The position numbers were made by a program, and so were the translations under genes. 64,000 nt of DNA. Origin: Halpernia frigidisoli (GTDB lineage Bacteria > Bacteroidota > Bacteroidia > Flavobacteriales > Weeksellaceae). The stretch is from positions 124,001-188,000 of the forward strand of contig NZ_FOQT01000003.1 in assembly GCF_900113805.1 (NCBI RefSeq), read 5' to 3'. Below, one piece after another: positions 1-64,000 of the stretch. The notes under the pieces are model-generated. The model saw nothing but the letters and a program-made list of their open reading frames with translations. It was not told the origin of the DNA and did not search any database. Positions within the stretch are counted from its first letter, which is position 1; every line of letters starts with the position of its first letter.

Positions 1-2456
1 CTCTTTTGTGTGGCGAATTGTGAAGAGTCAAGTAAATTAAGAGCTTCATAATTTGCTGAATAGCCGCCTGCTTTATATGTGAAATCTGCAGTGATATCAA
101 AATTCTTATATGAAATTGTCCCTCCAAAACCACCAAATATTTTTGGATACGGTGATTTATTGGTGATATCTTGTATATCACTTCCAGTATACAGATTAGT
201 AACTGTCATCCCATTTACTGTAGAAAAAGTTTCACCAGGATTCGCAGTTGTACGATTAGTGTAATACAAAGCGTCACCATTAGCAGAATTTACACCTGCA
301 TATTTTACCATTCTAAAGTAATAAGGCGTTTCACCAACTTTCAATTTATTATTGTTACCAATATTTCTTTCCGTTTCGCCTTCACGAAGCGCTAAAATTT
401 TGTTTTCAACATGTGAAAAATTTCCTCTTAATTGAAAATTCAGGTCTTGCGTTTTGATAACATCGGCAGAAAGATCTACTTCAATCCCTTTATTTTCTAA
501 ATCTCCTGCATTATCATATACTGTATAACTACCTTGTTGTCTATCGTACGGAATCAACTGCAAAAAGTCTCTTCTCTGATTTCTAAAAACTTCAACCGAC
601 CCTTTAAATCTTCGTGCGTAATCGAAATCTAAACCTAAATTGGTTATTGCTACACGTTCCCATTTAACATTAGTATTACCTACAGTCGTTGGAACAACAG
701 TTGTTGCACTTGGTCCATACAAACCAAAAGCTACGTATGGTTGGTTTACATAATCTGGAATCGGAGCATCATTCCCTGCTATACCATAAGATGCTCTTAA
801 TTTTAAGCTGTTTAATTTAGAACCATCTAAAAAACTCTCTTTCGCGACATTCCAAGCGACACTTCCACTACCAAATGTTCCGAATTGTTCATTCAATCCA
901 AATCTGGAGCTACCGTCTCTTCTCACGGATCCACTTAAAATATAGCGGGAATCGTAATTATAATCTAGTAATCCGGCAACTGCAGTTCTTACTGTGCTTG
1001 TTTGTGAACTTGTTGTTGCAAAAGGAGTAACCATATTAGATAGAACATCTAAACCTGGTGTGCGGTAATTTCTACCTGTGGCACTTAGTAGATTTGTTCT
1101 CTCTTTATTGTATTCGTAAAAAGCTGTCAATTCAACATGGTGAAGGCCAAGATCTTTTATATAATCCAACCTTTGATTGGCTGTAAGATAATAAAGATCA
1201 TTGCTGGATTGTGTTACCTGTCCGTTATAACCCAATGCATTGTCTAGATAGGATTTTGGCTGAATAATGGACAAACCTTTAAGTAGCGCAAATGTATTTG
1301 AAAACGTTGTTTTAAATGTTAGATCCTTGTAAATCTTGTATTGCCCATATATATTACCATTTACCCGTAAATTCTTATTTCTATTTGGATTCGTTTGCAA
1401 AGCTTCCAACACAGGAAATCCTGCCGCAGATAAATTGTATGTTCCATCCGGATTAAATACCGGATCGTACGAATTTGCACGGTAAAGAAAGCCAAACGGA
1501 TTCTGAGCATTATTTAAATCTCTCTGATTTTGTGTAACCTGAAAACTAAAATCGGCATTCATACCCATTTTAAATTTATCAGATAAAGAATTTTCAAAAT
1601 TCACTCTACCAGTATACCGCTTAAGCGCATCTAAAAAGCGAACAATTCCTGAATTATGATCATAACCCAATGAATAGTAGTATAAGCCTTTATCAGTTCC
1701 ACCACTTGCAGTTACTAAATAAGATTCTTCACCAGAATTTTTTAATATATCTTTCTCCCAATCATGGTTATTCGCTGTTAATGTTGCAACCTGTGCAGCT
1801 GTCTTAGGCGTATTTCCAACAAATGGAGAAATAGCATTTTCGTAAGACAATTTCTGAGCAGCATCCATCAGTTGGAAATTCATTTGATCGTTAGAAATCT
1901 TTTTTGATGTTCCATATCTGGATTCTAAAGTAAATCTCGTTTTTCCTTTCTCACCACGTTTTGTAGTAACTACAATTACACCCGCAGATGCTCTTGAACC
2001 ATACTGAGCGGTGGCTGCTGCATCTTTTAAAACAACAACGCTTTCTACCTGACTTGGATTAAGAGCATTAAGTTGAGCCGCAGATGAATACTGACCATCT
2101 ATTACTACCAGTGCTGATGTATTAGAAAAATTAGAAAAACCCCTAACTGTAATAATACCCGCACTTCCCGGCTGACCGGTATTTGTTTGCACAAGTACAC
2201 CTGGAGCTCTACCCTGAAGCATGTTGGTTACGGATAAAGTATTTGATTGAGCTTTCAGCTCATCTGCACCGATAACTGATTGTGCCTGAGTGATTAAGTC
2301 TGTTTTTTTAGACTTATAGCCAGTTACTACTACTTCATCAATTGCTTTTTCACTGGTAATAGTGTCTCTTTTCGCTCTTTGTGTCGTTTGAGCCATAAGT
2401 AATGATCCAGTAAAAAATACTGCTGCCATACTTACTACGCGTAATTTTAAATTCAT
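1..2456 (-). CDS. SusC/RagA-family TonB-linked outer membrane receptor (3' end cut by window edge)
   Basis: The minus-strand frame is open from an ATG at 2456 to the window edge, about 818 codons. It starts with a signal peptide (residues 1-22, ending LLMAQ), then a TonB-box-like DEVVVTGY (40-47), a plug domain with VRGFSNFSNTSALVVIDG (104-121) and the AAATAQYGSRASAGVIVVTTKRG signature region, followed by beta-barrel sequence. SusC proteins import glycans or peptides across the outer membrane with a SusD lipoprotein, which would lie to the left, outside the window. Odd: the usual N-terminal carboxypeptidase-regulatory-like domain of about 75-90 residues is absent, so the plug follows the signal peptide almost directly. 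Substrate cannot be inferred. Confidence 0.93.
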   Translation of the reverse strand, partial: MNLKLRVVSMAAVFFTGSLLMAQTTQRAKRDTITSEKAIDEVVVTGYKSKKTDLITQAQSVIGADELKAQSNTLSVTNMLQGRAPGVLVQTNTGQPGSAGIITVRGFSNFSNTSALVVIDGQYSSAAQLNALNPSQVESVVVLKDAAATAQYGSRASAGVIVVTTKRGEKGKTRFTLESRYGTSKKISNDQMNFQLMDAAQKLSYENAISPFVGNTPKTAAQVATLTANNHDWEKDILKNSGEESYLVTASGGTDKGLYYYSLGYDHNSGIVRFLDALKRYTGRVNFENSLSDKFKMGMNADFSFQVTQNQRDLNNAQNPFGFLYRANSYDPVFNPDGTYNLSAAGFPVLEALQTNPNRNKNLRVNGNIYGQYKIYKDLTFKTTFSNTFALLKGLSIIQPKSYLDNALGYNGQVTQSSNDLYYLTANQRLDYIKDLGLHHVELTAFYEYNKERTNLLSATGRNYRTPGLDVLSNMVTPFATTSSQTSTVRTAVAGLLDYNYDSRYILSGSVRRDGSSRFGLNEQFGTFGSGSVAWNVAKESFLDGSKLNSLKLRASYGIAGNDAPIPDYVNQPYVAFGLYGPSATTVVPTTVGNTNVKWERVAITNLGLDFDYARRFKGSVEVFRNQRRDFLQLIPYDRQQGSYTVYDNAGDLENKGIEVDLSADVIKTQDLNFQLRGNFSHVENKILALREGETERNIGNNNKLKVGETPYYFRMVKYAGVNSANGDALYYTNRTTANPGETFSTVNGMTVTNLYTGSDIQDITNKSPYPKIFGGFGGTISYKNFDITADFTYKAGGYSANYEALNLLDSSQFATQK

Positions 2457-2941
2457 ATTAAGATTATTTTAATATTAAAGCGCAAAGTTGTTAAATAAAA
2501 TTAACATACACAACATTTAAAATATATTTTTAAAAAATTAGTAATACTAGCGAAATAAGCAATTTATAGCGATTTGACTTATCAAAATCTAAAAAAAATG
2601 ATAATAAAATTAAATTTCTAATTTTGAAATATTTAACATTACAAGATTTATTTTATGATTTCGTTAACGCTAAATTCACTTGTTTTGATTTCATTAATAC
2701 TTCAAATAACGACGAGCACAGCGTTATTCAGGATTTTCCGTATAGTAAATTTTAAAATAGAGTTAGTGTCAATAATTTTTAGTTTCCGAAATAACTAAAA
2801 AATGAATAGAATATTTGTGTTTAATGCAATATATTTAGCTAACAATTTCAATCGGTTAACTTAAAGAACTTGATTTTTATCAATATTATTTGAACACCAA
2901 TAAAATGAAAAGTTCCTATGTAAAACATATATAAATAAATA
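2457..2941. other. gene-free spacer between the SusC gene and infB
   Basis: About 485 very AT-rich bases with no open frame that looks coding, no tRNA-like fold and no repeat I can recognise. The left end holds the weak SusC promoter and the right end borders the infB terminator. It may carry regulation of the SusC operon, but I see no specific site. Confidence 0.6.
2483..2513 (-). promoter_or_regulatory. possible promoter of the SusC gene
   Basis: On the minus strand CAACTTTG (2490-2483) matches the Bacteroidetes -7 box TAnnTTTG except for its first base, and TTG lies 20 nt upstream (2513-2511). It is 26 nt from the ATG. The match is imperfect. Confidence 0.35.
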
Positions 2942-2963
2942 ATCCCACACTTTGTGCGGGATC
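2942..2963 (-). terminator. terminator of the rimP-nusA-infB operon
   Basis: Read on the minus strand, ATCCCGCAC and GTGTGGGAT pair over 9 bp (one G-U) around a 3-nt loop, about 30 nt after the infB stop. The sequence after the stem is T-rich but interrupted by A, so the U-tract is weak. Its position fits the end of the operon. Confidence 0.65.
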
Positions 2964-2992
2964 ATTTATTTATCAAAATATTATAAATTATA

Positions 2993-5845
2993 TTATTTTA
3001 AGGTTTTCTTTACAGAAATTTCTTCATAAACTTCCAAAATGTCACCGGCTTCAATATCATTAAAACCTTTAATATTAAGTCCACATTCATAACCTTTTGT
3101 TACTTCTTTCACGTCGTCTTTGAAACGTTTTAAACTTTCAAGTTTACCATCAAATTTAACAATACCATCTCTCAATAATCTGATATTTGAATTTCTGGTC
3201 ACTTTTCCCGTTAAAACCATACAACCTGCGATTGTACCTACTTTCGTGATTTTGAACGTTTCTCTAATTTCTACGTTACCAATTACCTGTTCTTTAATTT
3301 CTGGTGAAAGCATACCTTCCATGGCTTCTTTTACCTCATCAATAGCATCGTAGATTACAGAATATGTTCTGATCTCAATCTCTTCTTTATCTGCTAATTC
3401 TTTTGCATTAGCACCAGCTCTTACATTAAATCCTATTACGATAGCATCTGAAGCTGCTGCCAAAAGAATATCACTTTCAGTAATCTGACCAACACCTTTA
3501 TGTAAAATATTAACCTGAATTTCTTCAGTAGATAATCTAACTAACATATCGGAAAGTGCTTCTACAGATCCATCAACATCACCTTTTAGGATAATATTAA
3601 GTTCTTTAAATTCACCAAGCGCAATTCTACGACCAATTTCATCTAAAGTTAAATGTTTTTTAGTTCTTATAGACTGCTCTCTTTGTAACTGATCACGTTT
3701 ATTAGCAATTGTTTTCGCTTCTTTTTCATCAGTGAAAACTCGGAATTTATCACCCGCTGTCGGCGCGCCGTCCAGACCTAAAATAGTTACCGGGATCGCT
3801 GGACCTGCAGTTTCCAAAGGATTTCCACGTTCATCCAGCATGGCTTTTATCTTACCATGATTTGTTCCTGCTAAGACATAATCGCCAATTTTCAAAGTTC
3901 CGGATTGTACGAGAACTGTTGAAATATAACCACGACCTTTATCCAGCGAAGCTTCAATAACAACACCCTGACCTAATTTATCCGGATTTGCTGTTAATTC
4001 TAATAATTCAGCTTGTAATAAAACTTTCTCCAAAAGAGCGTCCATATTGGTTCCGATTTTCGCAGAAACTTCCTGAGACTGAACATTTCCACCCCATTCT
4101 TCAACCAAAACATTCATTGCAGAAAGCTGCTCACGAACTTTATCAGGATTTGCTCCCGGTCTGTCCATTTTATTTAAAGCAATGATCATTGGAACGCCTG
4201 CCGCCTGAGCGTGAGCAATAGCTTCTTTAGTTTGCGGCATCACATCGTCATCAGCTGCAATAACAATAATTGCAATATCCGTCACCTGCGCACCACGCGC
4301 TCTCATAGCAGTAAATGCTTCGTGACCTGGTGTATCTAAGAAAGTAATTCTTTGACCATCTTCAAGTTCCACATTGTACGCACCAATATGCTGTGTAATT
4401 CCACCAGATTCACCGGCGATCACATTTGTTTTTCTAATATAATCTAAAAGCGAAGTTTTACCATGATCTACGTGACCCATTACGGTAACAATAGGTGCAC
4501 GACTCAATAAATCTTCTGGAGCATCCGCTTCAACTTCTGTTATAGATTCCTCAAGATCTGCATCAGAAAATTCTATTTTAAAGCCAAATTCATCAGCCAC
4601 TAATAGCAAAGTGTCTGCTTCCAAACGTTGGTTCATTGTTACCATTACGCCTAAAGAGAAACATGCTGAGATTACTTCCATCGGGCTCACTTCCATCAAA
4701 CTTGCAAGTTCTCCTACAGAAATAAATTCTGTTACTTTTAAAGTGGTATCTCTTGCATCAGCTTCATTCTGAAGATCATCCTGCTCTCTTCTATAAACTC
4801 TTTTTTCTTTTCGATATTTAGAACCTTTAGATTTACCTTTTTTGTTGGTTAATTTTTCTAAAGTTTCTCTAATTTGATTTTTAACCTGCTCTTCCGTTAA
4901 TTCTACTGGCATTGAAGGTCCTGTTCCACGTCTGCTGGTTCCAGGTCGTTGTTGACCACCGCCGCCTCCGGGACGATTATTATTATTATTGTTATTACCT
5001 GGACCACCCGGGCGATTTTGCTGCGGTGGGCGGTTTGCCCCTCCCGTATTTGCTGTTCCAGTTGTGCCAGTATTTGCAGTACCTGGTTTGCCAGGAACTT
5101 CTATTCGTTTTCTTTTCTTTTTATTTGCACCTGCAGCAGGCTTCGGTTTGTTGAACTGTGATAAATCAACAGTTTGCTTTAAAATTTTAACACCTTCAAG
5201 TTTTTTATAAACCGTTTCAATCACTTGAGATTCCGGTTCTTCAGCTGTAGTTGTAATTTCAACAGTTGCTGCGGGCTCAGTTGCTTCAGCTTTTACAGGC
5301 TCTACTTCTACAGGTTTTTGTTCTGCTTTTGGTATTTCAGCTTTTGGTGCCTCTTTTTTAGTATTTCTTGGTTTTGTTCCTTCAATTTGAGAAAGATCAA
5401 TTTTATCTAAAACTTTGAACTCCTGTTTTTCAGGCTGTTTAATAGATTCAACCACAGGTTTTTCCGCGACCACCTCTTTTTGTACAGGAACTTCCGCTTG
5501 CACCTTCAGCTCTTCCACCACTGGTTTTACCGGATTTAGATCTATTTTACCTAAAATTTTTGTTTCGTTTTGCGGCTCAGCCTTAGCGCGGATCACTTCT
5601 GGTGCTCTTTGCACTTCAAGCTGAAGTTTTTCTTCCGGAACTTTTGCGATCACCACTTCATGAGAAGCCTTTTTCTGTTCTCCGTCTTTACGGAACTCCG
5701 CCTCTAATGCAGAAAATGCCTTTTCTTCTAACACAGTATTTGGATTGTTCTCAACTTCCATACCCAGGCTTTGTAGAAAATCTACCGCACGAGGTATAGA
5801 AATGTTAAGTTCCTTTACTGCTTTATTTAATCTTATTTTTGGCAT
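2993..5845 (-). CDS. infB: translation initiation factor IF-2
   Basis: GTPase that places initiator tRNA on the 30S subunit and promotes subunit joining. The 950 residues begin with an IF2_N-like helical domain (1-50), then a long charged Pro/Ala/Lys/Glu linker with three related segments ([28 protein letters not shown] at about 96, 144 and 220), then a Gly/Asn-rich tract with seven consecutive Asn (about 284-290) and a basic second N domain. The G domain carries GHVDHGKT (457-464), DTPGHEAF and NKMD, followed by IF-2 beta-barrel domains and a C-terminal initiator-tRNA-binding domain. Last gene of rimP-nusA-infB. The long disordered linker is usual for Bacteroidetes IF-2. Confidence 0.98.
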
Positions 5846-5926
5846 ATAAATTTGTTTGCTTCAGCGTGCCTCGAGTGCACAAAACTGTTTTTTTTTAATT
5901 TAAATTATTATTATAAAAGTGAAAAT

Positions 5927-7162
5927 TTAAATATCTAATTCCGCCTTTAATATTTGTTTTACATCATCGATGGTCTCATCCTCCAGATCGACTAGTTTCG
6001 CGAGTACATCTGTGTCTTTATCAACAATACTTCTTGCTGTAAGTAAACCCACTTTTTTAAACTCATCAATCACCCAGTCTTCGATCTCATCTCTAAATTC
6101 ATCGATATTTACATCATCATCTTCTCTCTTCTCTCTGTAAACATCAATTTCATAACCGCTTAACCATGTTGCCAAACGAATATTTTGTCCCTGTTTACCA
6201 ATCACTCTGGAAATTTCTTCAACTGGCGTGTAAACAAGCGCGTATTTAGTTTCCTCGTTGATCTCTATTTTATTAACAGTCACATTACCCAAAGCTCTTT
6301 TCACCATTATTTCAGGATTTTTAGACCATTGAATAACATCAATATTTTCATTTTTCAACTCACGAACAACTCCATGAATTCTTGAACCTTTCACGCCAAC
6401 ACAAGCACCAACAGGATCAATTCTGTCATCATAAGCATCAACCGCAATTTTCGCTTTTTCTCCAGGAATTCTAACTACTTTTTTCAAAATAATTGTTCCG
6501 TCCTGAATTTCCGGAATTTCCAGTTCCAATAATTTTTCCAAAAATACTGGCGAGGTTCTGGATAGTATGATCTGTGGTTTTGAACCATGAAAATCAACGC
6601 TTTCAACTATAGACCGTATGCTTTCTCCTTTTTTAAAATAATCGGAAGGAATCTGATTTTCTTTCGGTAAAATAAATTCATTGCCCTCATCATCAAGCAA
6701 AATTACGTGCTTATTTCTGATATGATGTACTTCTCCTACAACAATCTCACCAATCTTATCGTGAAATTCGTCATATAATGCCGCATTGTTATATTCCTGA
6801 AGTTTAGTTGAAAGAATTTGTTTTAAAGTTAAAACACTTCTTCTTCCTAATTGTGACACTAAAATCTCTTGTGTATATTCTTCTCCAACTTCAAAACTTT
6901 CGTCAATTTTTTTTGCCTCAGAAAGTTCTATTTCTAAATCATCGTCTTCAGACATTTCGTCTTCCACGATCATTTTATTAAGAAAAATCTGAAAATCGCC
7001 TTTATCCGGATTCACGATCACATCAAAATGATCATCAGAATCATATCTTTTTCTAAGTAAAGTCTTCAGGGAATCTTCGATAATAGCCATTAAATCTATC
7101 TTGCTGATTCCTTTCTCGTCTTTAAAATCGCCAAATGATTCAATCAACGCTAAATTATCCAT
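5927..7162 (-). CDS. nusA: transcription termination/antitermination factor NusA
   Basis: RNA polymerase-binding factor that modulates pausing, termination and antitermination. The 411 residues show the N-terminal RNAP-binding domain (about 1-125), an S1 domain, then KH1 (VGVKGSRI) and KH2 (IGKQGQNI) with intact GxxG loops. The C-terminus ends in a short helical segment (DLEDETIDDVKQILKAEL) and lacks the two acidic repeats of the 495-residue E. coli protein, as is usual outside Proteobacteria. It lies 21 nt downstream of rimP and about 80 nt upstream of infB. As E. coli NusA affects readthrough in its own operon leader, the hairpin upstream of rimP is relevant. Confidence 0.97.
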   Translation of the reverse strand: MDNLALIESFGDFKDEKGISKIDLMAIIEDSLKTLLRKRYDSDDHFDVIVNPDKGDFQIFLNKMIVEDEMSEDDDLEIELSEAKKIDESFEVGEEYTQEILVSQLGRRSVLTLKQILSTKLQEYNNAALYDEFHDKIGEIVVGEVHHIRNKHVILLDDEGNEFILPKENQIPSDYFKKGESIRSIVESVDFHGSKPQIILSRTSPVFLEKLLELEIPEIQDGTIILKKVVRIPGEKAKIAVDAYDDRIDPVGACVGVKGSRIHGVVRELKNENIDVIQWSKNPEIMVKRALGNVTVNKIEINEETKYALVYTPVEEISRVIGKQGQNIRLATWLSGYEIDVYREKREDDDVNIDEFRDEIEDWVIDEFKKVGLLTARSIVDKDTDVLAKLVDLEDETIDDVKQILKAELDI

Positions 7163-7183
7163 CTCTTTTTCTTTATAATTTTT

Positions 7184-7648
7184 TTAAAATTTTACTACAA
7201 CAAGGGCTTTTTTAATGTCAGTGTAAGAAATTTTTCTTTCTTCAACTACATCTTCTTTCCCCTTGCCGATCAGTTTTGGTCTTCTGTATTCCAGTTTTAA
7301 AGTAATATCGGTGTCACTTACATCCATAAGTTCTCCTGCTATTTCTTCATCATTATTCAACCAAACTTCAATCTCTCTTTCTATATTTTTTCTAAATTGT
7401 CTCGGCGTCTCTAAAGGTTCGCTTAAACCTGCGGACATCACCTGAAGACTGAAATCTTCATCCTCTTCAAGATTAAATTCTATCGCGCGGCTCGCATCAA
7501 GACAATCCTGAAGAGTGACGCCGTTGTCTCCATCTAAAATTACTGTAATATCTTGTGCGGATGTTATTTTCGTTTCTATCAGGAAAAGATCTTCTCTTTC
7601 CGCTAAGAAATCATTTATTAAACCGGCAACTTTTTCTTTAAAACTCAT
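7184..7648 (-). CDS. rimP: ribosome maturation factor RimP
   Basis: Assists 30S subunit maturation. The 154 residues contain the N-terminal alpha/beta domain (ITVILDGDNGVTLQDCLDASRAIE is the characteristic segment; LQVMSAGLSEPL follows) and a C-terminal SH3-like barrel (REIEVWLNNDEEIAGELMDV). Length is normal. It is the first gene of rimP-nusA-infB, an arrangement conserved across bacteria, which supports the call. ATG at 7648 lies about 70 nt after the predicted transcription start, leaving room for the leader hairpin. Confidence 0.93.
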   Translation of the reverse strand: MSFKEKVAGLINDFLAEREDLFLIETKITSAQDITVILDGDNGVTLQDCLDASRAIEFNLEEDEDFSLQVMSAGLSEPLETPRQFRKNIEREIEVWLNNDEEIAGELMDVSDTDITLKLEYRRPKLIGKGKEDVVEERKISYTDIKKALVVVKF

Positions 7649-7666
7649 CTCAATAATGCTGAAAAT

Positions 7667-7705
7667 TCATCTACGAAAAAAGGCTTTCTTCCGAAGCCTT
7701 CCCAT
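7667..7705 (-). CDS. possible 12-codon leader peptide upstream of rimP
   Basis: On the minus strand an ATG at 7705 opens a 12-codon frame (MGRLRKKAFFRR, stop TGA at 7667) in the leader between the operon promoter and rimP. The frame covers the whole terminator-like hairpin, so a ribosome translating it would unfold the hairpin. It is basic and has no recognised family. No Shine-Dalgarno is visible, as for most genes here. A frame this short can occur by chance. Confidence 0.25.
   Translation of the reverse strand: MGRLRKKAFFRR
7676..7700 (-). terminator. terminator-like hairpin in the rimP-nusA-infB leader (possible attenuator)
   Basis: Minus strand: AAGGCTT (7700-7694), a 7-nt loop, AAGCCTT (7686-7680), then a run of T down to 7676. 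This is intrinsic-terminator geometry. It lies after the operon promoter and before the rimP ATG. The gene on the other side (ugd) is transcribed away, so there is no upstream gene for it to terminate. Confidence 0.6.
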
Positions 7706-7725
7706 TTTATCCCGTAAATCTTTTG

Positions 7726-7757
7726 CAAAGATAAAATAAAAAATAATGTTATGCAAA
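7726..7757 (-). promoter_or_regulatory. promoter of rimP-nusA-infB
   Basis: Minus strand: TTTG (7757-7754), 20-nt spacer, TATCTTTG (7733-7726). Both boxes match the Bacteroidetes sigma consensus TTTG / TAnnTTTG exactly. Predicted start of transcription is near 7719, giving a leader of about 70 nt. It is the most complete promoter I found in the window. Confidence 0.75.
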
Positions 7758-7799
7758 TACATTAAACTACTTAAAAACAAGATAATAAAACAGATTTCG

Positions 7800-7807
7800 T
7801 ATTTTTG
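7800..7807 (+). promoter_or_regulatory. -7 box of the ugd promoter
   Basis: TATTTTTG matches TAnnTTTG exactly and lies 21 nt before the TTG start chosen for ugd. No convincing -33 box is seen. The box overlaps a possible upstream TTG start at 7805, which argues against that start. Confidence 0.5.
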
Positions 7808-7828
7808 CAAAAATTAAAACATAAAACT

Positions 7829-9142
7829 TTGAATATAACGATCGTTGGGACAGGATATGTAGGTTTGGTAACCGGCACTACATTAGCAGAATTGGGAAAT
7901 TCCGTCTACTGTGTTGATATTGATGAGAAAAAAGTCGAAGCCATGAAATTGGGTAAAGTTCCAATTTATGAGCCCAATTTAGAGGAAATGTTTTTAAGAA
8001 ATATTCAGGCGCAACGTTTATTCTTTACCACAAATCTCAAAGAATCTTTGGAAAAGAGCGATGTTATTTATCTCGCGCTTCCAACGCCACCAGGTGAAGA
8101 TGGTTCTGCGGATCTTTCTTATGTTTTAAAAGTGGCCAATGATATTGGTGAAATGATGACTTCTTATAAAGTGATCGTCAATAAATCTACGGTTCCTGTG
8201 GGGACTGCAGATAAAGTTCGTGCAACAATTGCTGCCAAAACGTCTGTGGAATTTGATGTGGTTTCTAATCCGGAATTTTTGCGTGAAGGTTTCGCCGTAG
8301 AAGATTCCATGAATCCCTCGAGAGTTGTAGTTGGCTCAAGTTCGGAGAAAGCGAAAGGTTTTATGTCTAAAGTTTATCAGCCTTTCACAAATATTGGTAT
8401 TCCTATTATATTTATGGATGAAAAATCTTCAGAATTAACAAAATACGCGTCCAATTCTTTTCTCGCCGTGAAAATTACGTTCATGAACGAGATCGCAAAT
8501 TATTGTGAAAAAGTAGGCGCTGATGTTGATAAAGTTCGATTAGGAATGGGAAGCGATGACAGGATCGGAAATCGATTTTTATTCCCGGGAATTGGCTACG
8601 GCGGAAGTTGTTTCCCGAAAGATGTGAAAGCCTTAATAAAATCCGGAAAACAGGAGAATTTTGATTTTCAGATTTTAGAAGCGACTGAAAACGTCAATAT
8701 TTCTCAAAAAGTAATACTAGTCTCAGAAATTGAAAATTATTTTGGTGGAAATCTTAGAGGTAAAAAAATTGCACTTTGGGGTTTGGCCTTTAAAGCAAAT
8801 ACAGATGATATCAGAGAAGCTTCTTCTTTAGATAATATTAAATTATTACTCGAAAAAGGTGCAGAAATTACCGCTTATGATGCGATCGCCGAAGAAAATG
8901 TAAAGAAAATTTTAGGTGATAAAATTTCTTACGCTTCAGATATGTATTCTGCGTTGGAAAATGCAGATTGTCTTTTGATCGCCACAGAATGGAGCGAATT
9001 TAAAAATCCTAATTTTAAATTAATGGCAGAAAAGTTAAAAAATAAAGCGATTTTTGACGGCAGAAATATGTTTCCTTTGGAATTACCGGAACAAAATGGA
9101 TTTTTTTATAAATCTATCGGAAGAAGAACGGTTGGGGAATAA
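7829..9142 (+). CDS. ugd: UDP-glucose 6-dehydrogenase
   Basis: Oxidises UDP-glucose to UDP-glucuronate with two NAD+, a cytoplasmic precursor step for surface glycans. Shows the N-terminal Rossmann motif (GTGYVGLVTG), the family segment PIYEPNLEE, the Lys-containing central helix (FLAVKITFMNEI) and the catalytic Cys in GIGYGGSCFPKDVKAL (Cys about 261 from this start), then the C-terminal UDP-binding domain. I chose TTG at 7829 because family members begin close to NITIVGTGYVG; an in-frame TTG at 7805 would add 8 residues but lies inside the -7 box. First gene of the glycan locus. A UDP-ManNAc dehydrogenase is less likely given the substrate-loop sequence. Confidence 0.93.
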   Translation: MNITIVGTGYVGLVTGTTLAELGNSVYCVDIDEKKVEAMKLGKVPIYEPNLEEMFLRNIQAQRLFFTTNLKESLEKSDVIYLALPTPPGEDGSADLSYVLKVANDIGEMMTSYKVIVNKSTVPVGTADKVRATIAAKTSVEFDVVSNPEFLREGFAVEDSMNPSRVVVGSSSEKAKGFMSKVYQPFTNIGIPIIFMDEKSSELTKYASNSFLAVKITFMNEIANYCEKVGADVDKVRLGMGSDDRIGNRFLFPGIGYGGSCFPKDVKALIKSGKQENFDFQILEATENVNISQKVILVSEIENYFGGNLRGKKIALWGLAFKANTDDIREASSLDNIKLLLEKGAEITAYDAIAEENVKKILGDKISYASDMYSALENADCLLIATEWSEFKNPNFKLMAEKLKNKAIFDGRNMFPLELPEQNGFFYKSIGRRTVGE

Positions 9143-9176
9143 TTAATATAAAAACTTTAAAAATACAAATTATAAT

Positions 9177-9263
9177 GCGGCCCGGCTTGAACGGAGCTCT
9201 TTTTTCTGAAGCGCAGCGGAAGAAAAAAAGCGGGAGTGGAAGACGGAAACAGCCGCCCAAATA
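9177..9263 (+). repeat. dispersed structured repeat, copy A
   Basis: About 85 nt between ugd and rfbB that matches, in inverted orientation, 49593-49676. It can fold: GCGGC (9177-9181) pairs with GCCGC (9252-9256), and CTTTTTTCT (9199-9207) pairs with AGAAAAAAAG (9221-9230) around a loop containing GAAGC. It is more GC-rich than its flanks and non-coding. It resembles REP-like or small non-autonomous elements, but I cannot name a family. Confidence 0.75.
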
Positions 9264-9274
9264 AAAATAAAAAT

Positions 9275-10354
9275 ATGAAAAACACAATAATAACCGGCGG
9301 CGCAGGATTTATCGGATCGCACGTTGTAAGAGAATTTGTAAAAAATAATCCGTATTCAAAAATTATCAATCTTGATGCTTTAACTTACGCTGGAAATCTT
9401 GAAAATTTAACAGATATTGAAAACGAACCAAACTACGTTTTCGAGAAGGCTGACATTACAAAACCGGAAGAATTACGTCCGATTTTTGAAAAATATAAAC
9501 CAGACGCAATCGTGCATTTAGCGGCGGAAAGTCATGTTGACAGAAGTATTACGGACCCAAATGCTTTTATTAACACAAATGTAAACGGAACGGCAAATCT
9601 TTTGAATCTTGCAAGAGAATTCTGGACTTTAAACCCAGATCATCAACACGGAAACTTTCCCGGAAGTGAAAGAGATTTTCTTTTTTATCATGTTTCAACG
9701 GATGAGGTTTATGGAAGTTTGGGCGAAACAGGTTTTTTCACGGAAGAAACTTCTTACGATCCAAAATCGCCATATTCTGCGAGTAAAGCGGCGTCTGATC
9801 ATTTGGTTCGCGCTTATGGAAATACTTACGGAATGCCGTTTATTATTTCAAACTGTTCCAATAATTATGGTCCAAACCATTTTCCGGAGAAATTAATTCC
9901 GCTTTGTATTTTAAATATCATTAACGAGAAACCTTTGCCAATATACGGTGATGGAAAATACACGCGTGATTGGCTGTATGTTATTGATCATGCAAAAGCA
10001 ATCCATCAAATCTTTAATGAAGCAAAAACTGGCGAAACTTACAATATTGGTGGTTTTAATGAATGGAAAAATATTGATTTAGTTAAAGAATTAATTAAAC
10101 AAATGGATGAAAAGTTGGGGAAACCTGCAGGACATTCAGAAAAATTGATCACTTATGTGAAAGACCGACCGGGACACGATTTGCGTTATGCGATCGATGC
10201 AAATAAACTTAATAAAGAGTTAGGATGGAAACCTTCCGTCACTTTTGAGCAGGGTTTAGGAAAAACAATTGACTGGTTTTTAGAAAATCAGGATTGGTTG
10301 AATGATGTGACAAGTGGGAAATATCAGGACTATTATAAAGAACAGTATTCTTAA
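9275..10354 (+). CDS. rfbB: dTDP-glucose 4,6-dehydratase
   Basis: Converts dTDP-glucose to dTDP-4-keto-6-deoxyglucose with tightly bound NAD. Extended SDR: GGAGFIGS at the N-terminus, HLAAESHVDRSI, the TDEVYGSLG segment with the catalytic Asp/Glu, and Y-x3-K in SPYSASKAASDHLV; NNYGPNHFPEKLIP and DWLYVIDH are diagnostic. About 359 residues, normal length. ATG at 9275 chosen; the frame stays open to a GTG at 9236, but that part lies in the dispersed repeat and adds residues foreign to the family. Followed by rfbA 54 nt later. rfbC and rfbD, which would complete dTDP-rhamnose, are not in the window. Confidence 0.95.
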   Translation: MKNTIITGGAGFIGSHVVREFVKNNPYSKIINLDALTYAGNLENLTDIENEPNYVFEKADITKPEELRPIFEKYKPDAIVHLAAESHVDRSITDPNAFINTNVNGTANLLNLAREFWTLNPDHQHGNFPGSERDFLFYHVSTDEVYGSLGETGFFTEETSYDPKSPYSASKAASDHLVRAYGNTYGMPFIISNCSNNYGPNHFPEKLIPLCILNIINEKPLPIYGDGKYTRDWLYVIDHAKAIHQIFNEAKTGETYNIGGFNEWKNIDLVKELIKQMDEKLGKPAGHSEKLITYVKDRPGHDLRYAIDANKLNKELGWKPSVTFEQGLGKTIDWFLENQDWLNDVTSGKYQDYYKEQYS

Positions 10355-10408
10355 TCAAGAAGCGGTTATTTCTAACTATTTAACAATCTAACATTATAAT
10401 AGAAAAAC

Positions 10409-11266
10409 ATGAAAGGAATAATATTAGCCGGCGGATCCGGAACAAGACTTTATCCATTGACGATTGCCGTGAGCAAACAATTGATGCCGGTTTACGACAA
10501 ACCAATGATTTATTATCCTTTGTCAACCTTGCTTTTGGCAGGAATTAAGGAGATCTTAATTATTTCAACTCCACACGATATTGGTGGATTTGAAAAATTA
10601 TTAGGCGATGGTTCTTCCATTGGGTGTGAAATTTCTTATAAAGTTCAGCCTTCACCGGACGGTTTAGCGCAGGCTTTTGTTTTGGGAGAAGAATTTATTG
10701 GTGGTGATTCTGTGGCCTTGGTTTTAGGTGATAATATTTTTTATGGAGCCGGATTACCTCAGCTTTTATCCAGTAAAACGAATGTGAAAGGTGGTTGCGT
10801 TTTCGCTTATCAGGTTTCTGATCCGGAACGATATGGTGTGGTAGAATTTGATGAAAATTTGAAAGCCATTTCTATTGAAGAAAAACCGGATCAACCAAAA
10901 TCTAACTTTGCTGTTCCAGGCTTGTATTTTTATGATAATTCTGTGGTAGAAATCGCTAAAAATTTAAAACCATCTCCCCGTGGAGAACTGGAAATCACAG
11001 ATGTAAATAGAATTTACCTTGAAAAAGGACAGCTTGAAGTGGGGTTAATGTCCCGCGGAACTGCCTGGCTTGATACAGGAACTTTTGATTCTTTACACGA
11101 CGCTTCAGAATTCGTCAAAGTATTAGAAAAAAGACAAGGTTTTAAAATCTCGTGTATTGAGGAGATCGCTTATGTGAAAGGGTTTATCAATAAAGAACAA
11201 CTTTTGAAATCTGCCGAAAAATACGGAAAAAGCGGTTATGGAGATTATCTAAAAAAGTTGGTTTAA
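10409..11266 (+). CDS. rfbA: glucose-1-phosphate thymidylyltransferase
   Basis: Makes dTDP-glucose from dTTP and glucose-1-phosphate, the step before RfbB. The nucleotidyltransferase signature [17 protein letters not shown] opens the protein, followed by [25 protein letters not shown] and [20 protein letters not shown]. The 285 residues match RmlA length. Gene order is rfbB-rfbA. The end product is unclear because no rfbC, rfbD or aminotransferase follows. Confidence 0.96.
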
Positions 11267-11348
11267 AGTAAAATATCAATATTAAAAATCAGCTTTTCAA
11301 TAATAATCGTTTAAAGTAATTGTTAAAATATTATTAAATTTTAAATCT

Positions 11349-11356
11349 TATTTTTG
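11349..11356 (+). promoter_or_regulatory. -7 box upstream of wzm
   Basis: TATTTTTG, an exact TAnnTTTG match, 20 nt before the wzm ATG. No well-spaced -33 box is seen. The 110-nt gap after rfbA suggests a separate transcript for the exporter and glycosyltransferase genes. Confidence 0.45.
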
Positions 11357-11376
11357 CAACCTCACAAAAAGAAAAA

Positions 11377-12225
11377 ATGACCGAAAATAAACAGGAATGG
11401 ACGGAAACAATAGAATCCAGCCATTCTTTATTTAAACTGAATTTAAAGGAAGTCTGGGATTATAAAGATCTGGTTTATATGTTTGTAAAGCGGGATTTTG
11501 TATCCAGTTTTAAACAGACCATTCTTGGGCCGATATGGTTTTTTATAAATCCGGTTTTTACAACGGTAATGTATCTTTTGGTATTTGGCAAAATTGCGAA
11601 TATCTCTACTGACGGCGCTCCAAAAATTTTATTTTACCTCGCGGGAGTAACATTATGGAATTATTTTTCCGCTTGTCTCACAAGTACTTCCAATGTTTTT
11701 ACGGGCAATGCTGCTATTTTTGGAAAAGTATATTTTCCTAGATTAGTAATGCCGTTATCTATCGTAGCGTCTAATTTAATGCGATTTGGAGTGCAGTTTA
11801 TGCTTTTTCTGGCTGGATTTTTTTATTATTTTTCTAAAGGTGAGGTATCGCCAAACTGGTGGATCTTAGCAACGCCTTTCCTTATTATTTTGATGGCCGC
11901 GTTTGCTTTGGGCGCAGGAATGATATTTTCTGCTTTGACCACGAAATACCGTGATCTTCAGATGCTGTTAAGTTTTGGTGTCAGTTTATTCATGTATGCC
12001 ACGCCGGTTGTTTATCCGGTTTCAGCGTTGCCAAAAAATATCCAGCCTTATGCAGATTATAATCCTTTGACCGGTATTTTTGAGTGTTTTAAACACGCCT
12101 GGTTGGGTACAGATGGCTTTCGGCCAGAAATGTTGATATCCAGTACGATCATCATTTTTATACTTTTAGCAATAGGAACTCTGGTTTTTAACAAAGTGGA
12201 AAAAAGCTTTATGGATACGGTTTAG
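11377..12225 (+). CDS. wzm: polysaccharide ABC exporter, permease subunit
   Basis: Inner-membrane half of an ABC-2 exporter that moves a completed lipid-linked O-antigen or capsule chain to the periplasm. The 282 residues have a cytoplasmic N-terminus with the ABC-2 segment (VKRDFVSSFKQTILGPIWFFINPV) and about six hydrophobic segments; RDLQMLLSF and the C-terminal PLTGIFECFKHAWLG are typical of Wzm/TagG/KpsM proteins. Directly followed by its ATPase (42 nt). Together they point to the ABC-transporter route, consistent with no visible Wzx or Wzy. Confidence 0.93.
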   Translation: MTENKQEWTETIESSHSLFKLNLKEVWDYKDLVYMFVKRDFVSSFKQTILGPIWFFINPVFTTVMYLLVFGKIANISTDGAPKILFYLAGVTLWNYFSACLTSTSNVFTGNAAIFGKVYFPRLVMPLSIVASNLMRFGVQFMLFLAGFFYYFSKGEVSPNWWILATPFLIILMAAFALGAGMIFSALTTKYRDLQMLLSFGVSLFMYATPVVYPVSALPKNIQPYADYNPLTGIFECFKHAWLGTDGFRPEMLISSTIIIFILLAIGTLVFNKVEKSFMDTV

Positions 12226-12266
12226 GCTTTAGGTAAAATAATATTTTTTAAAACAAACAACACGCA

Positions 12267-13520
12267 ATGCTCGCATTAAAGTCAGAAAATATATCAAAAC
12301 AATACCGTCTCGGCCAGGTTGGAACAGGAACGATGAGCCACGATCTCAATCGTTTTTGGCACCAGATCCGTGGAAAAGAAAATCCCTATCTGAAAATTGG
12401 AGAAGCAAATGACCGCGCCGTAAAAGGCGAAAGCGAATATGTCTGGTCTTTGCAGGATATTAATTTTGAAATAGAACAAGGCGATGCAGTTGGTATTATT
12501 GGTAGAAACGGCGCAGGAAAATCAACACTTTTAAAATTGTTAAGTAAAGTTACAAAACCAACGACTGGAAAAATTTTTACTAAAGGCAGAATTGCTTCTC
12601 TACTTGAAGTAGGAACAGGTTTTCATCCGGAAATGACGGGTCGCGAAAATATTTATTTAAACGGAGCCATTCTCGGCATGAACCGTAAAGAAATCAAAAG
12701 AAAATTTGACGAAATCGTAGATTTTTCCGGCGTTGAAAGATATATTGACACGCCCGTAAAACGCTATTCTTCGGGAATGTATGTGCGTTTGGCTTTTGCT
12801 GTTGCCGCGCACTTAGAATCCGAGATCTTAATTGTAGATGAGGTTCTTGCCGTGGGAGATGCAGAATTTCAAAAAAAATGTCTGGGAAAAATGAATTCTG
12901 TTTCCAAAGGTGAAGGTAGAACAGTTTTATTCGTGAGTCACAATTTAACGGCTGTGAAAGAACTTTGCTCCAGGGGAATTTTACTGGATCAGGGAAGATT
13001 GACTTTTACCGGCGGCGTTGAAGAATCTGTCATAGAATACCAAAGAAACAGTTTAAAAAAATCGAGTTACGTGCATAACGGCCCAGTCGATAATGCGATT
13101 GGAAATGAAAATATCAGAATTACAGAATTTTCTGCCTTGCCTACAAAAGGAAAAATGATTGATATCGATTCTGGGGTTAGCGTAAAACTTAAATTTTTTA
13201 GTTTTTTACCAAATATTACTTTAGATGCCACCTTTGAATTACGGACTTTTGAAGAAGTGGTCATTTTTCACACCGGAGCATTTATCACTAAAAATGAAGA
13301 TTCAGAAAGAAAAATGTATGAAATTGACTTTGATATTCCTGCACAGTTTTTAAATGCAGGAAACTATTATTTTAAAATTATTTTTGGCAAAAACCAGAGA
13401 GAAGTTTTATACATCAATGAAAATTTAATCGCATTTGAGGTAGAAAACGTAAAATTGGGAACAAATGTAGCGGTTTTGCCTGGCTTAATAAGACCAAATT
13501 TTGATTATATAATAACTTAA
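12267..13520 (+). CDS. wzt: polysaccharide ABC exporter, ATPase with C-terminal carbohydrate-binding domain
   Basis: Cytoplasmic ATPase paired with Wzm. Nucleotide-binding domain (about 1-255) has Walker A GIIGRNGAGKSTLLK, signature KRYSSGMYVRLAFAVAAH and Walker B ILIVDEVLAVGD. Residues about 280-417 form an extra beta-rich domain resembling Wzt_C, which in E. coli O8/O9a binds the modified non-reducing end of the glycan and licenses export. So this chain probably carries a terminal cap, and the FkbM methyltransferase downstream is a candidate to add it (inference). The next gene starts 5 nt later, where the DNA becomes noticeably more AT-rich. Confidence 0.93.
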   Translation: MLALKSENISKQYRLGQVGTGTMSHDLNRFWHQIRGKENPYLKIGEANDRAVKGESEYVWSLQDINFEIEQGDAVGIIGRNGAGKSTLLKLLSKVTKPTTGKIFTKGRIASLLEVGTGFHPEMTGRENIYLNGAILGMNRKEIKRKFDEIVDFSGVERYIDTPVKRYSSGMYVRLAFAVAAHLESEILIVDEVLAVGDAEFQKKCLGKMNSVSKGEGRTVLFVSHNLTAVKELCSRGILLDQGRLTFTGGVEESVIEYQRNSLKKSSYVHNGPVDNAIGNENIRITEFSALPTKGKMIDIDSGVSVKLKFFSFLPNITLDATFELRTFEEVVIFHTGAFITKNEDSERKMYEIDFDIPAQFLNAGNYYFKIIFGKNQREVLYINENLIAFEVENVKLGTNVAVLPGLIRPNFDYIIT

Positions 13521-13525
13521 AAGTT

Positions 13526-14701
13526 ATGATAAAAAAAGTCAAAATTTTTCTCAAAAATTTGCTGTATTCACATGAGTTCATTGATAATCAATTTTTAAGT
13601 TTTATTCAGTTAAAAATTCTCAGTAAAGTACATCAGAGAAAATATTATAGAATAAAAATAAAAAGTTTAGAAAAAACAAAAATTTTAGAAAAAATTATAG
13701 ATGGTTATTTTTACGAAAGTAGAACACAAAATAATCAAATGATAAAAGTTCCTGATCTAAATTTATATTTCTTCGAAAATGCGCTCGTAAATTCATACTC
13801 TTCGGCAGTAATTAGTAAAAACATTTTACATTATGAAGTTTTCAATGACAAAGAAAGATATAATGAAGGTTTCATATTATATCATTCGAAGAAAACAGCA
13901 GTTTATTTTCTAAATGAAGTTGAAACCATTGAAGAAGGTTTTTTTCTTGCAGGCAATGGAAGTTATAATTGGTACCATTGGATGATCGAGATTTTACCTA
14001 AGATAATATATTTCGATACATCCCATACAAAGGTAATTTTAGTTAATCAATCCTGTCAAACTATTAAAAGTATGGCTGATTCGTTAAACTTAATAACCGA
14101 AAATCTAAACATAAAAATAGTCTACTTACATCCTAGAAAAGTATACAATGTTAAAAAGCTTTTTTTTATAAATGAGGTCAATAAATTAATGTTTAATTCG
14201 GAAAATATTACATTTTCCGATTCTTACAAATACTATTTTAGAAAGGAAAGTTTAAATAATATCAGTAATATTTTTAAAAGTAAGATAACTGGCACAGAAA
14301 CTTGTTGCAAAAAATTATTTTTAGAAAGAAAAAATACGCACCGGATAGCAAAGAATGATAAAGAAATCTTTACATTTTTACAGCAAAAAGGTTTTGTGAG
14401 TGCAGATTTGCGATCATTATCTTTCACCGAGCAAATTAATTGCCTTAAAAATGCAAAAATAATTGTGGGTACAACTGGGGCGTCATGGACGAACCTTTTA
14501 TTTTGCGAGCCTAGTTCATACTCGATAATATTTATACCTGAGAATTTTAAAAATTATAGATTTTTTGAGGAGATCGGGCAAATGTTAAATGTGAAGGTTG
14601 ATTATTTATATTATGAAAATGGTGAAAACGATCATGATAAAAGCGAGTTTATAATAGACATAAAAAACTTAGAGAATTTGTTACATGAATTTGAAAAATA
14701 A
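13526..14701 (+). CDS. glycosyltransferase family 61 (DUF563)
   Basis: Predicted glycosyltransferase of 391 residues. The GT61/DUF563 hallmarks are visible: GSYNWYHWMIEILPKI (about 148-163), LFLERKNTHRIAKND, and a late segment with NAKIIVGTTGASWTNLLFCEP, equivalent to the family's GAxLTNxxF region. No signal peptide, so it probably works in the cytoplasm on the lipid-linked chain. Its sugar and linkage cannot be told. It starts 5 nt after wzt. Base composition is very AT-rich compared with wzt, suggesting a different origin. A 158-nt gap without a recognisable gene follows. Confidence 0.8.
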   Translation: MIKKVKIFLKNLLYSHEFIDNQFLSFIQLKILSKVHQRKYYRIKIKSLEKTKILEKIIDGYFYESRTQNNQMIKVPDLNLYFFENALVNSYSSAVISKNILHYEVFNDKERYNEGFILYHSKKTAVYFLNEVETIEEGFFLAGNGSYNWYHWMIEILPKIIYFDTSHTKVILVNQSCQTIKSMADSLNLITENLNIKIVYLHPRKVYNVKKLFFINEVNKLMFNSENITFSDSYKYYFRKESLNNISNIFKSKITGTETCCKKLFLERKNTHRIAKNDKEIFTFLQQKGFVSADLRSLSFTEQINCLKNAKIIVGTTGASWTNLLFCEPSSYSIIFIPENFKNYRFFEEIGQMLNVKVDYLYYENGENDHDKSEFIIDIKNLENLLHEFEK

Positions 14702-14859
14702 AAATTGGACTGTTTGCGGAAATTTGATCAAAATCATCTTGACAAAAACATAATTCTTTTAGAAAAAACGCTAATTGGTAACATTCTCGAAAATTACAAA
14801 AATATTTGCTTAGCTATCTTAAAAGCTAGTGATTTGTTTCAATAAAGAATTAATAAAAT

Positions 14860-15792
14860 ATGGAAGAAAATCCGTGGGTAAGCATAATTTGCGCATGTTA
14901 TAACCAAAGCAGTTTTGTAGTTGAAAGTTTGGAAAGTGTGAAAAACCAAACTTATAAAAACCTGGAAATCATAATTTATGACGATGCTTCCAAAGATAAC
15001 TCTGTCGAAATTATTGACGGTTGGATTTTAAAAAATCAAGATTTAAATATCAGATTTATAAAAAATGTTCAAAATATTGGCATCTGCAAATCTCTTAACA
15101 ATGCTCAAAGTTTTGCCACAGGAAAATACATTCAACTATTAGCGTTAGATGATATTTTACTACCTGATAAAATTGAGCGTCACGTAAAAATTTTAGAGAA
15201 AAGCCAGGAAAATGAAGCACTTGTTTTTACAGATGCATATTTAATGGATGATAAAAGCCAAATTTACCAAAATAAATTTATTGCGTATCATAAAAGATTT
15301 TTAAGCTTAAAAACCGAGAATTATTTTGAAGATCTTTTAACAGGAAATTTTATCCCTGCGATGAGCATTTTATATAAAAAGAAGATTTTTAGCGATATTG
15401 GTTTTTGGGATGAAGATCTGGTTTTTGAAGATTATGATATGCTTCTTCGCATCGCAAAAATTTATAATTTTATTTTTGATGAAAATATTTCTGTCAAGTA
15501 TAGATTTCATGAAAATAACAGTCATAAAAAATTGAGTTCTAAAATGTATAAATCGAACTATCTGTTATTATTAAAACATATAGATCACAATGATGCTGTA
15601 AATAAGTACCTAAAAGAATACATTATTAAATCTTATAAAAACAACAATTTACAAGGAGAACAGATTAAATTTTTTCAATATATAAAACCAAAAAATTTCA
15701 GAGATCATTGGCTACTGGAAAATAAGAACCAAAAGTTTTATAAAATTATTGAGAAAATATTACAGGTAAAAAATTTGTTTATTTATAGCTAA
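14860..15792 (+). CDS. glycosyltransferase family 2
   Basis: GT-A fold transferase, 310 residues. Starts with PWVSIICACYNQSSFVVESLESVKNQTYKNLEIIIYDDASKDNS, the standard GT2 nucleotide-binding start, with ALDDILLPDK as the DxD region (about 88-97) and EDYDMLLRIAK as the probable catalytic-base region. No transmembrane segment. The stop overlaps the next start (TAATG). Donor and acceptor unknown. Confidence 0.9.
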   Translation: MEENPWVSIICACYNQSSFVVESLESVKNQTYKNLEIIIYDDASKDNSVEIIDGWILKNQDLNIRFIKNVQNIGICKSLNNAQSFATGKYIQLLALDDILLPDKIERHVKILEKSQENEALVFTDAYLMDDKSQIYQNKFIAYHKRFLSLKTENYFEDLLTGNFIPAMSILYKKKIFSDIGFWDEDLVFEDYDMLLRIAKIYNFIFDENISVKYRFHENNSHKKLSSKMYKSNYLLLLKHIDHNDAVNKYLKEYIIKSYKNNNLQGEQIKFFQYIKPKNFRDHWLLENKNQKFYKIIEKILQVKNLFIYS

Positions 15793-16829
15793 TGAAAGCA
15801 TCGAATCAGATTAATCGCAAAAATAATTTTGACTTCATCCGACTAATTCTCGCATCTTTAGTAATTGTTTCACACTCTTTCCAGCTTACAAAAACAAAAG
15901 AAATTCTTGCTGTTATAACCAACAACCAAGTGGATTTTGGAAGCTTAGCAGTAAATTGCTTTTTTGCTTTAAGCGGTTATTTCATTTTTATCAGTCTAAA
16001 AAACAGTAAAACAATTACAAATTACATATGGAAAAGATTATTGCGACTTTATCCTGCGCTCATAGTTTTGTTGATCTTTACTTTTATAGTTTTAATTTTT
16101 CTGTATTCTGGCGAGAACTATTTAGTTTATATTAAAAACTTTATTTTTTATGCTGCAAATTGTCTTTCGCTTTATAAGGTTGACTATTATATATCTGGCA
16201 TTTTTCTAAGTAACCCTTATAAAGGAGCTATCAATGGTAGTCTCTGGTCATTGAGTTATGAATTCACAATGTATATACTTTTGGTCTTATTGTTTTTTAT
16301 TAAAAATAAAAAATTTGAATTTATTTTGCTACTTTTTGCATTCATTATTTCTTTATATTTTTCTAATTGCAAAACAACATTTCTAAACAAATTTTTCTCA
16401 GGTATTTATTTGAATAGTGGTCAGATTTATCGGTTAGCGTCTTATTTCGTAGCAGGGAGTTTACTTACATTCTTAAATTTAAAAACAATTAATACCGTTT
16501 TTATAAGATTATTCATTTTTGGACTTATCATTTTTTCTTTATTATTTAATTTTTACACTTATGTTTCTCCTATATTTATTCCAATTTTTGTTTTACTTAT
16601 TGGCTCACTAGACACAAAAATTATAAATGAATTAACTCTTAAGATCGGAGATATTTCTTACGGTGTATATATTTATGGATTTTTAATTCAACAGGTTTTC
16701 ATGAGTTTTATCAAACTTAATGCTTACTACCTGTTGGTCCTAAGTTTACCTGTGAGCTATATTTTGGCTTACTTATCATGGCACTTAGTGGAGAAAAAAA
16801 TGCTAAAACACAAATATTGGATTAAATAA
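15792..16829 (+). CDS. acyltransferase family 3 membrane protein (OafA-like)
   Basis: Integral membrane acyltransferase, 345 residues with about ten hydrophobic segments. The N-terminus NFDFIRLILASLVIVSHSF holds the family's conserved Arg and His. LWSLSYEFTMYILLV matches the conserved SLxxEFxxY region. Such proteins commonly O-acetylate surface polysaccharides, so it probably decorates this glycan. It overlaps the preceding glycosyltransferase by one base and is followed one base later by another, so it is co-transcribed. Very AT-rich. Confidence 0.9.
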   Translation: MKASNQINRKNNFDFIRLILASLVIVSHSFQLTKTKEILAVITNNQVDFGSLAVNCFFALSGYFIFISLKNSKTITNYIWKRLLRLYPALIVLLIFTFIVLIFLYSGENYLVYIKNFIFYAANCLSLYKVDYYISGIFLSNPYKGAINGSLWSLSYEFTMYILLVLLFFIKNKKFEFILLLFAFIISLYFSNCKTTFLNKFFSGIYLNSGQIYRLASYFVAGSLLTFLNLKTINTVFIRLFIFGLIIFSLLFNFYTYVSPIFIPIFVLLIGSLDTKIINELTLKIGDISYGVYIYGFLIQQVFMSFIKLNAYYLLVLSLPVSYILAYLSWHLVEKKMLKHKYWIK

Positions 16830-16830
16830 T

Positions 16831-17709
16831 ATGCAGAATAAATTAGCAATCGTAATTCCTTTTTATAAAATAGAATTTTTTGAAGAAACTTTAAAATCCG
16901 TTGCTTCTCAAACTAATAAAAAATTCACTTTATACATCGGCAACGATGCGGCTCCGATTAATCCTTTGTCGCTAATTAAAAAATATTTTTCCATTGATGA
17001 CTTCAATTATTTTGACTATAATGTTAATTGGGGTGGTGAAAATCTTGCTTTACAATGGGAAAGAATTTTAGAAAATGTAACAGAAGATTGGTTTCAGATT
17101 TTAGGTGATGACGATATGATAGCATATAATTTTGTTGAAGAATTTTATAATTGTTTAAATAATAAGATAGATGATTTTAATGTTATAAAATTTCCATTAA
17201 CAGTAATTAATGAAAATAATATAAAAATAAAAGATTTCTCGTACGATGATAGTTTTATTAGCAGAGAAGCTTTCTTATTATCCCGTTTAGATCAAACTTC
17301 CTCTTCATCACTTTCTGAAAATATATTTAGAAGAATTCAATATTTAAAATATAAAATTCAAAAATTTCCCTTAGCTTGGCATAGTGATGATTGTATGATT
17401 TTCGAATATGCTGAGAATAAAAAAATTTTAAACAATAAAAAAAGTACGGTTTTAGTACGAAACTCGGGCATCAATATTTCTTCTTTACAAAATAATCAGG
17501 AGGAAAAGTCTTGCGCTAACAACTCTTTTTATAATTTTATCATTGAAAAGTATTTTATTGTCTTCAATTCCGAACAAAAAAAAATAATTTTACATTTTCT
17601 TAAAAAACATTATTATTACTCTAATGATAAGCCAAATCTAAAATTGGTTTATCTCATAACAAAAGATAATTTACTAAACGGTTTGCGTTTTTTTAAATAT
17701 TTGTTTTAA
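16831..17709 (+). CDS. glycosyltransferase, GT2-like
   Basis: 292 residues beginning KLAIVIPFYKIEFFEETLKSVASQTNKKFTLYIGND. ILGDDDMIAYNFVEEF is the DxD region. It is related to the gene at 28340-29248: both share VIPFYKI, FVEEFY, SENIFRR and FPLAW at corresponding positions, so they are paralogs or share a sugar specificity. In the tightly packed AT-rich block. Sugar unknown. Confidence 0.85.
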   Translation: MQNKLAIVIPFYKIEFFEETLKSVASQTNKKFTLYIGNDAAPINPLSLIKKYFSIDDFNYFDYNVNWGGENLALQWERILENVTEDWFQILGDDDMIAYNFVEEFYNCLNNKIDDFNVIKFPLTVINENNIKIKDFSYDDSFISREAFLLSRLDQTSSSSLSENIFRRIQYLKYKIQKFPLAWHSDDCMIFEYAENKKILNNKKSTVLVRNSGINISSLQNNQEEKSCANNSFYNFIIEKYFIVFNSEQKKIILHFLKKHYYYSNDKPNLKLVYLITKDNLLNGLRFFKYLF

Positions 17710-17710
17710 A

Positions 17711-18610
17711 ATGAAAAAAACTGTTTCCATCATCATACCCAATTATAATCGTGCGAATTTAATCGTCGAAACACTGGAATCGATTGTTGCCCAAACTTAT
17801 AAAAACTGGGAATGCCTTATTATTGATGATGGATCAAAGGATAATTCTATTGAAGTAATAAATAATTTCATAGCAGTAGATCATCGTTTCAAGCTGTACG
17901 AAAGAGATGCTAAATCACCAAAAGGTGCAAATTCATGCCGGAATATTGGAGCTAAAAAAGCAAAAGGCGATTACATCATCTATTTTGATAGCGATGATTT
18001 AATGCTTGAAAATCATCTTGAAATTAAAATAAATACGATTAAGTCGCACAATTATGACTTTGTTATAGCAAAAACGGAGTACTTTAATAGTCCAGAAGAT
18101 GCATACCCTATCAATTACCGCTCCTTATTTAGTCTTCCAATCACTGCTGATAATTTTATACAAAAAAAAATTAATTGGCTAACTCTGGATCCAATAATAA
18201 AGGCAGAAACTGCAAAAGCAATTCAATTTACGGAAAAAAACAGTTCCGCGGAAGAATATAATTATTTTGTAAAGTTAGTACTGCAAACAGAGAATGCAAT
18301 TGCTTTAGATGTAGTTTTGTCCCTAAGAAGATTTCATGAAGATTCATTTCAATTTGGTAAAGAAATCGACGAAAAGCAGCGGTTGATCAACTATTTCTTC
18401 TATAATTGGGACACTTTGAAGGAGGTTGAAAAAAACCCGAACTGCTCTCAGAAATCTAAAATCTATCTATTAGAAAATTGCATAAATTTACTTAAAAATA
18501 TAAAACTTCCAGTTCCTGTACTATTATTTCACAAAACAATTTGCGAAATTAAAGGTTATCAATTTTCTACATTGCCATATTTGTTGGTTAACAAATTAAA
18601 ATACAAATAA
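17711..18610 (+). CDS. glycosyltransferase family 2
   Basis: 299 residues with a textbook GT2 N-terminus (VSIIIPNYNRANLIVETLESIVAQTYKNWECLIIDDGSKDNS) and IIYFDSDDLMLENHL as the DxD region (about 92-106). ARNIG-type segment appears as SCRNIGAKKAKGDY. No membrane segments. It starts one base after the previous stop and its stop overlaps the next start. Substrates unknown. Confidence 0.9.
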   Translation: MKKTVSIIIPNYNRANLIVETLESIVAQTYKNWECLIIDDGSKDNSIEVINNFIAVDHRFKLYERDAKSPKGANSCRNIGAKKAKGDYIIYFDSDDLMLENHLEIKINTIKSHNYDFVIAKTEYFNSPEDAYPINYRSLFSLPITADNFIQKKINWLTLDPIIKAETAKAIQFTEKNSSAEEYNYFVKLVLQTENAIALDVVLSLRRFHEDSFQFGKEIDEKQRLINYFFYNWDTLKEVEKNPNCSQKSKIYLLENCINLLKNIKLPVPVLLFHKTICEIKGYQFSTLPYLLVNKLKYK

Positions 18611-19452
18611 TGAATTTAAAACTTTATTTTTCAATTATTTCAAACTATGCCAAAATAGCTCTGATAGATATTAAATACTTAGTAACACCAAACGAAACTA
18701 CAGGCATTACAAATGCTGAAAGGATGAGGCTGAAAAACTATCCAAAACTAAAAAAGGGTTCCGCAAAATTTTTCGATGTTGATTTTTATTTCAATGATGT
18801 TGGCGGTTTTATGCATACAGTTGACGAAGTATTTAGTGAAAAAGTATATAAATTCGAGGCTGATAAACCTGAGCCGTATATTATAGACTGCGGTTCCAAT
18901 ATCGGTATCAGTTTATATTATTTTCAAAAGTTATACCCCAACGCGGAAATTATAGGATTTGAACCTGATCCTGAAATCTACAGAATTCTTCAGAATAATG
19001 TATCAAATTTTTCAAATAAGAATATAAAAATTTATGAGGAAGCAGTCTGGACACAAGACACAGAACTTATTGTTTATTCTGAAGGTTCACTGGCAGGCTC
19101 TGCAACGGTGGATTATTTGGGAACAAACAAAAAAACTACAGTTAAAGCATTTGATCTTAAAAAATTGATGACAAAAGAAATTGATTTTCTGAAAATTGAT
19201 ATAGAAGGCGCTGAAAATGAGGTGATTTTTGACATAAAAGATAAATTGTTTCTGGTAAAAAATTTATTTTTAGAATACCATGGTTTAGCAGGAAAAAGAC
19301 AAAATCTGGGAGACATTTTAAATCTTTTACGCGATGCAGGTTTTGAATACTATATTCGTCTGGCTGGAGAAAATATTAAATACCCTTTTTGCAATGAGCA
19401 ACCAGTAAATTTCAACCAACAACTAAATATTTTTTGTTTTAGAAAAAAATGA
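18610..19452 (+). CDS. FkbM-family methyltransferase
   Basis: SAM-dependent methyltransferase, 280 residues. Motif I is IIDCGSNIGISLYYFQKLYP (about 91-110), followed by EIIGFEPDPEIYRILQNNV and the FkbM signature IDFLKIDIEGAENEVI. In glycan loci these enzymes O-methylate a sugar or a chain end. Here it shares a locus with a Wzt that has a glycan-end-binding domain, so chain capping is a reasonable but unproven role. Start overlaps the preceding stop by one base; the end overlaps the next gene by 4 nt. Confidence 0.9.
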   Translation: MNLKLYFSIISNYAKIALIDIKYLVTPNETTGITNAERMRLKNYPKLKKGSAKFFDVDFYFNDVGGFMHTVDEVFSEKVYKFEADKPEPYIIDCGSNIGISLYYFQKLYPNAEIIGFEPDPEIYRILQNNVSNFSNKNIKIYEEAVWTQDTELIVYSEGSLAGSATVDYLGTNKKTTVKAFDLKKLMTKEIDFLKIDIEGAENEVIFDIKDKLFLVKNLFLEYHGLAGKRQNLGDILNLLRDAGFEYYIRLAGENIKYPFCNEQPVNFNQQLNIFCFRKK

Positions 19453-20294
19453 TTTCAATAATTATTTCAACTTACCAACCTGCTTTTTTTCAGGATTTAG
19501 AACAAAATATTGATAAAACCTGCGGTGTGCCGTATGAGATTATTAATATAGAAAATCCCGGTTTAATGAGCGTTTGTGAAACTTATAACAAAGGCGCAAA
19601 ACTCGCAAAATTTGAGAACTATTTATTTTTGCACGAAGATGTTTTATTTTTAGAAAACAACTGGGGAGAGAAATTAATTAACATCTTAAACCTGCCAAAT
19701 TGCGGTGTAGTTGGCGTCGCAGGGGGAGATTATTACGGCTACGTTCCTGCAAGTTGGTGGAGCGAAGGTTATAAAAAAATGAACATAATTCAGGCTGATA
19801 AGAATTCTGGAAAGGACCATTTTAACGACCATTTTAATTTTAAAAAAGACAGTGTTTTAGAAGAAGTAAAAGCTTTAGATGGGGTTTTTTTGGCCTGCAA
19901 AAAAGAAGTTTATGATGCTACAAGATTTGACGAAAAAATTGAAGGATTTCACGGGTACGATTTAATTTTTTCTCTAAAAGCATCAGCAAAATTTCAAAAT
20001 TATGTAACTGGCGAAGTTTTGCTTAAACATTTCTCTAAAGGCTCATTGTCTAAAGAATGGTTACAGAATATTTTGAAAGTTCGTTCCATAATTGGTTTTA
20101 ATAAAAATCAAAAAATCGATCAAAATGTTGAATTGCAAAATTTTTATAAATTATTAGCAATGATGAAACTTTATAATTTCACAAAATCAAAAAGCCTGCA
20201 AATCGCCATTAAATATTTTAATCCAAGCATTTTTGGTTTAAAAAATAGCCTAAAAGTATTAAATCGTCTTAAATATATATATATTGAAAAATAA
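19449..20294 (+). CDS. GT-A-fold glycosyltransferase (GT2-like)
   Basis: 281 residues beginning ISIIISTYQPAFFQDLEQNIDKTCGVPYEIINIENPG. NKGAKLAKFENYLFLHEDVLFLENNWGEKL contains the probable metal-binding HEDV motif in place of DxD. DGVFLACKKEV and GFHGYDLIFSLKA resemble the acceptor-side segments of GT2-like enzymes. It overlaps fkbM by 4 nt and the next gene by 11 nt. Annotation as a glycosyltransferase is firm; donor and linkage are unknown. Confidence 0.8.
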   Translation: MISIIISTYQPAFFQDLEQNIDKTCGVPYEIINIENPGLMSVCETYNKGAKLAKFENYLFLHEDVLFLENNWGEKLINILNLPNCGVVGVAGGDYYGYVPASWWSEGYKKMNIIQADKNSGKDHFNDHFNFKKDSVLEEVKALDGVFLACKKEVYDATRFDEKIEGFHGYDLIFSLKASAKFQNYVTGEVLLKHFSKGSLSKEWLQNILKVRSIIGFNKNQKIDQNVELQNFYKLLAMMKLYNFTKSKSLQIAIKYFNPSIFGLKNSLKVLNRLKYIYIEK

Positions 20295-21111
20295 TATAAA
20301 AAAAGCGATTGCAATTCTTTTGAAAGATGATCTGCAAATTTGCATTACGCCAAAAGGCGCAAGATGGGGAAATCTTCTTTATTTTTTTCTTCACGCTTTT
20401 ATTAAAGAAAAAAACGGTAAAAACTTTAAACTGCTTTACACGACGCATATGGCAGAGGTTTTAAAGTGGTTTCCAGATTTAAAAAAATTTACAATTACTG
20501 AAAAAGACGTTAAATTTTATCATCAAAAAGATGCGTCCAATAATTTTTATCAAATATTTGGAGAAGATTTCGGCAGAGATAATCTTTATGATTTTATTAA
20601 AACCCAGCTCTTAACTTCTTCAATAAAAGATTTATTACAAAACATTCCAGAGCCTGAAAACGATTGGCTTACCATAAACATCCGTCGAGGCGATTTTTAT
20701 GAAAAAGGAAATACTTCGCTTTACGGTTACGATCAAATCGGGTTTGTAAAACACATTTTTAAAACCAGATTTAGTGAAAAAAACTGGCAAAAAATCACAG
20801 TCATTTCTGACGATATGATTTGGTGCGAAGAAAATTTTTTCTTTTTAAATCGATATTCCAAAATATTAGAATTTCCAGAATTTAAAGAAAATACTATAAT
20901 TTCCAGCTTTTTGAGAATTTCAAAATCTCAAAATTTGATCTTATCAAATTCTACATTCTCATTTTGGGCGGCTTATATTTCTAATTATCTTTACGGTTCC
21001 GCAGAAAAGACATATTGCCCTATCTTTGGAAGCAGAAGAATGGAAAATACGGATCTTTACCAGTTTGACCCAAATTGGCAAATGATAAAAGATTTTAATT
21101 TTGAAAGTTAA
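20284..21111 (+). CDS. GT11-like (alpha-1,2-fucosyltransferase family) protein
   Basis: 275 residues with GT11 landmarks: ARWGNLLYFFLHAF near the N-terminus, INIRRGDF (about 130-137, the conserved HxRxGD-type donor-binding motif), VISDDMIWCEENF and the C-terminal NSTFSFWAAYI. GT11 enzymes usually transfer fucose from GDP-fucose; no GDP-fucose pathway gene is in the window, so the donor is uncertain. It starts at TTG, 11 nt inside the previous gene; no in-frame ATG occurs before the conserved N-terminal segment, so the unusual start is needed. Confidence 0.82.
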   Translation: MKNNIKKAIAILLKDDLQICITPKGARWGNLLYFFLHAFIKEKNGKNFKLLYTTHMAEVLKWFPDLKKFTITEKDVKFYHQKDASNNFYQIFGEDFGRDNLYDFIKTQLLTSSIKDLLQNIPEPENDWLTINIRRGDFYEKGNTSLYGYDQIGFVKHIFKTRFSEKNWQKITVISDDMIWCEENFFFLNRYSKILEFPEFKENTIISSFLRISKSQNLILSNSTFSFWAAYISNYLYGSAEKTYCPIFGSRRMENTDLYQFDPNWQMIKDFNFES

Positions 21112-21123
21112 ATTTATTGAAAC

Positions 21124-21912
21124 ATGATCCCTAAAAAAATACACTATTGCTGGTTTGGCGGAAATCCTTTGCCGGAATCTTTTGCAATCTGTCATGCAAG
21201 CTGGAAAAAATATTTGCCGGATTATGAAATCATAGAGTGGAACGAAACCAATTTTGATATTTCCTGTTGTGAATACGTGAAACTCGCCGCTGAAAAAAAA
21301 CAATGGGCTTTTGTTTCAGATTATGCGCGCGCCTTGGCGTTGTTCAATGAAGGCGGCATTTATATGGACATCGACGTTGAAGTAAAACACAATCTCGATG
21401 AATTTTTGCATCATCGCGCATTTTCAGGTTTTGAAATTACTGGAAGTCCGTTCACCGCGCTTTGGGCAACAGAAAAAAACCATCCGTGGCCAAAAAAAGT
21501 TCTGGATTTTTATGATCAAAAAACGGATTTTGACTTGACGACAAACACGGTTTTCGTTTCAGAATTATTAGAAAAAGAATACAAAATAAATCCCGAAAAA
21601 GATGAATATCAGGAATTGGCAGATGGAATCGTGATTTATCCTTCCAGTTATTTTTGTTTAGATCTTCCAAAAAATTACGCAGCACATCATTTTATTGGAA
21701 CCTGGCACAAACGAGAAGCGCCAAATCCTTTTAAAGATTATGTTCACGCGCATTTTTATTTAAAATCATTAAAAAATCTTCCAAATGGAAAAAAGGAAAT
21801 TCACAATGTCATTAATAATCAAAAAATGATGACTTCTGATGATATTCTCTCACAGTTTCCTTTGAAAATGTTGGTCAAACATATTGCAAAACGATTGAAA
21901 TTAAAATCTTAA
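21124..21912 (+). CDS. glycosyltransferase family 32
   Basis: 262 residues. The opening IPKKIHYCWFGGNPLPES and the segment WAFVSDYARALALFNEGGIYMDIDVEV are hallmark GT32/capsular glycosyltransferase features; MDIDVEV (about 80-86) carries the DxD metal site. No signal peptide. It sits 12 nt after the GT11-like gene and before wecB. GC content is closer to the locus flanks than the preceding block. Sugar specificity cannot be inferred. Confidence 0.92.
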   Translation: MIPKKIHYCWFGGNPLPESFAICHASWKKYLPDYEIIEWNETNFDISCCEYVKLAAEKKQWAFVSDYARALALFNEGGIYMDIDVEVKHNLDEFLHHRAFSGFEITGSPFTALWATEKNHPWPKKVLDFYDQKTDFDLTTNTVFVSELLEKEYKINPEKDEYQELADGIVIYPSSYFCLDLPKNYAAHHFIGTWHKREAPNPFKDYVHAHFYLKSLKNLPNGKKEIHNVINNQKMMTSDDILSQFPLKMLVKHIAKRLKLKS

Positions 21913-21926
21913 AATAATATTTTCAG

Positions 21927-21934
21927 TACTTTTG
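21927..21934 (+). promoter_or_regulatory. -7 box upstream of wecB
   Basis: TACTTTTG, an exact TAnnTTTG match, 16 nt before the wecB ATG at 21950. No clear -33 partner. It may give wecB its own transcription within the locus. Confidence 0.35.
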
Positions 21935-21949
21935 TTTAAACTAATTTAA

Positions 21950-23026
21950 ATGTCCAAAACCGCAATAATCTACGGCACACGTCCGGAATTTTTAAAAATT
22001 TTTCCTTTAATTTTAGAATTTAAGAAAAATAATTTGTTGGTTTCTTTGGTAAATACCGGTCAGCATGATTCTCTTTTATCTGAAATGGAAAAAGATTTTG
22101 ATGTAAAGCCAGATTTTTCTTTATCGGTTCAGTCGTCAGCATTTACCAATTCAAATTTGATTTCAAAACTGATCAATGATATTTCAAATTTGGTTCATCA
22201 GGAAAATATTGAAAAAATCATTGCGCAGGGCGATACATTCACGGTTTTAGCCTCGTCAATTGTGGCTTTTTTAGAACAAAAGAAATTTTACCACATCGAA
22301 GCCGGACTTAGAACTTCAACGATAAAATTGCCATTTCCCGAAGAATTTAACAGAAGAACGGTTTCGCTGACGTCTGATATTAATTTTGCGCCGACCGAAC
22401 TTTCCCAAGCAAATCTTTTAGCCGAAAATATTCCACAAAATAAAATTTTCTTAGTTGGAAACACGATTGTTGATATGATCCAATATGTTTTAAAAAAGGA
22501 AAATATTACTGTTGAATATGAAGATTCTGTTTTTATAACTGCGCATCGACGGGAAAATATTGGTAAACCTTTAGAAAATATTTCTACGGCAATAAAAGAA
22601 TTAGCGGAAGAAAATCCGTACGTTAAATTTCATTGGGCTTTGCATCCAAATCCGAATACGCGTAAAATTATCTTAAATGCTTTAGGCGAAAATAAGCCCC
22701 AAAACATCGTTTTTTCTGAACCTTTAAATTATGTTGAAGCCATAAAAATGATGGCAAAAGCAAAACTATTGCTTTCAGATTCCGGCGGCATTCAGGAAGA
22801 AGCGCCAAGTTTGCAGAAACGTGTTTTAATTTTAAGAAATGAAACCGAAAGACCCGAAGTTTTGCACTGCGGTTGCGGTATTTTAGTGGGTGATGATATT
22901 CAAAAAATCAAAGAAAATTTTAACCAAATTTTTAATAACGAAAAAGAATATATTTTTGAAAGTACACAAAACCCTTTTGGCGACGGAAAATCTTCCGAAA
23001 AAATTCTCGCTGAAATTTTAAAATAA
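21950..23026 (+). CDS. wecB: UDP-N-acetylglucosamine 2-epimerase (non-hydrolysing)
   Basis: Interconverts UDP-GlcNAc and UDP-ManNAc in the cytoplasm. 358 residues with IIYGTRPEFLKIFPLI at the N-terminus, the family triad segment FYHIEAGLRT, VFITAHRRENIGKPL and LLSDSGGIQEEAPSLQKRVLILRNETERPE, covering the conserved Asp, Glu, His and Arg residues. No UDP-ManNAc dehydrogenase (wecC) is nearby, so ManNAc itself, or a product made by another enzyme, may enter the glycan. Last gene of the first plus-strand block; htpG follows after 82 nt. Confidence 0.93.
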   Translation: MSKTAIIYGTRPEFLKIFPLILEFKKNNLLVSLVNTGQHDSLLSEMEKDFDVKPDFSLSVQSSAFTNSNLISKLINDISNLVHQENIEKIIAQGDTFTVLASSIVAFLEQKKFYHIEAGLRTSTIKLPFPEEFNRRTVSLTSDINFAPTELSQANLLAENIPQNKIFLVGNTIVDMIQYVLKKENITVEYEDSVFITAHRRENIGKPLENISTAIKELAEENPYVKFHWALHPNPNTRKIILNALGENKPQNIVFSEPLNYVEAIKMMAKAKLLLSDSGGIQEEAPSLQKRVLILRNETERPEVLHCGCGILVGDDIQKIKENFNQIFNNEKEYIFESTQNPFGDGKSSEKILAEILK

Positions 23027-23108
23027 AAAAAACCTCTTTCCGCCAATTTGTCACCTTCCTTCCGATGGTATTTCTTTTGAGAAATAGTTTTTACAAAAAT
23101 TAAAAATT

Positions 23109-25007
23109 ATGACAAAAGGCAATATCAATGTTTCGGTGGAAAATATTTTCCCGCTAATTAAGAAATTTCTTTACAGCGACCATGAAATTTTTCTTCGTGA
23201 ATTAATTTCAAATGCAACGGACGCGACTTTAAAATTGAAACATTTAAGCAATATTGGTGAAGCCAAAAGTGAATTGGGCAACATCGAAATTGAAGTAAAA
23301 GTTGATAAAGAAAATAAAAAAATCCACCTGATTGATCACGGCGTGGGGATGACTTCCGAGGAAGTTGAAAAATACATCAATCAGGTTGCTTTTTCCGGTG
23401 CGGAAGAATTTTTAGAAATATACAAAGACACGGCGAAAGATTCCGGCATTATCGGACATTTCGGTTTAGGCTTCTACTCTGCTTTTATGGTGGCAAAAGA
23501 AGTTGAGATTTTAACGAAATCATTTAAAGAAGATTCTACTGCAGTTCGTTGGGTTTGTGATGGTTCGCCAGAATTTACGCTGGAAGATTACCCGGAAAAA
23601 ACGACTCGCGGAACAGAAATAATTCTTCATATTGCAGACGATTCTACCGAGTTTTTGGAAGATTACCGGATCGAAGAATTATTGACCAAGTATAATAAAT
23701 TTATGCCCGTTCCAATTAAATTTGGGACAAAAACTGAAACACTTCCTTTACCCGAAGATGCAGCAGATGACGCAAAAGCGGAAACTGTAGAAGTTGATAA
23801 TATCATCAATAATCCAAACCCGGCTTGGACGAAAAACCCGTCTGAATTGTCTGATGAAGATTATAAAAATTTCTACCACGAACTTTATCCAACGCAGTTT
23901 GAAGAGCCTTTGTTTAATATACATTTGAATGTAGATTATCCATTTAATTTGACGGGAATTTTATTTTTTCCAAAACTGGCAAATAATTTAAATATTGAAA
24001 AAGACAAAATTCAATTATACCAAAATCAGGTTTATGTAACCGACGAGGTAAAAGGAATTGTACCGGATTTTTTAATGCTTTTGCGAGGTGTAATTGATTC
24101 ACCAGACATTCCGTTAAATGTTTCCCGTTCTTATTTGCAGGCTGACGGCGCCGTGAAAAAGATCTCCAGTTATATCACCAAAAAAGTGGGTGATAAAATG
24201 GTTTCCTTATTTAACGAAGATCGCGCAGGTTACGAGAAAAAATGGAATGACATTAAGATCGTGATCGAATACGGAATGATCTCTGAAGATAAATTTTATG
24301 AAAAATCTGATAAATTTGCACTTTATCCAACAACGGACGGAAAATATTTCCTTTGGGATGAATTGATTGAAAAAATTAAAGATTCACACACTGATAAAAA
24401 CGGAAGAACTGTTTTACTTTACGCTACAGACGCAGATGCACAGGATTCTTACATCCAAAAAGCGAAAGAAAAAGGATATGAAGTTTTACTTCTAGATTCA
24501 CCAATTACGCCGCATTTAATTCAAAAACTAGAAACTTCTAAAGACAATATTTCTTTTGCAAGAGTTGACGCCGATCATTTAAATAAATTAATTGAGAAAG
24601 ACGAACCGACAATTTCAAAATTAAATGATGAAGACAAAGAAAGATTAAAAATTGAGGTTGAGAAAAATTTAGAAAATAACACTTATGTGGTTCAGGTTGA
24701 AGATCTGGATAGTTCTGATGCACCATTCTTAATTACACAACCGGAATTTATGCGCCGTATGAAAGATATGCAGGCAACTGGCGGCGGCGGCGGAATGTTT
24801 GGAATGGGAAATATGCCGGAAATGTATAATTTGGTTATCAATTCTAACAGTAGTTTGGCGGATAAAATTTTACATTTAGAAGATGCAGATAAACAAAAAA
24901 CTTTAGTTCAGCAGGCTTTTAATTTGGCTAAATTATCTCAGAATTTACTTAAAGGAAAAGATTTGACGGCTTTTATTGAAAGTTCTTATTCAAATTTAAG
25001 TTCATAG
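23109..25007 (+). CDS. htpG: molecular chaperone HtpG (Hsp90 family)
   Basis: ATP-dependent cytoplasmic chaperone. 632 residues. GHKL ATPase motifs: YSDHEIFLRELISNATDATLK (conserved Glu and Asn), IDHGVGMT and the lid segment GHFGLGFYSAFMVA. Middle domain has LYQNQVYVTDEVKGIVPDFL and SRSYLQAD. A glycine-rich stretch (GGGGGMFGMGN) precedes the C-terminal dimerisation domain. An ordinary housekeeping gene lying between glycan genes with no functional link, followed by its own terminator. I see no recognisable heat-shock operator in the 82-nt upstream gap. Confidence 0.97.
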   Translation: MTKGNINVSVENIFPLIKKFLYSDHEIFLRELISNATDATLKLKHLSNIGEAKSELGNIEIEVKVDKENKKIHLIDHGVGMTSEEVEKYINQVAFSGAEEFLEIYKDTAKDSGIIGHFGLGFYSAFMVAKEVEILTKSFKEDSTAVRWVCDGSPEFTLEDYPEKTTRGTEIILHIADDSTEFLEDYRIEELLTKYNKFMPVPIKFGTKTETLPLPEDAADDAKAETVEVDNIINNPNPAWTKNPSELSDEDYKNFYHELYPTQFEEPLFNIHLNVDYPFNLTGILFFPKLANNLNIEKDKIQLYQNQVYVTDEVKGIVPDFLMLLRGVIDSPDIPLNVSRSYLQADGAVKKISSYITKKVGDKMVSLFNEDRAGYEKKWNDIKIVIEYGMISEDKFYEKSDKFALYPTTDGKYFLWDELIEKIKDSHTDKNGRTVLLYATDADAQDSYIQKAKEKGYEVLLLDSPITPHLIQKLETSKDNISFARVDADHLNKLIEKDEPTISKLNDEDKERLKIEVEKNLENNTYVVQVEDLDSSDAPFLITQPEFMRRMKDMQATGGGGGMFGMGNMPEMYNLVINSNSSLADKILHLEDADKQKTLVQQAFNLAKLSQNLLKGKDLTAFIESSYSNLSS

Positions 25008-25072
25008 CATTTTTTTTAATTTTCAACTGTTTTTGGTTGACCAAAGAAAATTTCTTTTAAATATAATTTCAA

Positions 25073-25101
25073 GATCCGGTAATTAATTTTACCGGATTTT
25101 T
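25073..25101 (+). terminator. intrinsic terminator after htpG
   Basis: ATCCGGTAA (25074-25082), loop TTAATT, TTACCGGAT (25089-25097), then TTT: a perfect 9-bp stem with a short T-tract, about 65 nt after the htpG stop. It isolates htpG from the next glycan gene. Confidence 0.85.
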
Positions 25102-25166
25102 ATGCTGAAAAAATAAAAATAGCCTGATCTGTTCTTTTTTATTATTTTTACCTAAATTAAAAATCT

Positions 25167-25847
25167 ATGATCGTAGGAAATGGCTTGATAGCGTCACTTT
25201 TTAAAGAAAACTACCGAAGTGATGTTGTGTTTTTTGCTTCCGGTGTTTCCAATTCTTTGGAAAAAAATGAAAGCCAGTTTGAACGCGAAGAAAACTTAAT
25301 TAAAGATACCTTAGCAGAAGAATCTGATAAAATTTTTGTCTATTTTTCGACCTGCAGTATTTATGATTCCTCAAAAAATGGCAGTTCCTACGTTTTACAT
25401 AAATTAAAAATGGAACAACTTGTAAAAAATTCTGCTAAAGAATTTCTAATTTTACGTGTAAGCAATGCCGTTGGAAAAGGTGGAAATCCCAATCTTTTGA
25501 TCAATTATTTAATTCGCTCGGCAAAAGAAGAAAACACCATAAATGTTCATACAAAAGCGTCACGAAACCTCATTGATGCGGAAGATGTTAAAAATATAAC
25601 CGAGAAATTACTCAATGAAAATTATCTAAATAAAATCGTAAATCTTGCCTATCTTCACAACTACTCCGTTGTTGAAATTTTAGAAATTATTGAGCGTTTT
25701 TACCACAAAAAACTTGATCTAAATCTAGTGAAAAGTGGTTCCGGTTATGACATTAACATTCCAGAAACGGAAAATTATTTTAGAGAAAATAATCTGACTT
25801 CAAAAGACGATTATTTCATGAATATCTTACAAAAATATTATGCTTAA
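25167..25847 (+). CDS. short NAD-dependent epimerase/dehydratase family protein
   Basis: 226 residues, an abbreviated extended-SDR protein. N-terminal dinucleotide loop MIVGNGLIASLF, a VYFSTCSIYD segment (catalytic Thr/Ser region), Y-x3-K as SYVLHKLKME, and ILRVSNAVGKGG. Usual sugar epimerases are 300-340 residues, so the substrate domain is reduced. It may act on a nucleotide sugar of this locus, for example the 4-keto product of RfbB, but nothing in the sequence proves that. Convergent with the following minus-strand gene; the stops are two bases apart. Confidence 0.78.
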   Translation: MIVGNGLIASLFKENYRSDVVFFASGVSNSLEKNESQFEREENLIKDTLAEESDKIFVYFSTCSIYDSSKNGSSYVLHKLKMEQLVKNSAKEFLILRVSNAVGKGGNPNLLINYLIRSAKEENTINVHTKASRNLIDAEDVKNITEKLLNENYLNKIVNLAYLHNYSVVEILEIIERFYHKKLDLNLVKSGSGYDINIPETENYFRENNLTSKDDYFMNILQKYYA

Positions 25848-25848
25848 A

Positions 25849-26847
25849 TTATCTTTCGTAGCGCCATTTAAATAATTTAAAACCTAAATCTGTCGGTAGA
25901 TTATTGAAAATCTCTGTTTTTTTCGTGGCTAAAGAAAAGTTTTTATTGAAATAATCCTGAAAACTTAGACCAGATAATTTTTTATAATTAGTATAACTTT
26001 CTTTCCACAAAACTTTGTCTTTCTGCGCTTTCCAGTTCATCAGAAGCGTACTGTTTTTAAAATCACTAAGAAACTTTAGGATCAAATTCTGCCTTTCGGG
26101 ATTTAATTCTTCCTTATAAATTTCATCAATTTTTTTCGCGATCGTCAACCAATTGTCAAAATTTTTCTTCGTCCGGTTGTGTATCACCGAATTTTTATGA
26201 AGAAAATAGCGGTAGGTTTTATTGTGGATAAACCCGACAGAATCTAATTTTAAAGCCGTTTGCAAACTTTGCAATGTGTCCTGGGCAAATAATCCACGCG
26301 TGAAATAAAGTTTGTTTAATTTCAAAAATTCTACCAGAATAAGTTTATTCCAGCTAGAACTCGGAAAATTTCCTTCCACAAAACTTTCTAAAATTTTTTG
26401 ATTTCCTTTTATTGAATTTTCAGTAGCAACAAGACCAAACATTTCAGAAGCATTTCCCGTTTCAGCGTTGATCGTTTCCGTGTTTCCGACAACCACTTGA
26501 AGGTTTTCGGCTTCGGCAGATTTTACTAAAAGTGAAATGGTTTCGGGGAAAAGTTGATCATCACTATCCAAAAAGAAAATATATTTTCCATTTGCAGTAT
26601 CGATACCTTTATTTCTCACGACAGACAATCCTGAATTTTCTTCTAAATGGTAGATTTTCCAGTTTTGAAGTTGGTATTTTTCAATAAATTTTTCGGCAAT
26701 TTCTACGCTTCTATCCGGCGTTTTGTCATTTATTAAAGTGACTTCAATATTTCCGTAAGTTTGAGAACGCACAGATTCCAGACAGTCTTCTAAAAAATCT
26801 TCACATTTAAAAATTGGAATTGAAATCGTGACCAAAGGCTGATCCAT
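25849..26847 (-). CDS. glycosyltransferase family 2
   Basis: 332 residues with N-terminus PLVTISIPIFKCEDFLEDCLESVRSQTYGNIEVTLINDKTPDRS, SVVRNKGIDTANGKYIFFLDSDDQLFPETI (DxD at about 90-94) and a C-terminal part resembling capsular GT2 enzymes (RYFLHKNSVIH). Cotranscribed with the methyltransferase that starts upstream (3-nt gap). This two-gene minus-strand unit interrupts the plus-strand order of the locus, suggesting modular assembly. Confidence 0.9.
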   Translation of the reverse strand: MDQPLVTISIPIFKCEDFLEDCLESVRSQTYGNIEVTLINDKTPDRSVEIAEKFIEKYQLQNWKIYHLEENSGLSVVRNKGIDTANGKYIFFLDSDDQLFPETISLLVKSAEAENLQVVVGNTETINAETGNASEMFGLVATENSIKGNQKILESFVEGNFPSSSWNKLILVEFLKLNKLYFTRGLFAQDTLQSLQTALKLDSVGFIHNKTYRYFLHKNSVIHNRTKKNFDNWLTIAKKIDEIYKEELNPERQNLILKFLSDFKNSTLLMNWKAQKDKVLWKESYTNYKKLSGLSFQDYFNKNFSLATKKTEIFNNLPTDLGFKLFKWRYER

Positions 26848-26850
26848 TTT

Positions 26851-27627
26851 CTACTTTTTAAAAATAAATCCGGCATATTTTTCATCAAATTCCACGACGA
26901 TAGATTCATAGTTATTTTGCAGACAAAAATCCATAAAAGCAGCATTATCGCCAATATCATCACTCATTAAAACACCACCTTTTCGTAAATGTTTAAATAA
27001 AAGTGGATAAGCCCACATTCTGCCATCATAAGATTTGTCGCTGTCATAATGCACAAAATCTATTGAATCCTGAATTTTAAAAATTTTTGGTAAAGATTCC
27101 CGGTCGGCAAACCGAAACAATTGCCAATTAAAAGTCAGATTTTCCGGCACAACGCAACCAACATACTGGTCATTTTCCTTTCCTAAATAAGGCATATCTG
27201 AACTGTAAAGTGTTCCGTTTCTTTTCTCAATTGAAAGCAAAGCAGCAAGTGAGCTCCAGCCATAAGCAACACCGGTTTCTACTGCATTTTCTGCTTTTAA
27301 ATATTCATTGATGTAAAATATAAGATCCAATGCGCCTGCACCGCCCATTTTTACAGGACAATTTTTTTCATTACTTTTTGCTTCAGCTAAGATTTCCGGA
27401 TAAAGCTCTTCAATTTTTGTATAATTTTTAAAACCTAAAATTTCAGCAATCGTTTTTTCCTGAGAAATGGCATTTTTCGCGCACCACAATGCTGCGTCAT
27501 CTTTTCCTTTAAAAGCTGCTTTCCTATTAAAAATATTTTTGTAGATCTTTCTAGCTAGTTCAGGGTAAAGATGTGGACGTGATAAGTAGGCGAAGAAAGT
27601 TTTAGAAATATTAGAAATTTCACTCAT
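26851..27627 (-). CDS. class I SAM-dependent methyltransferase (Methyltransf_24-like)
   Basis: 258 residues from the ATG at 27627. ENAVETGVAYGWSSLAALLS is motif I (SAM binding), GTLYSSDMP motif II, SIDFVHYDSDKSYDGRMWAYPLLFKHLRKGGVLMSDDI the Asp-containing catalytic and post-motif region. Probably methylates a glycan component; acceptor unknown. The frame extends to a GTG at 27645, but that codon lies inside a perfect -7 box, so I prefer the ATG. Upstream of the GT2 gene in a two-gene operon, divergent from the acyltransferase at 27709. Confidence 0.85.
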   Translation of the reverse strand: MSEISNISKTFFAYLSRPHLYPELARKIYKNIFNRKAAFKGKDDAALWCAKNAISQEKTIAEILGFKNYTKIEELYPEILAEAKSNEKNCPVKMGGAGALDLIFYINEYLKAENAVETGVAYGWSSLAALLSIEKRNGTLYSSDMPYLGKENDQYVGCVVPENLTFNWQLFRFADRESLPKIFKIQDSIDFVHYDSDKSYDGRMWAYPLLFKHLRKGGVLMSDDIGDNAAFMDFCLQNNYESIVVEFDEKYAGFIFKK

Positions 27628-27644
27628 CAGTTTTATATTTGCCA

Positions 27645-27652
27645 CAAAAATA
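27645..27652 (-). promoter_or_regulatory. -7 box of the methyltransferase/GT2 operon
   Basis: Minus strand TATTTTTG, an exact TAnnTTTG match 17 nt before the ATG at 27627. No well-spaced -33 box. It decides the start codon of the downstream gene. Confidence 0.5.
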
Positions 27653-27673
27653 AAGAAATAATTATGAAAATAT

Positions 27674-27681
27674 TACCTTTG
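27674..27681 (+). promoter_or_regulatory. -7 box of the hexapeptide acyltransferase gene at 27709
   Basis: TACCTTTG, an exact TAnnTTTG match, 27 nt before the ATG. It is divergent from the -7 box at 27645-27652, with only 21 nt between the two. Confidence 0.45.
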
Positions 27682-27708
27682 TTGATCAACCACTAATAAA
27701 GTTTCGAA

Positions 27709-28278
27709 ATGAATTTATTTTTATCTCAATTGTACCTAAAATGGAGCAATTTTCTTACTTCGCTAAAAATAAATGCACAAAGAAATTTTTTTTTTAAAAA
27801 TCCCGAAAGTAGTATTCATCCAAGTTTTAAATTAGGTGGAGGTAACGTTTTAGACATCTCAAAAGATGCTGTTTTTACTTTCGCAGAAAACGTATTTTTC
27901 AACCAACATAATTTTATAGCTGTAAAAAATAATGCAAAATTAAAAATTGGGAAAAACACCTACATTACAAGAGGTACAATTTCTTGTTTAAGTGAAATTG
28001 AAATCGGCGACAACTGCCTTCTGGGCGAAGGAATGAAACTTTTTGACCATAATCACAAATACACGACAGACCCATTTTCAGTTTTAAAAACGGACTTTAA
28101 TGTGGGAAAAATAAAAATAGGAAATAATGTCTGGACTGGTGCGAATGTAACGATCTTAAAAGGTGTCACAATTGGTGATAATGTAATTTTAGGCGTAAAT
28201 GTTTTTATCCATAAAGACGTACCGAGCAACAGTATCGTTACTTTAAATCAGGAATTAAATATAAAAGCTATTTCTTGA
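27709..28278 (+). CDS. hexapeptide-repeat acyltransferase (WbbJ/LacA-like)
   Basis: 189 residues. From about residue 70 on, imperfect hexapeptide repeats form a left-handed beta-helix (LKIGKNTYITRGTISCLSEIEIGDNCLLGEGMK; KIKIGNNVWTGANVTILKGVTIGDNVILG). FDHNHKYT supplies the probable catalytic His. Members usually transfer acetyl groups to sugars or amino sugars. Followed by a GT2 gene 61 nt later. Donor and acceptor unknown. Confidence 0.88.
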   Translation: MNLFLSQLYLKWSNFLTSLKINAQRNFFFKNPESSIHPSFKLGGGNVLDISKDAVFTFAENVFFNQHNFIAVKNNAKLKIGKNTYITRGTISCLSEIEIGDNCLLGEGMKLFDHNHKYTTDPFSVLKTDFNVGKIKIGNNVWTGANVTILKGVTIGDNVILGVNVFIHKDVPSNSIVTLNQELNIKAIS

Positions 28279-28339
28279 CATTTCTTTTAAAAAACTATTT
28301 ACAAATTTAAAAAACTGCAAAAGTTATAAATATTTAATA

Positions 28340-29248
28340 ATGAAAAAACTTGCCTTTGTAATTCCTTTTTATAAAATAAATTTTTTTGAAGACACTTTAT
28401 CGGCGTTGGATCAACAAACCAATAAAGATTTTAATGTCTACATAGGTGACGATAAAAGCGAGAACAACCCCAAAGAATTAATTAAAAAATATGCGGATTG
28501 TTTTGACCTACAGTACAAAAGATTCAACAATAATTTAGGTGCCACAGATCTTGAAGGGCAATGGATACGGTGTATAAATTTAAGTAAAGATGAAGAATGG
28601 ATTTGCATTCTTGCAGATGATGATTACCCAAAGGCAAATTTTGTAGAAGAATTTTATAAAAATTTAGACTTGCTAGACGAGAAAAAGATAAATGTCATCA
28701 AAGTCGCAATCACTTCCATCAATGAAAAAGGTAAAGTTAGAGGTGCAGACTTAAACCATCCAACTTTTGATACCTCACTAAATTATTTTTGGCGGGACAG
28801 AAATGGAGAAACATACACAAGCATTAGTGAAAACATTTTTCGTAGAACTGCTTTTGAAGAAAAACGTTTTAGAGGCTTTCCTTTAGCTTGGGGCACACCT
28901 TTAATTGCATGGATTGATTTCTCAGAAGGCGGTGAAATTTTTGGATTAAATTCAACGCAAATGTGTGTGAGGGTTTCCGAAATTAATTTAAGCAGAATTG
29001 ATTCTTTCAAGGATCAAAAACATAGAGGTGAATTTATGGTTTATGAAATTATTTTTACGGATTATAAATCAAGATTTAACTCAAAACAGTTATTTTTTCT
29101 TACAAAACAATATCATTCAATCGTACATTATTATAAGATAAGAAATAAATTACCTGATACAATTTTAAAACTTTACAAGAATTTTGCGGGATTAAAAGGC
29201 ATTGCTTACTATATGATAAAAGAATTAAAGTGGAAATTTATAAAATAA
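28340..29248 (+). CDS. glycosyltransferase, GT2-like
   Basis: 302 residues, N-terminus KLAFVIPFYKINFFEDTLSALDQQTNKDFNVYIGDDKSENN, LADDDYPKANFVEEFY as the DxD region (about 92-107), and SENIFRRTAFEEKRFRGFPLAW shared with the transferase at 16831-17709. The two are probably paralogs working in the same locus. GC is higher here than in that paralog. Convergent with the asparagine synthetase-like gene; stops are 3 nt apart. Confidence 0.87.
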   Translation: MKKLAFVIPFYKINFFEDTLSALDQQTNKDFNVYIGDDKSENNPKELIKKYADCFDLQYKRFNNNLGATDLEGQWIRCINLSKDEEWICILADDDYPKANFVEEFYKNLDLLDEKKINVIKVAITSINEKGKVRGADLNHPTFDTSLNYFWRDRNGETYTSISENIFRRTAFEEKRFRGFPLAWGTPLIAWIDFSEGGEIFGLNSTQMCVRVSEINLSRIDSFKDQKHRGEFMVYEIIFTDYKSRFNSKQLFFLTKQYHSIVHYYKIRNKLPDTILKLYKNFAGLKGIAYYMIKELKWKFIK

Positions 29249-29251
29249 CAT

Positions 29252-31081
29252 TTATCTCTGAAAATGCGCTTCCATCCAAATCCCCAAAACCAGCAAAGAC
29301 CAGTGTTTAAAAGTAAAATCTAAATACTTCTGACTTTCCTTAAAATCTACTTTCTGGAAAATTTGGGATTTTGGATTTTTTAAGATTTTGTCAGATAACT
29401 CTACAATTTCGGGGAATTTCATCCATTCGGAAACAGGTGCGCCAAAACCCTGTTTTTTCTTATTTAAAATGTTTTCCGTTAACAAATTCCCGAAAACTTT
29501 ACGTAAAATGATTTTGGTTTGCGATTGATCAACTTTATATTTTGAAGGCAAACTTGCGCAAAATTCAACAAGATCTTTATCTAAAAAAGGTGTGCGGAGT
29601 TCGATGGAATGCATCATCGCGATACGGTCGTCTTTCACTAAATAATCACCGGGAATTATATTTGTAAGATCCATTTTCATGCAGGTATTCAGATTTTTTT
29701 TATCTAAATCAAAACTGTAAGAATGTTCATAATTGACATTTTTACCGAGAAGTTTTGCAGTTTCACCTGACGTAAAATTATTATGAACTTTGTTTTTTTG
29801 ATAAGAAACTATATCTGAAAATTTTGCTCTAAAAACTTTATCTAAAAAATGATTTTGGATTTTTTTAGAACCAACTACTTTTCCGAAAGTCGCGCCCATT
29901 TTAAAAATATTTAAAAAATTTAGATTTTCACCGCCTTTTTTTAAAATATTGAGTTCTTCCTGATACCATTTGTAACCGCCAAAAAGTTCGTCGCCGGCAT
30001 TTCCCGTTATTACAACGGTCATTTTTTTTGCAGCTTCCTCACAAATTTTATAAGTTGCCATTATTGCCGTATCTGCAAGTGGCTCATCAAGTTGCGATAG
30101 AACTTTTTGCAGAATTTTTGGTAATTCTTCTTTTGTGAATGTAATTTCATTATGGTCGGTTCCGTATTTTTTTGCGATTTCCCGCGCTTCTGGCATTTCG
30201 TCCCACGAACCTTCATATTTAAAACCGAGCGTTGTCAGATTTTTATTTTCCTGCGAAGAAAGCGCTACCAAAGTCCCGGAATCCAATCCACCACTTAAAA
30301 ACGCGCCCACTTTCACGTCGGCAATCAATTGCTTTTCAACCGATTTTTTCACTAAGTTTTCAAATTTTGAATAAATTTGTTCTTCTGAATAATTAGATTC
30401 TTCTTTTGGAAAATCCCAATATTGAGAAATTTCAATTTTCCCATTTTTAAAAACTAATCGTGATGCAGGTGGTAAAACTTTTATATTTTTATAAATACTT
30501 TGCTGACTGTCAACAAAAAGATGTCGCAAAAAATGGCTTAATGCTTCATCATTTAATTCATTATCCACTAAACCGGTCGCTAAAATCGCTTTTATTTCTG
30601 AGGCAAAAATAAATTCACCGTTTTTTCCGATGGCGTAGTAAAAAGGTTTTTCGCCAAAACGATCTCGTGCGCAAAAAAGTTGCTGTGAAGTTTCATTCCA
30701 AATGGCGATAGAAAACATTCCGTTTAAATATTTTGGAAGTTCTTTGCCGTGTTTTTTAAATAAATCTAAAATAACTTCCGTATCGGTGTTGCTTTTAAAA
30801 TTAACTTCCGGCATTTCCTTTTTTATGTCGCGGTAACCATAAATTTCACCGTTAAAAACGATGCAGTTATTTTTATCCTGAGAATACATCGGCTGATGTC
30901 CGTCCGGCGAAAGATCGACGATGGAAAGTCTTCTAAAACCTAAATAGCAGTTTTCAAAATATTCAGCACCTTCATCGTCCGGACCGCGATGTTTGATGGA
31001 ATCCGTCATGTTTTTGAGAATGGTTTTATAACCGTTTTTTTGGTCAATTTCCTTTAAAACAATACCCGAAATTCCGCACAT
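29252..31081 (-). CDS. asnB: asparagine synthase (glutamine-hydrolysing)-like amidotransferase
   Basis: 609 residues. Class II glutaminase domain starts with the catalytic Cys2 (MCGISGIV), followed by KHRGPDDEG and the synthetase domain with pyrophosphate loop SGGLDSG (about 263-269) and GNAGDELFGGYKWYQ. All catalytic features look intact. Some copies in O-antigen loci (for example WbpS of Pseudomonas) amidate uronic acids; with ugd in this locus that role is plausible, but it could simply make asparagine. Divergent from the glycosyltransferase at 31143. Confidence 0.93.
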   Translation of the reverse strand: MCGISGIVLKEIDQKNGYKTILKNMTDSIKHRGPDDEGAEYFENCYLGFRRLSIVDLSPDGHQPMYSQDKNNCIVFNGEIYGYRDIKKEMPEVNFKSNTDTEVILDLFKKHGKELPKYLNGMFSIAIWNETSQQLFCARDRFGEKPFYYAIGKNGEFIFASEIKAILATGLVDNELNDEALSHFLRHLFVDSQQSIYKNIKVLPPASRLVFKNGKIEISQYWDFPKEESNYSEEQIYSKFENLVKKSVEKQLIADVKVGAFLSGGLDSGTLVALSSQENKNLTTLGFKYEGSWDEMPEAREIAKKYGTDHNEITFTKEELPKILQKVLSQLDEPLADTAIMATYKICEEAAKKMTVVITGNAGDELFGGYKWYQEELNILKKGGENLNFLNIFKMGATFGKVVGSKKIQNHFLDKVFRAKFSDIVSYQKNKVHNNFTSGETAKLLGKNVNYEHSYSFDLDKKNLNTCMKMDLTNIIPGDYLVKDDRIAMMHSIELRTPFLDKDLVEFCASLPSKYKVDQSQTKIILRKVFGNLLTENILNKKKQGFGAPVSEWMKFPEIVELSDKILKNPKSQIFQKVDFKESQKYLDFTFKHWSLLVLGIWMEAHFQR

Positions 31082-31109
31082 ATTAAAAAATTATGGCGTA
31101 AAATTAACA

Positions 31110-31117
31110 TATATTTG
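31110..31117 (+). promoter_or_regulatory. -7 box upstream of the glycosyltransferase block at 31143
   Basis: TATATTTG, an exact TAnnTTTG match, 25 nt before the ATG at 31143. It lies in the 61-nt divergent gap with asnB and probably drives the block running from 31143 towards 35854. Confidence 0.45.
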
Positions 31118-31142
31118 TTAAGTTTGACAATAATAGTCTGAA

Positions 31143-31952
31143 ATGAAAAAATTTTCCCTTCTTATTGCGCATTTTTGTAATTACGATTTTTTTGTAGAAT
31201 GCTATGAAAGTATAAAATCCCAGACTTTTCAGGATTTCGAAGTTATTTTGGTTGATGATTGTTCGACAGATGATTCTTTAGAAAAAATTAAAATTTTAAC
31301 GAAAGATGATTCACGCATAAAAATTTTTAAAAACGAAACTAATAAAGGTGTCGGTTTTACCAAAAGAAAATGCGTAGAAATGGCACAAGGCGAAATTTGC
31401 GGCTTTTTAGATCCTGACGACGCACTTAGAAATGATGCTTTGGAAATTAGTTTAAAACAATATTCTGACAGCAAAATTATCGCGACACATTCCCAAATTA
31501 TGATGTGTGATCAAAAACTTTCACCGCTTAATTTATTTAAAAATACCAAAGCCGTTAAAGCCAACAATTCCAAATTTTTTAATATCAATTTTGAAGTGAA
31601 TCATTTCTTCACTTTTAAACGATCGATTTATCTGGAAACCAGCGGAATTAATGAAAATCTAACTTCCGCCGTTGATCAGGATTTGTATTTAAAAATATAT
31701 GACAAAGGAATTTTAAAATATATAGAGGAGCCAATTTATCTGTATCGGAAACATGAAAGCGGAGTTTCTCAGGATAAAAGTAAGAAATCAAAATTAGTTT
31801 CCAACTGGAATATTGTTTTGAAAGACACTTTAAAACGTAGAAATATTTCAACGCTTTATGGCAAAAAAGTAAATGAAATTGAAGATTTAGCGACATTTAT
31901 TTACAAAAAGCAAAATTCTTATCTGGCGAAATTTTTAAAGAAATTTTCATGA
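31143..31952 (+). CDS. glycosyltransferase family 2
   Basis: 269 residues. FSLLIAHFCNYDFFVECYESIKSQTFQDFEVILVDDCSTDDS is the GT2 start; ICGFLDPDDALRNDAL holds the DxD equivalent (DPDD, about 83-86); VDQDLYLKIYDKG fits the catalytic-base region. Its stop overlaps the next start by 4 nt. Sugar unknown. Confidence 0.9.
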   Translation: MKKFSLLIAHFCNYDFFVECYESIKSQTFQDFEVILVDDCSTDDSLEKIKILTKDDSRIKIFKNETNKGVGFTKRKCVEMAQGEICGFLDPDDALRNDALEISLKQYSDSKIIATHSQIMMCDQKLSPLNLFKNTKAVKANNSKFFNINFEVNHFFTFKRSIYLETSGINENLTSAVDQDLYLKIYDKGILKYIEEPIYLYRKHESGVSQDKSKKSKLVSNWNIVLKDTLKRRNISTLYGKKVNEIEDLATFIYKKQNSYLAKFLKKFS

Positions 31953-32968
31953 CGGATATTTTAATTAAATCTTTTAACAGACCTTTTTATCTGGATCGTT
32001 GCCTGTTTTCTATTTTTAAATTTGTAGAAGGCGATTTTAAAATTTCCGTATTGGACGATGGAACACCAAAACAATATTTAGACAAAATCAGGGGAAAATA
32101 TCCTGAAATTGATATTATATTATCTAAAAATTACGCTCAAAAAACGTCTGCAATCACTGAAAACCTTAAAAATAAAACGGAAATTAATGGTTTTCAAATT
32201 CCTGTAGATTTATGGATCGAAGCGGCAAAAAATGCTTCCGACTATTTTATCATAACCGAAGATGATGTTTGGTTTACGGAAAAAATTAATATAAATGATT
32301 TGGTTTCAGAGATGAAAAAATCTGACATAAATCTTTTAAAATTAGGTTGGCTTGGTAATTTTAAAGATGATCAGCATTTAGATATTTCAGAAATAAATAA
32401 TAAAATTGACAGAATAATTCCTCACAAATTATTTTTAAAAGGCCAAAAAACGATGGAAGCCTTTTTTTTAAACAAATATAAATTTTACAGTTTTTTGTAT
32501 AAACTAAAGATCGTAAACAATGAAACACCACAAAAATACTGGGCCTTAAACTCAATATTAATGGGACTTTACAGCAAAAAATACTGGCTCAAGATCTGGA
32601 AAAATATGGCAGGAAAAGTGGATGAAAAGCAACAACTGATCAACGCTTCTGTTTATTTTAAAAAAAATAAAAACAACCTTAATTTCATTGCGCGTTTAAA
32701 AAAAGAATCAATGAAAACGACTTTTCAATCATCAGCGACAAATTCCTATCACAATTACGGCTATAATTTCGATGTTAATTTATTTAATTATTTAATCAAC
32801 GAAGCCTGGTTTACAGATAAATTTGATTCATTTCAAAATTTTCCAAATGATTTTTCACTAGATTATTTTGAGTCTTTTTTTAATGATAAAATTGATATTT
32901 TAGAATTTAAAAAATGGGTTTCTCATTTTAAAGAACAGTATAAAAATCTTGGTGTAGATGTCGGATAA
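31949..32968 (+). CDS. GT-A-type glycosyltransferase-like protein
   Basis: 339 residues. The N-terminus DILIKSFNRPFYLDRCLFSIFKFVEGDFKISVLDDGTPK resembles a GT-A nucleotide-binding fold, and YFIITEDDVWFTEKI carries an EDD metal motif. The C-terminal half is Asn/Lys/Phe-rich and not recognised. It overlaps its neighbours by 4 and 11 nt, so it belongs to the same transcript as the GT2 and GT4 genes. Assignment as a glycosyltransferase rests on the N-terminal half and context. Confidence 0.72.
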   Translation: MTDILIKSFNRPFYLDRCLFSIFKFVEGDFKISVLDDGTPKQYLDKIRGKYPEIDIILSKNYAQKTSAITENLKNKTEINGFQIPVDLWIEAAKNASDYFIITEDDVWFTEKININDLVSEMKKSDINLLKLGWLGNFKDDQHLDISEINNKIDRIIPHKLFLKGQKTMEAFFLNKYKFYSFLYKLKIVNNETPQKYWALNSILMGLYSKKYWLKIWKNMAGKVDEKQQLINASVYFKKNKNNLNFIARLKKESMKTTFQSSATNSYHNYGYNFDVNLFNYLINEAWFTDKFDSFQNFPNDFSLDYFESFFNDKIDILEFKKWVSHFKEQYKNLGVDVG

Positions 32969-34112
32969 AAAAATAAAAATTCTCTTTCGGCACCGCTCAA
33001 TGGAAATGGGCGGCGTAGAAAAAGTGATCCTAAGTTTGCTGAATAATCTGGACAGAGATAAATTTGACCTGACGATTTGTTTAAATTTAAATCAGGGCGA
33101 ACTTAGAAATGACATTCCAAAACACGTAAAAAAAGTTTTTTTAACTAAAGGAAAAGAAGATTTTTCCAAGAATTTTTTACTTCAGAAATTTCAATTAATA
33201 ATTAGAAATTTAAAATTAAAACAGGCAGAAAATAATCCGCAAATTGCACAAAAACTTTTAAATGACAATTTTGATATTGAAATTGCGCCGACTTATTCTT
33301 CTTTTTCATCAGTTTTAAATTCGTCAAATAGAAACTCGAAAAAGATTGGTTGGTTTCATTCTGATATTTCTTTCCCAAAACTACAACCTTTAGTTCCAAA
33401 AATTTTAGAGCAAATTCCGCAGTTTGATTATTTTATTTGGGGTTCAAAACAAGCAAATGATGTGTTTGTGGAAACTTATCCAACTTTTATTTTACCAGAA
33501 AACGAAGTAATTTTAAATGCAATTCCTATTAAAGAATTAAAATTAAAAGCCGAAGAATTTCCTGTAAATTTTACTAAAAAAACATTCGTATCTGTCGGAA
33601 GACTTCACACCAGAAAGGGTTTTCATAAATTGTTAGAAGCACATTCAAATCTTTTAAAAGAAGGTTTTGACCATGAAATAATTATTATCGGCGACGGCGA
33701 AGAACGTCAAAATTTAGAAAAACAAGCACAGGATTTAGGGGTTTCTGGCAGTTTTAAATTTCTGGGAACTTTACTGAATCCTTATCCTTATGTTAAAAAT
33801 GGGGATTTTTTTATTCTACCCTCGGAATCTGAAGGTTGGCCTTTAATTATCGCAGAAGCACTAATTTTACAAAAACCAATTATAGCAACAAATGTGGGTG
33901 GCATTCCAGAAATGATAATTGATAAGGAAAATGGTTTACTGATAGAATATGAAATTTCAGTCATGCAAAACGCAATGAAACTATTCCTTACCGATGAAAT
34001 TTTAATATTAGAAATTAAAGAAAATTTAAAAAAATCTGAATCACAGTTTGATAATAAAAAGATTTTTGAAAGTGTTGAAAATATCCTCATTAAATTAGCA
34101 AAAGCCCAATAA
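32958..34112 (+). CDS. glycosyltransferase family 4
   Basis: 384 residues, GT-B fold. N-terminal domain has RHRSMEMGGVEKVILSLLNNL; C-terminal donor domain has FVSVGRLHTRKGFHKLLEAH, IIIGDGEERQNLEKQA, the E-x7-E region SESEGWPLIIAEALILQKPIIATNVGGIPEMI. Retaining transferase; donor unknown. It resembles the GT4 at 34688 (shared GG-x-EKV, GFH/GFD, NPYPY and GEE/GYD segments), suggesting tandem duplication around the acyltransferase between them. Confidence 0.93.
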   Translation: MSDKKIKILFRHRSMEMGGVEKVILSLLNNLDRDKFDLTICLNLNQGELRNDIPKHVKKVFLTKGKEDFSKNFLLQKFQLIIRNLKLKQAENNPQIAQKLLNDNFDIEIAPTYSSFSSVLNSSNRNSKKIGWFHSDISFPKLQPLVPKILEQIPQFDYFIWGSKQANDVFVETYPTFILPENEVILNAIPIKELKLKAEEFPVNFTKKTFVSVGRLHTRKGFHKLLEAHSNLLKEGFDHEIIIIGDGEERQNLEKQAQDLGVSGSFKFLGTLLNPYPYVKNGDFFILPSESEGWPLIIAEALILQKPIIATNVGGIPEMIIDKENGLLIEYEISVMQNAMKLFLTDEILILEIKENLKKSESQFDNKKIFESVENILIKLAKAQ

Positions 34113-34123
34113 AATTTTCTAAA

Positions 34124-34684
34124 ATGATATTTTTTTATAGAATTATTTTAAAGATGCACACACTTTATCAAAATTTAATTGGTAAATCTTACATCGAAAT
34201 GTGTAAAGCGCGCGGTATGAAAGTTGGTAAAAACGTCGTATTTATTGAAGCGCCCGCTTTTGGTTCGGAACCTTATTTAATAGAAATTGGCGACAACACA
34301 AAAATCACGGCGGGTTGTACTTTTATCAATCACGACGGCGCAATGTACGTTGTTCGATCGATGGAAAAATATAAAGATGCACGAAATTTTGGCCGTATCA
34401 AAATTGGTAAAAACTGTTTTATTGGGAATAACTGTACTTTTTTGCCAGGCGTAGAAATGGGTGATAATTCTATTTTAGGCGCTGGTTCTGTCTTAAATTC
34501 TTCCGTTCCGGCAAATTCTGTTTACGCTGGCGTTCCGGCAAAATTTATTTGTACAATCGAAGAATACGGTGATAAAGCGTTGGAAAATAACGTGATGTAT
34601 CCGCGTGAATTGGAAAAAACACGAAAAGATTTAGATGCTTATATTTCTAAAAAATTACCTCATACTTTTAAACCAATAAAATAA
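34124..34684 (+). CDS. hexapeptide-repeat acyltransferase
   Basis: 186 residues. Beta-helix repeats (FGRIKIGKNCFIGNNCTFLPGVEMGDNSILGAGSVLNSSVPANSVYAGVPAKFI) and FINHDGAM with the probable catalytic His. The N-terminal hydrophobic/aromatic segment (MIFFYRIILKMHTLYQNLIG) may associate with membrane. Typical sugar O-acetyltransferase of O-antigen loci. Lies between the two GT4 genes with gaps of 11 and 3 nt. Confidence 0.9.
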   Translation: MIFFYRIILKMHTLYQNLIGKSYIEMCKARGMKVGKNVVFIEAPAFGSEPYLIEIGDNTKITAGCTFINHDGAMYVVRSMEKYKDARNFGRIKIGKNCFIGNNCTFLPGVEMGDNSILGAGSVLNSSVPANSVYAGVPAKFICTIEEYGDKALENNVMYPRELEKTRKDLDAYISKKLPHTFKPIK

Positions 34685-34687
34685 AAA

Positions 34688-35854
34688 GTGGCTTTAAAAA
34701 AGAAAATTCTTATCAGAATTGGTTCTCTTCGTCATGGCGGCGCGGAAAAAGTTTTGGTGACTTTTCTTAAAAATCTGCCGGAAGATAAATATGAAATAGA
34801 TCTGCTTTTAAATCTATATTCTGGGAAATATTTAGCGGAAGTTCCGACTTGGGTTAACGTTTTGCATTTAAATAAAGGTGAAATGATCACGACGAATCGT
34901 TTGCAGGATCTACCAAAAAAAGCATTTCGCGTTATTTATCAATCGGTTTTAAAAAAATTGCCGGATCTGCTTTATCAATTTATTTTAAAAGGTAAAAAAT
35001 ACGATATAGAATTTGCCGCGATTCATGGAATGCGCGATGATATTTTAAATTCACCACAGAAATCTTCAAAAAAACTGATCTGGATTCATAATGATTTAAA
35101 GAAAACAGAACTTTATAATTATACTGATTCAGAAATCAGAAAGTTTTTTGATTACGATAAAATTATGGTGATTTCCCAAAAAATAAAGCAAGATTTCGAA
35201 GATTTAGCCAAAACTGAAATCGAAAAAAATAAAATTACTCGCATCTATAATCCTTTGGATACGGAAGAAATTATTTTAAAGAGTCAAAAACAAATAGTCA
35301 AGACTCAAGATTTAATCGAAGAAAATCGTTTACCAACATTCGTTTCTATAGGGACGGTTTTTCCGCAAAAAGGTTTTGACCGGCTTTTGAAAGTTCACAG
35401 GAAATTATTGGATGAAGGTTTTCAGCATAATATTTTAATTATTGGCGATGGTTATGATTTTGAAAACTTACAAAAATTACAAAACGAATTGAATGTTACC
35501 GAAACTTCAACACTTTTGGGTTTTACAGATAATCCTTATCCATATTTTAAAGCCGCAGATTTCTATATTTTAAGTTCAAGATATGAAGGTTTTCCGACGG
35601 TTTTGTTTGAAGCGATTACTTTAAAAAAGAAAATAATTGCCACCGAAGTTTCCGGTGTTAATGAAATGCTAGAGGATGGAAATTTAGGTTTGCTAGTAGA
35701 AAATTCGCAAGATGGAATTTATCAGGGAATGAAAAAAGCACTAACTGAACCGATAATTTTCGATAATTTTACTAAAAATTTACAGGATTATAAAATGCCT
35801 TTTAATTTGGAAAATTCAGTGAATTCTATTTGTGAAATTATCGATAATTTATAA
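34688..35854 (+). CDS. glycosyltransferase family 4
   Basis: 388 residues from a GTG start 3 nt after the acyltransferase stop. GT-B features: IRIGSLRHGGAEKVLVTFLKNL, FVSIGTVFPQKGFDRLLKVH, LIIGDGYDFENLQKLQ and SSRYEGFPTVLFEAITLKKKIIATEVSGVNEML, including the donor-binding E-x7-E pattern. Paralog of the GT4 at 32958. Last glycosyltransferase of the locus; osmC follows 6 nt later. Confidence 0.93.
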   Translation: MALKKKILIRIGSLRHGGAEKVLVTFLKNLPEDKYEIDLLLNLYSGKYLAEVPTWVNVLHLNKGEMITTNRLQDLPKKAFRVIYQSVLKKLPDLLYQFILKGKKYDIEFAAIHGMRDDILNSPQKSSKKLIWIHNDLKKTELYNYTDSEIRKFFDYDKIMVISQKIKQDFEDLAKTEIEKNKITRIYNPLDTEEIILKSQKQIVKTQDLIEENRLPTFVSIGTVFPQKGFDRLLKVHRKLLDEGFQHNILIIGDGYDFENLQKLQNELNVTETSTLLGFTDNPYPYFKAADFYILSSRYEGFPTVLFEAITLKKKIIATEVSGVNEMLEDGNLGLLVENSQDGIYQGMKKALTEPIIFDNFTKNLQDYKMPFNLENSVNSICEIIDNL

Positions 35855-35860
35855 TTTTTT

Positions 35861-36277
35861 ATGAAAATAAAAATAGACAGAAAAAATAAAGCGTACCATT
35901 TTCAAGGACAAAATGAAGATGGCGTCACAATAAATATGGACGCCAATCCGGAAATTGGTGGTGAAAAAAAAGGTGTTAGACCAATGGAAATGCTGCTTTA
36001 CGGTTTGGCAGGTTGCAGCGCAATTGACATGATTTCTATCCTTGAAAAAAGCAAACAGGATCTTCAGGAAATTTCCGTAGAAGTTGATGCAGAAAGGCAA
36101 AAAGATAAAACGCCCGCACTTTTTACGGATATAAAAGTGACTTTTTACTTAAGTGGAAATTTAGATGAAACGAAAGTAAAACGGGCTTTAGATCTGACCT
36201 TTGAAAAATACTGTTCGGTTGCATTAACGTTAAATAAAACCGCAAAGATTACTTATGATTATGTTATTAATAATTAA
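35861..36277 (+). CDS. OsmC family peroxiredoxin-like protein
   Basis: 138 residues. OsmC fold with the two conserved redox Cys in LAGCSAIDMISIL (about 52) and FEKYCSVALTLNKTAKI (about 118). OsmC/YhfA proteins reduce organic hydroperoxides; this one is closer to the small YhfA type by length. It starts 6 nt after the last glycosyltransferase and ends 3 nt before metZ, so it is probably cotranscribed with metZ. Confidence 0.9.
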   Translation: MKIKIDRKNKAYHFQGQNEDGVTINMDANPEIGGEKKGVRPMEMLLYGLAGCSAIDMISILEKSKQDLQEISVEVDAERQKDKTPALFTDIKVTFYLSGNLDETKVKRALDLTFEKYCSVALTLNKTAKITYDYVINN

Positions 36278-36280
36278 AAA

Positions 36281-37459
36281 ATGAAATCAAAAAATTTTGA
36301 AACTATTGCGATAAGAGAAAATATTGAAAAATCGCCTCATAAAGAGCATTCAACACCGATATATTTAACTTCAAGTTACCAGTTTGACTCTGCGGAAGAA
36401 ATGCGTGATCTTTTTACTGGGGATATTGAAGGTAATATTTACAGCCGCTATTCAAACCCAAACACGAACGAATTGATTGAAAAAATTGCAGGTTTAGAAA
36501 AAATGGAAAATGCCTGGTGCACTTCTTCCGGAATGGCTGCAGTTTTTACCACTTTTATGGCTTTGCTAAAAAACGGCGATCACATCTTATCATCAAGTTC
36601 GGTTTTTGGAAGTACGCATCAATTATTTTTTAATATTTTTCCAAATTACGGCATTACAACAAGTTACGCTTCAATTCATAACCTTGATGATTGGGAAAAA
36701 TTAATTCAACCCAACACGAAAATTATATACGCTGAAACGCCTTCAAACCCTGCGTTAGATTTAATTGATTTAGAAGTTTTAGGAAAATTAGCAAAAAAGC
36801 ATAATCTGATTTTAATTATAGATAATTGTTTTACAACACCTTATCTGCAAACGCCGGTAGATTTTGGTTGTGATATTTCAATACATTCTGCTACAAAATA
36901 TATTGACGGACAAGGAAGAGGTTTGGGTGGATTGATTGTTGGAAGCAACGAGTTAATTGCAAAAATTGAAGCCTTTGCCAGACACAGCGGTCCGGCTTTA
37001 TCGCCTTTTAATGCGTGGATGTTTTCTAAAAGTTTAGAAACTTTGGCGGTAAGAATGGACAGACATTGCGATAATGCTTTGGAAATTGCAGAATTTTTAG
37101 AAAAAAGTGAGTTTGTTGAGAAGGTAAAATATCCATTTTTACCCTCACATCCACAATTTGAAATTGCCAAAAAACAGATGAAAAAAGGTGGCGGAATGGT
37201 TACTTTTTACTTTAAAGGAAGCCTGGAAAAAGGAGTGAAATTCATCAATTCTTTAAAAATGTGTTCAATTTCCGCCAATTTGGGCGATACTAAAACAATT
37301 GTGACGCATCCGGCAAGTTCGACGCATTCAAAACTGACGGAAGAAGAACGAAATTCAGTTGATATTACTTACAATTTAATCAGAATTTCTGTCGGTTTGG
37401 AGAGTATTGATGATATAAAAGAAGATATTAACCAGGCTTTGAATGTGGCTTTTGCTTAA
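36281..37459 (+). CDS. metZ: O-succinylhomoserine sulfhydrylase / Cys-Met metabolism PLP enzyme
   Basis: 392 residues. Cys/Met-metabolism PLP family: YSRYSNPN (phosphate contacts from the partner subunit), SGMAAVFTTFMALL, IIYAETPSNPALDLIDL, IIDNCFTTPYLQTP, and the PLP lysine in SIHSATKYIDGQGR (Lys about 207). Bacteroidetes members of this subgroup make homocysteine from O-succinylhomoserine and sulfide; cystathionine gamma-synthase is the main alternative. Neighbours osmC (3 nt) and a serine acetyltransferase-like gene (11 nt) would suit a sulfur amino-acid operon. Confidence 0.88.
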   Translation: MKSKNFETIAIRENIEKSPHKEHSTPIYLTSSYQFDSAEEMRDLFTGDIEGNIYSRYSNPNTNELIEKIAGLEKMENAWCTSSGMAAVFTTFMALLKNGDHILSSSSVFGSTHQLFFNIFPNYGITTSYASIHNLDDWEKLIQPNTKIIYAETPSNPALDLIDLEVLGKLAKKHNLILIIDNCFTTPYLQTPVDFGCDISIHSATKYIDGQGRGLGGLIVGSNELIAKIEAFARHSGPALSPFNAWMFSKSLETLAVRMDRHCDNALEIAEFLEKSEFVEKVKYPFLPSHPQFEIAKKQMKKGGGMVTFYFKGSLEKGVKFINSLKMCSISANLGDTKTIVTHPASSTHSKLTEEERNSVDITYNLIRISVGLESIDDIKEDINQALNVAFA

Positions 37460-37470
37460 TTATTTAAAAA

Positions 37471-38031
37471 ATGACAGATCAAAAATACAGTATTATTCAA
37501 AAAGATTTCTTCCGTGAAAGCGGGAAATATCTTTCCAATTTTGAGATCTGGAAAAAATGTTTTAATCCGAATCTGCATTTTATTTTCATTTTGCGAAAAG
37601 CACAGAAACATCCTAAAAAATCTTTTGGCGGCATATTTTGGCGTGTTGTTTTAAGGCATTTTCAGATCAAATATGGCTTTCAAATTTATCCCGAAACAGA
37701 AATTGGAGAAGGTTTTTATCTCGGACATTGGGGTTTGTTGGCAATTAATCCAGGTGTGAAAATCGGCAAAAACTGCAATATTGCGCAAGGTGTCAGTATC
37801 GCGCAAGCAAATCGAGGAAAATTTATTGGAAGTCCAAAAATTGGCGATGAAGTTTGGATCGGTCCAAATGCTGTGATTGTGGGCGGAATTACAATTGGAA
37901 ATAACGTATTGATTGCGCCAAATACTTATTTAGCAGAAAATGTTCCCGATAATTCTTTGGTTATTGGAAATCCTTGCCGTATTTTTAATCTTCACAACGC
38001 AACGGAAGGTTACATTAACAATAAAGTTTAA
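37471..38031 (+). CDS. serine O-acetyltransferase-like hexapeptide protein
   Basis: 186 residues. C-terminal left-handed beta-helix with FQIYPETEIGEGFYLGHWGLLAINPGVKIGKNCNIAQGVSI, where LGHWG aligns with the catalytic GHxxG of CysE; IGDEVWIGPNAVIVGGITIGNNVLIAPNTYLAENVP follows. The N-terminal helical domain is shorter than in CysE (about 270 residues). Next to metZ it could feed cysteine synthesis, but similar proteins also acetylate sugars in glycan loci. Convergent with the next gene; the stop codons share TTAA. Confidence 0.83.
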   Translation: MTDQKYSIIQKDFFRESGKYLSNFEIWKKCFNPNLHFIFILRKAQKHPKKSFGGIFWRVVLRHFQIKYGFQIYPETEIGEGFYLGHWGLLAINPGVKIGKNCNIAQGVSIAQANRGKFIGSPKIGDEVWIGPNAVIVGGITIGNNVLIAPNTYLAENVPDNSLVIGNPCRIFNLHNATEGYINNKV

Positions 38032-39131
38032 ACTGTTCTTTTTTGCTTGATGGTGAAAAGTTTTGCCATCATTTTTCCATCGGATTCGCGGAATAAAGTT
38101 GAGCATAATTTTACTTTGTTGTCTGATAAATAATCCACGGAATTTAAAACATATTTTATTTTATCGCGGGAATCGCAATTGGCGTAATACATCACGTCGC
38201 GAAAAAGAGTGCAGTAATTTTCTTCCCATTTTTCCTCATTTTCAAGTGAACCAAAATATTGCAACTCGCAAAAATCATTGATGATCGGATAAGATGCAAA
38301 ATATAAAAGTCCGACGCCGTTTAAGTCGTAGTAAGGATTTAAAGAATATTTAAAGGAAAATAATTCCGTTTCTGAAATATTGAAGATATAATCTTTGTAG
38401 AAAAATGTTTTTAGATCTCTTTTCTTAATTAACCGGTATTCATTACCAAAAATCGGAAATTCTGCAACCTGCGGAATATTACAAGTTTCCATCGTCGGTT
38501 GACTTTTGGCTAAACTTTTATTGTCGCCAGTAGATTTTCTCACAGAAAAACTGGTCATCATATCAATTTTAATTGATTTATTTTCAGATTTAAAATTGGT
38601 GTTGCTGAAAAACATTCCCATCCCAAAACGTGATAATTTTGCATCAAATTCGTATGGATCATTTTCCCGAAATTCACTTAAATTTCCAGTTCCGTCAATT
38701 CGAATTCTCACAAAAGTGGCGTAAAGTCGGTTTCCAATGTCATCTTTTAATTCAGAAGATGAAGTTCCCAAACCGTCGCAAAGTAAATCCCAATGCTCAC
38801 TTCCGGCTTCTTTAAAAAGCCAGTTTTCCGAAAGTGCTTCAAGACACATTTGCGGCATGTTGATGAAATTTTGCTTTTTTACTGCTTTTTCAATAGTCTT
38901 TAAAACAGAAATTTCAGAAATTTGAGCACCAGATTTTTCAGCGTATTTTAAAATATCATTTAAACTTTTAAAAGAAAGCCAATCAAAATTTGGAATCATT
39001 TTCCCTAATTTATTTTCAATATCTACACGCATTGAGACAAGGTCAATACTATCAATATTTAAATTCTGAAAATCTTCGTTATAATTTTCAGCGCTTAAAT
39101 TTGGTAAAATTCTTTCTATAATATTTTTCAT
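38028..39131 (-). CDS. acyl-carrier-like domain fused to a Pnap_2097/LnmK-like biosynthetic domain
   Basis: 367 residues, single gene on the minus strand. Residues 1-70 resemble an acyl carrier domain: NLNIDSIDLVSMRVDIENKLG places a Ser (28) where phosphopantetheine would attach (DSxxxV motif). From about 90 on, MPQMCLEALSENWLFKEAG, GNRLYATFVRIRI, LSRFGMGMFFS and MTSFSVR (192-198) recall the Pnap_2097 family related to LnmK, a double-hot-dog acyltransferase/decarboxylase of leinamycin biosynthesis. I recognise this from memory of the family, not from a search. No polyketide or NRPS genes are present. Possible role: preparing or transferring an acyl group for the adjacent glycan locus (inference). 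Confidence 0.6.
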   Translation of the reverse strand: MKNIIERILPNLSAENYNEDFQNLNIDSIDLVSMRVDIENKLGKMIPNFDWLSFKSLNDILKYAEKSGAQISEISVLKTIEKAVKKQNFINMPQMCLEALSENWLFKEAGSEHWDLLCDGLGTSSSELKDDIGNRLYATFVRIRIDGTGNLSEFRENDPYEFDAKLSRFGMGMFFSNTNFKSENKSIKIDMMTSFSVRKSTGDNKSLAKSQPTMETCNIPQVAEFPIFGNEYRLIKKRDLKTFFYKDYIFNISETELFSFKYSLNPYYDLNGVGLLYFASYPIINDFCELQYFGSLENEEKWEENYCTLFRDVMYYANCDSRDKIKYVLNSVDYLSDNKVKLCSTLFRESDGKMMAKLFTIKQKRTV

Positions 39132-39272
39132 TTAAATATATTTCTCTGCAAAACTATTAATCTCAAGCTGACTATTCTAATGAAATGATATGTTTTTATA
39201 GCATTTTTTGAAATAATGAAATTAATCAATATTAAATTTTCCCAAATAAGATATATAATAATTTAAAAATTA

Positions 39273-39280
39273 TATTTTTG
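39273..39280 (+). promoter_or_regulatory. -7 box upstream of the carbonic anhydrase gene
   Basis: TATTTTTG, an exact TAnnTTTG match, 80 nt before the ATG at 39361, in the 229-nt divergent gap. No convincing -33 box. The rest of this gap is AT-rich with no other feature visible. Confidence 0.45.
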
Positions 39281-39360
39281 CACTATTATTGATTCAGTCT
39301 ATTAAATTCGAAAATAAGATTAAACGAAACATATTATTAACCTTTAAATATTTTTAAATT

Positions 39361-40029
39361 ATGTCACAATCGTATGATGGTATTTTCGAAAACAACAGAA
39401 AATGGGTAGAGTCCAGAATCAGTGCGGATCCTACTTTTTTCGAAGAATTAGCAAAAACTCAAACTCCGGAATATCTGTATATTGGATGTTCTGACAGTAG
39501 AGCGACAGCGGAGGAATTAATGGGCGCAAAACCGGGTGAAGTTTTTGTACACAGAAACATTGCGAACGTAGTAAACTCTTTAGATATGAGTGCTACAGCT
39601 GTAATTGAGTATGCGGTGCAACATCTAAAAGTGAAACACATTATAGTTTGTGGACACTATAACTGCGGCGGTGTAAAAGCAGCGATGACACCTCAGGATC
39701 TGGGTATTTTAAATCCCTGGTTGAGAACGATCCGCGATGTTTATAGATTGCACCAAACTGAGCTGGACTTTATTGCAGATGATGATCTGCGTTACGACAA
39801 ACTTGTAGAACTTAATGTTCTGGAGCAATGCATTAACGTGATCAAAATGGCTTGTGTACAGGAAAGGTATATTTTAGAAGAGTATCCAATTGTGCATGGC
39901 TGGGTTTTCGATTTGAGAACCGGGAAGATCATAGATCTGGAAATTGATTTCGAGAAAGTCTTGAAAGATATCCAAAAAATCTACAATCTGAGCGAGGATC
40001 AATGGGTGATGAGTCGTAAAATTAAATAA
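39361..40029 (+). CDS. beta-class carbonic anhydrase
   Basis: Zinc enzyme interconverting CO2 and bicarbonate in the cytoplasm. 222 residues. All zinc and catalytic residues are visible: Cys43, Asp45 and Arg47 in IGCSDSRA, His99 and Cys102 in CGHYNCGG. Length and the N-terminal helix (IFENNRKWVESRISADPTFFEELA) are typical for type I/II beta enzymes. First gene of a likely transcript with a small secreted protein (13-nt gap) and a SulP transporter, which suggests a role in bicarbonate supply or pH control. Confidence 0.97.
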   Translation: MSQSYDGIFENNRKWVESRISADPTFFEELAKTQTPEYLYIGCSDSRATAEELMGAKPGEVFVHRNIANVVNSLDMSATAVIEYAVQHLKVKHIIVCGHYNCGGVKAAMTPQDLGILNPWLRTIRDVYRLHQTELDFIADDDLRYDKLVELNVLEQCINVIKMACVQERYILEEYPIVHGWVFDLRTGKIIDLEIDFEKVLKDIQKIYNLSEDQWVMSRKIK

Positions 40030-40042
40030 TTTTAATTTTAGA

Positions 40043-40342
40043 ATGAAATTCTGGAGTATTTTAACATTGGTGATTTTTTTCAACTTTACAGCTTTGCCAA
40101 GCATTGCTGCTTTAGCTGGGTGGAAATTACCTTCTGCTAATATTACTGTGAACGAAGAAGAGTCTCATTCAAACTACTCTCCATTTTCTGTTAACGAAAA
40201 AGCCCTCCCAAAAACTTTAGATGTATTCGATTATCTTAAGTTTTTTGAGGCAGACCAAGAAGGTGTTGCATTTTTCCCTACAGATGATTCTCTTCATCTT
40301 GCACCTTTTTTACTTATTTTTTCTCCACCACCAAACGCATAG
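40043..40342 (+). CDS. small exported protein of unknown function between carbonic anhydrase and SulP
   Basis: 99 residues. Signal-like N-terminus (MKFWSILTLVIFFNFTALPSIAALAG, possible cleavage after IAA), then a polar stretch and a Pro-rich end (FLLIFSPPPNA). No Cys for lipidation and no domain that I recognise. I recall similar proteins beside SulP genes in other flavobacteria, but cannot verify this here. It lies 13 nt after the carbonic anhydrase stop, so it is probably cotranscribed with it. Confidence 0.75.
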   Translation: MKFWSILTLVIFFNFTALPSIAALAGWKLPSANITVNEEESHSNYSPFSVNEKALPKTLDVFDYLKFFEADQEGVAFFPTDDSLHLAPFLLIFSPPPNA

Positions 40343-40418
40343 ATTTTTAACTTTTCAGTAAAATTCATGACCATTCGGCTGTGAAAATTACGCTGTGTTC
40401 AAAATTTTTTTAAGAAGA

Positions 40419-40449
40419 ATTTTAATTGATCTTTTGATTCAATTAAAAT
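40419..40449. promoter_or_regulatory. 11-bp inverted repeat before the SulP gene
   Basis: ATTTTAATTGA (40419-40429) and TCAATTAAAAT (40439-40449) are perfect inverted copies 9 nt apart. The right arm covers most of an in-frame ATG at 40448. It could be an operator or an RNA hairpin that hides that ATG. There is no adjacent T-run, so a terminator is less likely. Confidence 0.5.
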
Positions 40450-40477
40450 GTTCTGTTCATACGTTTTTTTTATTATA

Positions 40478-42073
40478 ATGAGAAAATCTAAAACTTTGGT
40501 AGAGGGAATTAAAGAAAATTTCCCTTCAGGCCTTGTGGTCTTTTTGGTGGCGTTGCCATTATGTCTTGGTATTGCATTAGCTTCCGGCGCACCACCACTT
40601 TCCGGGGTTATTGCAGGGATTGTCGGCGGTTTAGTGGTCGGTTTTTTAAGTAATTCAAATATTTCTGTTTCCGGTCCAGCCGCAGGTTTGACGGCAATTG
40701 TTTTGACCGCAATTACTGATCTTGGTGCTTTTGAACTTTTTTTATGTGCGGGAATTATAGCCGGATTAATTCAATTGATTTTAGGATTTATCCGCGCGGG
40801 AAGCATATCCAGCTATTTCCCAAATAATGTAATTGAGGGAATGCTTGCAGCCATTGGAATTATAATCATCATTAAACAAATTCCACATGCTTTGGGTTTT
40901 GACAATGATTTTGAAGGGAATGAGGTTCTTTTTGCGAAAGGAATCAACTTTGGATATTTCTTTGAAAGATTTGGTGCCTTTCAGCCGGGCGCGATTTTGA
41001 TCACAATAGTTTCCCTGTTAATATTAATCGCCTGGGACAAATTTCCGGCTTTAAAAAAAATAAAATTATTACCGGGCGCTTTGGTTGCCGTTGCTGTAGG
41101 AATTGCGATCAATGAAATTTTTCAGGCTTCAGGAAGTTCTTTAGCGATCGGAACCAAACATCTGGTTTCACTGCCGGTTCCTAAATCTCTGGATGATTTT
41201 AAAAATTTAGTGATCTTACCTGATTTTAATAGTTTTACAAATCCTAAAGTGTGGATTGTAGGCGCAACGATTGCGATTGTAGCGTCCATAGAAACTTTAT
41301 TATGTATTGAAGCTTCCGACCGTTTAGACAGTCAAAGAAGAATTACTGACACCAATTTAGAATTAAAAGCACAGGGAATCGGAAATCTGATTAGTTCTTT
41401 TATCGGTGGTTTACCAATGACATCTGTTGTTGTACGAAGTTCTGCAAATGCAACGGCTGGTGCTACTTCAAAATCATCTTCTATAATTCATGGTGTTTTA
41501 CTACTATTGTGTGTACTTTCAATACCTTTTATTTTAAATTTAATTCCACTTTCCACTTTGGCCGCTGTTTTATTAATGGTTGGTTATAAACTGGCAAAAC
41601 CGGCGACTTTTAAACATTTCTGGAAACTTGGAAAATACCAGTTTATTCCTTTTGCTGCAACAGTTGCAGCAGTTGTGGCAACAGATCTGCTGAAAGGTGT
41701 TGGTATTGGTTTGGCAATTTCTATCTTTTACATTTTACAGGGGAATATGAAGCGGGCCTATTATTTAAGCAAAGAAAACTTAAATGATGCTGATGAAATC
41801 ACTATAAAGCTCTCGGAAGAAGTTTCTTTTTTAAACAAAGCGTCCATCAAAAAAACAGTTAGAAATATTAAACCAAATTCCAAAGTGATTTTTGATGCAC
41901 GGACAACGTCCTATATTGCAAATGATGTATTAGAAATGATTCAGGATTTTGCCAATATTCGTGCAAAAGAAGAAGATATCTCCGTTCAGTTGCTTGGTTT
42001 TAAAACTTCGTACAGAGATTATGAAAATGATCAGGAATCTCATATTCAGATCACGCACCGCCGAGCCATGTAA
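40478..42073 (+). CDS. SulP-family anion transporter with STAS domain
   Basis: Membrane transporter, 531 residues from this ATG. About twelve hydrophobic segments, the SulP start PSGLVVFLVALPLCLGIALASGAPPLSGVIAGIVGG, the conserved GGLPMTSVVVRSSANATAGA, and a C-terminal STAS domain (about 425-531). SulP proteins carry sulfate, bicarbonate (BicA type) or other anions. The neighbouring carbonic anhydrase and bestrophin favour bicarbonate, without proving it. ATG at 40478 gives a normal family N-terminus (RKSKTLVEGIKENFPSG); an ATG at 40448 would add 10 hydrophobic residues and lies in an inverted repeat. Confidence 0.92.
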   Translation: MRKSKTLVEGIKENFPSGLVVFLVALPLCLGIALASGAPPLSGVIAGIVGGLVVGFLSNSNISVSGPAAGLTAIVLTAITDLGAFELFLCAGIIAGLIQLILGFIRAGSISSYFPNNVIEGMLAAIGIIIIIKQIPHALGFDNDFEGNEVLFAKGINFGYFFERFGAFQPGAILITIVSLLILIAWDKFPALKKIKLLPGALVAVAVGIAINEIFQASGSSLAIGTKHLVSLPVPKSLDDFKNLVILPDFNSFTNPKVWIVGATIAIVASIETLLCIEASDRLDSQRRITDTNLELKAQGIGNLISSFIGGLPMTSVVVRSSANATAGATSKSSSIIHGVLLLLCVLSIPFILNLIPLSTLAAVLLMVGYKLAKPATFKHFWKLGKYQFIPFAATVAAVVATDLLKGVGIGLAISIFYILQGNMKRAYYLSKENLNDADEITIKLSEEVSFLNKASIKKTVRNIKPNSKVIFDARTTSYIANDVLEMIQDFANIRAKEEDISVQLLGFKTSYRDYENDQESHIQITHRRAM

Positions 42074-42123
42074 ATTTCAATTTAAACAGATTCTTATTTT
42101 AAATTATCTTTAAGAATATTCGC

Positions 42124-42131
42124 TATTTTTG
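42124..42131 (+). promoter_or_regulatory. -7 box upstream of the bestrophin gene
   Basis: TATTTTTG, an exact TAnnTTTG match, 80 nt before the ATG at 42212. No clear -33 partner. It suggests that the bestrophin gene can be transcribed separately from the SulP gene. Confidence 0.4.
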
Positions 42132-42211
42132 AATATAATTTAATAAACTAAAAAAACTTTCATAACAAACTTGATGTTTGAATGTGAGAAGTTTAAAATT
42201 CATCTCAATCT

Positions 42212-43108
42212 ATGTTAATAAAGACAAAAATATACAACCAAATTCTCACGCAAACGTGGAAGGTCGATCTCATAATGATCTTTTCCTGTGCTGGCGCTTA
42301 TTTTTTTCACGATCAGATCTTAGACAATAATCTTGATGTTCCAACGATCATACCCACGGTTCTTGGGACGGCCATTGCGTTTTTTATTGGTTTTAATAAT
42401 AATCAGGCGTATGACAGATGGTGGGAAGCGCGGAAGATCTGGGGAGAGATCGTAAATGATTCCCGAACTTTTGCCAGAGATCTTCTTTCATATTCGAAAA
42501 AAAGCCCTGAAACTGACCATTTAATAAAACAAATGATCCTTCGACATATTGATTTTTTATATGCGCTGAAGCACAATTTAAGAGACCGGATGGACAAACT
42601 TCAATTACCAAATCTCTCTGAAAATGAGCGTCAGCAGGTCTTAAGGCAAAGTAATGTACACAACGCAATCTTATTTAACAATACAAAGGCATTAAAAAAT
42701 ATTTATGATAAAAAGCTTATCAATGACTTTGAATTTTTGCAGATTGATGCCATGCTTGTGAAATTTTCCAACGAAATGGGAATGAGCGAAAGGATTAAAA
42801 ATACTATTTTTCCTACAACTTACAGCTATTTGACGAAAGTATTTATCTGGGTTTTTGTGCTTTCTTTTACGTTTGTGATATCGCCGTTTTTAAGTTATTA
42901 CAGCATTTTTGTCGGTTGGCTGGTTGGTTTTGTTTTTGTTTCTACACAGATCAACGGGATGAATCTGGTGACGCCGTTTAAAAAACATCCTACTTCAATT
43001 CCGATATCTCAAATCACCAGAACTATTGAGATCAATTTACTTCAAATGCTGGAAGAAAATGATATTCCGGAGCCGACAAAACCGATCAATAAGGAATATA
43101 TTTTATAG
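42212..43108 (+). CDS. bestrophin-family ion channel (UPF0187)
   Basis: 298 residues. Hallmarks: AIAFFIGFNNNQAYDRWWEARKIWGEIVNDSRTFARDLL near the N-terminus and about four hydrophobic segments (for example FIWVFVLSFTFVISPFL). Bestrophins form pentameric channels; bacterial ones may pass cations or anions, and algal thylakoid bestrophins have been linked to bicarbonate. Following a carbonic anhydrase and a SulP transporter, a bicarbonate role is attractive but inferred. Convergent with pth, stops 2 nt apart. Confidence 0.93.
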   Translation: MLIKTKIYNQILTQTWKVDLIMIFSCAGAYFFHDQILDNNLDVPTIIPTVLGTAIAFFIGFNNNQAYDRWWEARKIWGEIVNDSRTFARDLLSYSKKSPETDHLIKQMILRHIDFLYALKHNLRDRMDKLQLPNLSENERQQVLRQSNVHNAILFNNTKALKNIYDKKLINDFEFLQIDAMLVKFSNEMGMSERIKNTIFPTTYSYLTKVFIWVFVLSFTFVISPFLSYYSIFVGWLVGFVFVSTQINGMNLVTPFKKHPTSIPISQITRTIEINLLQMLEENDIPEPTKPINKEYIL

Positions 43109-43110
43109 AA

Positions 43111-43677
43111 TTATTTACCGTTAAAACCAGTCATTGCATTTTCAATTCCAGCGAAAACGAATGACAATGAGGCTTTAGAAAACTTCTCGATTCTTTCGGG
43201 GAGTTTTTCTTTTTCCTCGCCTTCCCATTTTCCCAAAACGTAATCGACTTGTTTTCCGGCAGAAAATTCAGCAGAAATCCCAAATCTTAAACGGGGATAA
43301 TTTTGGGTTTGAAGTTCATTTGCAACACTTTTTAAACCATTATGACCGGCGTCCGAACCTTTCATTTTTAATCTTAAAGTGCCGAAAGGCAACGCCAGAT
43401 CATCGGTAATTATTAAAATATTTTCTAAAGGAATATTTTCTTTCTGCATCCAGAATTTCACGGCATTTCCGGAAAGATTCATATAGGTATCCGGTTTTAA
43501 AATAAATACTTTTCTGCCTTTGTATTTTCCTTCAGCTAAAAGTCCAAAATTGGAAGATTTGAAAGGTACTTCAATCGTTTCAGCCATTTTTTCAGCCACT
43601 TTAAAACCAATATTATGGCGCGTTTCTGCGTATTCTTCACCTTTATTTCCTAATCCTACGATAAGGTATTTCATCAC
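43111..43677 (-). CDS. pth: peptidyl-tRNA hydrolase
   Basis: Releases tRNA from peptidyl-tRNAs that drop off the ribosome. 188 residues: YLIVGLGNKGEEYAETRHNIGF with the catalytic His (21), KPDTYMNLSGNAVKFW, and DDLALPFGTLRLKMKGSDAGHNGLKSV. All catalytic and substrate-binding residues are present. Two consecutive ATGs start the gene; either is possible. Five nt downstream of a lipoprotein gene, which follows mfd. Confidence 0.97.
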   Translation of the reverse strand: MMKYLIVGLGNKGEEYAETRHNIGFKVAEKMAETIEVPFKSSNFGLLAEGKYKGRKVFILKPDTYMNLSGNAVKFWMQKENIPLENILIITDDLALPFGTLRLKMKGSDAGHNGLKSVANELQTQNYPRLRFGISAEFSAGKQVDYVLGKWEGEEKEKLPERIEKFSKASLSFVFAGIENAMTGFNGK

Positions 43678-43682
43678 TTTAC

Positions 43683-44561
43683 TTATAATTTTTTATATTG
43701 GTAAATGTAGTATTCACCATCAGAACTGGATGCTTTAGTTGCATAATTGTCTGTATCATATTCGTAAGTTATAGTGGCAGTAGCGGTACCGTTGGCTTGA
43801 TCTGTAACTGTTTGATTTACTGGGTTATTTAATGAATTGATATAACCTGTTTGCGGAGAAAGACTGCTAAAATACAACGAAAATTCTTTCGGCAATAAAC
43901 TGAAGGGTGCAAATTTCGCATCATAACCATAAGAACTGGTTGCAGCATCCGGACTTATTATTAAATCACCCGTCGTAGGATCATATAGCCCGATTTTAGT
44001 GACATCTTTTGTAATATTATTTGCTGTAGTTTCATAATTATCTTCTAGATAGGATTTTATGGAAACGGAAAATAAAGAAACAGTACTGATAATAACTGTT
44101 TTAGCCAAATTTGCTCCATTAAAAGTATAACTGGTTTCCAGATTACCAAAACCTGTAATATCACTGGTTACTTTTGACAGAACATTTCCATTATAAGTAA
44201 ATACCGAGTTGACAGCGCCAGGTGCAGAAATTCTGGAAATTTTATTAGAACTGTTATATTCTATATTCAATCCATTACCTGCTTCATCAGTATAGCTTAC
44301 GAATCTATTATTAACATAATTAAATGTAACCGTAGCATCTTCAAATTGTCCGGCATCATTCAAAGTATGTGAAGTCATTTTGACTAAAACTTTCCCGGTC
44401 ATCGAAGAACCGCCGCCACTTCCGGAACCACCATTTCCGCCAGATCCACCGTTTTGATTAACTCCCAGAAGTAGATCTCCATCGTAATCCACTAAACTTG
44501 AACAGGATAAAGAAAACGCAGAAATTAGCACCAATAAAAAAAAAGAATATATTTTTCTCAT
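43683..44561 (-). CDS. lipoprotein with Gly/Ser linker and YD/RHS-like repeats
   Basis: 292 residues. Type II signal peptide with lipobox LSCS (Cys about 20), then a low-complexity Gly/Asn/Ser linker (about 37-54), then repeats of the form YNSSNKISRISAPG / YNGNVLSKVTSD / YTFNGANLAKTV, typical of DUF4595-like or RHS-like beta-strand repeats in Bacteroidetes lipoproteins. Function unknown; probably anchored at the outer membrane or surface. It has its own promoter and lies between mfd and pth without an obvious functional link. Confidence 0.8.
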   Translation of the reverse strand: MRKIYSFFLLVLISAFSLSCSSLVDYDGDLLLGVNQNGGSGGNGGSGSGGGSSMTGKVLVKMTSHTLNDAGQFEDATVTFNYVNNRFVSYTDEAGNGLNIEYNSSNKISRISAPGAVNSVFTYNGNVLSKVTSDITGFGNLETSYTFNGANLAKTVIISTVSLFSVSIKSYLEDNYETTANNITKDVTKIGLYDPTTGDLIISPDAATSSYGYDAKFAPFSLLPKEFSLYFSSLSPQTGYINSLNNPVNQTVTDQANGTATATITYEYDTDNYATKASSSDGEYYIYQYKKL

Positions 44562-44576
44562 TCTAAAAAATTTTTA

Positions 44577-44604
44577 CAAAAGTAATCGAAAATTTTTAAA
44601 CCAA
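44577..44604 (-). promoter_or_regulatory. promoter of the lipoprotein gene
   Basis: Minus strand: TTG (44604-44602), 17-nt spacer, TACTTTTG (44584-44577), an exact -7 match. The start of transcription would lie about 9 nt before the ATG at 44561. The upstream box falls within the last codons of mfd. Confidence 0.5.
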
Positions 44605-47600
44605 CATAGGATTTAAAATCCTTTCCAGCAAAGCATTAACCTCATCAATATGCTCTACATTTTCTTTCCGCATCATGAGTTGATTGCCATCCGAAGTATG
44701 TTTTTCCTTTAATTTTGCCTCGTGCTGGTTTCTGCTTAAATAATTAATGATGTGTTTAAATCTGTCACTTTGATAAAATTTATCTTGAGGATTTGGCGGA
44801 AAATAACCCAAAAATACACCATTTTTTACCACAATTTTATCAAAACCAATTTCCTCCGCGATCCATTTCAATTCAACTGATTTTAAAAGATTGACGGCTT
44901 CTGATGGCAAACTACCAAAACGGTCTTTCAGGTTTTTCTCGAAAATTTCCATTTCCTTTTTGTTTGGAATTTCTGCTAATTGCTGATATAAAGTCAATCT
45001 TTCTTCCACAGAACTCACGTAATAATCTGGCAACATTAATTCTAAATCGGTGTCAATATTAACGTCTTTTGTTGTTTTAAATAATTTTTTACGGTCGTCT
45101 TCATTTTCAAAAAGATCTTCAAATTCTTCGTCGTCCTGCAATTCTTCCAGGGCTTCCTGCATGATTTTTTGATAGGTTTCAAATCCCATTTCATTAATAA
45201 AACCACTTTGTTCACCACCCAAAAGATCGCCTGCGCCACGAATTTCCAGATCTTTCATCGCAATCTGAAAACCACTTCCCAAATCTGAAAACTGTTCAAT
45301 CGCTTCTAAACGTTGTCGCGCATCGGAAGTGATCATATCAAAAGGCGGCGTTATCAAATAACAAAAGGCTTTTCGGTTGCTTCGCCCCACTCTACCGCGC
45401 ATTTGATGTAGATCTGCCATTCCAAAACGCTGTGCATCATTGATGAAAATCGTATTCGCATTCGGAACATCTACTCCACTTTCAATGATTGTCGTTGAAA
45501 CCAACACATCATATTTTCCTTCCATAAAATCCAGAACATTACGTTCTAATTGCTTTCCTTCCATTTGTCCATGACCTGTAATTACTTTAGCATCAGGAAC
45601 TAAGCGCTGAATTAATCCTGCAATATCTTTTAAATTTTCAATTCTATTGTTAATAAAATAAACCTGTCCATCCCGTTGAATTTCATACGAAACCGCATCA
45701 CGAATAATTTCCTCAGAAAAACCGATTGATTGCGTTTCCACAGGCTGTCTGTTTGGCGGTGGTGTTTTAATTACCGATAAATCTCTCGCAGCCATTAAGG
45801 AAAATTGCAAAGTCCGTGGAATTGGCGTCGCTGTCAAGGTTAAGGTATCAATTGACGATTTTAAATTTTTCAATTTATCTTTTACGGCAACTCCAAATTT
45901 ATGCTCTTCATCAATAATTAAAAGTCCTAAATCTTTAAATTTTACCGCACTTCCAGCCAATTGATGTGTTCCAATAACAATATCAATTTTTCCATTTTTT
46001 AAACCTTCAATCGTTTCGTTTTTTTGCTTTGTCGAACGAAAACGGTTCATATAAGAAATCGTAACCGGAAAATCTTTCAATCTCTCCGTAAAACTTCGAT
46101 AATGTTGAAATGCCAAAATCGTCGTCGGAACTAAAATCGCGACTTGTTTTCCGTCAGTTGCTGCTTTAAAAGCCGCACGAATGGCGATTTCCGTTTTACC
46201 AAAACCAACATCACCGCAAATTAAACGATCCATAATCGTCTCTTTTTCCATATCGGTTTTCACGTCAAAAGTCGCCTTTTCCTGATCGGGCGTATCTTCA
46301 TAAATAAAACTGGCTTCCAGTTCATTTTGAAGGTACGTGTCTGGAGTATAAGCAAATCCTTTCGCAGATTTTCGCTGCGCATAAAGTTTAATTAAATCAA
46401 AAGCGATTTGTTTAACTTTCGCTTTTGTTTTTTGTTTTAATGATTTCCAAGCCGGCGAACCGAGTTTTGAAAGCACAATTTCCCGACCGTCCGGCCCATT
46501 ATATTTTGAAATTTTATGCAAAGAATGAATGGAAACATAAAGCAGATCGTTATTTTTATAAGTTAATTTAAAACATTCCTGTACTTTGCCATTATTATTG
46601 ACTTTCACCAAACCCATAAATTTCCCGACGCCGTGGTCGATGTGCGCAATAAAATCGCCGACTTTTAAAGACATCAGATCTTTTAAAGTCAATTGTTCAC
46701 TTTTGGCAAAATTATTTTTAGCCTGAAATCTTTGGTATCGATCGAAGATTTGATGATCTGTGTAAACTAAAAGTTTGTGCGCATCATCTACAAAACCTTC
46801 GTGCAATTCAGATTTAAAACTTTTAAAAGGCACATTTTTTTCCAAAGATTGAAAAATACTTTCTAATCTGTCTTTCTGTTTTTCCCCGGAAAATGAGATC
46901 CAAATGTCATATTTTTCCGCTAATTTTTCTTCTAAATTTTCCGTTAAAAGTTCGAAGTTCTTATTAAAAGAAGGTTGCGAAGTTTGCTGAAATTCTATAT
47001 TAAAATAGTCTTTTGTAAAGGTTGAATTGGCAATCGAAACAAAATCAATCTGCGTTAATGGCTTTAAATCTTTTTCAAATTCTTGCTCTGAAATAAATAA
47101 TTCCGAAGGTCTTTGATGCTTTATATCTTTATTTAAAGTCTCAAATTTTTCTTCTGCTTTTTTAAAAAACTCTTTAATTTTCAACGCCCCAAATTCCAAA
47201 TTTTTAGATAAAATAAAAGAATCTTTTGGCAGCAATTCCAACATTGAAGTTTTAGACGAAGCCGTCGCCGTGCTCATATTTGAAACCAGTTGAAAACCTT
47301 CTACTTTTTCTTTGGAAAGTTGTGTTTCAATATCAAATTTCTTGATGCTTTCGATTTCATTCCCAAAAAAAGTAATACGAAATGGTTGCTCATTAGAAAA
47401 AGAAAAAACATCTACAATTCCGCCACGTACGGAAAATTCGCCAGGTTCTGAAACGAAATCTGCGGGTAAAAACTGATAATGATTTAGCAATTCATCAACA
47501 AAATCAAAATCCAGTTTATCGCCCACTTTTAAAGTGTGAGAAATAGCGCTGAAATCTTCTTTTTTAATCACTTTTTCTGCAATCGCCAACATCGGTGAAA

Positions 47601-47970
47601 TAATCACTTTTGGCGATTTTTCAGTTAAAATTTTATTTAAAACTTCGGTTCTTAAAACCAGATTGGCGTTCTGGGTTTTCTCAATTTGATAAGGTTCAAG
47701 ATGTGTTTGCGGAAAATAGAGAACATTTTCTTTGCCCAAAAGTTCTTCTAATTCTGTGGTAATGTAAAGCGCCTCTTCCTTATCATCAACCAAAAAGAAA
47801 ATATTTTTTTTCTGTGTTAAAAATAATTCAGCCGTAAAAAGTGAAGTCGCCGAACCTGCAAAACCTTTGACAGAAAGTTTCTTTTTATCTAAATTTTTAA
47901 AGATCTCTTCTGCAAAATTGTTCTTTAATAGATGCGGAAGAAGGCTTTCCTGAATGGATTTTAAGATCAT
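44596..47970 (-). CDS. mfd: transcription-repair coupling factor Mfd
   Basis: Translocase that removes RNA polymerase stalled at lesions and recruits UvrA. 1124 residues, normal length. N-terminal UvrB-like module (SATSLFTAELFL; LYFPQTHLEPYQIEKTQ), RNAP-interaction/CarD-like domain (LKVGDFIAHIDHGVGKFMGLVKV, about 450), superfamily 2 motor with Walker A GDVGFGKTEIA (about 594), DEEH box (LLIIDEEHKFGV), TLTATPIPRTLQFSLM, SGVDVPNANTIFI and QMRGRVGRS, then the TRCF C-terminal domain. The N-terminal UvrB-like module lacks a helicase site, as usual. Confidence 0.98.
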   Translation of the reverse strand: MILKSIQESLLPHLLKNNFAEEIFKNLDKKKLSVKGFAGSATSLFTAELFLTQKKNIFFLVDDKEEALYITTELEELLGKENVLYFPQTHLEPYQIEKTQNANLVLRTEVLNKILTEKSPKVIISPMLAIAEKVIKKEDFSAISHTLKVGDKLDFDFVDELLNHYQFLPADFVSEPGEFSVRGGIVDVFSFSNEQPFRITFFGNEIESIKKFDIETQLSKEKVEGFQLVSNMSTATASSKTSMLELLPKDSFILSKNLEFGALKIKEFFKKAEEKFETLNKDIKHQRPSELFISEQEFEKDLKPLTQIDFVSIANSTFTKDYFNIEFQQTSQPSFNKNFELLTENLEEKLAEKYDIWISFSGEKQKDRLESIFQSLEKNVPFKSFKSELHEGFVDDAHKLLVYTDHQIFDRYQRFQAKNNFAKSEQLTLKDLMSLKVGDFIAHIDHGVGKFMGLVKVNNNGKVQECFKLTYKNNDLLYVSIHSLHKISKYNGPDGREIVLSKLGSPAWKSLKQKTKAKVKQIAFDLIKLYAQRKSAKGFAYTPDTYLQNELEASFIYEDTPDQEKATFDVKTDMEKETIMDRLICGDVGFGKTEIAIRAAFKAATDGKQVAILVPTTILAFQHYRSFTERLKDFPVTISYMNRFRSTKQKNETIEGLKNGKIDIVIGTHQLAGSAVKFKDLGLLIIDEEHKFGVAVKDKLKNLKSSIDTLTLTATPIPRTLQFSLMAARDLSVIKTPPPNRQPVETQSIGFSEEIIRDAVSYEIQRDGQVYFINNRIENLKDIAGLIQRLVPDAKVITGHGQMEGKQLERNVLDFMEGKYDVLVSTTIIESGVDVPNANTIFINDAQRFGMADLHQMRGRVGRSNRKAFCYLITPPFDMITSDARQRLEAIEQFSDLGSGFQIAMKDLEIRGAGDLLGGEQSGFINEMGFETYQKIMQEALEELQDDEEFEDLFENEDDRKKLFKTTKDVNIDTDLELMLPDYYVSSVEERLTLYQQLAEIPNKKEMEIFEKNLKDRFGSLPSEAVNLLKSVELKWIAEEIGFDKIVVKNGVFLGYFPPNPQDKFYQSDRFKHIINYLSRNQHEAKLKEKHTSDGNQLMMRKENVEHIDEVNALLERILNPMLV

Positions 47971-48057
47971 ATTTTAAAATAAATTATACCGAAATTTTAA
48001 ATTTATAAAAACGGCAAAAAACGATTTCGAGATTTCCCCGAGACCGTTTCTAAAGTG

Positions 48058-48065
48058 CAAATTTA
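48058..48065 (-). promoter_or_regulatory. -7 box upstream of mfd
   Basis: Minus strand TAAATTTG, an exact TAnnTTTG match, 88 nt upstream of the mfd ATG at 47970. No clear -33 box. Confidence 0.35.
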
Positions 48066-48203
48066 CAATAAATTTAAATTCTTGAAAAAGAGAAGAAACA
48101 TAAAAAATGCAATTATTAAAATTTGTTAAAGTTTAAAATCCAATATTTTGGATTGATTTTTATTCTAACTTTACTTTATAATCAAACACTAAAATTCCTC
48201 AAA

Positions 48204-48470
48204 ATGAAAAAATTATTAACCGCATTGTCCGTAGTTTTATGTCTAAGTTTTGCAGGCGCACAGCAAACTGCACCTTCTTCAACGTCTAAAATGCAAAAAA
48301 TGAAGCCTAAAACAGGGGCTAAAATGGTAAAACCTGAGAAAAAAATGATGGCTGCAAAACCTGCCATTTCTTCGGGTGTGAAAATGAAAAAAGACGGCAC
48401 GCCGGATAAGCGATACAAAACGTCGCAACATCTTAAAAAAGACGGAACGCCGGACAAACGCTATAAATAA
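48204..48470 (+). CDS. small exported basic protein with two C-terminal KKDGTPDKRYK repeats
   Basis: 88 residues from the ATG at 48204. Signal peptide MKKLLTALSVVLCLSFAGAQ, then a Lys/Met/Pro-rich region with K-M-K-P motifs, then the 11-residue unit KKDGTPDKRYK twice (separated by TSQHL) up to the end. I recall similar short C-terminal motifs in small secreted Bacteroidetes proteins; function unknown. The frame extends upstream to a TTG at 48123, but the signal peptide supports this ATG. Monocistronic, with a strong terminator 16 nt after the stop. Confidence 0.82.
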   Translation: MKKLLTALSVVLCLSFAGAQQTAPSSTSKMQKMKPKTGAKMVKPEKKMMAAKPAISSGVKMKKDGTPDKRYKTSQHLKKDGTPDKRYK

Positions 48471-48485
48471 AAATTCCTTTTTTAT

Positions 48486-48517
48486 AAACCTTACAACAAT
48501 AATGTAAGGTTTTTTTT
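48486..48517 (+). terminator. intrinsic terminator after the 48204 gene
   Basis: AAACCTTACA (48486-48495), 7-nt loop, TGTAAGGTTT (48503-48512), then TTTTT: a perfect 10-bp stem with a strong U-tract. The best terminator in the window. Confidence 0.9.
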
Positions 48518-48534
48518 ATTTAAATTTACCGCAC

Positions 48535-48888
48535 ATGAAATTTCTTTTTATTTCCCTCTTTCTTGTGCTTTGCAGCTGCAAAACCAATGGTGATGAGCAG
48601 GCCAGAGCGTACATTGAAGGAAAAATAACCACGTCACTTTCAACAAATCTCGTAGAACTACAGCTGAAGAGCGAAAATGTCCTCATATCAAAAACAACAT
48701 TAGACCCTTCGAAAAATTTCGTTCTTTCCGGGCCGCTTTTAGGGAAAACATTTTTTTTGGTCAGCAATCAAAAAATCAAAAAATTCACAGCAAGCGCAAT
48801 CCTAAAAATCAGCAAAGACTCTTTGATACTCGAGTTTCCTGCTGGGAAAACCTATATCAATGATCTTGAATTAACATTAAATAAATGA
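48535..48888 (+). CDS. small lipoprotein of unknown function
   Basis: 117 residues. Signal peptide II with lipobox LCSC (Cys 15), then an all-beta-looking domain (ARAYIEGKITTSLSTNLVELQLKSENVLISKTTLDPSKNFVLSGPL) resembling a small carboxypeptidase-regulatory or transthyretin-like fold; this resemblance is by eye only. Overlaps the next gene (ATGA), so the two probably work together at the outer membrane. Confidence 0.78.
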   Translation: MKFLFISLFLVLCSCKTNGDEQARAYIEGKITTSLSTNLVELQLKSENVLISKTTLDPSKNFVLSGPLLGKTFFLVSNQKIKKFTASAILKISKDSLILEFPAGKTYINDLELTLNK

Positions 48889-49493
48889 GGAAATTTTATT
48901 TATTTCTAATATTTCTGCCCTTATTTTTTTTAAGTCAAAAGAAAAAACCGATTGAGATTTTAGGTTCACTTGACGGAAAAGTGCTGGTGATGAAATCATT
49001 TGGCAACAATCAATACAACAAAACTTTAGAACCTTTTGTAGGTTTCGGTTTTGGTCTCAATTTTCTCACCAATATTAAAAACTTCGGCGTAGGTTTCAAT
49101 TATTTTCTTCTAAAAGCCAGCGGAAAACTTGATCAAATCAACGTTTTTGGCAATCTCAGCGCGCCACAGATGAGCCTTTATGAAGCAAATATTATCCACC
49201 AAAATAAACTCGATGAAGAACTTTTGGTCGAAGAATTTGTCGGTTTAAGCGTTTATCGCGTAAAAAGCAAATACATTTCTTCCTCACAAAATTATTTGCA
49301 GGGCAATAACGGTTTCAATTTAGGTTCAAATTTAGCTTACACACTTGATCCTGAAGGTTTTCAACAAATTTATTTGGGCGCTAAATTCAATTTTTATGAC
49401 GCAAAAATCATCAATGAAAACCCTGAAATACAGAAATTCTTTTCACGCGCTTACTTTGCTTCCTTAATTTTAGGGTACAGATATAACTTTTAA
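48885..49493 (+). CDS. putative outer membrane beta-barrel protein
   Basis: 202 residues. N-terminal hydrophobic signal segment (MRKFYLFLIFLPLFFLSQ), repeated amphipathic strands with aromatic residues (FVGFGFGLNFLTNIKNFGVGFNYFLLKASG; SLILGYRYNF) and a C-terminal Phe, as in outer membrane barrels. No known family recognised. Translationally coupled to the preceding lipoprotein. The repeat-rich spacer follows. Confidence 0.7.
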   Translation: MRKFYLFLIFLPLFFLSQKKKPIEILGSLDGKVLVMKSFGNNQYNKTLEPFVGFGFGLNFLTNIKNFGVGFNYFLLKASGKLDQINVFGNLSAPQMSLYEANIIHQNKLDEELLVEEFVGLSVYRVKSKYISSSQNYLQGNNGFNLGSNLAYTLDPEGFQQIYLGAKFNFYDAKIINENPEIQKFFSRAYFASLILGYRYNF

Positions 49494-49505
49494 AATTTTT
49501 ATTTT

Positions 49506-49593
49506 GGCAGACATTTGACTTTGTCGAATGTTCATTTTATATTTTTTATGGCAGCATTTGACTGCGTCGAAAGCTTATTTTTTATTTTATTTG
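49506..49593 (+). repeat. two tandem 44-nt repeat units
   Basis: Units 49506-49549 and 49550-49593 both start GGCAG, continue CATTTGACT and GTCGAA and end in a T-rich tail. A third GGCAGACATTT at 49594 is the edge of dispersed repeat copy B, so the tandem units may be partial duplications of its border. Non-coding. Confidence 0.65.
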
Positions 49594-49676
49594 GGCAGAC
49601 ATTTCCGCCTTCCGTTCCCGCTTTTTTCTATTCCGCTTTGTTTCATAGAAAAAGAGCTCCACTCAAGTCGGGCTGC
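49593..49676 (-). repeat. dispersed structured repeat, copy B (inverted relative to copy A)
   Basis: The reverse complement matches 9177-9263 along almost its full length, including CGACTTGAGTGGAGCTCTTT, AAAAAAGCGGGAACGGAAGG and CTGCCCAAATAAAA. The terminal stem is GCAG/CTGC, where copy A has GCGG/CCGC, and the internal stem is CTTTTTCTAT/ATAGAAAAAAG. Paired changes suggest that the fold is maintained. Confidence 0.75.
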
Positions 49677-49757
49677 AAAGTTTCATTATTCACAAGTTTT
49701 TTTTAACGACAAATCTATTTCACATTTTGAAGACTGCGACAATTACCGAAAACTCTG

Positions 49758-49765
49758 TATTTTTG
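49758..49765 (+). promoter_or_regulatory. -7 box immediately before the GH3 gene at 49770
   Basis: TATTTTTG, an exact match, ending only 4 nt before the ATG. Transcription would begin at or next to the start codon, implying a leaderless or nearly leaderless mRNA. No well-placed -33 box. Confidence 0.45.
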
Positions 49766-49769
49766 TAAA

Positions 49770-51275
49770 ATGATCGGAAAATTTATAAAGAAAACGCTGG
49801 CAAAGATCTGGGCGAAAAACCACGTCCGAAAATCTCAAGATTTTAAAAGCAATGCACTTGAAGATCAACAGGATTTACTATTAGATTTAGTGAAAACTGC
49901 CGAAAAAACTCTATTTGGCAGAGAACACCAATTTGAAAATATCAAAACAATTGAAAATTTTCAAAAACAAGTTTCAGTTTCAGATTACGAAGATTTAAAA
50001 TCTTACATCGAGCGCACAAAAAGAGGGCAAGCCAATATTCTTTGGCCCGGAAATCCGGAATATTTTGCAAAAACTTCCGGCACAACTTCCGGCAGCAAAT
50101 ACATTCCGATCTCAAAAGAAGGAATGCCTTTCCAAACCGATGCGGCGAAAAGTATGCTCTTTCATTACATCAACCAAAAAAATAATGCTGATTTCGTCAC
50201 CGGGAAAATGATTTTCTTACAGGGAAGTCCAAAACTACAAGAAGAATTTGGCATAAAAACCGGTCGACTTTCCGGCATTGTTGCGCATCATATTCCAAAT
50301 TATTTACAAAAAAACCGTCTTCCAAGTTTTAAAACCAACGAAATTGAAGACTGGGAAAAAAAAGTGGATCAAATTGTTTTGGAAACCGAAAACGAAAACA
50401 TGACTTTAATTTCGGGAATTCCGCCGTGGTTAATTATGTATTTTGAGAAATTAATTGAAAGAAATGGTAAGAAAATAAAAGATCTTTTCCCCAATCTTCA
50501 ATTGATAATTACGGGCGGCGTCAATTATGAACCTTACCGTGAAAAAATGGAAAATCTTCTTGGTGGAAAAGTAGATATTTTACAGACATTTCCCGCAAGT
50601 GAAGGTTTCTTTGCCTTTCAGGATGATTATAAAAAAGAAGGACTTTTATTACAAACCAACCACGGAATTTTTTATGAATTTATTCCATTAGAAGAATACG
50701 GAAAGGAAAATGCAACGAGATTAACGTTAAAAGACATTGAACTTAATAAAGATTACGCGTTAATTTTAACCACAAATTCCGGGCTTTGGGCTTATTCCAT
50801 TGGTGATGTTGTAAGATTTATTTCAAAAAAACCTTATCGGATTTTGGTAAGCGGAAGAACGAAACATTTTACGTCTGCTTTTGGCGAACATGTGATTGCG
50901 TTTGAAGTCGAAGAAGCGATAAAAGCGACAGTTTTAAAAAATCCTTCACAAATTACAGAGTTTCATTTAGCGCCACAAGTTACTCCAGAAACAGGTAAAT
51001 TGCCTTTTCATGAGTGGTTTATTGAGTTTGAGAAAGAACCTGAAAATTTAGATTTGTTTAGAAAAACTTTAGACACAGAAATGCGACAGCGAAACTCTTA
51101 TTATGATGATCTTATTTCCGGGAATATTTTACAGCCTTTAAAAATTGTCAATTTGCAGAAAAATGCTTTTCATGATTACGCAAAATCCGAAGGAAAATTA
51201 GGTGGACAAAATAAAATCCCGCGTTTAGCAAATGACAGAAAAATCGCAGATTTTTTAGAAAAATTTGGAAAGTAG
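49770..51275 (+). CDS. GH3-family acyl-adenylate enzyme
   Basis: 501 residues. The GH3 family (named after plant auxin-amido synthetases) adenylates carboxylic acids and usually joins them to amino acids. Visible: FAKTSGTTSGSKYIPIS (ATP/phosphate loop, about 105-121), FPASEGFFAFQ, and a late SGRTKHFTSAFGEHVIAFEVEEAI adenylate motif region. Paralog of 58973-60490 (shared SGTT, ASEGFFA, SGRTKH, GKLGGQNKVPRL-type end). Bacterial substrates are unknown. The start is supported by N-terminal alignment with the paralog. Confidence 0.92.
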   Translation: MIGKFIKKTLAKIWAKNHVRKSQDFKSNALEDQQDLLLDLVKTAEKTLFGREHQFENIKTIENFQKQVSVSDYEDLKSYIERTKRGQANILWPGNPEYFAKTSGTTSGSKYIPISKEGMPFQTDAAKSMLFHYINQKNNADFVTGKMIFLQGSPKLQEEFGIKTGRLSGIVAHHIPNYLQKNRLPSFKTNEIEDWEKKVDQIVLETENENMTLISGIPPWLIMYFEKLIERNGKKIKDLFPNLQLIITGGVNYEPYREKMENLLGGKVDILQTFPASEGFFAFQDDYKKEGLLLQTNHGIFYEFIPLEEYGKENATRLTLKDIELNKDYALILTTNSGLWAYSIGDVVRFISKKPYRILVSGRTKHFTSAFGEHVIAFEVEEAIKATVLKNPSQITEFHLAPQVTPETGKLPFHEWFIEFEKEPENLDLFRKTLDTEMRQRNSYYDDLISGNILQPLKIVNLQKNAFHDYAKSEGKLGGQNKIPRLANDRKIADFLEKFGK

Positions 51276-51294
51276 AAACTCTTATATTTATCAA

Positions 51295-51666
51295 ATGAAA
51301 AATATTATAATAATTTTGCTTTTGCTTGCAACGGTTTCTTGTGCATCAATTAAATATAATCTTTCTCAAGATAAAGGAAATTTTTCTGAAATAAAAGCCG
51401 GTGAGAAATATTCTGTTTTTGATTTAAAAGATAATAAATCAATTATAAATGTAACTTCTATTCAAAATGACAGCATTATTGGAACAAATAAAGATCAAAG
51501 AGTTTCAATTGCTAAAAAAGATATTAAAGACATTGTTAAAAATCAAACCGGCGCAACGGTAAAATTAGCTACCGTTGGTGCGGCCGTAATTTATGGTGCT
51601 TACGTAATTTTGAAAGGTGTTAAAGACACTGCTGAAAGTATCGGAAGGGCACTTCCTCCTTTATAG
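51295..51666 (+). CDS. small lipoprotein of unknown function
   Basis: 123 residues from the ATG at 51295. Signal peptide IIIILLLLATVSCAS with lipobox VSCA (Cys about 16), a short beta-rich middle (YSVFDLKDNKSIINVTSIQNDSIIGTNKDQRVSIAKKDIKDIVKN) and a C-terminal hydrophobic segment (TVGAAVIYGAYVIL). An upstream ATG at 51265 overlaps GH3 and would precede the signal peptide with 10 residues, so I reject it. No known family. Confidence 0.75.
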   Translation: MKNIIIILLLLATVSCASIKYNLSQDKGNFSEIKAGEKYSVFDLKDNKSIINVTSIQNDSIIGTNKDQRVSIAKKDIKDIVKNQTGATVKLATVGAAVIYGAYVILKGVKDTAESIGRALPPL

Positions 51667-51764
51667 TTTTTAGAATTGATCTCAACTTTTAAATAATCGT
51701 AAAATATTATTTGAGCAAACTTTGCATAATAGTTGATACTGTTATTTAAAATCATTAAACTATT

Positions 51765-52796
51765 ATGGAAAATATAAATAATTTAGGAGATCTTCATGGG
51801 AAAACAGTCGTAATAACTGGAGGAACAAGCGGCGTTGGTCGTGCTGCGGCAGAAGCTTTCGCTTTGGAAGGTTGTAATATTGTAATCGCTGCGCGCGGAC
51901 AAGAAGGCTTGGACGAAACTGTGAAATTATGTCACGATTTGGGCGTTGTTGCCCTAGGTGTCTCCACCGACGTTTCAAAGTTTGAAGATGTAGAAAATTT
52001 GGCAAATTTAGCCTTGCAATTTAATGGCAGAATCGATATTTGGGTAAATAATGCTGGCGTAATGGCAAGCGGGAAATTTGAAGATGTTCCGGTGGATGCT
52101 ATGGAACAATTAGTTAAAACTAATCTTTTAGGTTACATGCACGGTGCTCACGCAGTGATTCCGATTTTTAAAAAACAAGGCGAAGGGGTTTTAATAAATA
52201 ATGTATCGATTGGTGGATTTATGCCAGCGCCATATTCTACTGCCTATTCCAGTACAAAATTTGGAATAAGAGGAATGGTTGAAGGACTTCAGGGTGAACT
52301 TTCAAACGAACCGAATATTCACATTGTTGGTTTGTATCCAGGAATTCAAAAATCTACGGGGAATTTACATTCAGCAAAATATTCCGGTTTAGATTTTAAA
52401 ATACCACCTTTTTCCGTTGACCCGAGACAATTAGCTTCAGAAATGGTTAAAGCCGCAAAAAACCCAAGAAAACAAATTATCACAGACGGTTACGCAGCAG
52501 TTATGAAAATTTTATATGGCATTTTTCCGCATACAATTATCAATACGGCTTCTTCACTTCTACGTTTAGCAATGAAAAAAAATACAGATACAAACACGAA
52601 CGGAAATATTCTGCATTCCTCAAATGAACCTCATCGGATTTACGGTGAAATGGCAATTCCTACACCATCAAGAGGCGCACAAAACGCAATGATAGGCGCG
52701 GCGGGAGTTGCAATCGGATTGATTTTATTTAATATGGTCAAAGGTGAAAGCAAGAAAAAAGATAAAAAATTATCTAAAATTAAATCCATTAAATAG
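51765..52796 (+). CDS. SDR-family oxidoreductase with C-terminal membrane anchor
   Basis: 343 residues. Classical SDR: VVITGGTSGVGRAAAEAF (TGxxxGxG), VNNAGVM (NNAG), the catalytic S...Y-x3-K in NNVSIGGFMPAPYSTAYSSTKFG, and GLYPGIQ. After about residue 250 the sequence extends with a polar linker and a hydrophobic segment (GAAGVAIGLILFNMVKG) followed by a Lys-rich end, consistent with one C-terminal membrane anchor. Substrate unknown. An ABC transporter gene starts 10 nt later, so export of an oxidised or reduced small molecule is conceivable. Confidence 0.9.
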   Translation: MENINNLGDLHGKTVVITGGTSGVGRAAAEAFALEGCNIVIAARGQEGLDETVKLCHDLGVVALGVSTDVSKFEDVENLANLALQFNGRIDIWVNNAGVMASGKFEDVPVDAMEQLVKTNLLGYMHGAHAVIPIFKKQGEGVLINNVSIGGFMPAPYSTAYSSTKFGIRGMVEGLQGELSNEPNIHIVGLYPGIQKSTGNLHSAKYSGLDFKIPPFSVDPRQLASEMVKAAKNPRKQIITDGYAAVMKILYGIFPHTIINTASSLLRLAMKKNTDTNTNGNILHSSNEPHRIYGEMAIPTPSRGAQNAMIGAAGVAIGLILFNMVKGESKKKDKKLSKIKSIK

Positions 52797-52805
52797 CTAA
52801 TTCTT

Positions 52806-54644
52806 TTGGCAAGATCCATCCCAACTTCAATTTCTGAAAAAGGAAAAAAAACCAGTGTACAAGATTCGTTTAAAGCCTTAAAAACAATACCAAGGTTTTT
52901 TAAAGAAATTTATAGAAGCAGTCCAACGCTTTTTTTCATCAATTCATTAAGCCGCTTATTTAACGCTTTTACGCCCGTTGTCATTCTTTGGGTGGGAAAA
53001 ATGATCATTGACGAAATCATTAAACAAGTTTTTGCGACTGATAAAGATTTCACACAACTTTGGAAATATGTTTTAATAGAATTTGCTGCCGCAATTTTAT
53101 CCGATCTGTTGGGAAGAGTTATCAATCTGACAGACGGTTTGTTGGGCGATCTTTACTCAAATGCGTCATCAGAGAAGATTATCAGAAAAACGGCGGAATT
53201 GACAATTGCCCAACTCGAAGAGCCTGAATTTTACGATAAATTAGAAAGAGCAAGAACGCAGACAAATAGTCGCGTCGATTTAATGAGCAACGCTTTAGGT
53301 CAAGCCGAAAGCATGATTTCTATGGTTTCATTAATTGCTGGTTTGGTATATTTTGAACCGATTTTGATCCTGATTTTAATTGTTAGCATTATTCCGTCAT
53401 TCATTAACGAAGCAAAATTTAGTTCCACAAGATATTCGTTAGCGAGAAGTTGGACTTCCGAACGCCGCGAATTAGATTATTTAAGATTTATCGGCGCCAA
53501 TAATCAAACTGCGAAAGAAATTAAATTATTTGGTTTGACTGATTTTATCGCCGAACGCTTTAAAAATCTTTCGAGCGACTATTATTTAATTAACAAAAAA
53601 CTCTCTTTAAGACAAAGTTTTTACGGCTCATTATTTAATATTTTAGGCGTTTTAAGTTATTACGGCGCTTATGTTTATATTATTTTGCGCGTACTTTCCG
53701 GCGGAATTACAATCGGTGAGTTAACTTTTCTTTCCGGCTCATTTAATAGATTACGAACAAATTTGCAAGGATTCTTTTCAAGATTTACGAGAATTTCAGA
53801 AAGCGCACTTTACCTTCAGGATTATTTTGATTTTATTGATTTAAAAATTGAAAAGACGTCAGAATTAAAAACGGAAATGCCGAAAATAATTAAAGAAGGT
53901 TTTGTTTTAAATGATGTTCATTTCGCTTATCCGGGAAGTGAAAATGAAGTTTTAAAAGGTGTTTCTTTTAAAATGAAGGCCGGAGAAAAAATGGCTTTCG
54001 TAGGGCAAAATGGTGCAGGAAAAACTACTCTAATTAAATTATTTCTGCGCTTTTACGAACCAACGCAAGGTGAAATACTTCTTGACGGCATTAATATTAA
54101 TAAATTTGATGTTGATGAATATCGCAATCGTTTTGGCGTGATTTTTCAGGATTTCTTTAAATATGAATTCACTTTAAGAGAAAACATCGCGGTGGGAAAT
54201 ATTTATGAAGTCGAAAACGATGAAGTTATAAATTACGCCGCAAGTAAAAGTCTCGCCGAACAAGTTGTTTCTGAAATGACCGACGGTTTGGAACAAAGAT
54301 TGGGACGGCGATTCTATAAAGGCACAGAACTGAGCGGCGGACAATGGCAAAAAGTCGCATTGGCGCGCGCTTATATGAAAGATGCGGATATTATGGTTTT
54401 AGACGAACCGACAAGCGCACTTGACGCACAAGCGGAATTTGATGTTTTTGAACGTTTTATCGCTTTAACAAAAGGAAAAACCAGCATTATAATAAGTCAC
54501 AGATTTAGCACCGTTCGAATGGCAGACCGGATTTTAGTATTGCAACACGGGAAAGTCTTAGAATTGGGGACACATCAGGATTTAATGGCAGACCCGAAAT
54601 TGTATGCGGAATTATTTGCTTTGCAGGCTGCGGGATATCAATAA
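52806..54644 (+). CDS. ABC exporter, fused permease/ATPase
   Basis: 612 residues in one chain: transmembrane part about 1-330 with about six hydrophobic segments, ATPase about 355-612 with Walker A GQNGAGKTTLIK, Q-loop VIFQDFFKYEF, signature LSGGQWQKVALARA, Walker B IMVLDEPTSALD and H-loop ISHRFSTVRMADR. Resembles lipid/drug (MsbA-like) or peptide half-transporters; cargo unknown. No C39 peptidase domain. Start is a TTG at 52806; no ATG lies early enough to include the first conserved helix. Confidence 0.9.
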   Translation: MARSIPTSISEKGKKTSVQDSFKALKTIPRFFKEIYRSSPTLFFINSLSRLFNAFTPVVILWVGKMIIDEIIKQVFATDKDFTQLWKYVLIEFAAAILSDLLGRVINLTDGLLGDLYSNASSEKIIRKTAELTIAQLEEPEFYDKLERARTQTNSRVDLMSNALGQAESMISMVSLIAGLVYFEPILILILIVSIIPSFINEAKFSSTRYSLARSWTSERRELDYLRFIGANNQTAKEIKLFGLTDFIAERFKNLSSDYYLINKKLSLRQSFYGSLFNILGVLSYYGAYVYIILRVLSGGITIGELTFLSGSFNRLRTNLQGFFSRFTRISESALYLQDYFDFIDLKIEKTSELKTEMPKIIKEGFVLNDVHFAYPGSENEVLKGVSFKMKAGEKMAFVGQNGAGKTTLIKLFLRFYEPTQGEILLDGININKFDVDEYRNRFGVIFQDFFKYEFTLRENIAVGNIYEVENDEVINYAASKSLAEQVVSEMTDGLEQRLGRRFYKGTELSGGQWQKVALARAYMKDADIMVLDEPTSALDAQAEFDVFERFIALTKGKTSIIISHRFSTVRMADRILVLQHGKVLELGTHQDLMADPKLYAELFALQAAGYQ

Positions 54645-54662
54645 AAATCATCAGTGTTGATA

Positions 54663-54687
54663 AATAGTTCTTTATTTGAGAACTATT
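54663..54687. promoter_or_regulatory. palindromic operator of the higBA operon
   Basis: AATAGTTCT (54663-54671), 7-nt spacer, AGAACTATT (54679-54687): perfect 9-bp arms, ending 2 nt before the -7 box of higB. The position and symmetry fit binding of a dimeric XRE-type antitoxin that represses its own operon. Confidence 0.7.
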
Positions 54688-54689
54688 CG

Positions 54690-54697
54690 TATATTTG
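54690..54697 (+). promoter_or_regulatory. -7 box of the higBA promoter
   Basis: TATATTTG, an exact TAnnTTTG match, 16 nt before the higB ATG. The operator palindrome occupies the -33 region, so binding there would block the promoter. Confidence 0.6.
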
Positions 54698-54713
54698 TTA
54701 AAGAATTGATTTA

Positions 54714-55010
54714 ATGAAAAGAATTATTGCTAAAAGTACACTCCGAGAATTTTGGGAAAAGCACGCTGATTCTGAACAATATTTAAAAACTTGGTACGAA
54801 ACTGCAAAAAATTCAAAATGGTTTTCGCCAAATGATATCAAAGAAACTTTTATCAATGCAAGTATTCTAAAAAATAGCAGAGTAGTTTTCAATATAAAAG
54901 GAAATTCTTACCGACTTGTTGTTAAATTTAATTACGAAAAACAATGGGCTTTTATTCGATTTATCGGGACACATTCCGAATATGATAAAATTGACGCAGA
55001 TAATATTTAA
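54714..55010 (+). CDS. higB: HigB-type toxin
   Basis: 98 residues. HigB family (RelE superfamily, translation-dependent mRNA interferase): starts MKRIIAKSTLREFWEKHADSEQYLKTWYE, then RVVFNIKGNSYRLVVKFNYEKQWAFIRFIGTHSEYDKID, with the conserved NxKGNxYRL core and the C-terminal THxEYDK. Length is standard. Toxin-before-antitoxin order with higA 9 nt downstream is characteristic of HigBA. Expected to be repressed by HigA at the upstream palindrome. Confidence 0.93.
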   Translation: MKRIIAKSTLREFWEKHADSEQYLKTWYETAKNSKWFSPNDIKETFINASILKNSRVVFNIKGNSYRLVVKFNYEKQWAFIRFIGTHSEYDKIDADNI

Positions 55011-55019
55011 AAAAATAAG

Positions 55020-55391
55020 ATGAAATTAAAACCTATAAAATCTGAGCAAGACTATAGAGATGCTCTTAAATACTTAGAAATCATTTTTGATGCACCAATT
55101 AATACAAAAGATGGAGATGATGCTGAAATATTGTCGATGTTAATAGAAAATTACGAAAATATCCATTATCCAATCGATGCGCCAGATCCAATAGAAGCCA
55201 TAAAAATAAGAATGGAAGAACTTGATTTGCGCCAAAAAGATTTAATTGGAATTCTTGGTGGAAAAAGTCGCGTTTCAGAAATTTTAAACCGCAAGAAAAA
55301 ATTGACGGTAGAAATGATCCGTGATTTAGAAAAAAAACTGCAAATATCTGCGTCTGTTTTGGTTAATAACTATCAATTGGAAGTTATTTAA
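55020..55391 (+). CDS. higA: HigA-type antitoxin, XRE helix-turn-helix
   Basis: 123 residues. HigA-like N-terminal part (KPIKSEQDYRDALKYLEIIFDAP...) and C-terminal HTH_XRE (EELDLRQKDLIGILGGKSRVSEILNRKKKLTVEMIRDLEKKL). It should bind HigB and the operator at 54663-54687. It ends before the mutL promoter. No mobile-element features surround the pair, so it is a chromosomal insertion of unclear origin. Confidence 0.93.
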   Translation: MKLKPIKSEQDYRDALKYLEIIFDAPINTKDGDDAEILSMLIENYENIHYPIDAPDPIEAIKIRMEELDLRQKDLIGILGGKSRVSEILNRKKKLTVEMIRDLEKKLQISASVLVNNYQLEVI

Positions 55392-55434
55392 AACCCGATT
55401 TCCCAATAAATTTTTTTACCAACTTCCTTATTCT

Positions 55435-55442
55435 TACTTTTG
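55435..55442 (+). promoter_or_regulatory. -7 box upstream of mutL
   Basis: TACTTTTG, an exact TAnnTTTG match, 15 nt before the mutL ATG. No clear -33 partner. It separates mutL from higBA transcription. Confidence 0.45.
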
Positions 55443-55457
55443 TGAGAGTTTTTATTT

Positions 55458-57218
55458 ATGCACGATATCATTCAACTTTTACCTGATCATGTAGCCAATC
55501 AAATTGCCGCGGGAGAAGTCGTGCAAAGACCTGCTTCTGTGGTGAAAGAATTGATGGAAAACGCCATTGATGCGAAAGCGAGCAAAGTTGAATTGATCAT
55601 TCGCGAATCTGGGAAAAACTTAATTCAAGTGGTTGATAATGGTTTGGGAATGTCTGAAACCGATGCAAGAATGGCGTTTGAAAGACACGCAACTTCCAAA
55701 ATAAAAACGACAGAAGATATTTTCAAAATCATCACCAAGGGTTTTCGTGGTGAGGCTTTGGCTTCAATAGCCGCGGTTGCTCAAGTGGAATTAAGAACAA
55801 AAAAAGAGGAAACCAAAACCGGCACCAATATTTACATTGAAGGTGGCGGATTTCAATTTCAAGAGCCGATTCAAACTTCGGATGGATCGAGTTTTTCCGT
55901 TAAAAATTTATTTTATAATGTTCCTGCACGACGGAAATTTTTAAAATCAAATACTATAGAATTTCGTCATATTATTGATGAATTTCAGCGCGTTGCTCTG
56001 GCGCACGAAACGGTAGAATTTGAAATGTTTCACAATGATGAACCAATTTTTAGATTGCGAAAAGGCACGCAGATGCAAAGAATTGTGGATATTTTCGGAC
56101 GGAAAATTCACAGTTTATTGGTTCCCATCAAAGAAGATTTAGGTTGGGTAAAGTTGGAAGGATTTGTGGCAAAACCAGAAGGCGCAAAAAAAATTCGTGG
56201 CGAACAGTTTTTGTTTGTAAATGGCAGATTTTTTCGCAGTCCATATTTAAATAAAGCCGTACAAGAAGCCTTTGAAGGTTTACTTTTACCAGGATATATT
56301 CCATCTTTTTTTCTTTATCTCGAAATTAATCCCGAAAAAATTGATGTTAATATTCATCCACAGAAAACGGAAGTAAAATTTGAAGATGAAAATTTAATTT
56401 TCGCTTTAATGCGTTCCACGATAAAACGTTCGCTTGGAATTTATAATGTCGCGCCGAGTTTAGATTTTGATAAAGATTCAAATGCTTTAAATCTTTCGCC
56501 TTCACGAAATAATATTCATTTTAAAAATCCGGAAATTTCTGTTGATAGAGATTACAATCCTTTTGCGTCGGAAAGTAAACCGTCGTCTGAAGAAAAAATA
56601 GAACTCACAGAATTTTACAAAAATAATATTTCAACAGCACCTTCAAAAATCAATTTATTTGAGGAAGAAGATTTTGAAGAAGATCTCATGCGACTTCCAA
56701 ACGGCTATTGGATCTTAAATAAAAACGGCAAAACTTTAATGCTCGATTTAGGAAGAATTCACCGTTTGGTAATTTTAAGCCAAAATAAATTTAAAAAAAT
56801 AAGTGGCGTAAGTCAGGCTTTGCTTTTCTCCGTGGAATATTTTATGAATGAAATTGAGAAAGATAAATACCGTTCCATTAAAAAATATTTGCCTGGTTTA
56901 GGCTTTGAAATGGTGATTGCACATGAAAATGTTTTGCGTGTCAACAGCATTCCCGAAGGTTTAAAAGAAAGCCAGGTCATTCCTTTTTTAGAAAAGATAT
57001 TTGAGATTTTAGACTATAAAACCGAAGAAGAATTTGTACATTTTTACCAGTACCAATGGAATAAAATGCAGGGAAAATCGCGATTTGATTTTATCTACAA
57101 AACCGATGCAGAATTATTAATTAAAGATTATCAGAATTTAGGATTTCCAGAATTTTTACCTTCCGGCAAACGTTGCTTTTATGAAATTTCATTAGAAGAT
57201 TTAGAAAACAAATTTTAA
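55458..57218 (+). CDS. mutL: DNA mismatch repair protein MutL, apparently without endonuclease motifs
   Basis: 586 residues. The GHKL ATPase domain is intact: QIAAGEVVQRPASVVKELMENAIDA, DNGLGM, ATSKI, GFRGEAL (95-101), FVNGRF and VDVNIHPQKTEVKF. In the C-terminal domain the expected DQHA-x2-E-x4-E metal-binding motif is replaced by MLDLGRIHRLVIL (428-440), and the CPHGRP-like motif by LPSGKR (about 567-572). The zinc/metal ligands are thus mostly gone, although Bacteroidetes generally lack MutH. Length is somewhat short for the family. Cotranscribed with the rhomboid gene (4-nt gap). How it supports strand incision is open. Confidence 0.95.
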   Translation: MHDIIQLLPDHVANQIAAGEVVQRPASVVKELMENAIDAKASKVELIIRESGKNLIQVVDNGLGMSETDARMAFERHATSKIKTTEDIFKIITKGFRGEALASIAAVAQVELRTKKEETKTGTNIYIEGGGFQFQEPIQTSDGSSFSVKNLFYNVPARRKFLKSNTIEFRHIIDEFQRVALAHETVEFEMFHNDEPIFRLRKGTQMQRIVDIFGRKIHSLLVPIKEDLGWVKLEGFVAKPEGAKKIRGEQFLFVNGRFFRSPYLNKAVQEAFEGLLLPGYIPSFFLYLEINPEKIDVNIHPQKTEVKFEDENLIFALMRSTIKRSLGIYNVAPSLDFDKDSNALNLSPSRNNIHFKNPEISVDRDYNPFASESKPSSEEKIELTEFYKNNISTAPSKINLFEEEDFEEDLMRLPNGYWILNKNGKTLMLDLGRIHRLVILSQNKFKKISGVSQALLFSVEYFMNEIEKDKYRSIKKYLPGLGFEMVIAHENVLRVNSIPEGLKESQVIPFLEKIFEILDYKTEEEFVHFYQYQWNKMQGKSRFDFIYKTDAELLIKDYQNLGFPEFLPSGKRCFYEISLEDLENKF

Positions 57219-57222
57219 AATT

Positions 57223-57978
57223 ATGTTCCCGAAACTAACACCAATTACCAAAAATATTATCATTTTAAATGTCATCATTTATGTGATAGCCAATTTTATT
57301 TACCCCAATTTATATCCACTTTTTCAGGCTTATTTTCCCCTTTCACCTAATTTTCATTCATGGCAAATTATTACGCACATGTTTATGCACGCGCCTTTAG
57401 GACAAGGTTACGGAATTATGCATATTCTTTTTAACATGATGACTTTGTGGAGTTTCGGACCAGTTTTAGAACAAATAATGGGCGAAAAAAAATACGTTAT
57501 TTTATATTTTGTAAGTGGATTGGCTGGTTTTGTTTTATTTAATCTTTGGAATTACTACGAAATTCATCAGTTGATGACATCGCTAACAAATGAAGGTGTA
57601 AATGTGGCAGAAATTTTTCAAAAAGCAAATCTTCATTATTCTGGCGACATGAATATTGCCGCAAAAACACCTCTTGCAATTGCCCAATCTCAGCAATTAT
57701 ATGGAGAATTAGTGAGTCCAATGCTTGGCGCTTCTGCCGCAATTATGGGCGTTGTTGCTGGTTTTGCAACATTATTTCCAGATTCAAAATTATATATGAT
57801 GTTCATTCCAATTGGTATTAAAGCAAAATATATGGTGATTGGTTTTGTAGTAATTTCCTTTTTCCTGCAAATTACTGGCAGAACTCTAGGAATCGCCCAT
57901 TTCGCCCATATTGGTGGCGCAATTGCAGGTTTTTTAATTGCGAGGCATTTTGCGAAAAACCGTTATAGAATTAATTAG
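57223..57978 (+). CDS. rhomboid-family intramembrane serine protease
   Basis: 251 residues, about six membrane segments. Catalytic Ser171 in LGASAAIMG (GxSx motif; the usual GASG has Ala in the fourth place) and His229 in AHFAHIGGAIAGF; HILFNMMTLWSFG holds the conserved loop-side Asn. About 60 residues (110-165) between helices form an insertion with polar sequence, a common variation in Bacteroidetes. Starts 4 nt after mutL and is followed by an EEP gene. Substrates unknown. Confidence 0.93.
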   Translation: MFPKLTPITKNIIILNVIIYVIANFIYPNLYPLFQAYFPLSPNFHSWQIITHMFMHAPLGQGYGIMHILFNMMTLWSFGPVLEQIMGEKKYVILYFVSGLAGFVLFNLWNYYEIHQLMTSLTNEGVNVAEIFQKANLHYSGDMNIAAKTPLAIAQSQQLYGELVSPMLGASAAIMGVVAGFATLFPDSKLYMMFIPIGIKAKYMVIGFVVISFFLQITGRTLGIAHFAHIGGAIAGFLIARHFAKNRYRIN

Positions 57979-57988
57979 TTTTAAATAA

Positions 57989-58972
57989 ATGAAAATTTTA
58001 AGATTTGTATTCCTTTTAATTCATTTGGGAATAATTACGCTTTTGTTGGGCAATTTTTTAAATATTTACGTTTCGCCAAAAACAATTCCTTATTTAAATT
58101 TTCTGTCGCTGGCTTTTCCTGTGTTAATGATCTTAAATTTAATTTTGATTCTCTTCTGGATATTATTATGGAAAAAACGTGCTTTCTTTTTTATCATTTT
58201 AAGTCTTTTTTTAATAAAACCTACAAGCAGAATTATTAATTTTAATAAAGAAAAAAAAGAAAATGCAAACCTGAAAATTATTACTTTAAATGCACACGCA
58301 GGTGATTTAGGCCGAAAGAATATAGAAGATTTTATAGATAAAGAAGATCCGGATATTTTGTTTTTGCAGGAAGCGGGACCGATTTCTAAACCGTATAATT
58401 TTAAAAGTTTAGAATATAAAAAGACAGAAAATATTGTTTTTTTCTATTCAAAATACTCAATCTTAGACTCCAAAGACTGGCTTCCAAAAGATAACGCGCA
58501 TGTAAAATCTTACGATATAAGTATCAGAGGAAAAATTTACAGATTTATAAATATCTATCTGGAGCCATTTTACCTCAATAAATCAATGGTAAAACCTAGT
58601 GAAAATCAAGATATTAACGAAGATAAATTTAAAAGTTTGATCAAAACGATGATCCCTGCTTTTAAATCCCATCAAACACAGGTCGCAGAAATCAGAAAAG
58701 CGGTAGACAATTCTCCTTATCCGGTGATTATGGCGGGCGATTTTAATTCTGTGCCTAATTCTTACGAATATTATCACGCTGGCAAAGGTTTGCAGGACGC
58801 ATTTGAAGTTGTCGGAAGCGGCAGTGCGACAAGTTTTCACGACTGGAAATTTCCGATAAGGATCGATTATGTTTTTGCATCGAAGGAGATCACGCCAATT
58901 AGTTATAAAGTTGATCGCAGCACAAGATTATCGGATCATTTTCCGGTGATCGCAACTTTTAAAATTAAATAA
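57989..58972 (+). CDS. membrane-anchored endonuclease/exonuclease/phosphatase (EEP) family protein
   Basis: 327 residues. Three N-terminal hydrophobic segments (about 1-80) followed by an EEP domain: LKIITLNAHAGD, DILFLQEAG (catalytic Glu), MAGDFNSVPNSYEY (Asp, Asn) and a final IDYVFAS...SDHFPVIATFKI (Asp-His). Such proteins may be phosphodiesterases acting in the periplasm; substrate unknown. Eleven nt after the rhomboid gene. Convergent with the GH3 gene, stops directly adjacent. Confidence 0.92.
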   Translation: MKILRFVFLLIHLGIITLLLGNFLNIYVSPKTIPYLNFLSLAFPVLMILNLILILFWILLWKKRAFFFIILSLFLIKPTSRIINFNKEKKENANLKIITLNAHAGDLGRKNIEDFIDKEDPDILFLQEAGPISKPYNFKSLEYKKTENIVFFYSKYSILDSKDWLPKDNAHVKSYDISIRGKIYRFINIYLEPFYLNKSMVKPSENQDINEDKFKSLIKTMIPAFKSHQTQVAEIRKAVDNSPYPVIMAGDFNSVPNSYEYYHAGKGLQDAFEVVGSGSATSFHDWKFPIRIDYVFASKEITPISYKVDRSTRLSDHFPVIATFKIK

Positions 58973-60490
58973 CTAAGATATATTTTTCTTAAGTAAAGGT
59001 TCAAGATATTCGCGGTCATTGCTGAGTCTTGGGACTTTATTTTGTCCTCCCAACTTACCGCGCTCAGCCATCCACTCGTAAAACAGTTTTGGTTTCGCAA
59101 CATGAATTATTGGTTCAGAAAGTGTCATATTATTGTACCTTTTTGCCTCATAATCAGAATTTGAAGATTTTAATTCTGCATCAAAAACTGCTGTGAATTT
59201 TTGAAGATCTTTTGGCTTTTCTATAAATTCAATAATATATTCATGTGCGCCAGATTTGCCGTCTTTCATAAAAACAGGCGCACCGGTAAAATCTAAGATA
59301 CGTGAATTTGTGGCTTCGCATGATTTTGTCAAAGCAGATTCTACGTTGTCGATCATCAATTCCTCCCCAAAAGCGTTGATGTAATGTTTCGTCCTGCCGG
59401 AAATTTTGATTCTAAAAGGATTTAAACAGGTAAATTTAATAGTATCGCCAATTAAATAACGCCACAATCCGCCATTTGTCGTTATTAAAAGTGCATAATT
59501 TTTATTAATTTCAACATCTTCCAAATGAATAGTTTTTGGGTTTTCTTTGCCAAATTCGTCCATTGGAATAAATTCGTAAAAAATGCCATAATCAAGCATT
59601 AGAAGCATTTCTTCACTTTTATAAACATCTTGAATGGCAAAAAAACCTTCTGAAGCATTAAAAATTTCGTAATAACGAATATCTTTTCCGATCAGTTTTT
59701 TATACTCTTCGCGATAAGGTTTAAAACTAATACCGCCGTGAAAAAAAACTTCCAAATGTGGCCATAACTGAGAGATACTTTCTTTACCGGTTTCCTTTAA
59801 AATCTGTTGAAGCAAAACCATCATCCAACTTGGAACGCCAGTAAAACTTCCAACTTGTTCCTTTGTCACTTCATTTACGATCGCTTTTAACTTTGTTTCC
59901 CATTCAGACATCAAAGAAATTTTCTTACTTGGCGTGGTCGTAATTTCTACCCAAAAAGGTAAATTTTCAATAATTATGGCAGAAAGATCTCCGAATTTTG
60001 TATTAAAATCCTGGTACATTTCTGCACTTCCGCCTAATCTTAAATTTTTATGCGTAAACAACTCATTTTCCGGATGGTTGTTCGCATAGATTGCGACCAT
60101 ATCTTTTCCGGCTTTCAAATGGCAATTTTCTAAACTTTCATCCGAGATCGGGATAAACTTACTCTTGGCGTTTGTTGTACCTGATGATTTTGCAAATCTT
60201 TTGATGTGTCCGGGCCAAAAAATATCTTTTTGTCCCTGTCTTGCTTTTTCTATATATGGTTCAAAATCCTCGTATGTAACAATTGGGACTTGATTTTTAA
60301 AATCATTGTAGGAAGATATATCTTTAAAACCATATTTCTTGCCATATTCTGTGTCTTTGGCGAAAAAAAGCTGGCTAAACAAAACACCTTTTTGTGTTTC
60401 TAAAGGATGTTCTTTAAAATTATTGATCTGGTCAATGCGTTGCCGAATATACCAGTTTACCACAGAATTAAAAAGCGCTTTAGTTGCCAT
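58973..60490 (-). CDS. GH3-family acyl-adenylate enzyme (second copy)
   Basis: 505 residues, paralog of 49770-51275. ATP loop FAKSSGTTNAKSKFIPIS (about 107-124), FNASEGFFAIQ, KISGRTKHYINAFGEELMIDNVESAL and the closing RGKLGGQNKVPRLSNDREYLEPLL match family features. In plants such enzymes conjugate hormones to amino acids; bacterial substrates are unknown. Its -7 box again lies only 5 nt before the ATG, as in the other copy, suggesting shared expression style. Divergent from the mannosyltransferase gene. Confidence 0.93.
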   Translation of the reverse strand: MATKALFNSVVNWYIRQRIDQINNFKEHPLETQKGVLFSQLFFAKDTEYGKKYGFKDISSYNDFKNQVPIVTYEDFEPYIEKARQGQKDIFWPGHIKRFAKSSGTTNAKSKFIPISDESLENCHLKAGKDMVAIYANNHPENELFTHKNLRLGGSAEMYQDFNTKFGDLSAIIIENLPFWVEITTTPSKKISLMSEWETKLKAIVNEVTKEQVGSFTGVPSWMMVLLQQILKETGKESISQLWPHLEVFFHGGISFKPYREEYKKLIGKDIRYYEIFNASEGFFAIQDVYKSEEMLLMLDYGIFYEFIPMDEFGKENPKTIHLEDVEINKNYALLITTNGGLWRYLIGDTIKFTCLNPFRIKISGRTKHYINAFGEELMIDNVESALTKSCEATNSRILDFTGAPVFMKDGKSGAHEYIIEFIEKPKDLQKFTAVFDAELKSSNSDYEAKRYNNMTLSEPIIHVAKPKLFYEWMAERGKLGGQNKVPRLSNDREYLEPLLKKNIS

Positions 60491-60495
60491 ATTTA

Positions 60496-60503
60496 CAAAA
60501 GTA
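60496..60503 (-). promoter_or_regulatory. -7 box of the second GH3 gene
   Basis: Minus strand TACTTTTG, an exact TAnnTTTG match, separated from the ATG at 60490 by 5 nt. It implies a leader of at most a few nucleotides. Confidence 0.45.
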
Positions 60504-60580
60504 ATAAATTTTTTTTTCTACTTTAAGATTAATTTAACGCGGATAAATCTTTGGAAATTAAAAGTTTCAAATCTTATATC

Positions 60581-60588
60581 TATCTTTG
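60581..60588 (+). promoter_or_regulatory. -7 box upstream of the polyprenol mannosyltransferase gene
   Basis: TATCTTTG, an exact TAnnTTTG match, 15 nt before the ATG at 60604. It overlaps an in-frame TTG at 60586, which therefore cannot be the start. Confidence 0.5.
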
Positions 60589-60603
60589 CGGACTTATAGT
60601 AAA

Positions 60604-61317
60604 ATGAAAAAACTCGTCATCATCCCCACTTTTAATGAAAAGGAAAATATTGCCGCAATAATTTCCGCTGTTTTACATTTAAAGGAAGATTTTCATATTT
60701 TGGTGGTTGACGATTCATCGCCCGATGGCACGGCACAAATTGTAAAAAATTTACAGGAAAACGAACCCCATTTATTTTTAACAGAGAGAAAAATAAAAGA
60801 CGGTTTGGGCAAAGCTTATCTTCATGGATTTCGCTGGGCTCTGGAAAATGGTTATGATTTTATTTTTGAAATGGATGCCGATTTCTCTCATAATCCCGAA
60901 GATCTTCCGAAGTTATTTGATGCGTGTAAAAGTGCAGATATGGTAATCGGATCCAGATATTCTAAAGGTGTAAATGTTGTCAACTGGCCGATGTCAAGGG
61001 TTTTATTGTCTTATTTTGCTTCAAAATATGTGCGTTTTATTTTAAGAGTTCCTATTCACGACACGACCGCAGGATTTGTTTGTTTTTCAAGAAGAGTTTT
61101 AGAGGGCATCAATTTAGAAAAAGTAAAACTTAAAGGTTATGGATTTCAGATTGAAATGAAATTCAGGGCTTATGAAAAAGGGTTTAAAATAGTGGAAGTG
61201 CCTATAATTTTTACGGACAGAACGCGCGGTGAAAGCAAAATGAATGGCGGCATTATAAAAGAGGCTGTTTTTGGTGTTTTAAATTTAAAGTTTAAATCTT
61301 TAATCGGTAAATTATGA
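60604..61317 (+). CDS. polyprenol monophosphomannose synthase-like GT2
   Basis: 237 residues. GT2 of the DPM1 type: KKLVIIPTFNEKENIAAIISAV, HILVVDDSSPDGTAQIVK, FIFEMDADFSHNPEDLPKL (DxD) and RYSKGVNVVNWPMSRVLLSYFASKYVRFIL, then TAGFVCFSRRVLEGI. No C-terminal membrane domain, as in soluble Dpm1. Expected to make polyprenyl-phosphate-mannose or -glucose for periplasmic glycosylation. ATG at 60604 chosen because an upstream TTG falls within the -7 box. The stop overlaps the next start (ATGA). Confidence 0.92.
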   Translation: MKKLVIIPTFNEKENIAAIISAVLHLKEDFHILVVDDSSPDGTAQIVKNLQENEPHLFLTERKIKDGLGKAYLHGFRWALENGYDFIFEMDADFSHNPEDLPKLFDACKSADMVIGSRYSKGVNVVNWPMSRVLLSYFASKYVRFILRVPIHDTTAGFVCFSRRVLEGINLEKVKLKGYGFQIEMKFRAYEKGFKIVEVPIIFTDRTRGESKMNGGIIKEAVFGVLNLKFKSLIGKL

Positions 61318-61736
61318 AGACCCCGTTGATAAATTTAAAGGGAAATTTGAAAAAAAATAATTTCCAGCCGAAGAAGATTTTATTTATTTTATTGGTAATA
61401 ATTCTAAATTCCTGCGCACAAGCGGTTAATGAACCAAAAAATTTAATTTCACAAAAAGAAATGAGCAATCTGATTGCAGAATTTGCCCTGGCAGATCAAA
61501 TGACGATCTTAGCTCCAACCGCGAATGTAGAAACTCAAACCAGATTTATTTTAAAACAACATAAGATAAAGGCAAAAGATTTTCAGGAAAGTTATACTTA
61601 TTATACCGGCACGAATAAATTAGATAAAATTTTTAGCGACGCACAGGAAACTATTTTTGACAAAGACCCGAAAGCGAAAGATTTTATAGAGAAAAAATTA
61701 AAAGACAACCCGCTTTTACCTGGAAGCGGAAGATAA
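61314..61736 (+). CDS. DUF4296-type lipoprotein
   Basis: 140 residues. Signal segment ILFILLVIILNSCAQ with lipobox NSCA (Cys about 34), preceded by an unusually long basic N-terminus of about 20 residues. The body (LISQKEMSNLIAEFALADQM..., FILKQHKIKAKDFQESYTYYTG) matches DUF4296, a Bacteroidetes helical domain of unknown function. Overlaps the preceding mannosyltransferase stop and lies 8 nt before tgt. Confidence 0.85.
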   Translation: MKTPLINLKGNLKKNNFQPKKILFILLVIILNSCAQAVNEPKNLISQKEMSNLIAEFALADQMTILAPTANVETQTRFILKQHKIKAKDFQESYTYYTGTNKLDKIFSDAQETIFDKDPKAKDFIEKKLKDNPLLPGSGR

Positions 61737-61744
61737 AAAAGGAA

Positions 61745-62878
61745 ATGCAGAAATTTTTTGAAATAGAAAAAACCTCCGGGGGAAAAGCCCGAGCAGGAAT
61801 TATAACCACAGATCACGGAAAAGTAGAAACGCCTATTTTTATGCCTGTTGGCACAGTAGCTTCAGTAAAAACAGTTCATCAGCGAGAATTAAAAGATGAT
61901 ATAAAAGCCCAGATTATTTTAGGAAATACGTATCATCTAAATTTACGTCCTAAAATGGAAATCATGCAGGCTGCAGGCGGACTTCATAAATTCATGAACT
62001 GGGATCTTCCAATTTTGACAGATTCTGGCGGTTATCAGGTTTTTTCTTTAGCAAAATCCAGAAAATTAAATGAAGAAGGCGTAAAATTTAAATCTCACAT
62101 TGACGGAAGCACCATGTTTATTTCACCTGAAATTTCCATGCAGATCCAAAGACAGATCGGAGCCGATATTTTTATGGCTTTCGATGAGTGTGTTGCTTAT
62201 CCGGAAGAATATAATAAGGTAAGAAAATCGATGGATCTTACTCACAGATGGTTGAAAAGGTGCATTAAATGGAATGCAGAAAATCCAGAACTATACAACT
62301 ATAAACAAGCGTTTTTCCCAATTGTGCAAGGCTCTTGTTTTTCAGATTTAAGAAAAAAATCAGCGGAATTTATTTCAGAACAAAATGCCGTAGGAAACGC
62401 AATTGGCGGACTTTCTGTGGGAGAACCTGAGGAAGAAATGTACAGAATTACTGATGAAGTGACGGATGTTTTACCTAAAGATAAACCAAGATATTTGATG
62501 GGTGTTGGGACGCCCTGGAATATTTTAGAAACCATCGGACTCGGAATTGATATGATGGATTGCGTAATGCCAACCAGAAATGCCAGAAATGCGATGCTTT
62601 TCACATGGCAAGGCGTTATGAATATGAAAAATAAAAAATGGGAACGTGATTTCTCACCCTTGGACGAATTCGGCACAAGTTATGTGGATAGTGAATATTC
62701 AAAAGCTTATGTTCGTCATTTATTTGTGGCAAAAGAATATTTAGCCAAACAGATCGCTTCTATTCATAATCTGGCTTTTTATTTAGATCTAGTTAAAGTG
62801 GCGCGTGAGCACATCATTAAAGGCGATTTTTATGAATGGAAAAATTCGGTGGTTCCTAATTTGCGTAACAGACTTTAA
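61745..62878 (+). CDS. tgt: tRNA-guanine transglycosylase (queuosine)
   Basis: Exchanges guanine-34 for preQ1 in GUN-anticodon tRNAs. 377 residues: TPIFMPVGTVASVKTV, NTYHLNLRP, LTDSGGYQVFSL (catalytic Asp about 95), AFDECVAYP, GGLSVGEPEEEM, RYLMGVGTPWNILE and nucleophile DCVMPTRNARNAMLFT (Asp about 271). The C-terminal zinc-site ligands of typical bacterial Tgt (CxCxxC) are not apparent: the corresponding region reads YSKAYVRHLFVAKE. Length otherwise normal. Followed 18 nt later by the LptF/G gene, an association common in Bacteroidetes. Confidence 0.95.
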   Translation: MQKFFEIEKTSGGKARAGIITTDHGKVETPIFMPVGTVASVKTVHQRELKDDIKAQIILGNTYHLNLRPKMEIMQAAGGLHKFMNWDLPILTDSGGYQVFSLAKSRKLNEEGVKFKSHIDGSTMFISPEISMQIQRQIGADIFMAFDECVAYPEEYNKVRKSMDLTHRWLKRCIKWNAENPELYNYKQAFFPIVQGSCFSDLRKKSAEFISEQNAVGNAIGGLSVGEPEEEMYRITDEVTDVLPKDKPRYLMGVGTPWNILETIGLGIDMMDCVMPTRNARNAMLFTWQGVMNMKNKKWERDFSPLDEFGTSYVDSEYSKAYVRHLFVAKEYLAKQIASIHNLAFYLDLVKVAREHIIKGDFYEWKNSVVPNLRNRL

Positions 62879-62896
62879 AATTTTTAGAAATTTAGA

Positions 62897-63991
62897 ATGA
62901 AAATTTTAGATAAATACATCATAAAAAATTTCCTGGGAACTTTCGGGTTCATTATGCTGTTGCTTACCGTGATCGTTTTGGTTATTGATGTTCAGGAAAA
63001 AGTACCGCGCATTCAAAACAGCGGTTTTACGGTTTCTTACTTTTTGATCCATTATTATCCTTTTTATATCGTTTACTTGTTGGTGACATTTATTGCGATC
63101 ATCGTCTTTATCTCCGTTATATTTTTTACTTCAAAACTTGCAAATAATACAGAAATTGTTGCTATTATTAGCAGTGGCGCAAGTTTCCACCGTTTTGCAA
63201 GACCTTATTTAATGACTTCCCTTTTTATCGCTACCATATTTTTAAGCGTAAGCCATTTTGCGTTGCCTTTGGCAAATACCAAAAAAAATGTTCTTGATGC
63301 CTATACTTATTCCGATGCTAACAGAGAGAAAATTTTAGGAAATGTATCAATTACCACGCAACTTTCTCCCAACGAATATATTTTCATCAATAACTACAAT
63401 AAAAAGGAAAAACGCGGCTCTGGTTTTAGTTATCAGAAATATGATAAAAATAAAAAACTGATCTACCAGATTTCTGCGAGTGATGTTTCCTGGCAAGCCA
63501 AAAAAAATAACTTCGAACTCGACGGTTATCTGGAAAAAACAGTCTTAAAAAATGATGCTGAAATTTTAAAAGACGGCGCTGTGCGAAATATCAGTTTCGG
63601 GCATCCGCCTGAAGAACTTTTCCCGGATCAACTTTTAGGGCAAAATAAAACCACTCCGGAACTTATTAAATTTATTGCTCGTGAAAGAGAAAAAGGCAAC
63701 GGAAACTTAAATACTTACCTTAATGAGCTTTATCAAAGAACCTCAATGCCGGTTTCCATAATAATCCTGACATTTTTGGCACTTTCACTTTCCTCCCAAA
63801 AAAAACGTGGTGGTCTTGGGATCAACCTAGCCATCGGCATTGCTTTGGCTTTTATTTTTGTCTTCTCCTTTGAGGCTTTAAAAGTAGTTTCAGAGAATAA
63901 AACATTAACGCCGCTTATGGCGATGTGGCTACCAAATATGGTCTTTGCACCTTTGGCTGCATTTCTTTATTTAAAAAGAGCCAATCAGTAA
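62897..63991 (+). CDS. LptF/LptG-family permease of the LPS exporter
   Basis: Inner-membrane component that, with LptB, extracts LPS and feeds the periplasmic bridge. 364 residues with an N-terminal start typical of the family (MKILDKYIIKNFLGTFGFIML), three hydrophobic segments to about 120, a periplasmic beta-jellyroll (about 125-265) and three final segments (VSIIILTFLALSLSSQKKRGGLGINLAIG...). Cannot be split into LptF or LptG by sequence here; Bacteroidetes often encode the other elsewhere. The stop is 9 bases before the window end. Confidence 0.93.
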   Translation: MKILDKYIIKNFLGTFGFIMLLLTVIVLVIDVQEKVPRIQNSGFTVSYFLIHYYPFYIVYLLVTFIAIIVFISVIFFTSKLANNTEIVAIISSGASFHRFARPYLMTSLFIATIFLSVSHFALPLANTKKNVLDAYTYSDANREKILGNVSITTQLSPNEYIFINNYNKKEKRGSGFSYQKYDKNKKLIYQISASDVSWQAKKNNFELDGYLEKTVLKNDAEILKDGAVRNISFGHPPEELFPDQLLGQNKTTPELIKFIAREREKGNGNLNTYLNELYQRTSMPVSIIILTFLALSLSSQKKRGGLGINLAIGIALAFIFVFSFEALKVVSENKTLTPLMAMWLPNMVFAPLAAFLYLKRANQ

Positions 63992-64000
63992 AGAAGTTCA

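Follow-up and report, generated by a model that had tools for sequence, protein, structure and literature searches.

Why should a terminator-shaped hairpin stand between a promoter and rimP, the first gene of an operon that also encodes NusA and IF2? Such an arrangement is found in the window, the whole 64,000-nt stretch of Halpernia frigidisoli contig NZ_FOQT01000003.1 that we analyzed. An earlier note on this DNA had read it as an attenuator-like leader with a possible leader peptide and plausible feedback by NusA. We evaluated this reading in the window and in samples of leaders from Bacteroidota. The leader feature is real, conserved, and mostly explained.

Anatomy of the leader

The operon is read from the minus strand, and its gene names were assigned by NCBIfam models: rimP at 7184..7648 (NF002531, 178.8 bits, cut-off 123), nusA at 5927..7162 (TIGR01953, 351 bits, cut-off 253.4), and infB, encoding IF2, at 2993..5845 (TIGR00487, 814 bits, cut-off 424.4). 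The closest named relative among the fetched loci is Halpernia humi (L031), whose RimP is 84% identical.

The promoter element (7726..7757, minus strand, like all leader features described here) consists of TTTG at 7757-7754, a 20-nt spacer, and TATCTTTG at 7733-7726, and it was recognized by what we take to be the promoter consensus. Between it and an ATG lies GATTTACGGG (7720-7711), the 5′ part of the leader, which holds a ATTTACGG box (7719-7712) that is conserved in an alignment of 75 distinct family leaders; transcription probably starts near 7720. The ATG (7705-7703) stands at the foot of the hairpin and opens a 12-codon frame, MGRLRKKAFFRR (7667..7705), of which the start codon is kept in the family and the frame is not. 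The terminator hairpin, AAGGCTT-CGGAAGA-AAGCCTT (7680..7700), is defined by its sequence, folding, and conservation, and it runs into six T (7676..7681), the first two of which are shared with the stem. A conserved CGTA (7675-7672) follows directly, and after 23 further bases rimP begins, 27 nt from the end of the T-run. The earlier note had described the same promoter, the hairpin and T-run before rimP, and the frame spanning the hairpin, with coordinates that proved correct when re-read, and its statement that the upstream ugd is oppositely oriented is borne out by the gene annotation.

The fold of segment 7725-7646 is more stable than those of 198 out of 200 dinucleotide shuffles (z -2.38), and a dedicated scan gave the leader hairpin a stability of -8.8 kcal/mol. 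Over 400 kb of this contig we counted 700 TAnnTTTG sites; 17 of them are followed within 75 nt by a terminator of -5 kcal/mol or better, and only five, the rimP leader included, by one at least as stable as the leader hairpin. Since an equally stable terminator is this rare among such sites, the arrangement of promoter and hairpin is not chance. The four other sites, each with a more stable hairpin and T-run within 75 nt, are at contig positions 200257 (+), 231816 (-), 18094 (+), and 172065 (-, window position 48065); they may be attenuators, small RNAs, or chance occurrences.

A simple terminator scan returned no excess of terminators (2 sites vs. 1.5 expected) and listed the leader hairpin on the plus strand only (tail CCCATTTTAT); the miss on the minus strand probably reflects extension of the stem, which consumes the T-run. 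The plus-strand entry would fit a terminator between rimP antisense transcripts and ugd, possibly as a side effect, although the T-run that relatives keep sits on the rimP strand. Within the whole window, Rfam gave no match at gathering score. Those to MicC, FopS, and Phe_leader were weak and far below their gathering scores, and a known Rfam element was rejected as an identity for the leader. Matches named for rimP were also absent, at E<=10 for positions 7400-7900 and at E<=1 for eight loci, in an Rfam copy that may contain no rimP family.

Conservation of hairpin, promoter, and stem sequence

Searches for RimP matched 317 of 320 genomes in the family, 104 of 148 at the order level (including 20 from the family), 135 of 149 at the class level, and 147 of 148 at the phylum level. 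Leaders were drawn from 80 named loci, the best matches of each search (at most 30), 30 of 35 chosen family genomes, and 40 further order genomes; 50 of the 84 order genomes that lie outside the family and have RimP were covered. The class and phylum samples are best-scoring matches, not random ones. Sixteen named loci of Flavobacterium and Arenibacter (L095-L110) belong to the order group, and in the phylum group of 27 the single miss of the hairpin count is L221, the one genome from the same class. Merging upstream sequences whose last 150 nt were identical reduced 262 of them to 234, all of which were used for the hairpin and promoter counts. Their stem patterns divide them into 100 leaders of AGGC type, 71 of GGGGAC type, and 63 of neither.

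The hairpin test required -6 kcal/mol or better and a T-run within the 190 nt that precede the RimP match, and it was applied to the 234 distinct upstream sequences and to five dinucleotide shuffles of each. Among the sampled leaders, a hairpin with T-run precedes rimP in 111 of 111 from the family, 60 of 66 from the order, 22 of 30 from the class, and 26 of 27 from the phylum, against 23/555, 8/330, 9/150, and 19/135 of the respective shuffles (2-14%). This automatic test was failed by 15 of the 123 leaders outside the family, and seven of the eight class-level failures do have a GAGGGGAC hairpin, with a broken T-run. In three leaders (L195, L247, and L256), the scored hairpin is another one, farther upstream, and the leader hairpin is also there. 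Aligning the leader in relatives had been the earlier note's own check, and the hairpin is indeed kept, beyond shuffles, in the family, order, and class samples.

In the 60 nt 5′ of the scored hairpin, an exact TAnnTTTG is present in 110 of 111 leaders from the family, 60 of 60 from the order, 21 of 22 from the class, and 6 of 26 from the phylum, with 4-6% of base-shuffled 60-mers as the control. Conservation of the promoter part extends from the family to the order and class and does not reach the phylum level. The phylum level provides the weakest evidence, because its shuffle rate is the 14% and its exact promoter motifs are so few.

The promoter element also decides whether the hairpin could simply terminate an upstream gene at its 3′ end: it lies between the two, and this candidate is therefore ruled out. 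Upstream neighbors vary among relatives (L136 and L151, for instance, have tRNA genes some 190-270 nt ahead of rimP), and the hairpin and promoter stay. In some order-level sequences a same-strand upstream gene seems to end nearby, on an unchecked reading.

The bases of the stem differ by lineage. The alignment of 75 distinct family leaders has conserved ATTTACGG, ATG, and AAGGC...GCCTTTTTTCGTA; the stem is AAGGC/GCCTT here and GGGGAC/GTCCCC in 71 of the 234 leaders, by pattern, and the commonest stems outside the family are of the GAGGGGAC...GTCCCCTC type. At the phylum level, seven leaders (L207, L215, L219, L223, L225, L226, and L228) have a C-rich 5′ arm, TCGCCC...GGGCGA, which is the reverse of the usual polarity. 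An A+T-rich short stem-loop is seen directly 5′ of ATGAGGGGAC, e.g. in L095-L100, L127-L134, L109, L110, L135, and L144, and it varies by group: TTATTTA/TAAATAA or variants, or GAATA/TATTC or GGATA/TATTC.

Genome searches showed where such stems occur. The family pattern ACGG-N3..12-ATG-N3-AGGC-N6..14-GCCTTTTTT matched 47 of 100 family genomes, once in each, and its reversed control matched none; 10 of these matches were not checkable, and all 37 that were stand upstream of the RimP match at a distance of 26-58 nt. The order pattern GAGGGGAC-N2..8-GTCCCCTCTTT matched 42 of 146 order genomes, each at rimP, with 42 of its 43 matches on the RimP strand 14-113 nt upstream and the remaining one being the same near-palindrome on the opposite strand. 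The patterns are strict, and therefore a genome that they miss may still carry the leader. Where a pattern matches, the stem is specific to this leader, as in the rimP-leader attenuator discussed below: it occurs at one place per genome, at rimP wherever checked. Because the stem patterns are single-copy and at rimP in this way, these comparisons suggest that the stem sequence is likely selected, beyond pairing and bare stability.

A stem conserved in sequence, not in pairing alone, and matched only at rimP where checked might be read by a factor other than NusA, such as RimP, a ribosomal protein, the immature 30S subunit, or another protein, and feedback by RimP was raised as a possibility in PMC2965389. 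NusA feedback, however, is supported by published work on B. subtilis and E. coli, and we regard a different reader of the stem as quite unlikely.

Outside the hairpin, the window fold shows an outer pairing, ATTTACG/CGTAGAT. Of the 75 leaders, 63 form this outer stem with 4 to 7 contiguous pairs, vs. 24% when the 3′ strand is permuted; its bases hardly vary, and some leaders break it. As an antiterminator it has no covariation support, its sequences being nearly invariant, and the 75-leader alignment with its consensus fold yielded no antiterminator with covariation. This null result, together with a sequence that shows no sign of regulation, is what one would expect of an unregulated partial terminator or a source of short RNA that merely fixes the expression level. 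The enterobacterial rimP leader is in fact among the attenuator-derived RNAs bound by ProQ (PMC5391140). Conservation in many lineages before one operon, and that the one encoding NusA, argues against a purely constitutive element, which we consider improbable.

The start codon at the foot of the hairpin

An ATG just 5′ of the hairpin is present in 98 of the 100 AGGC-type leaders, 95 times at one offset. In leaders of this type the distance from promoter to ATG varies from 24 to 35 nt, and some of the longest distances, at least, reflect a second TAnnTTTG. The GGGGAC-type leaders are divided, with an ATG in 35 of 71 and none in 36. Taking one representative per genus, we found the ATG in 25 of 30 genera. 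These are 30 of 33 genus labels, as g21 had no RimP match and g25 and g29 had no fetched locus; representatives of g8 and g32, whose loci had been dropped as duplicates, were added back. Read by eye, the five ATG-less genera have UUG (g26, g31), GUG (g15), AUA (g33), or no such codon (g13) at this place.

With these exceptions read by eye, the T of the ATG register is kept by 29 of the 30 genera, the G by 28, and the A by 26 or 27, vs. identity in at most 19 of 25 representatives for each of the ten columns 5′ of the ATG. The column counts take the 25 ATG-bearing representatives, in which the ATG columns are 25/25 by construction, and score the five ATG-less genera as misses. None of the genus counts are independent, because the genera are related, and binomial values computed as if they were carry no weight here.

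The frame behind the start codon behaves differently. The 98 ATG-bearing family leaders encode 59 distinct peptides, and their distances from the ATG to the end of the T-run fall into all three frames (43, 46, and 9 leaders). Two of the 98 are AUG-UAA, one stops after four codons, and 30 have no stop before rimP. The bare AUG-UAA sits on the hairpin foot in L079 and L084, and L234 has GUG-UAG at the same place. These figures rule out a conserved leader peptide. They also bear on classical leader-peptide attenuation, in which translation of or stalling on the 12 codons would decide whether the hairpin folds. The frame does stay open past the hairpin in 95 of the 98 leaders, which speaks for such a mechanism, but no run of one amino acid's codons was seen in the peptides, and because sequence and frame vary and two leaders are AUG-UAA, the leader peptide that the earlier note had thought possible is not supported. 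We find attenuation of this kind very improbable. On sequence comparison, then, the start codon is lineage specific and conserved in the family, with no conserved peptide.

The start codon itself is conserved, and therefore ribosome binding at the foot of the hairpin stays a possible second input. In the Weeksellaceae and many Flavobacteriaceae, a 30S subunit or ribosome on the AUG could cover the 5′ arm and block termination, and the peptide would be irrelevant, even where it is AUG-UAA. The near-constant ATG and offset in AGGC-type leaders, its presence in most genera, a register better kept than the columns 5′ of it, alternative start codons in three of the five exceptions (UUG, UUG, and GUG), and the two AUG-UAA leaders all point in this direction. 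The element is not universal, however, given the GGGGAC-type leaders that lack it; the sign of the feedback would be positive; and a T-run some 45 nt from the start would leave little time for subunit loading. In addition, the relatedness of the genera limits the counts, and the A-rich flank on the 5′ side shows a fair degree of conservation of its own. On balance we hold such sensing of initiation to be unlikely. Were it true, synthesis of RimP (a 30S maturation factor), NusA, and IF2 would be tied to the supply of initiation-competent subunits. In the literature that we searched, no description of a kept AUG at a hairpin foot was found.

A Shine-Dalgarno-like role of the G-rich arm was a further candidate reading. 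Another translation signal was seen nearby. Just before rimP, AGGAGGT, a good Shine-Dalgarno match, is present in L032-L035, L040, L041, and L044 (Epilithonimonas and relatives). This is odd for Bacteroidia, because in F. johnsoniae rpsU is the only gene with an obvious Shine-Dalgarno sequence (PMC9976891).

Proposed NusA feedback and related leaders

We think it reasonably probable that the leader is a promoter-proximal attenuator of rimP-nusA-infB, the Bacteroidota form of the rimP-leader, with termination stimulated by NusA. RNA polymerase would start near 7720 and meet, about 45 nt later, the intrinsic terminator that is evident in the sequence. By analogy with other phyla, NusA bound to the polymerase would stimulate termination at the leader hairpin. 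Few transcripts would then reach rimP, nusA, and infB when NusA is plentiful, whereas polymerase would read through when NusA is scarce, giving negative feedback. The attenuator-like character and the predicted NusA feedback, which the earlier note had considered plausible, are backed by the conservation, the stem patterns found only at rimP, and published parallels in other phyla. Points against this reading are the lineage differences in stem sequence, the reversed polarity of the seven phylum-level leaders, the 15 leaders outside the family that failed the hairpin test, and the weak evidence at the phylum level.

The nearest of these parallels is the rimP-leader terminator, to which Naville and Gautheret (2010, PMC2965389) gave the rank of most ubiquitous transcription attenuator, naming NusA as the best candidate. 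Like it, the leader here appears as a short intrinsic terminator before the same operon, placed in our case between promoter and rimP. The published stem is conserved and found at no other terminator, without a larger conserved structure, and the published terminators stand 4-130 nt before the gene, compared with 27 nt here. The stems differ, GGGc/gCCC in the published motif vs. AAGGC/GCCTT in the window and most of its family; the GGGGAC/GTCCCC stems of relatives are closer to it, and the C-rich 5′ arm of the seven phylum-level leaders has the reverse of its polarity. The ATG at the hairpin foot has no counterpart in the description given by the consulted parts of that article. Because the leader in the window lacks GGGc/gCCC, we class it as a variant within this kind of system and not as a carrier of the motif. 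The main text of PMC2965389 does not contain the word Bacteroidetes, its species lists being in the supplement.

Related leaders have been studied in other phyla and closer to Halpernia. In B. subtilis, NusA-stimulated termination in a 5′ leader autoregulates NusA (PMC12288461), and leader termination there controls entry into the gene, where ours is a leader known by its sequence. In the S. agalactiae operon gbs0413-gbs0418, which includes rimP, nusA, and infB, termination occurs 31 nt after the start and NusA feedback was proposed (PMC4448216); the predicted distance here is about 45 nt from the putative start. F. psychrophilum has a structured 5′ element before rimP, without an Rfam hit and found in other Flavobacteriaceae genera (PMC9723704), which is likely identical in kind to the leader described here.

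The E. coli operon metY-rimP-nusA-infB also has terminators directly before rimP, one of them GGGC...GCCC with seven T, but two terminator-shaped hairpins stand in tandem there and an initiator tRNA gene lies upstream, consistent with the different layout that the earlier note had mentioned. NusA feedback in E. coli is reportedly the subject of one paper, by its title. NusA is said to regulate its operon in that species (PMC6511841), and a rimP fusion fell in a Rho mutant (PMC7815308). The consulted parts of PMC8060035 hold nothing on the rimP leader, and those of PMC7366714 do not name rimP or nusA.

Attenuators of this kind are thus known, and the F. psychrophilum element (PMC9723704) means that the Bacteroidota form is not wholly new. 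As far as the literature searched goes, the present analysis adds the counts, a stem and box specific to the family, the test for one match per genome, and a start codon kept without a peptide. Together they extend the rimP-leader attenuator to Bacteroidota, with counts, and name the exact bases at which the proposed NusA feedback could be probed in a phylum where few attenuators have been studied. They also separate a conserved start codon from an unconserved peptide, two features that the earlier note had joined. If the start codon matters, the leader would be an unusual attenuator, one that senses initiation and not elongation.
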